Shown here: in pieces, positions 1 to 64,000 of the stretch
Layout of the letters: every line of letters begins with the position of its first letter
Numbering within the stretch: the stretch's first letter is position 1
From: Struthio camelus
Lineage: Eukaryota > Chordata > Aves > Struthioniformes > Struthionidae
Length of the DNA: 64,000 nucleotides
Assembly: GCF_040807025.1 (NCBI RefSeq)
Contig: NC_090980.1
Location: 62,001 to 126,000, forward strand
Direction of reading: 5' to 3'
Notes under the pieces: generated by a model
What the model was told of the DNA's origin: nothing
What the model saw: the letters and a program-made list of their open reading frames with translations, nothing else
Databases searched by the model: none
Made by a program: the position numbers and the translations under genes

Positions 1-8800
<8,800 letters not shown>

Positions 8801-8802
8801 GC

Positions 8803-8820
8803 CTGTCACCATGGTGACAG
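8803..8820. promoter_or_regulatory. 18-bp perfect palindrome, X-box-like
   Basis: CTGTCACCATGGTGACAG equals its own reverse complement and resembles an RFX X-box (two inverted GTCACC half-sites). The embedded ATG at 8811 could also start a short plus-strand exon. Confidence 0.5.
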
Positions 8821-8882
8821 CGGGGCCGCTGCTCCGGGGCCTTGCGGCCGAGGTTGGGGGGGGGGGGAACGGCGAAGTCAGA

Positions 8883-9140
8883 TGACGTGTGATGATGTCA
8901 CCACAGCGCCGGCCTGTGGCGCCGTATCGGCCCCTCCCTCAGCGTGCTGATGTCATGGTGATGTCACGCTACGCCCGATGATGTCACGCCCCGGGTGGGG
9001 GGTAGGGTGGGAAGCCCGGCAGCAGCACCACCCCGGCAGGTGCCTCAGTGATGTCACGGGGGGGCGGGGCCGGACGCCTGGGTCCCTCGGTGTTGGGGGG
9101 AGGGGGCATCGCGCACCCCTGGGGGTCCCCGGTGACGTCA
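8883..9140. promoter_or_regulatory. Cluster of CRE/ATF-like sites
   Basis: TGACGTGT at 8883, five TGATGTCA octamers at 8893, 8948, 8959, 8979 and 9049, and a full palindromic CRE TGACGTCA at 9133. They lie 500-750 bp upstream of the PPP2R1A ATG. Confidence 0.6.
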
Positions 9141-9210
9141 GAGCTGCGGGGAGGGGAGGGGGGGAACCCCGCGGGGGCGGGAGCCGCGTTCTCGCCCCGC
9201 CCACCCTCAC

Positions 9211-9517
9211 CGCCCGGGCAGCTCCCATTGGCGGCGGCGCGGCCGGCGATTTGCATGCGGCGCCGTGATTGGCGGCGGCGCGTTCGGGGCGGGCGGGAGC
9301 CGCGGCCACGTCCCCCCCGCCGCCCGGGCAGCTCCCATTGGCGGCGGCGCGGCCGGCGATTTGCATGCGGCGCCGTGATTGGCGGCGGCGCGTTCGGGGC
9401 GGGCGGGAGCCGCGGCCACGTCCCCCCCTCCGCCCGGGCAGCTCCCATTGGCGGCGGCGCGGCCGGCGATTTGCATGCGGCGCCGTGATTGGCGGCGGCG
9501 CGTTCGGAGCGGGCGGC
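9211..9517. repeat. Three 110-bp tandem copies of a CCAAT/octamer module
   Basis: Copies start at 9211, 9321 and 9431. Each carries an inverted CCAAT (ATTGG), then ATTTGCAT, then a second inverted CCAAT; octamers are at 9249, 9359 and 9469. This combination is known from H2A/H2B histone promoters, but no histone ORF is adjacent. Confidence 0.85.
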
Positions 9518-9539
9518 GGAGGACGCCGCTGCGCGGTGC

Positions 9540-9860
9540 ACGTGGGTGCGCACACGGGCGGACACGGGCGACACGGGCGGTCACGGGTGACACGGGCGGT
9601 CACGGGCGACACGGGCGGTCACGGGCGGACACGGCCGCACATGCTGCACGGCGCACGCGGCTGGGCACGGGCGCACATAGCTGGTCACGGGTGCGCGTGG
9701 GCGCGCACGGGTGGACCTGGCTGCGCGTGGGGGCCCCCAGCGGGACGCGGGCACGCCCGGGTGGACGCAGGTGCACACGGACACGGGTGGACACGGGTGC
9801 ACGCGGCCGGACACGGGCGCACGTGTTGCCCGGTGCATCGCAGCGTGCCCACGGCCGCCC
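9540..9860. repeat. CACGGGCGG-type short tandem repeat
   Basis: Degenerate 10-16 bp units (ACACGGGCGGTCACGGG, then CACGGGTGCGCG). Lies just downstream of APOC2; nothing coding is seen. Confidence 0.8.
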
Positions 9861-9871
9861 ACGCCGGCGGG

Positions 9872-9877
9872 TTTATT
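9872..9877 (-). terminator. APOC2 polyadenylation signal AATAAA
   Basis: AATAAA on the minus strand, 15 bases after the APOC2 stop codon at 9892-9894, giving a very short 3' UTR. Confidence 0.8.
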
Positions 9878-9891
9878 CGCGGGGGGGGGGG

Positions 9892-12800
9892 TCAGGGCTC
9901 GCCCCGCCACCAGTGGTAGAGCTGGTCGCCGAGGATGCCGGCGTAGGTGGCCACCGCCGCCGAGCCCGTCTCGTAGGCGTCCCTGGGCGGTGGGCGGCGC
10001 GTGACGGGGGGCCGGAGCCCCCCCGAGCCCACCCGAGCCCCCCCGAGCCCCTCGGAGCCCCCCAGACCCCCCTGGACCCCCCCGCACCCCCCCGAGCCCC
10101 CCCGAGCCCCCTGGACCCCTCCGGACCCCCCCGGCCCCCTCGAGGACCCCCCCAGGCCCCCCGGACCCCAGACCCCTCCAAACCCCCAGGACCCCCCTGA
10201 GCCCCCCAGACCCCTCCGGACCCCCCCGGACCCCCCAGGACCCCCAGACCCCCAGGACCCCCCCAGCCCCCCCAGACCTCCCCAGACCCCAGACCCCCAG
10301 GACCCCCCCGGGCCTCCAGGAACTCCCCGGACTCCCCCAGACCCCCCCATACCCCAGACCCCCAGGACCCCCCCGGGCCCCCAGGACCCCCCCGGCCACC
10401 CCCGGCCCCCCCCAGGACCCCCCCAGCCCCCCCAGCCCCCCCCAGACCCCAGACCCCCAGGACCCCCCCCGGACCCCCCAGGACCCCCCAGACCCCCAGG
10501 ACCCCCAGGATCCCCCCAGACCCCCAGGACCACCCCGGCCCCCCTAGACCCCAGACCCCCAGGACCCCGAGGACCCCCCCAGGACCCCCCCGGCCCCCCC
10601 AGGACCCCCAGGACCCTCCAGGACCCCCAGGACCCCCCCAGCCCCCCAGGACCCCCCGGCCCCCCCAGGACCCCCCAGACCCCCCCAGCCCCCCCAGACC
10701 CCCAGGACCCCCCCGGCCCCCCCAGGACCCCCAGGACCCCCCCAGACCCCCCCAGACTCCAGGACCCCCCCAGCCCCCCCAGGACCCCCAGGACCCCCCA
10801 GACCCCCAGACCCCCCGGCCCCCCCAGGACCCCCCCACACCCCCCAGACCCCCAGGACCCCCAGGACCACCCCGGTCCCCCCAGGACCCCCAGAACCCCC
10901 CCAGACCCCCCCAGGACCCCCCCAGACCCCCCCAGACCCCCAGCCCCCCAGCCCCCCCGGCCCCCCCCAGACCCCCCGGCCCCCCCCGGCCCCCCCAGGA
11001 CCCCCCCGGGCCCCCTCACCGGAGCCGGGCGGGCAGGGGCAGCAGCACCAGGCGCTGGAGCCAGGAGCCGCCGGAGCCGCCGGAGCCGCCGGGTGCCACC
11101 GCGGGCGGCAGCGGGGACACGGCCGGGGCCTGGCGGGGCCGTCGGCCCCCCGCCTCTGCGGCCACGGGGCGGCTCAGCCGGCGCCGGCCCCCCGCGCGCC
11201 CGCGCACACGCACATGCATGCACACGCATACGCATGCACATGCATGCACACACACACGCACGCACACGCACACTCACGCACACGCACGCACACGCACACG
11301 CATGCACACGCACACGCATGCGCACGCACACGCATGCACACGCACACGCATGCACACGCACATGCATGCATGCACACGCACGCACACACACGCCCACGCA
11401 CATGCACATGCATGCACACGCCTGCACACGCACGCACACACACGCGCACACACGCACACGCACATGCATGCACACACACACGCATGCACACATATGCACG
11501 CACACGCCTGCACACACGCACACGCCTGCACGCACACGCACATGCTCGCACACGCATGCACACGCACGCGCACACACATGCATGCACACGCACATGCATG
11601 CACACACATGCCCACACACGCATGCACACGCCTGCACACGCACGCACGTGCTCGCACACGCATGCACACGCACATGCATGCACACGCACATGCATGCACA
11701 CGCATGCACACGCATGCACGCACACGCACACACCTGCACACACACGCACACGCCTGCACGCACGCACACGCGCGCACGTGCTCGCACACACATGCACACG
11801 CACGCACACGCCTGCATGCACACGCATGCACACGCACGCACACGCATGCACACGCCTGCACGCACACGTCTGCACACACACACACGCACACGCACACTCA
11901 CGCAAACGCCTGCACGCACACGCACGCACACGCACGCACACACCTGCACACGCACGCACACGCCTGCACGCACAGGCACGCACACGCCTGCCCACGCACG
12001 CGCACAGGCCCGCACGCACACGCCTGCACACGCACGCACACACACGCACACGCACGCACAGACGTGCTCACACACGCATGCACACGCACATGCATGCATG
12101 CACACGCACAGGCACGCACACGCACGCACACACATGCACACGCACGCACACACATGCATGTACAGGCACGCACGCACACGCACACGCACGCACACGCCTG
12201 CACGCAGACGAACGGACGTGCTCACACACGCATACACACGCACGCCCACGCACGCACGCGCATGCACATGCACGCGCACACGCACGCGCACACACATGCA
12301 TGCACACGCCTGCACACGCACGCCAGCACGCACATGCACACGCATGCCCACGCACACGCCTGCACACGCACCTGCATGCATGCACGCACACGCGCACGCA
12401 CACGCACACACATGCCTGCACACACACGCACACGCACGCCCACACAGACGCCTGCACGCACACGCATGCATGCACACGCACGCACAGGCACACACATGCC
12501 TGCACGCACACGCACGCCCACGCATGCACACACACGCATGCACACACACGCATGCACACACACGCATGCACGCGCACACGCACGCGCACGCCTGCACGCA
12601 CATGGCTCCGCGCACACTGCACACGCACACACATGCACATGCATGCACGCACACACACACACGCACACATGCACACGGCTCCACCTGCCCTGCACACACG
12701 TGGCTCCGCGCGGGCACGCACACGCCTGCACACGCACGCACACGCCTGCACACGGCTGCACGCACACGGCTCCGCGCGCCCTGCACACACATGCACACAC

Positions 12801-14138
12801 GCACGCACACGGCTGTGCACGCACACGCACACGGCTCTGCACACGTGTGCACACGCACACGGCTAGGCACACGGCTGTGCACGCACGCACGTGGCTGGGC
12901 ACACGCGTGCATATGCGCGCACACGGCTGGGCACACGCACACGCGTGCCGACAGCTGTGCGCGTGCCGCCATGTGCGCACTCACACGCTTGTGCACACGC
13001 TCACACGCGCCTGCACACACACACGCGCTTGCACACGCGCGCACAGGGCTGCGCACCCGGCAGGATCCGACGCCAAGGGGATGGGCACCCGATGGACCCG
13101 ACGCCCCAGGGATGGGCACCCAGCAGGGCCCGACGCCAGGGGGATGGGCACCCGGCGGGACCTGACACCCCGGGGATGGGCACCCGACGGACCCGACGCC
13201 CCGGGGATGGGCACCCAGTGGGACCTGACACCAGGGGGATGGGCACCCAGCGGGCCCCGACACCCCGGGGATGGGCACCCAGCGGGACCTGACACCAGGG
13301 GGATGGGCACCCAGCAGGACCCGATGCCAGGGGGATGGGCACCCGGCGGGACCCGACACCCCGGGGATGGGCACCCAGTGGGACCTGACGCCCCGGGGAT
13401 GGGCACCCGGCGGGACCCGACGCCCCGGGGATGGGCACCCAGTGGGACCCGACGCCAGGGGGATGGGCACCCGGCAGGACCCGACGCCAAGGGGATGGGC
13501 ACCCAGCGGGACCTGACACCCCGGGGATGGGCACCCGGCGGGACCCGACGCCAAGGGGATGGGCACCCGGCAGGACCTGACACCCCGGGGATGGGCACCC
13601 GGCAGGGCCCGACGCCAGGGGGATGGGCACCCAGTGGGACCCGATACCCTGGGGAATGGGCAGCCAGCAGGGCCCAACGCCATGGGAATGGGCAGCCCGG
13701 CAGGACCCGAAGCCCCAGGGATGGGCACCCAGTGGGACCCGATGCCCCGGGGATGGGCACCCAGTGGGACCCGACACCAGGGGGATGGGCAGCCTGGTGG
13801 GCGCCCGACGCCAGGGGGATGGGCACCCAGTGGGACCCGATACCCTGGGGAACGGGCAGCCTGGCAAGGCCCGACGCCAGGGGGATGGGCACCCAGTGGG
13901 ACCCGATACCCTGGAGAATGGGCAGCCTGGCAAGGCCCGACGCCAGGGGGATGGGCACCCGATAGGACCCAACACCGGGGGGGGGGGTGGGCAGCCCGGC
14001 GGGACCCGACGCCAGGGGGATGGGCACCCAGCGGGACCCGACGCCCCGGGGATGGGCAGCCCGGCGCTCACCTGCGCCCAGCAGCAGCAGCAGCAGCAGC
14101 AGCAGCGCGGCCATCACCCTGGCGTCCGTGCTGGCCAT
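9892..14138 (-). CDS. APOC2: Apolipoprotein C-II
   Basis: Secreted cofactor that activates lipoprotein lipase on triglyceride-rich particles. Three coding exons join in frame: 14072-14138, 11020-11155 and 9892-9982, for 97 residues (human 101). Exon 1 encodes a signal peptide, [11 protein letters not shown] followed by nine leucines, coded by a CTG run. Exon 2 encodes a Gly/Ser/Pro-rich segment and an amphipathic stretch ([15 protein letters not shown]). The last exon encodes [20 protein letters not shown] and ends in WRGEP. The Tyr, Ile, Asp and Gln that in human APOC2 (mature Y63, I66, D69, Q70) are needed for lipase activation are all present with the same spacing. The Gly/Ser/Pro stretch replaces part of the usual central helix. 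Introns carry a 1-kb C-rich tract and a 1.8-kb alternating purine-pyrimidine repeat. A TATA-like box lies at 14232-14238. Confidence 0.88.
9995..11015. repeat. 1-kb CCCCCAGGACCCCC tract in the last APOC2 intron
   Basis: Extremely C-rich plus strand (minus G-rich), simple units of CCCCCCAGGACC and CCCCCCAGACC. G-runs on the coding strand make G-quadruplex formation plausible. Confidence 0.9.
11205..13045. repeat. 1.8-kb alternating purine-pyrimidine (ACGC/ACAC/GCAT) repeat
   Basis: Almost uninterrupted CACACGCATGCACACGCAC-type sequence with alternating purine and pyrimidine, in the APOC2 intron before the central exon. Strong candidate for left-handed Z-DNA. Confidence 0.9.
13060..14060. repeat. 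GATGGGCACCC minisatellite in the first APOC2 intron
   Basis: About 26-30 units of roughly 33-36 bp, core GGGGATGGGCACCCAGCGGG followed by ACCCGACGCCA. A related GACGCC..GATGGGCAC core recurs in TOMM40 at 31.1-31.7 kb. Confidence 0.9.
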
Positions 14139-14231
14139 GCTTCCTCGCCGCAGCGACCTGCGAGCGCGCTGGCCGGGGGGGGACGACGACGGTGTCGGCC
14201 TGTCCCCGAGGCCGGACCGTCCCCGAGGGCG

Positions 14232-14238
14232 CTTATAG
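14232..14238 (-). promoter_or_regulatory. TATA-like box of APOC2
   Basis: CTATAAG on the minus strand, about 95 bp upstream of the APOC2 ATG. A TGTTTGC (FOXA-type) site lies 48 bp farther upstream at 14286-14292. An acceptor-like GCTCGCAG also lies just before the ATG, so an upstream noncoding exon is possible. Confidence 0.55.
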
Positions 14239-14329
14239 GGGCCGGAGCCGGGGCGGCGCCGCAGCTCGGCCGGGGCCAAGTCCAGGCAAACAGAGCCGGG
14301 CCGCGGCCCTGACCCGGCGCCCCGGTGAT

Positions 14330-15595
14330 GGGCCCGGCTGTGCGCGCACGGAGGCACACGCGTGCACGGAGCTGCACGGATGTGCGTGCACGGAGGCACA
14401 CGCGTGCACGGAGCCGCACGGATGCGCGTGCACGGAGGCACACGCGTGCACGGAGCTGCACGGATGTGCGTGCACGGATGCACACGCGTGCACGGAGCTG
14501 CACGGATGTGCGTGCACGGAGGCACACGCGTGCATGGATTCACATGGATGTGCATGCACGGAGGCACACACGTGCACGGAGCCGCACGGATGCACGTGCA
14601 CGGAGGCACACACGTGCACGGAGCCGCACGGATGGGCATGCACGGATGCACACGCGTGCACGGAGCCGCACGGATGTGCATGCACGGAGGCACACACGTG
14701 CACGGAGCTGCACGGATGGGCATGCACGGAGGCACACGCGTGCACGGAGCTGCACGGATGCGCATGCACGGATGCACACGCGTGCATGGATTCACACGGA
14801 TGTGCATGCACGGATGCACACGCGCGCACGGAGCCGCACGGATGCGCATGCACGGATGCACACGCGTGCATGGATTCACACGGATGCGCATGCACGGATG
14901 CACACGCGTGCATGGATTCACAGGGATGCGCGTGCACGGAGGCACACGCGTGCACGGAGCCACACGGATGCGCATGCACGGAGGCACACGCGTGCACGGA
15001 GCCGCACGGATGGGCATGCCCAGGTGTGCACACGAATGCATGCACCCGCACATGCGTGCACACGGCTGTGCGTGCACAAGCCCACACACATGCACCTGGC
15101 TGTGCACGCACAGGCACGCACATGCATGTGCACACGCACACAGCTGTGCATGCACACGTGTGCACATGCACGCACAGAGAGGCACCCACATAGAAACACA
15201 CGCTTGCACGCACGTGCGCATGCGTGTGCATGCACACGTTAATGCGTGCAGCTGTACGCATGTATAAGCGCACACGCACGCTCATTCACGTGGGCGCGCA
15301 CGTGCGGGCGTGCCCACACGGCTACACACGCACAAACACGCATGCACAGCCACGTGCAGGTGGGCGTGCAAGCACAGGCACACACGTGCACGTGAATGCG
15401 TGCACACGCATGCACGCGGCTGTGCACACCTAGGCGCACACGTGCGCATAAATGCATGCATGAACACACACGCGTGGGCCCACACACGCATGCGCGCGCA
15501 CACACGCATGCACCCGCGAGCCATAAGCGTGCGCACAGAAACACGCACGTATAGGTGCACACGCATGCATGCACACGTGGATGTGCATGCACACG
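14330..15595. repeat. 42-bp minisatellite grading into CACACGCATG repeats
   Basis: From 14345 to 15020 a 42-bp unit, GGAGGCACACGCGTGCACGG plus AGCTGCACGGATGTGCGTGCAC, repeats about 16 times. It degrades into less regular CACACG/TGCATG sequence to 15.6 kb. Confidence 0.9.
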
Positions 15596-15639
15596 CTCCC
15601 CCCCCCCCCCGGCAGGATGCAGCCCCCTCGCCGTGCACA

Positions 15640-15810
15640 CGCACCCCGCAGGACACGCACACGCACCTGCGGGCCGCGGCCCCGCGGCCGCCCCGGGGCA
15701 GGACGGTCCCCGACGTCCCCGGCGGCCGCCGGAGCCAAAGGTCTGTTTGCGCCGGGCCGGGGCCCTGTCGCAATGTTTGCCGGCAGGAGGGGGCCGGGGG
15801 GCGGCGCGGG
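15640..15810. promoter_or_regulatory. GC-rich unique island with liver-type motifs between the two apolipoprotein genes
   Basis: Non-repetitive island amid arrays. It holds AAAGGTC (15737-15743) overlapping TGTTTGC (15744-15750) and a second TGTTTGC (15774-15780). On the minus strand GCCCGCAG followed by GTGCGT near 15.67 kb would be a good donor for an APOC2 noncoding first exon. It could be an enhancer, an upstream APOC2 promoter, or both. Confidence 0.45.
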
Positions 15811-15829
15811 GCACACGCACACGCGTGTG

Positions 15830-16265
15830 GGGACGCCGGCCCCCCTGGCACGCATGCACACGTGAACGCCCGCACGCTCGCGTGCACGCCTGCACATGCG
15901 TGCACACGGATGTCTGCGCGCTCGCGTGCACATGCATGCACACGGATGTCTGCGCGCTCACGTGCACACCTGCACATGCGTGCACACGGATGTCTGCGCG
16001 CTCGGGTGCACGCCTGCACATGGATGTCTGCACGCTCGCGTGCACGCCTGCACATGCATGCACACGGATGTCTGCGCGCTCACATGCACGCCTGCACACG
16101 GATGCCCGCACGCTCGCGTGCACGCCTGCACATGCCTGCACACGGATGTCTGCGCGCTCACATGCACGCCTGCACATGCGTGCACACGGATGCCCGCGCA
16201 CGGCCGCCAGCATGCTCAAACACACGTGCACACGCACGCACACACACGCGTGTGCACACGCACGT
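15830..16265. repeat. Minisatellite with CACACGGATGTCTGCGCGCT core
   Basis: About ten units of 36-45 bp: CACACGGATGTCTGCGCGCT followed by CGCGTGCACGCCTGCACATG. Intergenic. Confidence 0.85.
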
Positions 16266-16440
16266 GCTGCCGGATGCTCCCGGACGCCGGAGCTGCTCCT
16301 CGAGCTGCTGCTTCAGCTTCGCCCCGGGCTCCGGCAGGTGGGGCCGGGGGGGGGGGGAGCGGCGCCCGCAGCCCCCACGGCGCCCGCAGCCCCCACGGCC
16401 CCACGGGGCCCCGGGAGCGGCTGGGCCGCGTCCCCCGTTG
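16266..16440. other. Short unique island with an amphipathic-helix-like reading
   Basis: On the minus strand 16270-16340 reads GAKLKQQLEEQLRRPGAS, charged and apolipoprotein-helix-like; on the plus strand it reads ELLLELLLQLRPGLRQ followed by a GTGGGG donor. No complete exon can be built on either strand. Confidence 0.35.
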
Positions 16441-16539
16441 CACTGCGCACCGCCCCGTGCATTGCACAAGCACACGCGCCTTTCACTGCGCACACGCTGC
16501 ACCCCCCCCCGTGCATTGCACGCCCCTCCCCCCCGTGCA

Positions 16540-17100
16540 ATGTGTTGCACGTTGCAGCCGGCTGTAGTGTTGTGTGCTGCGGCCGGCTGTAGTGTTGCGT
16601 GTTGCATGTTGCAGCCGGCTGTAGTGTTGTGTGCTGCGGCCGGCTGTAGTGTTGCGTGTTGCACGTTGCAGCCGGCTGTAGTGTTGTGTGCTGCGGCCGG
16701 CTGTAGTGTTGTGTGTTGCACGTTGCAGCCGGCTGTAGTGCTGCGTGCTGCAGCCGGCTGTAGTGTTGCATGTTGCATGTTGCAGCCGGCTGTAGTGTTG
16801 TGTGCTGCGGCCGGCTGTAGTGTTGTGTGTTGTGTGCTGCAGCCGGCTGTAGTGTTGTGTGTTGCACATTGCAACTGGCTGTAGTGTTGCATGTTGCATG
16901 TTGCAGCCGGCTGTAGTGTTGCATGTTGCATGTTGCAGCCGGCTGTAGTGTTGTGTGCTGCGGCCGGCTGTAGTGTTGTGTGTTGTGTGCTGCAGCCGGC
17001 TGTAGTGTTGCATGTTGCAGCCAGCTGTAGTGTTGCGTGTTGCACGTTGCAGCCGGCCGTGGTGCCACACGTTGCACGTCGCACGTCGCACGCTGCAGCA
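16540..17100. repeat. GTGTTGCATGTTGCAGCCGG minisatellite
   Basis: About 17 units of 22-40 bp around GCAGCCGGCTGTAGTGTTG. It is the spacer directly downstream of the apolipoprotein-C-like gene. Confidence 0.9.
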
Positions 17101-17124
17101 GCCGGGCCGTATGCCCAAAGCGCT

Positions 17125-17130
17125 TTTATT
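17125..17130 (-). terminator. Polyadenylation signal AATAAA of the apolipoprotein-C-like gene
   Basis: AATAAA on the minus strand about 70 bp after the stop at 17198-17200. Confidence 0.8.
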
Positions 17131-17197
17131 TTGGGGGGGGGGATGGCAGGGCTGGGGGGGATGGCAGGGCTGGGGGGGGGCTCACGGCTGGGGGGGC

Positions 17198-19502
17198 TCA
17201 CGGCTGGGGGGGGGCGCGCAGCACCAGGCCCCAGACGTCCTGCAGCAGCGCCGCCAGCCAGCGCAGGAGCCCGCGCACGGCGCCGTCGGCCGCCACCAGC
17301 AGCCCGCGGCCCCCCGGCCGGCCCCCCCCCGCCGCCGCCTCGGCCCCCCGCAGCTCCGCCGCCGCCAGGCTGCTGCTCCCGGCCCTGCAGCGGGGGGGGG
17401 GGGGGGGGGCTGCTACCGCCGGGCCGCAGCGCCCTCGGGGGCAACGCAGCCCCCGGCCCGCCCTCGCCTGCGGTGCAGCCCCCCCCCCATCTTCCTCGCA
17501 TGCGATGCAGCCCCCCGTCGTCTTTGCATGCAATGCAGCCCCCCCCCCCGCACCCCCCCCCCGGAGCAATGCACCCCCCCGTCTTCCCCAGGTGCGATGC
17601 AGCCCCCCCTCATCTTCCTCGCATGCGATGCAGCCCCCCATCGTCTTTGCATGCAATGCAGCCCCCCTGCATCCCCCCCCCAGTGCAATGCAGCCCCCCA
17701 CCTTCCCCAGGTGTGATGCAGCCCCCCCTCATCTTCCTCGCATGCAATGCAGCCCCCCGTCGTCTTTGCATGCAATGCAGCCCCCCCCCTGCACCCCCCC
17801 CGGAGCAATGCACCCCCCCGTCTTCCCCAGGTGCGATGCAGCCCCCCCCCCATCTTCCTCGCATGCAATGCAGCCCCCCTGCATCCTCCCCCCCAGTGCA
17901 ATGCAGCCCCCCCACCTTCCCTGGGTGCAATGCAGCCCCCTTGCAGCCCCCCCAACATGCAATGCAGCCCCCACCCCCCCCGTGCAAACCCACATGGCCC
18001 CCGTGCAAACCCCCCCTGCCACCCCCGTGCAAACGCCCCCGCCGCCCCCGTGCAAACCCACCTGGTTCCCGTGCAACCCCCCCCACCGCCCCCGTGCAAA
18101 CCCACATGGCCCCCGTGCAAACCCCCCCGCCACCCCCGTGCAAACCCATGTGGTTCCCGTGCAACCCCCCTGCCGCCCCCGTGCAAACCCACGTGGTTCC
18201 CGTGCAACCCCCCTGCCGCCCCCGTGCAAACCCACGTGGTTCCCGTGCAACCCCCCCCGCCGCCCCCGTGCAAACCCACGTGGCCCCCGTGCAAACCCCC
18301 CCCCCACCCTCGTGCACCCCCCCGCCGCCCCCCCGGCAGCGCCGCACTCACTGCAGCTGGGTGCCGTTGCCGGCCGCCTGCCGCAGCCGGGCCAAGGCCT
18401 CTCGCACGGCGCCGGCGGCCGCTTCCCACCCGGCCGGCGGCTCCTCCGGCCCCGGCTCGGCCCCGCAGCCTGCGGGGGGTCGCGTGGGTGCCGGCCCCCC
18501 ACCGCCGCGCACACGCCTGTGCACGTGTGTGTGCACCCGGCCACGCGGGGGGGGGGACAGGGGTCCCGCCTGGGGTTGCGGGGGGGGTTGCACAGGGGAT
18601 CGGGGGGGGGTTGCACGAGGAGGTGGGCAGTTTGCACGAGGGTGCACGCTTGGGGGTGGGGGGGTGCACAGGGATTCGTGCTGGGAGGTTGCACGAGGAT
18701 GCACGGGGGGGTTGGGCAGTTTGCACGAGGACTCACGCTCGGGGGGGTTGCACGAGGATGCGCACGGGGGGCAGTTTGCACGGGAATTAACACTGGGGGA
18801 GCAGTTTGCACGAGGACGCACACGGTGGGGGGGGTTGCACACGGGGGGGCGGTTTGCACGAGGATTCATGCCGGGGGAGGGGTTTGCACGAATATGCACA
18901 TGGGGGAGGGGTTGCATGAGGATTCACGCCGGGGGGGCGTCAGTTTGCACGAGGAGGCAAGTGGGGGGCAGTTTGCACGGGGATTCACGCTGGGGGGGGT
19001 TGCACGAGGATGCACGGGGGGATTTGCACGAAGATGCATGGGGGGTTGCACGGGGGTTTGCACGAGGATGCACGGGGCTTTGCACATGGGGTTTTGCACA
19101 GGGGGATTTGGACGGGGGTTTGCACGGGGGGATTTGCACGAAGATGCACGGGGGGGTTGCACGGGGGGGTTGCATGAGGATGCACGGAGGGGGGTGCATG
19201 GGAGGATTTGCACGAGGATGCACAGGGAGGTTTGCATGGGGAATTGGCACGAGGATGCACAGGGGATTTGCACGAGGATGCACAGGGGGGGTTGCACGGG
19301 GGGATTTGCACGAGGATGCACGGGGGGATTTGCAGGAGGATGCACGGGGGGTTGCACGGGGGGATTTGCACGAGGATGCACGGGGGGGTTTGCACGAGGA
19401 TGCACGGGGGGATTTGCACGAGGATGCACGGGGGGGGGTTGCACGAGGCTCACGCTCACCTGCGAGCAGGGCGGCCCCCAGCAGCAGCACCCAGAGCTTC
19501 AT
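17198..19502 (-). CDS. Apolipoprotein-C-like secreted protein (APOC4 candidate)
   Basis: Three coding exons with matching phases, 19460-19502, 18352-18469 and 17198-17384, encode 115 residues. Residues 1-14 (MKLWVLLLGAALLA) form a signal peptide. Residues 29-47 (WEAAAGAVREALARLRQAA) and 84-110 are amphipathic helices, the second rich in Leu and Trp. An N-glycosylation sequon NGT lies at 49-51. A noncoding exon is likely: a donor GCAG/GTGGTT near 19860 pairs with an acceptor CCCCAG just before the ATG. This is the exon plan of small apolipoproteins. It lies between TOMM40 and APOC2, where mammals have APOE, APOC1 and APOC4. Position next to APOC2, size (human APOC4 127 aa) and the sequon favour APOC4, but sequence identity is too low to be sure; APOC1 or a lineage-specific member is possible. 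Confidence 0.7.
17460..18330. repeat. Two arrays in the last intron of the APOC-like gene
   Basis: 17460-17980 is built from GTGCAATGCAGCCCCCC with TCTTCCTCGCATGC spacers. 17985-18330 is built from CCCGTGCAAACCCACGTGG with GTTCCCGTGCAACC. Confidence 0.9.
18590..19440. repeat. GATTTGCACGAGGATGCACG minisatellite in the APOC-like gene
   Basis: Some 30 units of 20-30 bp in the intron between its signal-peptide exon and second exon. Confidence 0.9.
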
Positions 19503-19940
19503 GGCGGCGCCGTCGCCTGGGGCCGACGGGGGGTGAAACACCCGGCCCCAAAACTGCCCCAACCGGCCCCAAAACCACCCCGGCCCAAAACCCCCCAAAC
19601 TGTCCCCAAAAATCGCCCCCAAAGCTGTCCCGACACCCAGCCGCCTGGCCCCAAAAGTGCCCCAATTGGCCCCAAAACTGTCCCCGCCGCAGCCCCCAAA
19701 CCGCCCCAATTGGCCCCAAAACTGTCCCGCCCCGAGAAACCACCCTTCCTGGCCCCCGAACCGCCCCAAACCGCCTTTTCTCACCCCAAAAATGCTGCTG
19801 CCCTGAGACCTGCCCCCCCCGGCCCCCAAACCGCCCCAACTCTCCCCAAACCACCTGCGGGGCGGGAGGACGGGGCCGACGGGGCCGACGACGAGGAGGA
19901 GGAGGAGGACGAAGACGACGTCGGCGTCTCCGCGCGGGAC

Positions 19941-19972
19941 CTTAAATAGGGGCCGGGCTGGGGCAAAGGTCC
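19941..19972 (-). promoter_or_regulatory. TATA box and DR1 element upstream of the APOC-like gene
   Basis: On the minus strand CTATTTAAG (19941-19949) is a TATA box about 80 bp upstream of the donor of the proposed noncoding exon. Immediately upstream, GGGGCAAAGGTCC on the plus strand (19960-19972) is a DR1 of two AGGTCA-type half-sites one base apart, the HNF4/PPAR class known from apolipoprotein C promoters. Confidence 0.65.
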
Positions 19973-20099
19973 CCGCCGCCCCTGGGGACGGGACGGGACG
20001 GGGGGGACGGGGGGGTCCGACCCCCCTGCCGGCCCCCGCCAAAGCCCCCAGGCAGGACAGAGAGAAATCCGCCCCCCCGTCCCCGTCACCGTCACCGTC

Positions 20100-22080
20100 A
20101 CCGTCACCGCAACCCCGTCCCACCACGTCCCACCGCGTCCCACCACGTCCCATCATGTCCCACCACGTCCCATCATGTCCCCGTCCCACCGCATCCCATC
20201 ATGTCCCATCATGTCCCACCACGTCCCATCATGTCCCCGTCCCACCGCATCCCATCATGTCCCATCATGTCCCACCACGTCCCATCATGTCCCATCATGT
20301 CCCACCACGTCCCATCATGTCCCACCACGTCCCATCATGTCCCCATCCCACCGCGTCCCATCATGTCCCACCATGTCCCATCATGTCCCACCACGTCCCA
20401 TCATGTCCCACCGCGTCCCACCACGTCCCATCATGTCCCCGTCCCACCGCGTCCCATCATGTCCCACCATGTCCCACCACGTCCCACCACGTCCCATCAT
20501 GTCCCACCACGTCCCACCGCGTCCCATCATGTCCCACCATGTCCCACCACGTCCCATCATGTCCCCGTCCCACCGCGTCCCATCATGTCCCACCACGTCC
20601 CATCATGTCCCACCATGTCCCATCATGTCCCTGTCCCACCACGTCCCATCATGTCCCCGTCCCACCACGTCCCATCATGTCCCACCACGTCCCATCATGT
20701 CCCGCCGCGTCCCATCATGTCCCCGTCCCACCACATCCCATCATGTCCCATCATGTCCCACCACGTCCCATCATGTCCCACCGAGTCCCACCGCGTCCCA
20801 CCACGTCCCATCATGTCCCCGTCCCACCGCGTCCCATCATGTCCCATCATGTCCCCATCCCACCGCGTCCCATCATGTCCCACCATGTCCCATCATGTCC
20901 CACCGCGTCCCATCATGTCCCCCTGTCCCCGTGTCCCTCATCCAGCTCCATCCCCCCTGTCCCCGTCCCACCGCATCCCCGTCCTGCCATGTCCCATCAT
21001 GTCCCTGTGTCCCCATCCTGCCACGTCCCATCATGTCCCCCTGTCCCCGTCCCACCATGTCCCACCACTTCCCTGTCCTTCCACGTCCCATCATGTCCCC
21101 ACGTCCCCATCCAGCTGTGTCCCATCATGTCCCCGTGTCCCCGTGTCCCTCATCCAGCTCCATCCCCCGTCCCCGTCCCACGGCGTCCCATCATGTCCCC
21201 GTGTCCCCGTCCTGCCGTGTCCCATCATGTCCCCATGTCTCCATGTCCCCCGTCTGGCTCCATCCCCCGTGTCCCCGTCCCACCGCGTCCCCATCCAGCC
21301 ACGTCCCATCATGTCCCCGTGTCCCCACGTCCCCATCCTGCCACGTCCCATCATGTCCCCATGTCCCCATCCCACCATGTCCCACCACTTCCCTGTCCTT
21401 CCACGTCCCATCATGTCCCCATGTCCCCATCCTGCCATGTCCCATCGTGTCCCCGTGTCCCCGTCCCACCATGTCCCACCACTTCCCCGTCCTGCCACGT
21501 CCCGTCATGTCCCACCACGTCCCATCGTGTCCCCATCCCCGTCCTGCCGTGCCCCACTGTGTCCCTGTCCTGCCATGTCCCACCCCATCCCACCATGTCC
21601 CCCTCCTGCCATGTCCCATCATGTCCCGTGTCCCCATCCCATGTCCCGTCATGTCCCACCACGTCCCATCGTGTCCCCATCTCCATCTTACCATGACCCA
21701 CCACGTCCCATGTCCCTATCCTGCCACGTCCCATCGTGTCCCACCGTGTCCCCATCATGCCATGTCCCACCGTGTCCCACCCCATCCCACCATATCCCCC
21801 TCCTGCCATGTCCCATCATGTCCCGTGTCCCCACCCCGCCACATCCCATCATGTCCCACCACGTCCCACTGTGTCCCACCACGTCCCATTGTGTCCCACC
21901 ACGTCCCACCGTGTCCCCATCTCCATCCTGCCATGACCCACCATGTCCCATGTCCCCAACCTGCCACGTCCCATCGTGTCCCCATCGTGCCGTGTCCCGT
22001 TGTGTCCCATCACGTCCCTGTCCTGCCACGTCCCATCGTGACCCACCACGTCCCACCGTGTCCCATCGTGCCCGTGTCAT
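20100..22080. repeat. 2-kb CCCATCATGTCCCACCACGT short-unit array
   Basis: Units of 10-13 bp (GTCCCACCAC, GTCCCATCAT, GTCCCCGT) in quasi-random order, later diverging to GTCCCCATCCTGCCACGTCC. It occupies part of the interval where APOE lies in mammals; no coding exon is visible. Confidence 0.92.
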
Positions 22081-22084
22081 GGGG

Positions 22085-22490
22085 ACGGGGACGCCGCGTG
22101 TCCAGGCGCCCGCCCGGAGCCGGGATCGCCGCCAGCCCCGTGTCCCCAAGCTTGTCCCCCTCCCCAGCTCGTCCCTGTCCCCAAACCTGCCCGTGACCCC
22201 CACCTCTGCCTGGCGTTGGGGTTGCCACCAGCCCCGTGTCCCCAAACTCGTCCCCGTCCCCAGGCCACCGCCCGGAGAAACCCCGCCGCGTCCCGTCGCT
22301 CCCCGGGCACCACGTTTGGGTTTTGGGCCAAACGAGCCGGTTTTGGGGCTGCCGGGGGACGGCACTGGCTGTTCTGGGCCGCGGCGGTGGCTTTTGGGAC
22401 GGGTGACGGCGCCGGGGGGGGCCGGACCGGCCGGACCGGCCGGGGCAGCTTTGCTGGAGCCACCGCTGCCCCCCGGCGTCCCCAGGCGGC
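22085..22490. other. Non-array spacer between the APOC-like gene and TOMM40
   Basis: About 400 bp of GC-rich low-repeat sequence with a diverged pair of CCCCGTGTCCCCAA segments. No exon is supported. Confidence 0.5.
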
Positions 22491-24495
22491 TCGGGGACGG
22501 GGTTTGGTGTCCCCAGGTGGGTCGGGGTCAGGACCTGGTGTCCCCATGCGGGTTGGGGACGGGGTTTGGTGTCCCCAGGTGGGTCGGGGTCAGGACCTGG
22601 TGTCCCCAGGCGGGTTGGGGACGGGGTTTGGTGTCCCCAGGTGGGTCGGGGTCAGGACCTGATGTCCCCACGTGGCTCGGGGTCGGGGCTTGGTGTCCCC
22701 AGGCGGGTTGGGGACGGGGCTTGGTGTCCCCAGGTGGGTCGGGGTCAGGACCTGATGTCCCCACGTGGCTCGGGGTCGGGGCTTGGTGTCCCCAGGCGGG
22801 TTGAGGTCAGGCCCCGGCGTCCCCAGGTGGGTCGAGGTCAGGGCCCCAATGTCCCCACGTGGCTCGGGGTTGGGGCTGGTGTCCCCAGACAGGTCAGGGT
22901 TGGGCCCCCGGTGTCCCCAGGCCGCTGGGGGATGGCAGCTGGGGGCCCCAGTGTCCCCACGTGGCTCAGGGTCCTGGTGTCCCCAGGCAGGTCGGAGCTG
23001 GCGTCAGGGCCCCGGTGTCCCCAGGTGGGTCGGGGTCAGGCTCCGGTGTCCCCAAGTAGATCAGGGTTGGGGCCCCGGTGTCCCCAGGTGGCTCAGGATT
23101 GGGGTCCTGGTGTCCCCAGGTGGCTTGGGGTCCCGGTGTCCCCAGGTGGCTCAGGATTGGGGTCTCAGTGTCCCCAGGTGGGTCGGGGTCAGGCCCCGGT
23201 GTCCCCAGATGGCTCAGGACCCTGGTGTCCCCAGGTGGGTCCAGGTCGGGGCCCCGGTGTCCCCACGTGGCTCAGGATTGGGGTCCTGATGTCCCCAAGT
23301 GTCTCGGGGTCAGGCCCGGTGTCCCCACGTGGCTCAGGATTGGGGTCCCGATGTCCCCAAGTGTCTCGGGGTCAGGCCCGGTGTCCCCACGTGGCTCAGG
23401 ATTGGGGTCCCGATGTCCCCGAGTGTCTCGGGGTCAGGCCCGGTGTCCCCACGTGGCTCAGGATTGGGGTCCCGATGTCCCCAAGTGTCTCGGGGTCAGG
23501 CCCTGGTGTCCCCAAGTGTCTCAGGGTCAGGCCCGGTGTCCCCAGGTGGCTCAGGATTGGGGTCCCGTGTCCCCAAGTGTCTCGGGGTCAGGCCCGGTGT
23601 CCCCACGTGGCTCAGGATTGGGGTCCCGATGTCCCCAAGTGTCTCGGGGTCAGGCCCGGTGTCCCCACGTGGCTCAGGATTGGGGTCCCGATGTCCCCAA
23701 GTGTCTCGGGGTCAGGCCCGGTGTCCCCAGGTGGCTCAGGATTGGGGTCCCGATGTCCCCAAGTGTCTCGGGGTCAGGCCCGGTGTCCCCACGTGGCTCA
23801 GGATTGGGGTCCCGATGTCCCCAAGTGTCTCGGGGTCAGGCCCTGGTGTCCCCAAGTGTCTCAGGGTCAGGCCCGGTGTCCCCAGGTGGCTCAGGATTGG
23901 GGTCCCGTGTCCCCAAGTGTCTCGGGGTCAGGCCCGGTGTCCCCACGTGGCTCAGGATTGGGGTCCCGATGTCCCCAAGTGTCTCGGGGTCAGGCCCCGG
24001 TGTCCCCACGTGGCTCAGGATTGGGGTCCCGTGTCCCCAAGTGTCTCGGGGTCAGGCCCGGTGTCCCCACGTGGCTCAGGATTGGGGTCCCGATGTCCCC
24101 AAGTGTCTCGGGGTCAGGTCCCGTGTCCCCAAGTGTCTCGGGGTCAGGCCTGGTGTCCCCAAGTGTCTCGGGGTCAGGCCCGGTGTCCCCACGTGGCTCA
24201 GGATTGGGGTCCCGATGTCCCCAAGTGTCTCGGGGTCAGGCCCGGTGTCCCCACGTGGCTCAGGATTGGGGTCCCGATGTCCCCAAGTGTCTCGGGGTCA
24301 GGCCCTGGTGTCCCCAAGTGTCTCAGGGTCAGGCCTGGTGTCCCCACGTGGCTCAGGATTGGGGTCCCGATGTCCCCAAGTGTCTCGGGGTCAGGCCCCG
24401 GTGTCCCCACGTGGCTCAGGATTGGGGTCCCGATGTCCCCAAGTGTCTCGGGGTCAGGTCCCGTGTCCCCAAGTGTCTCGGGGTCAGGCTCTGGC
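22490..24495. repeat. GTCCCCACGTGGCTCAGG minisatellite with an E-box in many units
   Basis: Early units are 45-50 bp; from about 23.26 kb they settle to 62 bp (CTCAGGATTGGGGTCCCGAT, GTCCCCAAGTGTCTCGGGGT, CAGGCCCGGTGTCCCCACGTGG). The E-box CACGTG occurs about 18 times. It lies just downstream of TOMM40. Confidence 0.92.
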
Positions 24496-24725
24496 GTCCC
24501 CAGGCAGCTCGGCCCCAGTGTCCCCAACGTCCCCAGGCCGGTGGCGGTGGCCACAACAGGGTCCAGGGGCCCCGGCGTCCCCGCTCCGGGGGTTCCCTTT
24601 GGGGTCGGGCCGGTGCCGGGGGGGGGGTGTCCCCGGTCACCTCCGGGGGTGGAAGCGGGGTCCCGAAACGGGACCGCGCCGCGCCGGCGCGGGGAAAGGA
24701 CCAAGCGTCGACCCGCCGCCGGCTG

Positions 24726-24731
24726 TTTATT
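24726..24731 (-). terminator. TOMM40 polyadenylation signal AATAAA
   Basis: Minus-strand AATAAA 290 bp after the TOMM40 stop. Confidence 0.8.
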
Positions 24732-25021
24732 GAGCGTCCGGCGCGGCGGGGAGGGGGACAGAGCAGGGGGGGACGGGGACGCGGTGGCACCTTCCCCTCC
24801 CCGCTGGGGTGGGCGAGAGTTGGGGGGTTGTTTTTTTTTGGGGGGGGGTGGGGGGGGGGACCGGCCCCCCTGGGGCAGCGCCTCCCGCCCCACGGCGCCG
24901 GGGCAGGACCCGGCCCCCCCGGGCGGCAGGAGCAGGCGGGCGCTGGGGTCGCCGGCCGGGACGCGGACCCCCGGGGCGGAGGGGGGGGTCTTACGCCGAA
25001 GCCGAGGAGGAGGAGGAGGCT

Positions 25022-28000
25022 CTAGCCGATGGTGAGGCCGAAGCCGCACTGGAACTTGTTCTTGCGGTGGTTGAGGAAGGCGCCCATGGCCAGCGTCAGC
25101 GGCAGCGGCGGCAGCTTCTTCTCCAGCACGGCCCCCACCACCCAGTTGCTGTCCACGGAGCCTGGCGGGACGACGGGGACGGTGGCAGCGCGGGCGAGGG
25201 GGACGGTGGCACCACGGACAACGGGGATGGTGGCACCATGGATGAGCAGGATGATGGCAGCAGGGCGGAAGGGGGTGATGGTGGCACCACGGACGACGGG
25301 GATGGTGGCACCATGGATGAGCAGGATGAGGGCAGCAGGGCGGACGGGGGTGATGGTGGCACCACGGATGGGGGTGATGGTGGCACCATGGATGAGCAGG
25401 ATGATGGCAGCAGGGCGGACGGGGGTGATGGTGGCACCATGGACGAGGGGGACGGTGGCACCACGGATGAGCAGAATGATGGCAGCAGGGCGGACGGGGG
25501 TGATGGTGGCACCACGGACAAGGGGGACGGTGGCACCACGGATGAGCAGGATGACGGCAGCAGGGCGGACGGGGGTGATGGTGGCACCATGGACGAGGGG
25601 GACGGTGGCACCACGGATGAGCAGGATGACGGCAGCAGGGCGGACGGGGGTGATGGTGGCACCATGGACGAGGGGGATGGTGGCACCACGGACGAGGGGG
25701 ACGGTGGCACCATGGATGAGCAGGATGATGGCAGCAGGGCGGACGGGGGTGATGGTGGCACCACGGACGAGGGGGATGGTGGCACCATGGATGAGCAGGA
25801 TGACGGCAGCAGGGTGGAAGGGGGTGATGGTGGCACCATGGACAAGGGGGACGGTGGCACCATGGATGAGCAGGATGATGGCAGCAGGGCGGACGGGGGT
25901 GATGGTGGCACCATGGACAAGGGTGATGGTGGCACCACGGACGAGGGGGACGGTGGCACCATGGATGAGCAGGATGACGGCAGCAGGGCGGACGGGGGTG
26001 ATGGTGGCACCACGGCCGAGGGGGACGGTGGCACCACGGATGAGCAGGATGACGGCAGCAGGGCGGACGGGGGTGATGGTGGCACCACGGACGAGGGGGA
26101 CGGTGGCACCATGGATGAGCAGGATGATGGCAGCAGGGCGGACGGGGGTGATGGTGGCACCACGGACGAGGGGGATGGTGGCACCATGGATGAGCAGGAT
26201 GATGGCAGCAGGGCGGACGGGGGTGATGGTGGCACCACGGACGAGGGGGATGGTGGCACCATGGATGAGCAGGATGATGGCAGCAGGGCGGACGGGGGTG
26301 ATGGTGGCACCATGGACGAGGGGGACGGTGGCACCATGGATGAGCAGGATGATGGCAGCAGGGCGGACGGGGGTGATGGTGGCACCACGGATGAGGGGGA
26401 TGGTGGCACCATGGACAAGGGGGACGGTGGCACCACGGATGAGCAGGATGACGGCAGCAGGGCGGACGGGGGTGATGGGGGCACCACGGATGGGGGTGAT
26501 GGTGGCACCACGGACGAGGGGGATGGTGGCACCATGGATGAGCAGGATGACGGCAGCAGGGCGGACGGGGGTGATGGTGGCACCATGGACAAGGGTGATG
26601 GTGGCACCACGGACGAGGGGGACGGTGGCACCATGGATGAGCAGGATGATGGCAGCAGGGCGGACGGGGGTGATGGTGGCACCACGGATGAGGGGGATGG
26701 TGGCACCACGGACGAGGGGGACGGTGGCACCATGGATGAGCAGGATGACGGCAGCAGGGCGGACGGGGGTGATGGTGGCACCATGGACAAGGGTGATGGT
26801 GGCACCACGGACGAGGGGGACGGTGGCACCATGGATGAGCAGGATGATGGCAGCAGGGCGGACGGGGGTGATGGTGGCACCACGGATGAGGGGGATGGTG
26901 GCACCACGGACGAGGGGGACGGTGGCACCATGGATGAGCAGGATGATGGCAGCAGGGCGGACGGGGGTGATGGTGGCACCACGGATGAGGGGGATGGTGG
27001 CACCATGGACAAGGGGGACGGTGGCACCACGGATGAGCAGGATGACGGCAGCAGGGCGGACGGGGGTGATGGGGGCACCACGGATGGGGGTGATGGTGGC
27101 ACCACGGACGAGGGGGATGGTGGCACCATGGATGAGCAGGATGACGGCAGCAGGGCGGACGGGGGTGATGGTGGCACCATGGACAAGGGTGATGGTGGCA
27201 CCACGGACGAGGGGGACGGTGGCACCATGGATGAGCAGGATGATGGCAGCAGGGCGGACGGGGGTGATGGTGGCACCACGGACGAGGGGGACGGTGGCAC
27301 CGGAGGGGGACGGTGGCACCACGGCCGAGGGGGACGGTGGCACCGGAGGGGGACAGGCTACCTTTGAAGAGCAGGTTGGCCTTGGGCAGGTCGAGCTGGT
27401 AGCCGAAGGAGACGCTGGTGTCCTGCACGCGGGTGCTGGCCTCGAACTCGACGCCCACCTGCAGCTGGGGCGGGACGGGGGCGGTGGGACGGGGGCGGTG
27501 GGACGGGGCCGCCGCGTCCCCTCCCGTCCCCTCCCGTCCCTACCTGCTCGTTGGCTTTGTGGTAGTAGGTCGCGTGGGCTCCCGCCTGCCCCACCGTCAG
27601 CGTCCCGATCCAGTTGGGTGCTGCGCGGCGGGGTGAGCGCGGCGGGCCCGGCCCGGCCCGTCTCGTCTTCTCCTCCCACCCCGGCCCGGCCCGTCCCCTC
27701 CCGTCCCGTCCCCTCCCGTCCCGTCTTGTCCCGGCCCGTCCCGTCCCCTCCTGGGCCATCCCTTCCCATCTTGTCTTCTCCCGTCCCCCCGTCCCGTTGT
27801 GTCCCCTCTCGTCCTGTCCCATCCCCTCCCATCTTGTCCCGTCTCGTCCCTTCCCATCATGTCTTCTCCTCCCATCCCGGCCCGTCCCCTCCTGTCCCAT
27901 CTTGTCCCATCCTGTCTCGTCTCGTTCCTCCCCGTTTCGTCCATCTTGTCCCGTCCCGTCTTGTCCCGTCCCCTCCCGTCCCGTCTTGTCCCGTCCCTTC

Positions 28001-31000
28001 CCATCTTGTCTTCTCCCGTCCCCCCGTCCCGTTGTGTCCCCTCTCGTCCTGTCCCATCCCCTCCCATCTTGTCCCGTCTCGTCCCTTCCCATCACGTCTT
28101 CTCCTCCCATCCCGTCACGTCCTGTCCCCTCCCGCCCCATCTTGTCCCATCCCGGCCCGTCCCCTCCTGTCCCCTCCCGTCCCATCTTGTCCCGTCCTTT
28201 CCCATCTTGTCTTCTCCCATCCTGTCCTGCCCATCCCGTCCCCTCCCGTCCCATCTTGTCCTGTCGCGTCCCATCCCCTCCCGTCCCTTCCCATCTTCTC
28301 CCGTCCCATCCCATCCCGTCGCGTCCCCTCCTGTCCCATCCTGCCCCATCTTGTCCCCTCCTGTCCCGTCCCGTCCCTTCCCATCTTCTCCCGTCCCATC
28401 CCATCCCGTCGCGTCCCCTCCTGTCCCATCCTGCCCCATCTTGTCCCCTCCTGTCCCATCCCGTCCCTTCCCATCTTCTCCCGTCCCATCCCATCCCGTC
28501 GCGTCCCCTCCTGTCCCATCCTGCCCCATCTTGTCCCCTCCTGTCCCGTCCCATCCCATCCCGTCACATCCCCTCCTGTCCCATCCTGCCCCATCTTGTC
28601 CCCTCCTGTCCCGTCCTGTCCCTTCCCATCTTGTCTTCCCCTTTCGTCCCATCCCGTCTCGTCCTGTCTCGTCTCGTTCCTCCCCGTTTCGTCCATCTTG
28701 TCCCGTCCCGTCTTGTCCCGTCCCATCTTGTCCCGTCCCATCTTGTCTTCTCCCGTCCTGTCCCGTCCACCCTGTCCCCGTCCACCCCGTCCCCGTCCAC
28801 CCCGTCACCTGTGTACTTCCCGGCCAGGGAGACGACGGTGCCCTCCTCGCCGGGCCGCCGGTGGTACACCAGCTCGCCGCCCAGCGCCAGGGCCGGCGTC
28901 ACGCTCTGCAGGTAGTGCGCCACCAGGATGCCTGCCGGCCGGCGCCGTCAGCCGCGCGCGCGCCCGCCACCCCTTCCCGGTGTCCCACCACCGCCTCCCG
29001 GTGTCCCCACCGCTTCTCGGTGTCCCACCACCGCCTCCCGGTGTCCCACCACCGCTTCTTGGTGTCCCCACTGCTTCCTGGTGTCCCCACTGCTTCCTGG
29101 TGTCCCACCACCGCCTCCTGGAGTCCCACCACCGCTTCCCGGTGTCCCCACTGCTTCCCGGTGTCCCACCACCACCTCCTGGTGTCCCACCACCGCTTCC
29201 TGGAGTCCCCACCGCCTCCTGGTGTCCCACCACCGCCTCCTGGTGTCCCACCACCGCCTCCTGGAGTCCCCACAGCTTCCCGGTGTCCCACCACCGCCTC
29301 CCGGTGTCCCACCACCGCCTCCTGGAGTCCCCACAGCTTCCCCGTGTCCCACCACCGCTTCCCGGTGTCCCACCACTGCTTCCCGGTGTCCCACCACCGC
29401 CTCCTGGTATCCCACCACTGCTTCCTAGAGTCCCCACCGCCTCCTGGTGTCCCACCACCACTTCCTGGAGTCCCCACCGCTTCCCAGTGTCCCACCACTG
29501 CTTCCTAGAGTCCCCACTGCTTCCTGGTGTCCCCACCACCTCCTGGTGTCCCACCACCACTTCCCGGTGTCCCACCACTGCTTCCTGGTATCCCACCATT
29601 GCTTCCTGGAGTCCCCACCGCTTCCCAGTGTCCCACCACCACCTCCTGGTGTCCCACCACCGCTTCTTGGTGTCCCCACTGCTTCCTGGTGTCCCCACTG
29701 CTTCCTGGTGTCCCACCACCGCCTCCTGGTGTCCCACCACCGCCTCCTGGAGTCCCCACAGCTTCCCGGTGTCCCACCACCGCCTCCCGGTGTCCCACCA
29801 CCGCCTCCTGGAGTCCCCACAGCTTCCCCGTGTCCCACCACCGCTTCCCGGTGTCCCACCACTGCTTCCCGGTGTCCCACCACCGCCTCCTGGTATCCCA
29901 CCACTGCTTCCTAGAGTCCCCACCGCCTCCTGGTGTCCCACCACCACTTCCTGGAGTCCCCACCACTTCCCAGTGTCCCACCACTGCTTCCTAGAGTCCC
30001 CACTGCTTCCTGGTGTCCCCACCACCTCCTGGTGTCCCACCACCACTTCCCGGTGTCCCACCACTGCTTCCTGGTATCCCACCATTGCTTCCTGGAGTCC
30101 CCACCGCTTCCCAGTGTCCCACCACCGCCTCCTGGTGTCCCACCACCGCCTCCTGGTATCCCACCACCGCTTCCTGGTGTCCCCACCACTTCCCGGTGTC
30201 CCACCACTGCCTCCCGGTGTCCCACCACCGCTTCCTAGAGTCCCCACCGCTTCCTGGTGTCCCACCACCGCCTCCCAGTGTCCCCACCACTTCCCGGTGT
30301 CCCACCACCGCCTCCTAGAGTCCCCACCGCTTCCTGGTGTCCCCACCGCCTCCCGGTGTCCCACCACCGCTTCCCGGTGTCTCACCCACTTCCTGGCATC
30401 CCACCACCGCTCCCTCGATCCCAGTTGCTCCCCAGGATCCCAACCAAACCCCGGGACCCCACAGCCGCCCCCCGGACCCCACAGCCGCCCCCCCAGACCC
30501 CACAGCCTCCCCCCCGGACCCCACAGCCGCCCCCCGGACCCCACAGCCGCCCCCCGGCGCTCGGGGGGGGCCGCTGACCGGAGCCCAGCAGCACGTCGGG
30601 GTTGCCCAGCGTCACGGCGGCCGTGAAGTCGCCCCCCCGGTACTCGCCGTCCACCTGCCAGTTGACGAACTTGGCCTGCTGCGTCTGCGGGGGGGGGGGA
30701 CACGGGTGACACGGGGGACACGGGGGACACGTCCCCCCCCGCCCCGCCCCACGGCGCCCCGCCGCCCACCTGGAAGGCCACCTTGGAGCGCAGACGGGCC
30801 GTCAGCTGGTGGATCACCTGGGCGTTGAGGCTGCCGCTGTTGTCCATGTCGCCCACCAGCACCGGGAAGGCCTGGGGGGGGGGAGGGGGGGACACGGTGA
30901 CAATGACAAACGTCCCCTTTTCTCCCCCAAAAACGTCGTCCCCCCCCCGGCGCTCACCTCCGTGGGGCTGAGCTGCTTGGTGCCCACGTAGGTGGCCCCG

Positions 31001-32782
31001 AAGTGGTAGTTGGAGTCGCCGACGGTGCTGAGCGCCACGGTGTGGTTCACCTGCGGGCGGGGGCCTGACGCCGTGGGGATGGGCACGCGGGGCCTGACGC
31101 CGTGGGGATGGGCACGTGGACCGTGTGTGCGTGTGTGTGTGTCCCCCCCCGTCCCGGGGCCTGACGCCGTGGGGATGGGCACGTGGACTGTGTGTGTGTG
31201 TCCCCCCCGTCCCGGGGCCTGACGCCGTGGGGATGGGCACGTGGAGTGTGTGTGTGTGTGTCCCCCCCGTCCTGGGGCCTGACGCCGTGGGGATGGGCAC
31301 GCGGGGCCTGACGCCATGGGGATGGGCACGTGGGGCCTGACGCCGTGGGGATGGGCACGTGGGGCCTGACGCCGTGGGGATGGGCACGTGGAGTGTGTGT
31401 GCGTGTGTCCCCCCCCCCGTCCCGGGGCCTGACGCCGTGGGGATGGGCACACGGGGCCTGACGCCGTGGGGATGGGCACGTGGAGTGTGTGTGTGTCCCC
31501 CCCGTCCCGGGGCCTGACGCCGTGGGGATCGGCACGCAGGGCCTGACACCGTGGGGATGGGTACGTAGCCTGTGTGTGTCCCCCCCGTCCCGAGGCCTGA
31601 CACCATGGGGATGGGCACGCGGTGGGGGCGGGGCGAGTGTCCCCACTTGGGGCCTGACGCCGTGGGGATGGAGGGGCACGCAGGGCCTGACGCCGTGGGG
31701 ATGGGCACATGCGGGGTGTGTGTCCCTCCCCCCCCCCTCCCCGGTCCCCGACGCCGGGGTGAGGGGCAGCCCGGAGGGGACGCGTCCCCCTTCCCCGGTC
31801 CCCGACGCCGGGGTGAGGGGCAGCCCGGAGGGGACGCGTCCCCCCTCCCCGGTCCCCGACGCCGGGGTGAGGGGCAGCCCGGAGGGGACGCGTCCCCCCT
31901 CCCCGGTCCCCGACGCCGGGGTGAGGGGCAGCCCGGAGGGGACGCGTCCCCCCTCCCCGGTCCCCGACGCCGGGGTGAGGGGCAGCCCGGAGGGGACGCG
32001 TCCTCCCTCCCCGGTCCCCGACGCCGGGGTGAGGGGCAGCCCGGAGGGGACGCGTCCCCCTTCCCCGGTCCCCGACGCCGGGGTGAGGGGCAGCCCGGAG
32101 GGGACGCGTCCCCCTTCCCCGGTCCCCGACGCCGGGGTGAGGGGCAGCCCGGAGGGGACGCGTCCCCCCTCCCCGGTCCCCGACGCCGGGGTGAGGGGCA
32201 GCCCGGAGGGGACGCGTCCCCCCTCCCCGGTCCCCGACGCCGGGGTGAGGGGCAGCCCGGAGGGGACGCATCCCCCCTCCCCGGTCCCCGACGCCGGGGT
32301 GAGGGGCAGCCCGGAGGGGACGCGTCCCCCCTCCCCGGTCCCCGACGCCGGGGTGAGGGGCAGCCCGGAGGGGACGCGTCCCGGCCCTACCTGGAAGTGG
32401 TTACTGAGCCCCTTGTTCACCGTCAGCTTGACGCCCTCCATCTGCACCGGGAAGAGCTCTGGGGGGGGGGGGAGCGGGGTGTCACCCCCCGCCGCCGCCC
32501 CACGGCGCGCCCGGCCCCACGGCGCGCCGTGGGGCACCCTCCCCCCCCCAACCCCCCCACCGCGTCCCCACCTTTGCAGCGGCGGTGGCACTCCTCGAAG
32601 GCGCCGGGGTTGGGCAGGGGGCCGGCGGCGGCGGGGGGGGCGTCGTGGGGGGCGGCGCCGGGGGGCCGGGGGGGCGCGGGGGGGCCCAGGCCGCTGCCGG
32701 GGGGCGGCGCCAGCCCCGGGGGGGCCGGCAGCAGGCCGGGGCCGGGGGGGGGCGGCGAGCCGGCGGCCAGCACGTTCCCCAT
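25022..32782 (-). CDS. TOMM40: Mitochondrial import receptor subunit TOM40
   Basis: Beta-barrel channel of the outer-membrane TOM complex, through which nuclear-encoded precursors enter mitochondria. Nine coding exons join in frame: 32572-32782, 32391-32458, 30958-31050, 30770-30871, 30579-30684, 28809-28931, 27544-27620, 27362-27464 and 25022-25161. They encode 340 residues (human 361). The order is [16 protein letters not shown], the family's Pro-rich N-terminus; [18 protein letters not shown]; then barrel strands [38 protein letters not shown] and [20 protein letters not shown]; and the family C-terminus [14 protein letters not shown] noncoding first exon ends at 34241 with a GTGAGT donor. 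The shortfall against human lies in the N-terminal linker. Intron sizes are inflated by five large minisatellites. Identification is secure. Confidence 0.97.
25165..27355. repeat. 2.2-kb minisatellite in the last TOMM40 intron, all units multiples of 3
   Basis: Units of 75 bp (or 51 bp) with 24-bp insert modules such as GGTGGCACCACGGACGAGGG. Because every module length is divisible by three, frames stay open on both strands for hundreds of codons, but the array is intronic. Confidence 0.93.
27640..28800. repeat. Polypyrimidine TCCCGTCCCATCTTGTCCC array in TOMM40
   Basis: Short CCCGTCCC/CATCTTGTCC units, almost pure pyrimidine on the plus strand, in the intron between the exons at 28809-28931 and 27544-27620. 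A higher-order unit of about 120 bp (GCGTCCCCTCCTGTCCCATC) repeats from 28260 to 28620. Confidence 0.9.
28975..30410. repeat. GGTGTCCCACCACCGCCTCC minisatellite in TOMM40
   Basis: Some 60 units of 20-26 bp in the intron between the exons at 30579-30684 and 28809-28931. A segment of about 480 bp (29430-29910) is repeated nearly intact from 29910. Confidence 0.9.
31060..31725. repeat. GACGCCGTGGGGATGGGCAC minisatellite in TOMM40
   Basis: About 17 units of 28-60 bp with TGTGTGTGTGTCC insertions; shares its core with the 13.1-14.1 kb array in APOC2. Confidence 0.88.
31740..32385. repeat. 54-bp minisatellite, 12 near-identical copies, in TOMM40
   Basis: Unit GGTCCCCGACGCCGGGGTGA plus GGGGCAGCCCGGAGGGGACG plus CGTCCCCCCTCCCC. 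Copies differ at only a few positions, implying recent expansion or homogenisation. Ends a few bases before the donor of the exon at 32391-32458. Confidence 0.93.
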
Positions 32783-32869
32783 GGCGCTTCCCGGGCCGGA
32801 TCCGGCGGCGGCTGCTGGGGGGGGGGGAAACGGGGGGGGCTGCGGGACCTGCTGCCCCCCAACTGCTGC

Positions 32870-34150
32870 CCCACAACCCACCAGCCACCCCCCAACTGCT
32901 GCCCGTAACCCCCCGGCCGCCCCCCAACTCCTGTCCCATAACCCCCCCGAACAGCCCCCCAATTCCTGCCCCATAGCCCCTCAACAGCCCCCAACTCCTG
33001 CCCCATAAACTGCCCCACAGGTCCCGTTCCTGCCCCACAACCCCCCCCAACTGCCCCCCAAGTCCCATTCCTGCCCCACAACCCCCTCAAACGCCCCCCA
33101 ACCGCCCTCCAGGTCCTGTTCCTGCCCCATAACCCCCCCAAATGCCCCCCAAAAGCCCCCCAGGTCCCGTTCCTGCCCCACAACCCACCCAACTGCCCCC
33201 CAGGTCCCGTTCCTGCCCCACAACCCCCCCCAACTACCCCCCAGGTCCCGTTCCCGCCCCACAACCCCCCCAAACGCCCCCCAACTGCCCCCCAGGACCC
33301 GTTCCCGCCCCACAACCCCCTCAAACGCCCCCCAACCGCCCCCCAGGTCCCGTTCCCGCCCCACAACCCCCCCAAACGCCCCCCAACTGCCCCCCAGGTC
33401 CCGTTCCTGCCCCACAACCCCCCCAAACGCCCCCCAACCGCCCCCCAGGTCCCGTTCCCGCCCCACAACCCCCCCAAATGCCCCCCAACCACCCCTCAGG
33501 TCCCATTCCCGCCCCACAACCCCCCCAACCGCCCCCCAACTGCCCCCCAGGACCCGTTCCCGCCCCACAACCCCCCCAAACGCCCCCCAAATGCCCCCCA
33601 GGACCCGTTCCCACCCCACAACCCCCCCAAACGCCCCCCAACTGCCCCCCAGGACCCGTTCCCGCCCCACAACCCCCCCAAACGCCCCCCAACTGCCCCC
33701 CAGGTCCCGTTCCTGCCCCACAACCCCCCCAAACGCCCCCCAACTGCCCCCCAGGACCCGTTCCCGCCCCACAACCCCCCCAAACGCCCCCCAACTGCCC
33801 CCCAGGTCCCGTTCCTGCCCCATAACCCCCCCCAACTGCCCCCCAGGACCCGTTCCTGCCCCACAACCCACCCAACTGCCCCCCAGGTCCCGTTCCTGCC
33901 CCACAACCCCCCCCAACTACCCCCCAGGTCCCGTTCCCGCCCCACAACCCCCCCAAACGCCCCCCAACTGCCCCCCAGGACCCGTTCCCGCCCCACAACC
34001 CCCTCAAACGCCCCCCAACCGCCCCCCAGGTCCCGTTCCCGCCCCACAACCCCCCCAAACGCCCCCCAACTGCCCCCCAGGTCCCGTTCCTGCCCCACAA
34101 CCCCCCCAAACGCCCCCCAACTGCCCCCCAGGACCCGTTCCCGCCCCATA
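32870..34150. repeat. About 51-bp minisatellite in TOMM40 intron 1
   Basis: Units of CCCGCCCCACAACCCCCCCA, AACGCCCCCCAACTGCCCCC and CAGGTCCCGTT between the noncoding first exon and the ATG exon. Confidence 0.92.
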
Positions 34151-34240
34151 ACCGCCCCCCGGGCCCCGCTCGCCCCCCCCGGTCGCTGCCCCCCCCCGCT
34201 CTGTCGCGACATGTCGCCCCCCCCCCCACGCCGCACTCAC

Positions 34241-34830
34241 GCGGCGGCGGCGGCAGCGGCGCCAGGAGCCGGGGCGCAGCCGAACCCGCCTGCTGCCTGG
34301 CCCCGCCCCCCGCGCGCTCCTATTGGCCGGCCCGGCGCCCAGCCCGCCCCCCGCTCTGCCCGCCGCGCGCGCCTATTGGTTGGTGCCGCCCTGAGCACCG
34401 CCCACTTCCGCCGGGCGCTCGCCCGGGCCGGGCCGCGGCGCGCTGCGGGCCCGCCCCTTCCGGCCTGCCGCCCGGCTGCTATTGGCTGCCGTCCCCACGA
34501 GCCCCACCCCCCCCTCCGCCATGCCTTTCATTGGCCAGGCTCCGCCCCGCCCGCCGCTCCGCGTTGCTACTGGCTACGGTTTGACATCGCCCCGCCCCGC
34601 CGCGCGCCAGCCCGGCTCCCATTGGCCAGCGGCGGCGGCGCCGCGCTCGCAGCAGGTTCGGTTGCGAGGAGCGCAAGGTCAGGGCGCCGGCGCGCGCGGG
34701 CCGCCCGGCCATAGAGTCCGCAAGGGCGCCGGGGCCAGAGGGGCCGCCACGGGCGCCGCCATCTTGGGGCGGGGGAGGACCGCGCTCCGCCCCCGCGGGG
34801 CGCCGCTCGCCATGGCAACCGCCGGGGGGG
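34241..34830 (-). promoter_or_regulatory. TOMM40 noncoding first exon and CpG-island promoter
   Basis: The first exon ends at 34241 (CGCCGC/GTGAGT on the minus strand). Upstream to 34.8 kb are at least five ATTGG boxes (34322, 34374, 34482, 34530, 34621), a GCCGCCATCTTG YY1 motif (34757-34768) and an X-box-like CGCCATGGCAACC (34808-34820). Confidence 0.7.
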
Positions 34831-34834
34831 GGTG

Positions 34835-35790
34835 GGGGGGGCCTATGGGGGCTATAGGGGACCCCGGCCCTATAGGGGGGCTATAGGGGACCTCGGCCCT
34901 ATGGGGGGGCTATAGGGGACCCCCAGCCCTATGGGGGGGGCTACAGGGGACCCCGGCCCTATGGGGGGGCTATAGGGGACCCCGGACCTATAGGGGGGCT
35001 ATAGGGGACCCCGGCCCTATGGGGGGGGCTATAGGGGACCCCCAGCCCTATGGGGGGCTACAGGGGACCCCCCGCCCTATGGGGGGGCTATAGGGGACCC
35101 CCAGCCCTATGGGGGGCTACAGGGGACCCCGGCCCTATAGGGGGGCTATAGGGGACCCCGGCCCTATAGGGGCTATAGGGGACCCCCGGCCCTATGGGGG
35201 GGCTATAGGGGACCCTGGACCTATGGGGGGCTATAGGGGTCTGCTCCAGCCCTATAGGTTGTCTATAGGGGACCCTCAGCCCTATGGGGGGGCTATAGGG
35301 GACCGCTCCAGCCCTATGGGGGGGCTATAGGGGTCTGCTCCAGCCCTATGGGGGGGCTATAGGGGACTCTGGCCCTATAGGGGGCTATAGGGGTCTGCTC
35401 CAGCTCTATGGGTCGTCTATAGGGTCAACTCTGGCTCTATGAGGGGGATCTATAGGGGACTGTCCTGGTCCTGTGGGGCATCTATAGGGACCCCCCCACT
35501 CTAGGGAGGGTTTATAGGGCACCCCCTACCCCTATGGGGGGGTCTATAGGGGACCCCTGGCCCCTATGGGGGGGGACTATAGGGCCCCCAGCCCTATGGG
35601 TCACTTATAGGGGACGCCCGGCGCTATGGGGGGGTCTACAGGGAGTCCTCCACTGTATGGAGCAGCTATATGGGCCCCCAGCCCTATGGGGGACCCCCCC
35701 CCGCAGACACTCTGTAGGGCATCTATAGGGGGCCGCCCCGGCCCTATAGGGCGTCTATAGGGATCCCCAGCCCTATACGGGTCCCACTGG
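34835..35790. repeat. CTATAGGGGACCCCGGCCCT array
   Basis: About 30 units of 24-40 bp between the TOMM40 promoter and the end of NECTIN2. The CCTATAGGGG core recurs in two BCL3 introns. Confidence 0.9.
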
Positions 35791-35967
35791 GGGGGGGGGT
35801 CGCCGTGACCGCGCGCAGCATCTTCGGGGACCCCCATGGCCGATCGTATAGGGGACGCAGCCCCCGACCCTATAGGGGACCCCTGTGACCCCCCCCCCGT
35901 ACCACCCCTTATAGGACCCTATGGAAGAGCGATGAGACGGCCCGGCCGCGACACCGCCGCCAACAGC

Positions 35968-35973
35968 TTTATT
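35968..35973 (-). terminator. NECTIN2 polyadenylation signal AATAAA
   Basis: Minus-strand AATAAA about 2.1 kb past the NECTIN2 stop; no earlier AATAAA was noticed, so the 3' UTR would span two repeat arrays. Confidence 0.65.
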
Positions 35974-35999
35974 GCGAGGAAGCGCGAGAGCCGGCCGGC

Positions 36000-38085
36000 C
36001 CCAAAACCCCCCAAACCGGCCCCAAAACCGGCCCGAAACCCCCAAACCGGCCCCAAACCCCCAAACCGGCCCCAAAAGCTCCAAACCAGCCCAAAAAGCT
36101 CCAAACCAGCCCCAAAACGGCCCCCAAACCAGCCCCGAAACCCCCAAACCGGCCCCAAAAGCTCCAAACCGGCCCCAAAAGCTCCAAACCGGCCCCCAAA
36201 CCCCCAAACCGGCCCCCAAACCCCGCCAAAGCGGCCCCAAAACCTCAGAGCAGCCCCGAAACCCCCCAAACTGGCCCCAAACCGGCCCCCCCAGCCCAGC
36301 CCTGACCCCAAATCCCGGCCCCGAACCGGCCGCGGGATCCAACCGGGATCCAACTGGGGGATCGAACCGGGATCGACCCCGCTGCGGGATCAAATTGGGA
36401 TCGAACCGGCATCGAACTGGGATCGAACCTGCTGCGGGATCGAACCAGGATCGAACTGGGATTGAACTGGGATCGAACCGGGATCAAACTGGGATCAAAT
36501 TGGGATCAAACCTGCTGCAGGATCGAACCAGGATCGAACTGGGATCGAACTGGGATCAAATTGGGATCAAATTGGGATCAGACCTGCTGCAGGATCGAAC
36601 CAGGATCGAACTGGGATCGAACTGGGATTGAACTGGGATCAAACCGGGATTGAACTGGGATCGAACCCGCTGTAGGATCGAACCAGGATTGAACTGCGAT
36701 CGAACTGGGATCAAATTGGGATCAAACCTGCTGCAGGATCGAACCGGGATCGAACTGGGATCAAACCAGGATCAAACCTGCTGCAGGATCGAACCACGAT
36801 CAAACTGGGATTGAACTGGGATCAAACTGGGATCAAATTGGGATCAAACCTGCTGCAGGATCGAACCGGGATCGAACCGGGATTGACCTGGGATCGAAGT
36901 GGGATCAAACCGGGATCAAATTGGGATCGAACCAGGATCGACCTGGGATCGAACCTGCCATAGCATCGAACTGGGATTGAACTGGGATCGAAGCGAGATT
37001 GAACTGGGATCAAACCAGGATCAAACCAGGATTGAACCCACCGTAGGATCGAACCGGGATCGAACCTGCTGTGGGATCAAACCAGGATTGAACCAGGATT
37101 GAACCGGGATCCAACTGGGATCGAAGTGGGATCGAACCGGGATCAAATTGGGATCAAACCAGGATCGAACTGGGATTGAACCTGCCATAGGATTGAACCG
37201 GGATCAAACCGGGATCGAAGCGGGATCCAACTGGGATCGAACCGGGATCGAACCGGGATCGAACCCGCCGTAGCATTGAACTGGGATTGAACTGGGATCG
37301 AAGCGGGATCAAATTGGGATCAAACCTGCTGCAGGACCGAACTGGGACCGAACTGGGATCGAACTTGGATCAAACTGGGATCAAACCGGGATCAAACCTG
37401 CTGCAGGACCGAACTGGGATCGAACCGGGATTGACCTGGGACCGAACTGGGATCGAACTGGGATCGACCTGGGACTGAACTGGGATCGAACTGGGATCGA
37501 ACCGGGATCGACCTGGGACTGAACTGGGATCAACCCGGGATCGACCTGGGACTGAACTGGGATCGACCCGGGATCGAACTGGGATCGAACCGGGACTGAA
37601 CTGGGATGGACCCGGGATCAAACTGGGATCAACCTGGGAATGAACTGGGATCGAACCGGGACCGACCTGGGACCAAACTGGGATCGACCTGGGATCAAAC
37701 TGGGATCGACCCGGGATCAAACTGGGATGGAACTGGGACTGAACTGGGATCGACCCGGGACTGAACTGGGATCGACCTGGGATCGACCTGGGACTGAACT
37801 GGGATCGACCTGGGAATGAACTGGGATCGAACGGGGACCGACCCAGGATCAAACTGGGATCGACCCGGGACTGAACTGGGATGGAACTGGGATCAAACTG
37901 GGATGGAACTGGGATCGACCCGGGACTGAACTGGGATCGACCCGGGACTGAACTGAGATCGACCCGGGATCAAACTGGGATCGACCTGGGAATGAACTGG
38001 GATCGAACCGGGACCGACCCAGGACCAAACTGGGGCCGACCCGGGGCCGAACTGGGACCAAACTGGGGCGGAGGCGGCGGGAGCC
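36000..38085. repeat. 3'-UTR arrays of NECTIN2: CCAAAACCGGCCCC and an 11-bp GATC repeat
   Basis: 36000-36290 is CCAAACCGGCCCCAAA-type. 36330-38060 is about 150 copies of an 11-bp unit, AACTGGGATCG or AACTGGGATCA, with periodic AACCTGCTGCAGGATCG blocks. Both would be transcribed into the mRNA. Confidence 0.88.
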
Positions 38086-38087
38086 GC

Positions 38088-41000
38088 TCACACGTACAGC
38101 GCCGGCGACATGACGAAGGCGCCGGACGGGTCGGCCACCGCCCCGTACAGGGGCTCCAGCTGCTCCGCGTAGTCGTCACCGTCCCCGTCGTCACCGTCAC
38201 CGTCACCGTCACCCGGCTCCGGCCGCTCGCGGTACCGCGGCGGTGGCGCCCGCCCGGACGCCGGGGCCCCTCCTCGCCCGGACGCCGGGGCCCCTCCGGC
38301 CTCGGCAGGCGCCGCCTCCGCTCCGGGCGGCCGCAGGGGCAGCAGCTGGGACTCGGGGGCCTGCGGGGGAGCGGGGTCGGGGCTGGGGGGGGCCCAGGCG
38401 TCCGGGAGGGGCCCAGGCGTCCGGGGAGGGGGGCCCAGGCATCCGGGGAGAGGGGCCCAGGCGTCCGGGGAGAGGGGCCCACCATCCAGGGGGGGCCCAG
38501 GTGTCCAGCGAGGGGCCCAGGCATCCGGGAGGGGCCCAGGTGTCCAGCGAGGGGCCCAGGCGTCCGGGGAGGGGGACCCAGGTGTCTGGGAGGGGCCCAG
38601 GCGTCCGGGGAGGGGGGCCCAGGCGTCCGGGGAGAGGGGCCCACCATCCAGGGGGGGCCCAGGTGTCCAGCGAGGGGCCCAGGCATCCGGGGAGGGGGAC
38701 CCAGGTGTCCAGCGAGGGGCCCAGGCGTCCGGGGAGGGGGACCCAGGTGTCTGGGAGGGGCCCAGGCGTCCGGGGAGGGGGGCCCAGGCGTCCGGGGAGG
38801 GGGGCCCACCATCCAGGGGGGGCCCAGGTGTCCAGCGAGGGGCCCAGGCATCCGGGGAGGGGGACCCAGGTGTCTGGGAGGGGCCCAGGCGTCCGGGGAG
38901 AGGGGCCCAGGCGTCCGGGAAGGGAGTCCCACCATCCAGGGGGGGCCCAGGCATCCGGGAGGGGCCCAGGCGTCCAGGGAGGGGCCCAGGTGTCCGGGGA
39001 GGGGGGCCCAGGCGTCCGGGAAGGGAGTCCCACCATCCAGGGGGGGCCCAGGCATCCGGGAGGGGCCCAGGCGTCCAGGGAGGGGCCCAGGTGTCCGGGG
39101 AGGGGGGCCCAGGCGTCCAGGGAGGGGGGCCCACCATCCGGGGGGGCCCAGGTGTCCAGCAAGAGGGACCCAGGCGTCCGGGGAGGGGCCCAGGTGTCCG
39201 GGGAGGGGGGCCCAGGCGTCCGGGGAGGGGGGCCCACCATCCGGGGGGGCCCAGGTGTCCAGCAAGAGGGACCCAGGCGTCCGGGGAGGGGGGCCCAGCA
39301 TCCGGGAGGGGGGGCCCAGGCGTCCGGCCCTGGCACTTACCCATGGCGGCTCCTGCGGCTTCTCGCGGGGAGGGGGCGGCTTGTAGGGCGGGGGGGCGTC
39401 GAGGCTGCGGCGGGGGGGGGGGGCGTCAGGGCTCGACACGCGTCTTGGGGAGGGCCCAGGCGTCCGGGTCCCGTGTCCCCGGGGTGGAGGGGGGGGTTTG
39501 GGTCCCAGGAGGGCCCAGGCGTCCGGGTCCCGTGTCTCGGGGAGGGGGAGGGCCCAGGTGTCCGGGAGGGCCCAGTGTCTGAGTCCCACGTGTCCGGGGA
39601 GGGTCCAGGTGTCTGGGGAGGGGGACCCAGGCGTCCAGGGAGGGGGCCCAGGTGTCCGTGAAGGGGCCCAGGCGTCCGGGAGGGGCCCCAGCGTCCGGGA
39701 TGAGGGGCCCCGGCGTCTGGGGGGGGGGGGGACTCAGGCGTCCGGACAGGGGGCCCCAGCGTCCGGGGAAAGGGCCCAGGTGTCCGGGGAGGGGGGCCCA
39801 GGCGTCCGGGGAGGGGGGCCCAGGCGTCCGGGGAGGGGACCGAGGCGTCCGGGGAAAGGGCCCAAGTGTCCGGGGAAAGGGCCCAAGTGTCCGGGAGGGG
39901 CCCAGGTGTCCGGGGAAAGGGCCCAGGCGTCTGGGGGGGGACCCAGGTGTCCGGGGGGGGGGACCCAGGTGTCCGGGGGGGGCCCAGGCGTCCAGGGAGG
40001 GGCCCAGGCATCCGGGGAGGGGCCCAGGTGTCCGGGGAGGGGGACCCAGGCGTCCGGGGAGGGGGACCCAGGCGTCCGGGGAAAGGGCCCAGGCGTCCGG
40101 GCGGCAGCCCCCCCCCGTCCCGTCCCCGCTCACTCGTCGGCGCCGCGGGCCGTGCGGTTCTTGCGCTGCTGGTGGCAGATGGCGCCGGCGGTGGCCACCA
40201 CGGCCGCGGCCACGATGCCGGCGATGATGCCCCCGACGATGGCGCCGGTGGCGCTGGCCCCGTCGCTCCGGGGCTGCGCTGCGGGGACGGAGGGGACGGC
40301 GAGCTGGCACCCCAGCCCCCCCCTCCACCCCCCCCACCCCGGGGACACGGGAGCCGGACGCCTGGGCCCTCCCGGACGCCTGGGCCCTCCCCGAGACGCG
40401 GGAGCCGGACGCCTGGGCCCTCCCGGACGCCTGGGCCCTCCCTGAGACACGGGACCTGGACGCCTGGGCCCTCCCCGAGACACGAGACCCGGACGCCTGG
40501 GCCCTCCTGGACGCCTGGGCCCTCCCCGAGACGCGGGAGCCGGACACCTGGGCCCTCCCCGAGACGCGGGAGCCGGACGCCTGGGCCCTTCCGGACGCCT
40601 GGGCCCTCCCCGAGACGCGGGAGCCGGACGCCTGGGCCCTCCCGGACGCCTGGGCCCTCCCTGAGACACGGGACCCGGACGCCTGGGCCCTCCCGGACAC
40701 CTGGGCCCTCCTCAGACCCGAACTCCCCCCTCCCCCCGCCCCAGGGACACGGGACCCGGACGCCTGGGCCCTCCCCAGGATGCAGGACCCGGACGCCTGG
40801 GCCCTCCCGGACGCCTGGGCCCTCCCCGAGACACGAGACCCGGACACCTGGGCCCTCCCGGACACCTGGGCCCTCCTCAGACCCGAACTCCCCCCTCCCC
40901 CTGCCCCAGGGACACGGGACCCGGACGCCTGGGCCCTCCCCAGGATGCAGGACCCGGACACCTGGGCCCTCCCGGACGCCTGGGCCCTCCCCAGGATGCA

Positions 41001-44000
41001 GGACCCGGACGCCTGGGCCCTCCCGGACGCCTGGGCCCTCCCCAGGATGCAGGACCCGGACGCCTGGGCCCTCCCGGACGCCTGGGCCCTCCCCAGGATG
41101 CAGGACCCGGACGCCTGGGCCCTCCTAGGACACGGGACCCGGACACCTGGGCCCACCCAGACACCTGGGTCCCTCCCCGGACGCCTGGGCCCTCCCCAGG
41201 ACATGGGACCCGGACACCTGGGCCCTCCCGGACGCCTGGGCCCGCCCTGTTTACTCTAGTCCCAGGTGGGGGCAGGGCGCCTCGGACGCCTGGGTCCCAC
41301 GGGGGGGGGGGGGGGGGCAGGGCTGGGAAAGCCCCCGCGTCAGCCAGCGCCCTGGCAGCTGGGCCCAGGCGTCCGGGCAGCGGGGAACCCCCCCCCCCCC
41401 CGCCGGCGACGCTGACTCAGAGACGGAAACCGCGGCAGCCCGGACGCCTGGGCCCCCACCCGGCGCGGCGGGAGCAGAGTCCAGGGGCCCGGAGGGCGGA
41501 GTCAACCGCGCGCCGTCACCCGACCCCGGGTGTCGCACAACCGCGCGCCGTCGCACGACCCCCGGGCGTCGCACGACCGCGCGCTGTTGCGTGACGCGAC
41601 ACGTTGCACGACTACACCCGTGGCGCTGCTCGCACAACCGCGCACGGTGCACGACGCCGGGCGTTGCACAAGCGCGCGCTGTTGCACGACCTCGTGCATC
41701 GCACGACCGCGCACCGTCGCGTGAGCCCCCGCACGTTGCACGACCCCGCACGTCGCCTGCCGGGCCGGCCGCTCCGCGGGGGCGAGGAGGGCTCAGCCCC
41801 GGGCGCGGGACACGGCGGGGGGCGTCCCCGTGCAACGCGGTGCATCCTCGTGCAACGCTGTCTGTGCCCGTGCACCGCAGCTGGCCCTCGTGCAACGCAG
41901 TGCATCCTTGTGCAAGGCCGTTTGTCCCCGTGCAACGTGGCGCGACTCGTCCCCGAGCGAAATGGTGCGCCCTCGTGCAACGCGGCACGTGCCCGTGCAA
42001 CGCGGCGTGTCCTCGTGCACCGCGACCCGTCCCCGAGCGACAGGGCCCAGGCGTCCGGGCGCGCGTCTCCCCCCGCACCGCCCCGGGGCCCAGGCGTCCG
42101 GGCGCGCGTCTCCCCCCGCACCGCCCCGGGGCCCAGGCGTCCGGGCGCGTGTATTCCCCCGCCCCGCCCCGGGGCCCAGGCGTCCGGGCGCGCGTCGCCC
42201 CCCGCCCCGCCCCGGGGCCCAGGCGTCCGGGCGCGCGTCGCCCCCCGCACCGCCCCGGGGCCCAGGCGTCCGGGCGCGCGTCTCCCCCCGCACCGCCCCG
42301 GGGCCCAGGCATCCGGGCGCGCGTCTCCCCCCGCACCGCCCCGGGGCCCAGGCGTCCGGGCGCGCGTCTCTCCCCGCACCGCCCCGGGGCCCAGGCGTCC
42401 GGGTGTGTGTATTCCCCCGCACCACCCCGGGGCCCAGGCGTCCGGGCGTGCGTCGCCCCCCGCACCGCCCCGGGGCCCAGGCGTCCGGGCGCGCGTCTCC
42501 CCCCGCCCACCCCGGGGCCCAGGCGTCCGGGCACGTGTATTCCCCTGCACCGCCCCGGGGCCCAGGCGTCCGGGCGCGCGTCGCCCCCCGCACCGCCCCG
42601 GGGCCCAGGCGTCCGGGCGCGCGTCGCCCCCCGCACCGCCCCGGGGCCCAGGCGTCCAGGCATGTGTATTCCCCCGCCCCGCCCCGGGGCCCAGGCGTCC
42701 GGGCGCGCGTCGCCCCCCGCACCGCCCCGGGGCCCAGGCGTCCGGGCGCGCGTCACCCCCCGCCCACCCCGGGGCCCAGGCGTCCGGGCGCGCGTCGCCC
42801 CCCGCCCACCCCGGGGCCCAGGTGTCCGGGTGTGTGTATTCCCCCGCACCGTCCCGGGGCCCAGGCGTCCGGGCGCGCGTCTCCCCTGCACCGCCCCGGG
42901 GCCCAGGCGTCCGGGCGCGCGTCTCCCCCCGCACCGCCCCGGGGCCCAGGCGTCCGGGCGCGCGTCGCCCCCCGCACCGCCCCGGGGCCCAGGCGTCCGG
43001 GCGCGCGTCGCCCCCCGCACCGCCCCGGGGCCCAGGCGTCCGGGCACGTGTATTCCCCCGCACCGCCCCGGGGCCCAGGCGTCCGGGCGCGCGTCTCCCC
43101 CCGCACCGCCCCGGGGCCCAGGCGTCCGGGCGCGCGTCTCCCCCCGCACCGCCCCGGGGCCCAGGCGTCCGGGCGCACGTCTCCCCCCGCACCGTCCCGG
43201 GGCCCAGGCGTCCGGGCGCGCGTCGCCCCCCGCACCGCCCCGGGGCCCAGGCGTCCGGGCGCGCGTCTCCCCCCGCACCGCCCCGGGGCCCAGGCGTCCG
43301 GGCGCGCGTCGCCCCCCGCACCGCCCCGGGGCCCAGGCGTCCGGGCGCGCGTCTCCCCCCGCACCGCCCCGGGGCCCAGGCGTCCGGGCGCGCGTCTCCC
43401 CCCGCACCGCCCCGGGGCCCAGGCGTCCGGGCGCGCGTCTCCCCTGCACCGCCCCGGGGCCCAGGCGTCCGGGCGCGCGTCTCCCCCCGCACCGCCCCGG
43501 GGCCCAGGCGTCCGGGCGCGCGTCGCCCCCCGCACCGCCCCGGGGCCCAGGCGTCCGGGCGCGCGTCGCCCCCCGCACCGCCCCGGGGCCCAGGCGTCCG
43601 GGCGCGCGTCTCCCCTGCACCGCCCCGGGGCCCAGGCGTCCGGGCGCGCGTCTCCCCCCGCACCGCCCCGGGGCCCAGGCGTCCGGGCGCGCGTCGCCCC
43701 CCGCCCACCCCGGGGCCCAGGCGTCCGGGCGCTCACCGAGCACGGAGAGGGCGACGGGCAGGCGCTGGGGCCGCGGCAGGCCGGGGTGGCGGACGACGCA
43801 GACGACGCGCTGCTTGTCGGCGGCCGGGCTGGGGACGAGGCTGAAGCGGCTGGTGACGGTGACGGCGCCGTCGGGGCCGGCGGGTTCGGCCTCGGCCTCC
43901 GCGCTGCCGCCCACCGGCGACTCCCAGGTGACGTTGGCGGCCGGGTGGCCGCCGGCCGCCGTGCACGTGGCCACGGGGACGGGCAGGCTGCCGGGCGCCA

Positions 44001-46561
44001 CCGCCAGCGCCGCCGCCTGGCTCCTCGGCTTGGCTGCCGGGCGGGAGCGGGAGCCTGAGCGGAGGGGCCCAGGCGTCCGGGCGCCGCACCCCCCCCCGCT
44101 GCTGCCCTCAGCCCGGTGACGAGGGGCCCAGGCGTCCGGGCGCGCCACCCCCCCGCTGCCCTCACCCCGGTGACAAGGGGCCCAGGCGTCCGGGTGTGCC
44201 ACCCCCCCCCCGCTGCCCTCACCCCGGTGACGAGGGGCCCAGGCGTCCGGGTGCGCCACCCCCCCCCCCCCCCCGCTGCCCTCAGCCTGGTGACGAGGGG
44301 CCCAGGCGTCCGGGCGTGCCACCCCCCTGCTGCCCTCACCCCGGGGGCGGAGGGGCCCAGGCGTCCGGGCGCGCCACCCCCCCGCTGCCCTCACCCCGGT
44401 GACGAGGGGCCCAGGCGTCCGGGTACATCCCCATCCCCACTGCCCCCACCTCAGTGGCAAAAGGGCCCAGGCGTCCGGGCTTGCCCCCCATCCCACCCAG
44501 CGGAGGGGCCCAGGCGTCCGGGCTGCCCCCCCCGTCCCACCCAGCAGAGGGGCCCAGGCGTCTGGGCTCCCCCTCCTCCCCCAGCAGAGGGGCCCAGGCG
44601 TCCGGGCTGCCCCCCGTCCCACCCAGCGGAGGGGCCCAGGCGTCCGGGCTGCCCCCCCCGTCCCACCCAGCAGAGGGGCCCAGGCGTCCGGGCTGCCCCT
44701 CCTCCCCAAGCACAGGGGCCCAGGCGTCCAGGCTGCCCCCCCGTCCCACTCAGCAGAGGGGCCCAGGCGTCCAGGCTGCCCCCCTGTCCCACTCAGCAGA
44801 GGGGCCCAGGCGTCCGGGCTGCCCCCCTGGCTCCCCCAGCAGAGGGGCCCAGGCGTCCGGGCTGCCCCCCGTCCCACCCAGCAGAGGGGCCCAGGCGTCC
44901 GGGCTGCCCCCCGTCCCACCCAGCAGAGGGGCCCAGGCGTCCGGGCTGCCCCCCCGTCCCACCCAGCAGAGGGGCCCAGGCGTCCGGGCTGCCCCCCGTC
45001 CCACTCAGCAGAGGGGCCCAGGCGTCCGGGCTGCCCCCCCGTCCACCCAGCAGAGGGGCCCAGGCGTCCGGGCTGCCCCCCGGCTCACCCAGCACCAGCA
45101 GGCGGGTGCTGGCGCCCTCGGTGCCGTCGGGGTAGGTGGCGAACTCGCAGGTGTAGACGCCGCGGTCGGCCAGGCGCAGGGGCCCCAGCAGCAGCGTGGC
45201 GTCCAGCAGCGAGCGGCCGCGGAAGCGCAGGCGCCCGCCGCCCTCGCCGGGGTAGCTGGGCGCCAGGCGCGGGTGCAGCACGGCCACGCTCCGCCGCCCA
45301 CCGCCGCCGCCGCTCCGCACCCACGTCACCTGGCTCACCCGGACGCCGGGGCCCGCGGCGCCCAGCAGGCAGGGCAGCACGGCCTCCTCGCCCACCAGCG
45401 CCACCACCTCCTCCCGCACCTTCACCCGCTGGCCGCCGGCCCCTGCGGGTACCCGCGCGTCGGCTCCAGGGGGCCCAGGCGTCCGGGCACTCCGGGGGGG
45501 CCCAGGTGTCCGGGGGGCCCAGGTGTCCGGGGGGGCCCAGGTGTCCGGGGGGGCCAACCACCGCGGGCTTTGGGGACCCAGGTGTCCGGGGGGCCCAGGT
45601 GTCCGGGGACTCAATCACTAGGGGCTCTAGGGGGCCCAGGCATCCAGGGCACCCAGATGTCCGGGGGAACCCAACTGCTGAGGGATCCAGGGGGCCCAGG
45701 CGTCCGGGGGGCCCAGGTGTCCGGGGGGCCCAACCACCGGGGGCTTTGGGGACCCAGGTGTCCGGGGGGCCCAGGTGTCCGGGGGGCCCAACCACCGCGG
45801 GCTTTGGGGGCCCAGGTGTCCGGGGGGCCCAGGTGTCCGGGGGGCCCAACCACCGCGGGCTTTGGGGGCCCAGGTGTCCAGGGGGCCCAGGTGTCCGGGG
45901 GGCCCAACCACCGCCGGCTTTGGGGACCCAGGTGTCCGGGGGGCCCAGGTGTCCGGGGGGCCCAACCACCGCGGGCTTTGGGGGCCCAGGTGTCCGGGGG
46001 GCCCAGGTGTCCGGGGGGCCCAACCACCGCCGGCTTTGGGGGCCCAGGTGTCCGGGGGGCCCAGGTGTCCGGGGACTCCAGGGGGCCCAACCACCACGGG
46101 CTTTGGGGACCCAGGTGTCCGGGGGGCCCAGGTGTCCGGGGACTCAATCACTAGGGGCTCTAGGGGGCCCAGGCATCCGGGGCACCCAGATGTCTGGGGG
46201 AACCCAACTGCTGAGGGATCCAGGGGGCCCAGGCGTCCGGGGGGGGTGGGGGTGGGGGCTCAACCACTGGGGCCTTTGGGGGCTCAGGCGTCCGGGGCCA
46301 CCCAACTACTGGGGGCTCTGGGGGGGCCCAGGCGTCCGGGGGGCCCAGGCGCGCGGGGTGAATGACGGACGGGGCTGCAGCGCGGGGCGGGGGTGGGAGC
46401 GGCTCGGACGCCTGGGCCCCTCGGACGCCTGGGCCCCTCGCGTGCCTGGGAGGTCCCGGGGAGGGGGGAAGGAGGAGGGGACGCACCGGGGGCCCAGGCG
46501 TCCCGGGGTCCTTACCGCAGAGCAGGCAGCCCAGCAGCAGCGCGGCGGCGGCGGCGGCCAT
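38088..46561 (-). CDS. NECTIN2: Nectin-2 cell adhesion receptor, two-Ig-domain model
   Basis: Calcium-independent immunoglobulin-superfamily adhesion molecule linked to actin through afadin. Exons: 46516-46561 (MAAAAAALLLGCLLC signal peptide), 45089-45442 (V domain, paired Cys in VLPCLLG and RGVYTCEFATYP), 43737-44033 (first C-type domain, VATCTAAG and RVVCVVRH), 40134-40278 (membrane segment GAIVGGIIAGIVAAAVVATA, then HQQRKNRTARG), 39341-39404 (DAPPPYKPPPPREKPQEPPW) and 38088-38360 (cytoplasmic tail ending FVMSPALYV, matching the human FVMSRAMYV afadin PDZ ligand). Total 392 residues against about 538 in human. The third Ig domain is not found in the 3.5 kb between the C-domain and membrane exons, yet their phases (1 and 1) join in frame. 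Either the domain is lost or its exons are missing from this assembly. Introns are almost wholly minisatellite. Confidence 0.93.
38390..40110. repeat. GGGGCCCAGGCGTCCGGGGA arrays in the NECTIN2 cytoplasmic-tail introns
   Basis: Two arrays, 38390-39330 and 39430-40110, flank the exon at 39341-39404. Units are 20-30 bp with a higher-order unit of about 175-180 bp (CCCACCATCCAGGGGGGGCC) in the first. Confidence 0.93.
40340..41255. repeat. Same core in opposite orientation (CGGACGCCTGGGCCCTCCC), NECTIN2 intron
   Basis: Roughly 40 units carrying GAGACGCGGGAGC or AGGATGCAGGACC spacers. Orientation is reversed relative to the arrays on both sides. Confidence 0.92.
41256..42045. repeat. CGTCGCACGACCGCGCGC and GTGCAACGCGGTGCATCC short arrays
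   Basis: 41256-41500 is low-repeat GC-rich sequence. 41500-41760 and 41825-42045 are 18-28 bp units with TTGCACGAC or CGTGCAACG. This interval lies where the third nectin Ig exons should be; no Ig motif (Cys or Trp pattern) is visible in either strand. Confidence 0.75.
42045..43730. repeat. CCCAGGCGTCCGGGCGCGCG minisatellite, about 44 copies
   Basis: Very regular unit of 37-39 bp: GGGGCCCAGGCGTCCGGGCG, CGCGTCTCCCCCCGCACCGC, CCC. Ends next to the donor of the C-domain exon. Confidence 0.94.
44060..45080. repeat. GAGGGGCCCAGGCGTCCGGG minisatellite, NECTIN2 intron 2
   Basis: About 23 units of 38-60 bp with CCCATCCCACCCAGCAG or CTGCCCTCACCCCGGTGAC spacers, filling the intron between the V and first C exons. 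Confidence 0.93.
45465..46350. repeat. GGGGGGCCCAGGTGTCCGGG minisatellite, NECTIN2 intron 1
   Basis: Units of 20 and 62 bp (CCAACCACCGCGGGCTTTGG). A block with CACTAGGGGCTCTAGGGGGC is duplicated at 45616 and 46149. Confidence 0.92.
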
Positions 46562-46735
46562 CGGCGGCGGCTCCGCTCTGCCCGGCCCGGTTTGACCCCG
46601 CCCGCGACCCGTCCCGCCCCGCCCGGCCAGGTAGAGACCCCGCCCACCCCCAGGCCCCGCCCACCCTCCAGGTAACGGCCCCGCCCTCCCCCAGGCCCCG
46701 CCCACCCGCCAGAAGTTGCTCTCGGCCGAGTTAAC
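46562..46735 (-). promoter_or_regulatory. NECTIN2 promoter with GC boxes
   Basis: Upstream of the NECTIN2 ATG are some eight CCCCGCCC or CCCGCCCACC boxes (Sp/KLF type) in 170 bp with no TATA. BCL3 ends immediately beyond, so the two genes are packed tail to head. Confidence 0.6.
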
Positions 46736-46747
46736 AAAAAAAATCGT

Positions 46748-46753
46748 TTTAAT
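46748..46753 (-). terminator. Candidate BCL3 polyadenylation signal ATTAAA
   Basis: Minus-strand ATTAAA within the only AT-rich patch between BCL3 and NECTIN2 (T-run on the minus strand follows). Confidence 0.5.
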
Positions 46754-46829
46754 TTGTCGCTTTCTAATACGAAACGGGGAATCCGCGGCGGGGGGGGGGG
46801 GGGGGGGGGTTAATGCTCCTGGATGGCGC

Positions 46830-47575
46830 CCCCGGACGCCTGGGCCCCCGGACGCCTGGGCCCTTGTCAAGTCCCGGACGCCTGGGCCCCCGGACGCCTG
46901 GGCTCCGCAGCTGGAGGTCCGTGGAGGGGTCTGTCCTTGCGCCCCGGACGCCTGGGCCCCCGGACGCCTGGGCCCCGCGGCTGGAGGTCTCTGGAGGTGT
47001 CTGTCCTTGTGTCCCGGACACCTGGGCCCCGGACGCCTGGGCCCCGGACGCCTGGGCCCTGCGGCTGGAGGTCTCTGGAGGTGTCTGTCCTTGTGTCCCG
47101 GATGCCTGGGCCCCTCAGCTGGAGCTCTTTGGAGGGGTCTGTCCTTGCGCCCCGGACGCCTGGGCCCTTGTCAAGTCCCGGACGCCTGGGCCCCCGGACG
47201 CCTGGGCCCTGCAGATGGAGGTCTGTGGAGGGGTCTGTCCTTGTGTCCCGGATGCCTGGGCCCCTCAGCTGGAGCTCTTTGGAGGGGTCTGTCCTTGTGT
47301 CCCGGACGCCTGGGCCCCCGGACGCCTGGGCCCCACGGCTGGAGGTCCGTGGAGGTGTCTGTCCTTGCGCCCCGGACACCTGGGCCCTTGTCAAGTCCCG
47401 GACGCCTGGGCCCCCGGACGCCTGGGCCCTGCAGATGGAGGTCTGTGGAGGGGTCTGTCCTTGTGTCCCGGACGCCTGGGCCCCCGGACGCCTGGGCCCC
47501 GCGGCTGGAGGTCTGTGGAGGGGTCTGTCCTTGTGTCCCGGACGCCTGGGCCCCCGGATGCCTGGGCCCCGCGGG
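46830..47575. repeat. CGGACGCCTGGGCCCC minisatellite, BCL3 3' UTR
   Basis: Units of 16-60 bp with CTGGAGGTCTGTGGAGGGGT CTGTCCTTGTG spacers; same core as the NECTIN2 arrays, reversed. It would be part of the BCL3 mRNA if the ATTAAA signal is used. Confidence 0.9.
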
Positions 47576-50500
47576 TCACCTGCCGGCCGCCGCCTGGCCC
47601 CGACCGTCGCGGGGGCGGAGCCGGGGGGCGTCGGGGGCCCCGGGGGGCGGGCTGCCCCCGCCCTGCCGCGTCCGTGATTGGTCGTTCCGGGCGCCCCGCG
47701 GCGGCCCCTGATTGGCCGGCGGCCCCAGCCCCAGCGCGAGGATTGGCCGGTGGTAGGGGCCGGCCAGCAGCGGGGAGAGACGATTGGCCGCGGCCTCCTG
47801 GCCGGGCGACGCCATTGGGTAGAGGCTGCCGTGGTGGGCGGGGTCCAGCCGGGCGTCAGCCAATGGCAGGAGGAGGGCGGGGCCGCCGGCGCACCCTATT
47901 GGCTGCCCTGGGGTGGGCGGGGCTTCCTGCTTCACCATGGGGCGGGGCCCCGACGTCGACGCCCCATTGGCCGGGTCGGCGGCTTCCGGCTTCTGATTGG
48001 CCGCGGCGGCGCCGGGGGTCCGGGGGGGGCTGGGGGCCGCCGGGGGGGACCCGGGGGAGGCGCTGGCCCGGCCTGGGGGGAGGGGCGGGTTGGGGGGGGT
48101 GTCGAGACCCCCAACCCCCCCCCAGGGACCCCCTGAGACCCCCCAAAACCCCCAGGAACCCCCAGGGACCCTCAACCCCCCCCGAGACCCCTAGGGACCC
48201 CCCCAAAATCCCCTTGGGACCCCCTAAACCCCCTAGGACCCCCCCCAGGGACCCCCAAGGAACCCCCCTCAAGCCCCCCTGGGAACCCCCAGAGATCCTC
48301 AACCCCCCCCCCGAGACCCCCCCGAGACCCCCCATAACCCCCCAGGACCCCCTAGACCCCCCCCAGGGACCCCCCCCAGAACCCCTAGCCCCCCCAGAAC
48401 CCCCCATAACCCCCCCAGGACCCTCTAGACCCCCCAGGACCCCTCCAGGGACCCCCCCATCACCCCCCAGACCCCCCCAAACCCCTAGGACCCCCCATAA
48501 CCCCCCCAGACCCCCCCCACTCACCATTGGGGGTCCGGGGGGCCCCGGGGGGGCCGTCGGGGCTGGGGGGGGCCGGGGGGGGCCGGGTCGCCTTTCCCCG
48601 GAGGATGTCGATGACCTGGGGGGGGCACGGGACACGGTCACGGCCCTATACGGACCCCCCTATAGCCCCCCATACAGGCCCCCTCCCCATAGGACCCCAC
48701 CATATAGACCTCCCCCATAGAGACCCCCCCCAATAGAGACAACCCCATAAGGACCCCACCATGTAGGACCCCCCCCTCCATAAGCACTCCCCAATAGGGA
48801 CCCCCCCATATGGACCCTTCCCCATAGGAACCCCCTATATGGACCGCCCTATAGGGAACCCCCCCTTATGGACCCTCCATAGGGGATCCCCCCGTAAGAC
48901 CCCCCCATATAGACCCCCTCCCCATAGGGGACCCCCCATATGAACCCCCCTATATGGACCCCCCATATGGGACCCTTCCATAGGGGACCCCCCCATATGG
49001 ACCCCCCCAAATAGACCCTCCCCATAGGACCCCCCCCAAAATGCATCCTCTATAAGGACCCCCCATACAGACCCCTCCCCATAGGACCCCCCCATAGGGG
49101 ACCCCTCATATGGACCCCCCCCATATAGACCCCCCCATAGGAAACCCCCTCTTATGGACCCTCCTTAGGAGGCCCCCCATAATGGATCCCCATATAGACC
49201 CCCTCCCCATAGGACCCCCCCTATAGGGGACCCCCCCATACAGACCCCTATATGGACTCCTCCATAGGGCACCCCCCCGTATGGACCCCCCCAAATAGAC
49301 CCTCCCCATAGGACCCCCACCCAAAATGCATCCTCCATAAGGACCCCCCATACAGACCCCTCCCCATAGGACCCCCCCACAGAGGACCCCCCATATGGAC
49401 CCCCCCATATGGACCCCTCCATATGGACCCCTCCATAGGGGACCCCCCCATATGGACCCCCCCATAGGACCCCCCTCAATATGCATCCTCCATAAGGACC
49501 CCCCCCATACAGACCCCTCCCCATAGGACCCCCCATAGGGGACCCCCCCCATAGGACCCCCTATAGGGGACGGGCCGGGGGCACCTGCCGGTTCTTGGCC
49601 ACGGCCAGAGCGGTGTCGTTGTGGCAGTTCTTGAGGGCGCAGTCGGCCCCGCTGCGCACCAGGAGCCGGAGCAGCGGCAGCAGCCCCCGGCCGGCCGCCG
49701 CGTGCAGCGCCGTGCACCCCGCGTACGACTGCGCGTTCACGCTGGCGCCCCGCTGCCGAGGGGCCGCGGCGCCTCAGAACCCCGGAACCGCCCCGGGAAC
49801 CCTCGAAACCGCCCCAAAACCGACCCGGGAACCCTCGAAACCGCCACGGAACCCCTCGAAACCGCCCTGGGAACCCTCGAAACCGCCCCAAAACCGACCC
49901 GGAAACCCTCGAAACCGCCACGGAACCCCTCGAAACCGCCACGGAACCCCCCGAAACCGCCCCGCCCCGCCTGCAGCGCCGTGCGCCCCGCGTACGACTG
50001 CGCGTTCACGCTGGCGCCCCACTGCCGAGGGGCCGCGGCGCCTCAGAACCCCGGAACCGCCCCGGAACCGCCCCGGGAACCCTCGAAACAGCCCCAAAAC
50101 CGACCCGGGAACCCTCGAAACCGCCACGGAACCCCTCAAAACCGCCACAGAACCCCCCGAAACTGCCACGGAACCCCCCGAAACCGCCCTGGGAACCCTC
50201 GAAACCGCCCCGCCCCGCCTGCAGCGCCGTGCACCCCGCGTACGACTGCGCGTTCACGCTGGCGCCCCGCTGCCGAGGGGCCGCGGCGCCTCAGACCCCC
50301 AGAACCGCCCCGAAACTGCCCCGGGAACCCTCAAAACAGCCCCAAAACCGACCCGGGAACCCTCAAAACCGCCACGGAACCCCTCAAAACCGCCACAGAA
50401 CCCCCCGAAACTGCCACGGAACCCCCCGAAACCGCCCTGGGAACCCTCGAAACCGCCCCGCCCCGCCTGCAGGGCCATGCGCCCCGCGTACGACTGCTCC

Positions 50501-53500
50501 TTCATGCTGGCGCCCCGCTGCCGAGGGGCCGCGGCGCCTCAGAACCCCGGAACCGCCCCGGAAACCCTCGAAACCGCCCCGAATCCAACCCGGGAACCCT
50601 CGAAACCGCCACGGAACCCCCCGAAACCGCCACGGAACCCCCCGAAACCGCCCCGCCCCGCCTGCAGCGCCGTGCACCCCGCGTACGACTGCGCGTTCAC
50701 GCTGGCGCCCCGCTGCCGAGGGGCCGCGGTGCCTCAGACCCCCGAAACTGCCCCGGGAACCCTCGAAACCACCCCAAAACCGACCCGGGAACCCTCGAAA
50801 CCGCCACGGAACCCCTCAAAACTGCCACGGAACCCCCCGAAACTGCCACGGAACCCCCCGAAACCGCCACGGAACCCCCCGAAACCGCCCCGCCCCGCCT
50901 GCAGCGCCGTGCGCCCCGCATACGACTGCACCTTCATGCTGGCGCCCCGCTGCCGAGGGGCCGCGGCACCTCAGACCCCCGGAACCGCCCCGAAACTGCC
51001 CCGGGAACCCTCAAAACAGCCCCAAAACCGACCTGGGAACCCTCGAAACCGCCATGGAACCCCTCAAAACCGCCACAGAACCCCCCGAAACTGCCACGGA
51101 ACCCCCCGAAACCGCCCCGCCCCGCCTGCAGGGCCGTGCACCCCGCGTACGACTGCGCGTTCACGCTGGCGCCCCGCTGCCGAGGGGCCGCGGTGCCTCA
51201 GACCCCCGGAACCGCCCCGGAACCGCCCCGGGAACCCTCGAAACCGCCATGGAACCCCTCCAAACCGCCCTGGGAACCCTCGAAACCGCCCCGGAACCCC
51301 CCGAAACCGCCCCGCCCGGCCTGCAGCGCCGTGCGCCCCGCGTACGCCGGCCCGTTCACGCTGGCGCCCCGCTGCCAGGAGCGGCGCTGCGCCGGAGCAC
51401 CTCAGAACTGCCCAATTCGCCCCCAAAACCGGCCCCGAAGCGCCCCGAAGCGCGGCGGCACCTGGATGAGCAGCTGGGCCATGTCGAGGCTGTCGCGCTC
51501 CACGGCGTGCAGCAGCGGCGAGCGGCCGCTCTTGATGTCCTGGGGGGCCCAGCCGGGGGGTCAGCGCCCCCCCCCATGGCACCCCCATTGTGCCCGTTGC
51601 ACCCCCTCTTTCCCCCGCTGCAGCCCCCCACACCCCCCATTGCAGCCCATTATCCTCCCATTGCACCCCCCATTGCACTCCCATTCCCCCCCCGCAGCCC
51701 CCCATTGCCCCCCACTGCAGCCCCCCTCACCCCCCCATTGCACTCCATTATCCTCCCATTGCACCCCCCATTGCCCCCCACTCCAGCCCCATTGCACCCC
51801 CACTGCAGCCCCCATCACCCCCCATCGCACCCCATTATCCTCCCATTGCACCCCCCATTGCCCCCCACTCCAACCCCATTGCCCCCCACTGCAGCCCCCA
51901 TCACCCCCCATTGCACCCCATTATCCTCCCATTGCACCCCCCATTGCCCCCCACTCCAGCCCCATTGCACCCCCACTGCAGCCCCCCTCACCCCCCCATC
52001 GCACCCCCCATTATCCTCCCATTGCACCCCCCATTGCCCCCCACTGCAACCCCCATCACCCCCCCATTGCACCCCCCATTGCCCCCCACTGCAGCCCCAT
52101 TGCCCCCCACTGCAGCCCCCGTCACCCCCCCATTGCACCCCATTATCCTCCCATTGCACCCCCCATCACCCCCCCTTGCACCCCCACTGCAGCCCCCCCA
52201 TTGCACCCCCATTGCCCCCCACTGCAGCCCCCCATTGCACCCCATTGTGCCTCCGTTACCCCCCACTGCAGCCCCCCATCACCCGCTCATTGCATCCCCA
52301 TTGCACCCCCCCAGCAGCACCCCCCAGCACCCCCCAGCGCCCCCCATCGCCCCCCGGCCCCGCTCACCACCGCGTCCACGTCGGCCCCGGCCTCCAGCAG
52401 CAGCTGCGCCGGCTCCCGCGCCCCCGCGCCCACCGCCACGTGCAGCGGCGTCAGCCCTGGGGGGGCACCGGGCACCCCATTGCACCCCCTGCACCCCCCC
52501 GCACCCCCAAAACAGCCCCCTGCAAGCAGCTCTGCGCCCCACTCCCATGCGCTCCTGCTCCCCGCTCCTCTGCCCCCCCCGTTTGCACGCAGCCCCCGTT
52601 GCCCTGAACCCCAACTGCATGCCCCCCCGCGCCCCTGCTCCCCTGCACCCCAATTCCCATGCACCCCTGCTCCCCTCGTTCCCCTGCACCCCCTCCCCTG
52701 CTCCCCAGTTGCATGCACCCCCTGCACCCCAATACCCTGCACCTCCTGCCCCCCAGCAGCACGCACCCGTTGCACCCGCAGCACCCCAGTGGCACGCACC
52801 CCTTGCACCCTAGTTGCATGCACCCCTGCGCCCCTTGCCCCCTAGCAGCACGCACCCCTTGCCCCCCAGTTGCACGCACCCACAGCACCCCAGCAGCACG
52901 CACCCGCTGCACCCGCAGCACCCCAGCGGCACGCACCCACAGCACCCCAGTTGCATGCACCCACTGCTCCCCTGCCCCCCAGCAGCACGCACCCGCTGCA
53001 CCCACAGCACCCCAGTTGCACGCACCCCAATGGCACGCACCCCTTGCACCCCAGTTGCACGCACCCGCTGCACCCGCAGCACCCCAGCGGCACGCACCCA
53101 CAGCACCCCAGTTGCATGCACCCACTGCTCCCCTGCCCCCCAGCAGCACGCACCTGCTGCACCCACAGCACCTCAGCGGCCTGCACCCCTTGCACCCCAG
53201 TTGCACGCACCCACAGCACCCCAGCGGCACGCACCCCTTGCCCCCCAGTGGCCTGCACCCCTTGCCCCCCAGTTGCACGCACCCCTTGCCCCCCAGTGGC
53301 CTGCACCCCTTGCCCCCCAGTTGCACGCACCCCTTGCCCCCCAGCAGCACGCACCCGCTGCACCCACTGCACCCCAGTGGCCTGCACCCCTTGCCCCCCA
53401 GCGGCACGCACCCACTGCACCCCAGCAGCACGCACCCACTGCACCCGCAGCACCCCAGCAGCACGCACCCCTGCACCCCAGTTGCACGCACCTCTTGCAC

Positions 53501-56500
53501 CCCAGTTGCATGCACCCACTGCACCCCTTGCCCCCCAGTTGCATGCACCCACTGCACCCCTGCACCCCAGCAGCACGCACCCGCTGCACCCACAGCACCC
53601 CAGTTGCACGCCCCCGCTGCCCCCCAGCAGCACGCACCCGCTGCACCCACAGCACCCCAGCGGCACGCACCCCTTGCTCCCCAGCGGCACGCACCCCTTG
53701 CCCCCCAGTTGCATGCACCCACTGCTCCCCTGCCCCCCAGTTGCACGCACCCCTTGCACCCCAGTTGCACGCACCCACTGCTCCCCTGCACCCCAGCAGC
53801 ACGCACCCGCTGCACCGGCAGCACCCCAGTTGCATGCACCCCTTGCACCCCTTGCCCCCCAGCGGCACGCACCCGCTGCACCCCAGTTGCACGCCCCCGC
53901 TGCCCCCCAGCAGCACGCCCCCGCAGCACCCGCAGCACCCCAGTTGCATGCACCCGCTGCACCCCTTGCCCCCCCAGCGGCCTGCACCGCTGCCGCCCGC
54001 GGCGGGCGCTCACGCACCGTCGTAGTTGCGGGCCTCGAGGTCCGGGGGGGCGCCGGGGGCGGCGAGCAGCTCGCGCAGGCAGCGGGCGCTGCGGTGCTCG
54101 CAGGCCAGGTGGGCGGCCGTGCGGCCGTGGCGGTCGGGGGCGCCGGGCGAAGCGCCGTGGGCCACCAGCAGCTGCACCAGCGCCGGCTGCGTCGTGATCA
54201 CCGCCAGGTGCAGCGGCGTCTGCGCCCGCCGGCACCCCGTCACCGCCGCCCGCCCGCCCGCCCGCCGCGGGGCGCGCGGGGCGCGGGGGGCGCGGGGGGC
54301 ATAGGGTGCATGGGGTGCACAGGGGGCACAGGGGACTCAGGGTGCACGGGGGGCGCGGGGGGCACACGGGGTGCATGGGGTGCACGGGGTGCACGGGGGA
54401 CTCAGGGTGCATGGGGGACACAGGGGGCACAGGGGACTCAGGGTGCACGGGGGGCGCGTGGTGCACGGGGGGCATAGGGTGCACGGGGGGCACGGGGTGC
54501 ACGGGGGACTCAGGGTGCACGGGGGGCGCGGGGTGCACGGGGGGCACGAGCTGCACAGGGGGCGCACGGGGTGCATGGGGGGCACGGGGGGCACAGGGGA
54601 CTCAGGGTGCATGGGGGGCACGCGGTGCACGGGGGGCATGGGGGGCGCGGGGGGCACAAGCTGCATGGGGGGCGCGGGGGGCACGGGGGGTGCAGGGGGC
54701 ACGGGGGGCGCAGGGGGCACGGGGGGCGCACGGGGGGTGCATAGGGTGAATGGGGGTGCATAGGGGGCACAGGGTGCATGGGGGACTCAGGGTGCACGGG
54801 GTGCATGGGGGGCACAGGGGGCACGGGGGGACTCAGGGTGCAGAGGGGGGTGTGGGGTGCGTGGGGACGCGGGGTGCACGGGGGGCACGGGGTGCATGGG
54901 GGGCACGGGGTGCACACGGGGTGTGGGGGACATGGGGGGCATGGGGAGTATGGGGGGCACGGGGGGCACGGGGGACAGGGGGCCATGGGGGGTGCGGGGT
55001 GCATGCGGGACGTGGGGGGTGCAGGGCGCACGGGGTGCATGGGGGGCACGGGGGGGCAGAGAGGGGGCAGAGAGGGGGCAGGGGGCGCGGGGGGGGTGCA
55101 TGAGCACCCGGGCGCTCGCCCGAGCCCACCGGCCGGCGCGGAGCCCCCGAGCCCGGGGGGGGCTGCTGGGGGGGCGTGCAAGGCCGTGCACACGCGTGTG
55201 CGGGGGGGGGACACGTGCAAGGCCGTGCACACGCGTGTGCGGGGGGGGGGGACACGTGCAAGGCGGTGCACACGCATGTGCGGGGGGGGGGACACGTGCA
55301 AGGGCCCCCCCCGCGCTCAGCACCCCCTGCACCCCCCTGGCCCCCCCCTGCACCCCCGGGCACCCTGCACCCCCGTGCACCCCTGGGCCCCCTGCACCCC
55401 TGGGCACCCTGCACCCCCCTGCACCCCCCACACCCATTGCACCCTGTGTACCCTGCACCCTCTGCACCCCCGGGCACCCTGCACCCCCTGCACCCCCTTG
55501 AACCCTGCACCCTGCACCCGTGGGCACCCTGCACCCCCCACACCCATTGCACCCCCTGCACCCCCTTGAACCCTGCACCCCCGGGCACCCTGCACTCAGC
55601 AGCCCCCGGGCACCCTGCACCCCCTGCACCCCTGGGCACCCTGCACCCCCCTGCACCCCCTTGAACCCTGCACCCTGCACCCGTGGGCACCCTGCACCCC
55701 CCTGCACCCCCCACACCCATTGCACCCCCTGCACCCCCGTGCACCCCTGGGCCCCCTGCACCCCTGGGCACCCTGCACCCCCCTGCACCCCCCACACCCA
55801 TTGCACCCCCTGCACCCCCGTGCACCCTGCACCCCCGGGCACCCTGCACCCCCTGCACCCCCTTGAACCCTGCACCTTGCACCCCCGGGCACCCTGCACC
55901 CCTGGACACCCTGCACCCTGCACCCCTTGCACCTTGCACCCCCTGCACCCCCTGCACCCCCGGGCACCCCTTGAACCCTGCACCCTGCACCCCCGGGCAC
56001 CCCCTGCACCCTGCACCCCCGGGTACCCTGCACCCCTGGGCACCCTGCACCCCCCCTGCAGCCCCTTGAACCCTGCACCCTGCACCCCCGGGCACCCCCT
56101 GCACCCCCCCTGCACCTCCCCGGGCACCCCTTGCACCCAAGGGCACCCTGCACCCCTGGGCACCCTGCACCCCCCCTGCACCCCCTGCACCCCCTTGAAC
56201 CCTGCAGCCTGCACCCCTGGGCACCCTGCACCCCCTGCACCCCCCCTGCACCCCCTTGCACCCTGCAGCCCCTTGAACCCTGCACCCTGCACCCCCGGGC
56301 ACCCCCTGCACCCCCCCTGCACCCCCCCGGGCACCCCTTGCACCCAAGGGCACCCTGCACCCCTGGGCACCCTGCACCCCCTTGAACCCTGCACCCTGCA
56401 CCCCCGGGCACCCCCTGCACCCCCGGGCACCCTACACCCCCTGCACCCCCCCTGCACCCCCCCGGGCACCCCTTGCACCCCCGGGCACCCTGCACCCCTG

Positions 56501-59500
56501 GGCACCCTGCCCCCCCTGCACCCATTGAACCCCGTGCACCCTGCCCCCCCACCCCCCCACCCCCCCGGCCCCCCCGGCCCCCCGCACCTGGCGCAGGCGG
56601 TTGTAGACGTCGAGGGGCCGCCGGCCCTGCAGGAAGAGCCCGACCAGGCGGCGGGCGGCGGCCACGTTCCCCTGGGCCACGGCGATGTGCAGCGCCCTGG
56701 GGGGGCACCGGGGGGGCATGGGGGGGGGGCACGGGGGGGCACGGGGGGGACACGGGGGGGGGGCATGGGGGGGGCATGGGGGGGGACGGGGGGGCACGGG
56801 GGGGACACGGGGGGGACACGGGGGGGACACGGGGGGGGGCACAGGGACCCGGGGGACACCCGGGGGCACGGGGGGGGACCCGGGAGGACACGGGAGGACA
56901 CGGGGGGGGCACAGGGACCCGGGGGACACCCGGGACTGGGGGGGGCGGGGGAGCCCCGCGGAGGCACCTGGCCCCGCCCCCCTCGCGGCCACGCCCCCCT
57001 CTCGCGGCCCCGCCCCCCGCCCCGGCGGGAGGGGGGAGGAGAGGGAGGAAGTCGCCCCTCCCCCGCCGCTTCCAGTAAAGGGGCGGGGCCGGCAGCGGTG
57101 ACGTCAAGCGACGTCAGCGGCGGGGGCGGGGCCGGGCGGAGGGGTGGGGGGGGGGAGGGAACCCGGCCGGAGTTGGGGATTCCCCTGGCGGGGGGGTGGG
57201 GGGGGGATGGGGGTCCTTTAGGGGGGAGGGGGGGGTCCACGGGGGGGTCCATGGGGGGGAAATGGGGGTCCTATAGGGGGAATGGGGGGGGTCCACGGGG
57301 GGTCCCATGGGGGGGGTCCATGGGGGGGAAATGGGGGTCCTATAGGGGGGATGGGGGGGTCCATGGGGGGTCCCATGGGGGGGGTCCATGGGGGGGAAAT
57401 GGGGGTCCTATAGGGGGGATGGGGGGGTCCATGGGGGGTCCCATGGGGGGGTCCATGGGGGGGAAATGGGGGTCCTATAGGGGGGATGGGGGGGTCCACG
57501 GGGGGGTCCTATGGGGGGGGTCCATGGGGGGGAAATGGGGGTCCTATAGGGGGGATGGGGGGGTCCATGGGGGGTCCCATGGGGGGGGTCCACGGGGGGG
57601 GAAATGGGGGTCCTATAGGGGGGATGGGGGGTCCATGGGGGGGTCCCACGGGGGGGATGGGGGTCCAATAGGGGGGATGGGGGGGTCCATGGGGGGGACC
57701 CACATGGGGAGAATGGGGGGTCACATAGGGAGGATGGGGGGGTCCCATGGGGGAGTCTCATGGGGGGAAATGGGGGGGGTCCCACGGGTGGGGGGTCCCA
57801 TAGAGGGGATCTGGGGGGGTCCCCACGGGGGGTCCCACTGTTGGGGGGGTCCCATTGGGGGTCCCATGGGGGGGAATGGGGGGTTCCCACGGGTGGGGGG
57901 GCTGCAGGGGGGTCCCAGGGGTGGGGGGATCCCATAGAGGGGATCCAGGGGGGGGCCCACGGGTGGGGGGGGTCCCACGGGGGGAGTCCCGCAGGTGGGG
58001 GGGGTCCCATAGAGGGGGGTGGGGCGTTCCCACGGGTGGGGGGGCTGCAGGGGGGTCCCGGGGGGGTCCCACGGGTGGGGGGTCCCATAGAGGGGATCCA
58101 GGGGGGTCCCCACAGGGGGGTCCCATAGGCGGTATGGGGGGTTCCCACGGGTGGGGGGCTGCAGGGGGGGGTCCCACAGGCGTTCCCATTGGTGGGGGGT
58201 CCCCAGGGGGGGTCCCACGGGTGGGTGGTCCCCACGGGGGGGGACTCACGTGTCGCCGTCCTCGTCCTGCCCGGTGGCGGCGGCGATGTCGGCAGCCAGC
58301 TGCGTCCCGGGGGGGCCGAGCAGGGCCGGGGGGGGCGCGGGGGGGAAGGCGAGCGCCGCCGCGGGGGGGCCCGGCCCCACCAGCCCTGCGGGGCCGCCGT
58401 CAGCCCGAGGGGCCCAGGCGTCCGGGGGGCCCCGGCGTCCCACCCCCCCAGGGGCCCAGGTGTCCGGGGGGCCCAGGTGTCCGGGGGGCCCCGGCATCCC
58501 ACCCCCCGAGGGGCCCAGGCGTCCGGGGGGGGCCCCCAGGGTCCCACCCACTGAGGGGCCCAGGCGTCCGGGGGGCCCCGGCGTCCCACCCACCGAGGGG
58601 CCCAGGCGTCTGGGGGGCCCCGGCGTCCCGGCTCCGCTCCCCCCAACCCGAGGGGCCCAGGCGTCCGGGGGGGGCCCCCAGGGTCCCACCCACCGAGGGG
58701 CCCAGGCGTCCGGGGGGCCCCGGCGTCCCGGCTCCGCTCCCCCCAACCCGAGGGGCCCAGGCGTCCGGGGGTCCCAGCGTCCCGGCTCCGCTCCCCCCAA
58801 CCCGAGGGGCCCAGGCATCTGGGGGGCCCAGGCGTCCGGGGGGCCCCGGCACCCCTTCCCCCCTTTCCCGCCCCAGGGGCCCAGGCGTCCTGGCACCCCT
58901 CCGTTGGCCTCAAAGGACCCCGGCGTCCGGGCCGCCCCTGCTGTCCCCGAGGGGCCCAGGCGTCCGGGCCAGGCTGGGGGGGGGAGGAGGGGGCAGCTCC
59001 CCCCACCCCGTTGAGCAATCGCGCTGCCGCCCCTTCCCGGACGCCTGGGTCCCTCCCCAGGGGCTGTGGGGGGGGGGTGCACGGGGGGGTCCCGGGGATG
59101 CAAGGGGGGGTGCACGGGGGGGTCCCCAAGGTGCAGGGGCTTTCGGAGGGTGCATGGAGGGGGGGTCCCGGGGGGGGTCCCGGGGTGCACGGGGGGGGTC
59201 CCGGGGCTGCAAGGGGGGGTGCACGGGGGGGTCCCCAAGGTGCAGGGGCTTTCAGAGGGTGCATGGAGGGGGGGTCCCGGGGGGGGTCCCAGGGTGCACG
59301 GGGGGGTGCACGGGGGGGTCCCCAAGGTGCAGGGGCTTTCGGAGGGTGCATGGAGGGGGGGGCTCGGGGGGGGTCCCAGGGTGCATGGGGGGGTCCCGGG
59401 GCTGCAAGGGGGGGTGCATGGGGTTTGGGGGGCTGCATGGAGGGGGGGTCCCGGGGGGGGTCCCAAGGGTGCCCGGGGGGGGGAGGAGGGGGGGTCCCGG

Positions 59501-59834
59501 TCTCACCTGGGTAGTAGGCGGCGGGCAGGGGGGGGAAGGCGAGAGCCAGGCAGGGGGGGCCGAGGGCGGCGGGGGGGGCGCGGGCCGGGCCGGGGGCGCC
59601 GCTGTCGCCGCGGGGGGCTTTGCCCGGGGGGGGGCCCGGTGCCCCCCCCCCGCCGCCCCCGGCCGCCGCCGCCGCCGCCGCTTCGCGCATCGCCGAGCGC
59701 CGCTTCCGCAGCGGCAGCGACGCCTCGGGCTGCCGGGGGGGGGCCGGGGGGGCCGGGGGGGCCGGGGGGGCCGGGGGGGGCCCCGCCGCCGCCGCCCGCC
59801 ACGTCCGCAGGTCCACGGGCAGCTCGTCCGCCAT
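47576..59834 (-). CDS. BCL3: BCL3, nuclear IkappaB-family ankyrin-repeat coactivator
   Basis: Binds p50 or p52 NF-kappaB homodimers in the nucleus and alters their transcriptional output. Nine exons join in frame: 59507-59834, 58250-58385, 56588-56696, 54018-54219, 52368-52456, 51462-51539, 49585-49752, 48525-48615 and 47576-48072, giving 565 residues (human 454). The N-terminus has [17 protein letters not shown] and AAYYPG as in human BCL3. The ankyrin domain spans about 150-375 with [79 protein letters not shown] and [17 protein letters not shown], followed by [12 protein letters not shown]. The C-terminal exon is Pro/Ser-rich, longer than in human, and holds a SUMO-type VKQE; its 3' half is the least certain part. 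Intron 6 contains seven partial copies of exon 7. Confidence 0.94.
47670..48010. promoter_or_regulatory. CCAAT-box cluster inside the BCL3 terminal exon
   Basis: Nine ATTGG/CCAAT pentamers in 340 bp (for example 47676, 47711, 47742, 47783, 47967, 47994), the same density as in the PPP2R1A and TOMM40 promoters, although here the sequence is read as coding. Confidence 0.5.
48100..48500. repeat. CCCCCAGGGACCCCC simple array, BCL3 intron 8
   Basis: Short C-rich units (AACCCCCCAGGACCC) between the last two exons. Confidence 0.8.
48640..49560. repeat. CCCCCCATATGGACCCCCCC / CCCATAGGAC array, BCL3 intron 7
   Basis: Units of 14-30 bp with ATATGG, CATAGG and GATCC; one block of about 200 bp with AAATGCATCCTC is repeated three times. 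Confidence 0.9.
49753..51461. repeat. Seven tandem partial copies of BCL3 exon 7 in intron 6
   Basis: Each unit (about 196-269 bp) has the acceptor CCCTCGGCAG followed by the first ~55 coding bases of exon 7 ([17 protein letters not shown]), then GCGGGGCGG and a run of 20-30 bp GGAACCCTCGAAACCGCC repeats. Copy starts on the minus strand are near 50021, 50269, 50517, 50713, 50949, 51176 and 51373; the full exon starts at 49752. The farthest copy is the most diverged. Confidence 0.9.
51545..52340. repeat. CATTGCACCCCCCATTGCCC array, BCL3 intron 5
   Basis: Units of 14-17 bp with CACTGCAGCCCC and CATTATCCTCC in a higher-order unit of about 120 bp. Confidence 0.9.
52470..54010. repeat. CCCCAGCAGCACGCACCCGC array, BCL3 intron 4
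   Basis: About 75 units of 18-24 bp (CCCCAGTTGCACGCACCC, CCCCAGCGGCACGCACCC, TTGCCCC). Confidence 0.92.
54245..56560. repeat. Two arrays of opposite strand bias, BCL3 intron 3
   Basis: 54245-55110 is G-rich (GGGGGGCACGGGGTGCATGG). 55180-55310 has three CAAGGCCGTGCACACGCGTG copies. 55310-56560 is C-rich (CCCTGCACCCCCGGGCACCC, TTGAACCCTGCA). The bias flips sharply near 55.3 kb. Confidence 0.9.
56700..58230. repeat. BCL3 intron 2: GGGGGGCACGG tract, unique island, GGGGGTCCATGGGG array
   Basis: 56700-56940 is a GGGGACACGGGG simple tract. 56950-57180 is mostly unique with a TGACGTCAAGCGACGTCA pair near 57100. 57180-58230 is a G-rich minisatellite of about 60 bp (GGGGGAAATGGGGGTCCTAT, AGGGGGGATGGGGGGGTCC), later with CCCACGGGTGGGGGG. 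Confidence 0.88.
58390..59490. repeat. BCL3 intron 1 arrays
   Basis: 58390-58980 carries the GGGGCCCAGGCGTCCGGGGG core, about 22 units. 59060-59480 is a minisatellite with GGTGCAGGGGCTTTCGGAGG and GGGGGTCCCGGGGTGCACGG, about 100-115 bp per unit. Confidence 0.9.
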
Positions 59835-60430
59835 CCCCGCCGCCTCGGACGCCGGGGCCCCTCGGACGCCGGGGCCCCTTCGGACGCCGCCGGACGCCGG
59901 GGCCCCTCGGACGCCTTCGGACGCTGGGAACCGTCGGACGCCGGGGCCCCTCGGACGCCGGGGCCCCTTCGGACGCCGCCGGACGCCGGGGCCCCTCGGA
60001 CGCCTGGGCCCCTTCGGACGCTGGGAACCGTCGGCCGCCGGGGCCCCTCTCGGCCGCTAGCAGCCCTCGGACGCCGGGGCCCCCCGGGACGCCGGGGTCC
60101 CCGCCGAGGCGCCGGCCCTCGGACGCCGGGGTCCCTCCCGGCTGCAGGCGCCGCGCATCCGGTAGCCGCCGCCGCCGGGACGCCTGGGCCCCCCCCGGAC
60201 GCCTGGGTCCCTCCGCGCTGAGGCGGCGGCGGCGGCGGCCGGAGCCGGAGCCGCGCTCGGAGGAAGCGCCCGGGACTTCCCCGGCTGCAGCCCGGGGACT
60301 TTCGGAGCCGCCTCCCGCGGGGGGGCCCCGGGGCCGCCCCCGCCCCGACCCGACCCGCCCCCGGCTCCCCGGCCCCGCCGCGGGGAGGGGGGATCCCCGG
60401 CCGCCCCGCCCCGCCCCGCCCACAGGGGAC
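59835..60430 (-). promoter_or_regulatory. BCL3 promoter / CpG island with kappaB site
   Basis: GC-rich sequence upstream of the BCL3 ATG. 59845-60140 is CGGACGCCGGGGCCCCT repeats; 60200-60420 is unique and contains GGGACTTCCC (60272-60281), a kappaB consensus. Two more kappaB matches lie at 61883 and 61989. Confidence 0.6.
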
Positions 60431-61830
60431 CCAGGCGTCCGGGCAGGGGGGGCCCAGGCGTCCCGGAGCTGCCCCCCCCCGGAAGGGCCCAGGCGTCCCG
60501 GAGCCCCCAAAGGACCCAGGCGTCCCGGAGCTGCCCCCCCCAAGACCTCCGACGGGGCCCAGGCGTCCTGGAGCTGCCCCCCCCCCGAAGGACGCAGGCG
60601 TCCCAGAGCTGCCCCCCCCAAGACCTCCGACGGGGCCCAGGCGTCCTGGAGCTGCCCCCCCCCCGGAAGGGCCCAGGCGTCCCAGAGCTGCCCCCCCCAA
60701 GACCTCCGACGGGGCCCAAGCGTCCTGGAGCTGCCCCCCCCCCGAAGGACCCAGGCGTCCCGGAGCTGCCCCCCCCCGAAGGACCCAGGCGTCCTGGAGC
60801 CCCCAAAGGACCCAGGCGTCCCGGAGCTGCCCCCCCCAAGACCTCCGACGGGGCCCAGGCGTCCTGGAGCTGCCCCCCCCCCGAAGGACGCAGGCGTCCC
60901 AGAGCTGCCCCCCCCAAGACCTCCGACGGGGCCCAGGCGTCCTGGAGCTGCCCCCCCCCGGAAGGGCCCAGGCGTCCCAGAGCTGCCCCCCCCAAGACCT
61001 CCGACGGGGCCCAAGCGTCCTGGAGCTGCCCCCCCCCCGAAGGACCCAGGCGTCCCGGAGCTGCCCCCCCCCGAAGGACCCAGGCGTCCTGGAGCCCCCA
61101 AAGGACCCAGGCGTCCCGGAGCTGCCCCCCCCCCAAGGCCTCCAACGGGGCCCAGGCGTCCCGGAGCTTCCCCCCCCCCGAAGGACGCAGGCGTCCCGGA
61201 GCTGCCCCCCCCAAGACCTCCGACGGGGCCCAGGCGTCCTGGAGCTGCCCCCCCCCCGAAGGACCCAGGCGTCCTGGAGCTGCCCCCCGCCCCCCAGAAG
61301 GGCCCAGGCGTCCTGGAGCCCCCAAAGGACCCAGGCGTCCTGGAGCTGCCCCCCCCCCCAAGGCCTCCGACGGGGCCCAGGCGTCCCGGAGCTTCCCTCC
61401 CCCCCCGAAGGGCCCAGGCGTCCCGGAGCTGCCCCCCCCCAAGGCCTCCGACGGGGCCCAGGCGTCCTGGAGCTGCCCCCCCCCACACCTCTGAGGGGGC
61501 CCAGGCATCCCAGAGCCCCCGAAGGACCCAGGCGTCCCGGAGCTGCCCCCCCCCCGAGAAGGGCCCAGGCGTCCCAGAGCCCCCAAAGGACCCAGGCGTC
61601 CCAGAGCTGCCCCCCCCGAAGGACCCAGGCGTCCTGGAGCTTCCCTCCCCCCCCCGAAGGGCCCAGGCGTCCCGGAGCCCCCAAAGGACCCAGGCGTCCT
61701 GGAGCTGCCCCCCCCAAGACCTCCAAGGGGGCCCAGGCATCCTGCACCACCCCCCCCCCGAGGGACCCAGGCGTCCCGGACCCCCCCCCCCCAAGCCCCG
61801 GGGAGGACCCAGGCGTCCGGGGAGGGGGCA
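60430..61830. repeat. GGGCCCAGGCGTCCCGGAGC minisatellite upstream of BCL3
   Basis: About 42 units of 30-40 bp with TGCCCCCCCCAAGACCTCCG spacers, in a higher-order unit of about 300 bp (60590-60890 matches 60890-61190). Confidence 0.92.
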
Positions 61831-61834
61831 GGGG

Positions 61835-62195
61835 AAGGTCCCTGGCACGGGGCCGCCGGGACCTTCGCCCTCCGCCCGGGGGGGGGATTTCCAGGGCGGA
61901 TAAAGCATGCAGGGCCCCGGGCGGCGCGGGGCCTCGCACACGCGTGTGCCGGGCGGCGCCGGGCTCCCGCTTACCGGCAACGGCGCCCGGAAAGTCCCGG
62001 CGGGGGGGGGGGGGCGCCTTCCTCGTGCCCCTCGCCGGGGCGAGCGCCCCCCGCCCCGGGCACACGCGTGTCGGCGCGCACACGCCGCAGCCGGTTGCAC
62101 CCCGGGCGGGGAGGGCGCGCGCGGCCCCCCCCGCCCCCCCCCCCCGCGGCCGCCCCGCACGGACACGCGTGCACACGCCTGCTTGCACGAGCCCT
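61835..62195 (-). promoter_or_regulatory. CpG island with two kappaB sites and a possible BCL3 upstream exon
   Basis: GGGGATTTCC (61883-61892) and GGAAAGTCCC (61989-61998, reverse complement of the classic GGGACTTTCC). On the minus strand GTTGCCG/GTAAGC near 61.975 kb is a good donor, so a noncoding BCL3 exon may start here. Confidence 0.5.
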
Positions 62196-62209
62196 CGTGC
62201 GCCCCGGGG

Positions 62210-62660
62210 GCGCCCGGACGCCTGGGTCCATTGGGGGGGGGGGTGCCTGGACGCCTGGGTCCCTGGGGACATCTAGATGCCTGGGCCCCCGGACGCCTGG
62301 GTCCGTGGGGGGGTGCCCGGACACCTGGGTCCCTGGGGACACCTGCCTGGGTGCCCGGACGCCTGGGTCCCTGGGGACGTCTGGACACCTAGGTGCCCGG
62401 ACGCCTGGGTCCCTGGGGACATCTAGATGCCTGGGCCCCCGGACGCCTGGGTCCGTGGGGGGGCGCCCGGACGCCTGGGTCCATTGGGGGGGGGGCGCCC
62501 GGACGCCTGGGTCCCTAGGGACACCTGCTTGGGTGCCCAGACGCCTGGGTCCCTGGGGACATCTGGACACCTAGGTGCCCGGACGCCTGGGTCCCTGGGG
62601 GGGTGCCCGGACGCCTGGGTCCCTGGGGAACAGCCGGACGCCTGGGTCCCTGCTGGCTCA
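62210..62660. repeat. CGGACGCCTGGGTCCCTGGG array
   Basis: About 20 units of 18-25 bp with GACATCTAGATGCCTGGGCC; same core as elsewhere. A TGACTCA AP-1 site follows at 62674-62680. Confidence 0.9.
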
Positions 62661-62764
62661 GCGGCGGCGCCCGTGACTCAGGGCCCGACGGGTTCGGCAA
62701 CTCTGGGGCGCGCCTCGCTGCCGCCCCCGCGGGGCGGGGGACCCAGGCATCCGGGCCTCCTCGC

Positions 62765-63914
62765 ATGGCGGCTGCCGCGACGGGTCCCAGGCGTCCGGGC
62801 GCGGGGTCCCCGCCGGCGGAGGGGCCGGAGCCCCCCGGCACGACCCCCCCCGGCGCCGGCAGCACCCCCGAGCCCACGGCGGCGCCGGCGCCCCGCGGGG
62901 CCCCCCCGTTCCTGGCCTGGGTGGTGGCCGGGGCCCTGGTCGGGGTGCTGCTGGCCGGGGCCCTGGGAGCCGCCCTGGTGCACCGGCGCGTCCGGCCCCG
63001 TCCGCGCCGCCGCCCGGGGTAAGGCCGCCCGGACGCCTGGGCCCCCCCCTCCCCGAACACCTGGGTCCCTCCCTGCCCGGGGTGCCTGGGCCCTCTCCCT
63101 CCCGGACGCCTGGGCCCCCTCCCACCTCGGACTCCTGGGCCCCCTCCATCCCAGACACCTGGGCCCCCTGTCCTGGAGACCTGGATCCCCCCCGCCCCGG
63201 ACTCCTGGGCCCCGTCCATCCCGGACACCTGGGTCCTCTGCCCCGGACACCTGGGCCCCCCCGCCCCAAAACCTGGGTCCCCCCCTGCCCCGGATGCCTG
63301 GGCCCCCTGTCCTGGAGACCTGGATCCCCCCCCGCCCCGGACTCCTGGGCCCCCTCCATCCCGGATGCCTGGGCCCCCTGTCCTGGAGATCTGGATCCCC
63401 CCCCGCCCCGCCCCGGACTCCTGGGCCCCATCCATCCTGGACACCTGGGCCCCCTATCCTGGAGATCTGGATCCCCCCCCTCCCCAAAACCTGGGTCCCT
63501 CCCTGCCCCGGATGCCTGGGCCCCCTGTCCTGGAGACCTGGATCCCCCCCACCCCGGACTCCTGGGCCCCGTCCATCCTGGATGCCTGGGCCCCCTGTCC
63601 TGGAGACCTGGATCCCCCCCCGCCCCGGACACCTGGGCCCTGTCCATCCCAGACGCCTGGGCCCCCTGTCCTGGAGATCTGGATCCTCCCTCCCCAACTC
63701 CTGGGTCCCTCCCTGCCCCGGACACCTGGGCCCCCCCTCTCCAAAACCTGGGTCCCTCCCTGCCCCGGATGCCTGGGCCCCCTGTCCTGGAGACGTGGAT
63801 CCCCCCGTCCCGGACGCCTGGGCCCCCCGAGCCCCTCCAGGCTCCCCCTGAATCTTTGCAGGGAAACGGGGACTCGGGAGCCGAGAGCGAAGAAACCGGC
63901 AGCCTCCCGCGAGG
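62765..63914 (+). CDS. Unrecognised single-pass membrane protein, first two exons (runs off right edge)
   Basis: The only plus-strand gene I support. Exon 1 (62765-63018) encodes MAAAATGPRRPGAGSPPAEG, a Pro/Thr/Ala/Gly-rich segment of about 45 residues, a hydrophobic helix (residues about 49-72, FLAWVVAGALVGVLLAGALG) and a basic HRRVRPRPRRRPG. It ends at a GGTAAGG donor. Exon 2 (63862-63914) follows a CTTTGCAG acceptor, encodes ETGTREPRAKKPAASREG and ends at a GTGAGT donor; phases agree. There is no N-terminal signal peptide. The basic flank predicts a cytosolic C-terminus. An AP-1-type TGACTCA lies 90 bp upstream, and the gene is divergent from BCL3. No family is recognised; an upstream exon replacing this start cannot be excluded. 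Confidence 0.55.
63030..63845. repeat. CCCCGGACTCCTGGGCCCC array in intron 1 of the plus-strand gene
   Basis: About 35 units of 20-26 bp, with CCTGTCCTGGAGACCTGGAT CC. Same family as the CGGACGCCTGGGCCC arrays. Confidence 0.9.
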
Positions 63915-64000
63915 GTGAGTGCTGCACCCGGACGCCGGGGCCCCCCGGACGCCGGGGCCCCCCGGGGCTCGGGCCGGGCCCGGACGCCGGGGCCCCCCGG

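Follow-up and report, generated by a model that had tools for sequence, protein, structure and literature searches.

It has been shown that sequences on the dot chromosomes of chicken undergo stuttering (Hron et al. 2026, Genome Biol Evol; PMC12954441). In exon stuttering, as set out in the main text of that work, a lateral part of an exon is copied together with its splice site through the adjacent intron (PMC12954441). The chicken screen reported it in 115 genes and 236 introns, 190 of these on dot chromosomes, and in 3.4% of dot-chromosome introns; the exon parts measured 20-187 nt (median 36), the copies numbered 1-44 (median 4) and the median span was 1,751 bp (PMC12954441). Length was variable in 183 of the 192 exon-stuttering introns assessed, and such variability is a main feature of stuttering (PMC12954441). 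In amphioxus, 'mirages' were described in the globin genes BflGb6 and BflGb9 and in Adh3; there, the edges of a cluster escape homogenisation, and mirages were proposed as a route of intron gain (PMC3087553). Here we describe an array of exon copies in a BCL3 intron that is very probably a product of exon stuttering on a bird dot microchromosome, the copies being by-products without selected function.

The window, that is, the whole stretch of DNA analysed, comprises 64,000 bases (C39:62001-126000) with 73% GC, no N and a tandem-repeat cover of 77%. From translation and splice context, an orthologue of BCL3 was placed on its minus strand, from about 59834 down to at least 48525, the start near 59834 being presumed from human BCL3. 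The joined exons 4-8 (191 aa) found 1k1a, the structure of BCL3, as their best PDB match (E 4.1e-85) over the full length, which confirms the gene name proposed in the first-pass annotation. A PDB search limited to exons 6-7 (82 aa) placed 1k1a tenth, after ankyrins and designed ankyrin-repeat proteins. Exons 4 and 5 match each other at 47-49 bits, which we put down to ankyrin-repeat kinship. The parts of the gene that matter here are the following:

56696-56588, minus strand: BCL3 exon 3, from splice context
54219-54018, minus strand: BCL3 exon 4, from splice context
52456-52368, minus strand: BCL3 exon 5, from splice context
51462..51539, minus strand: BCL3 exon 6, donor CAG/gtgccg
49753..51461, minus strand: BCL3 intron 6, 1709 nt, 72% GC, holding the seven-copy exon-edge array
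49585..49752, minus strand: real BCL3 exon 7, 168 nt, phase 0, acceptor ctcggcag/CGG, donor CAG/gtgccc
from 48615, minus strand: BCL3 exon 8, from splice context

In the parts viewed, intron 7 (48800-49560) is filled by a short-unit array that is catatggaccccc-like and intron 5 (51611-52340) by another that is ccattgcacccc-like. Exons of PPP2R1A and TOMM40 are also present in the window, together with an immunoglobulin V-set exon (Pfam V-set) that we take to belong to NECTIN2; BCL3, NECTIN2 and TOMM40 are neighbours in human 19q13.

Seven decoy copies of the acceptor and 5' coding end of exon 7 had been noted at 49753..51461, and all seven were recovered, the interval being exactly intron 6, bounded by the last base of exon 6 at 51462 and the first of exon 7 at 49752. 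The first exon bases of the copies lie at 50021, 50269, 50517, 50712, 50949, 51176 and 51371. An exact-pattern search found six of the seven and missed the one at 50021, which has one change within the pattern. In the list below, identity is given for bases 1-51 of the real exon 7 and for the flank, the 25 intron bases preceding the exon:

49972..50021, minus strand: decoy copy 1, closest to the real exon; exon bases 48/51, flank 25/25
50220..50269, minus strand: decoy copy 2, its 50 nt the same as in the real exon; exon bases 50/51, flank 25/25
50468..50517, minus strand: decoy copy 3, a variant exon part; exon bases 44/51, flank 25/25
50663..50712, minus strand: decoy copy 4, its 50 nt the same as in the real exon; exon bases 50/51, flank 24/25
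50900..50949, minus strand: decoy copy 5, a variant exon part; exon bases 45/51, flank 24/25
51127..51176, minus strand: decoy copy 6, with one synonymous change; exon bases 49/51, flank 24/25
51322..51371, minus strand: decoy copy 7, at the array edge with a diverged flank; exon bases 46/51, flank 8/25

As noted, acceptor and 5' coding end are both included in the copies, with an acceptor flank that is identical or differs at one of 25 positions in six of the seven; the flank of the copy at 51371, at the upstream edge, has diverged and shares 8/25 bases. Likewise, the exon part had been described as about 55 bp ending at CTGCAG. This motif is indeed found in the copies, but strict identity of the exon part stops after 50 nt, at CTGCA, since the next base makes CTGCAC in the real exon and CTGCAG in the copies. 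Gapped matches of the copies to exon 7 reach 65-66 nt. All copies begin at exon base 1, although the pairwise match for 50021 has its edge at base 2, as the first base differs. From the real exon outwards, the spacing is 269, 248, 248, 195, 237, 227 and 195; the units are 89-97% alike with gaps, the array spans about 1.67 kb, and no stretch of at least 90 nt free of tandem repeats (TRF) was found between 49780 and 51390. The near-identity of the copies and the real exon shows that the array is recent or homogenised. The exon 6 donor is followed after 90 nt by decoy copy 7. These 90 nt were considered as an ancestral short intron, but in only four of seven cases did their local alignment to the spacers score above all 200 shuffles, and the idea stays a lead.

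Chance similarity is excluded as the source of the copies. The top match of exon 7 in intron 6 scored 98.7 bits, whereas 200 dinucleotide shuffles of the intron gave 37.4 bits at most. Against the window without 49001-51540 the top match was 33.7 bits, and against four 10-kb tiles from C39 and one from C35 it was 23.8-33.7 bits. By BLASTn, the seven copies scored 71.6-98.7 bits, all above 42.1 bits, which is the published threshold (PMC12954441) although our settings may differ from those of the paper; the maximum in the reversed window was 26.5. When the whole assembly (1.45 Gb, 262 contigs) was searched, one place among the 38 matches listed was at 100%, and the others were at 67-78% over parts. 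Partial matches of the intron array at 67-78% lay on C29, C33, C35, C36, C37, C94, C131, C166 and C190; these look-alikes on other contigs perhaps reflect the recurrent origin of similar GC-rich motifs.

The contig that carries the window, C39, measures 443,477 bp and looks like a bird dot microchromosome. Its four sampled 10-kb tiles had a GC content of 0.73-0.75 and a tandem-repeat cover of 0.59-0.75, and the C35 tile had 0.74 and 0.71, whereas one tile each from C1, C10, C20 and C41 gave 0.36-0.61 and 0-0.02. A DM-domain cluster was seen on C41 (89.9 Mb), with no DM match on C40, and ankyrin loci occur in two pairs on C40 and C41 whose scores are equal or nearly so. Among the six contigs whose lengths were seen, the small C39 is followed by the large C40 and C41. 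We infer that C41 is the Z, C40 a weakly degenerated W, the sex chromosomes being near-homomorphic, and C1-C39 the numbered autosomes, so that the species would be a bird, perhaps a palaeognath.

A screen for stuttering in the window started from 24 exon peptides; exact matching placed 23 of them, TOMM40 exon 2 being the one missed. The queries were the coding pieces that had been recognised, some of them parts of exons, in a window that holds more sequence than these 23. At 42.1 bits or more, BCL3 exon 7 was the only one of them with copies in its neighbouring intron. Trial queries for BCL3 exon 1, extending into intron 1, and for exon 8, with its proline-rich part, gave many matches above 42.1 bits, and in the reversed window these queries also reached 84.2 and 61.7 bits. 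Exon 1 was left out of the count because of its low complexity, and exon 8 was trimmed to 36 nt. The resulting frequency of one in 23 screened exons is of the same order as the published 3.4%, a rough comparison of exons with introns. A long array of about 164-174-bp units was seen at 1797-5294, in the PPP2R1A intron between the exon ending VKAELRQ and the exon starting YFRNLC; TRF resolved 1797-4642 into 16.9 copies of 174 at 94%. It had no match of at least 42.1 bits to its two flanking exons and is therefore, as far as tested, intronic stuttering.

Under exon stuttering, a block reaching from the 3' part of intron 6 to base 50 of exon 7 would have been tandemly duplicated and multiplied upstream, and the array would later have grown and shrunk while the edge copy stayed the most diverged in its flank. 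Because the block ends within the exon, the final copy always retains the entire exon; the full exon is kept at the 3' end and the coding sequence is therefore unharmed. In such GC-rich DNA, the engine may have been slippage, template switching or unequal exchange. We also infer that the length of the array is polymorphic between individuals. An enrichment of G-quadruplex motifs was considered as a driver and found no support: intron 6 has five on the coding strand and none on the other, the level of the shuffles (average 5.0 in 500), so that there is no enrichment.

The exon parts of the copies show no sign of coding constraint. Compared with the real exon, 15 non-synonymous and 3 synonymous changed codons were counted over 7 x 16 codons, a plain count without a formal test in which the changes are not independent, because some are common to several copies; with this ratio there is no hint of constraint on the exon parts. 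This speaks against the main alternative, which we consider unlikely, namely that the decoys are used: exon 6 would be joined to a decoy acceptor, and the transcript would either leave at a gtcggt donor or run on into a stop, so that copy number tunes BCL3 output. By the first route, 41-55 Gly/Phe-rich residues would be inserted in frame in the BCL3 ankyrin domain; by the second, the stop would feed nonsense-mediated decay.

Splice signals were scored with approximate human matrices. On these matrices, the decoy acceptors reach 1.13-2.64 versus 1.35 for the real exon 7, which is compatible with their use. With the decoys and the real acceptor roughly on a par, acceptor strength on this measure cannot explain the choice; among 79 AGs scored from intron 6, 15, including the real acceptor, reach or exceed the score of the latter. 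The first-pass annotation had credited each unit with a good 3' splice site, which was overstated given the 1.35 bits of the exon 7 acceptor; four of five other scored BCL3 acceptors are at 4.6-7.5 and one is at -2.76. The real exon 7 donor is also weak (3.68), and five of the seven decoys have a downstream GT donor of 3.72-6.05. When donors at least 20 nt from either acceptor were taken, these five decoys yielded candidate cassettes of 144, 165, 165, 165 and 123 nt, all in frame and stop-free, a further point in favour of use:

51033..51176, minus strand: hypothetical cassette of 144 nt, decoy 6 acceptor, donor CAG/gtcggt at 6.05 bits
50105..50269, minus strand: hypothetical cassette of 165 nt, decoy 2 acceptor, donor CGG/gtcggt at 3.72 bits
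50353-50517 and 50785-50949, minus strand: hypothetical cassettes of 165 nt, predicted, homologous to that of decoy 2
49899-50021, minus strand: hypothetical cassette of 123 nt, predicted

However, the five cassettes are not independent, because their donors are one homologous site repeated, and their agreement in frame is close to a single 1-in-3 event copied five times. A sixth acceptor-donor pairing, of 197 nt from the acceptor at 50021, breaks the frame; decoys 50712 and 51371 lack a downstream gtcggt donor of this kind, and this donor carries a C at +3, which is rare among real donors. Read-through from a decoy acceptor fits the second route, as in all seven cases a premature stop falls between the 58th and the 95th codon, for copy 50021 only inside the real exon 7 and out of frame; decoy use without a downstream donor would trigger nonsense-mediated decay. 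In amphioxus, RT-PCR of the globin genes and the Adh3 data suggest that regular splicing is undisturbed by such copies (PMC3087553). In BCL3, too, regular splicing of exon 6 to the real exon 7 would be expected to dominate: under exon stuttering, the spliceosome most likely still pairs these two, and occasional decoy use would lead mostly to premature stops.

A stronger form of decoy use is marginally less probable again. It holds that the decoys form a set of nearly complete micro-cassette exons in frame, and that certain individuals splice some of these into their BCL3 mRNA, giving inherited, copy-number-dependent protein variants; if true, stuttering would be a source of exon birth in vertebrates and of variants of an NF-kB regulator. 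Least probable, and very unlikely in our judgement, is an assembly artefact or a wrong copy number, since, although GC-rich repeats are difficult to assemble, the seven copies have different changes and unit lengths, the window is free of N, a comparable PHF8 array in chicken was verified by raw nanopore reads (PMC12954441), and unequal unit lengths with 89-97% unit identity with gaps argue against a simple duplicated-contig artefact.

Ordinary intronic minisatellites are tandem arrays with sub-repeats in an intron. The BCL3 array differs from them in that its unit includes coding exon and an acceptor. For this reason the array had been called an unusual minisatellite, which is fair for vertebrates at large, but the type has been described for avian dot-chromosome genes (PMC12954441) and earlier in amphioxus (PMC3087553). 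In the literature searched, nothing relevant was found on BCL3 minisatellites, and the term 'exon stuttering' was met only in PMC12954441. BCL3 is absent from the main text of that paper and, by a term search, from those of PMC8449477 and PMC9974502. In the main text of PMC12954441 the word 'mirage' does not occur, and 'amphioxus' appears solely within the title of a reference.

As in chicken exon stuttering, the BCL3 copies hold the exon edge and the acceptor and form an imperfect tandem array in the adjacent intron; the exon part of 50 nt, the seven copies and the span of about 1.67 kb are within the published ranges, and the setting is likewise rich in GC and tandem repeats (PMC12954441). 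The array shows each anatomical mark of exon stuttering that was tested, and we therefore regard it as a new instance of a known process. The published screen is of chicken (PMC12954441); the present array comes from one assembly, apparently of another bird, and adds BCL3 to a freshly described instability. It also provides a compact test of how an exon is recognised behind seven locally about equal acceptors. The amphioxus mirages have the same anatomy, and the edge copy of BCL3 is the most diverged in its flank, as cluster edges are there (PMC3087553). They belong, however, to a cephalochordate, in which RT-PCR suggested regular splicing (PMC3087553). Taken together, avian stuttering and amphioxus mirages point to a mutational process of general occurrence by which exon edges are copied.
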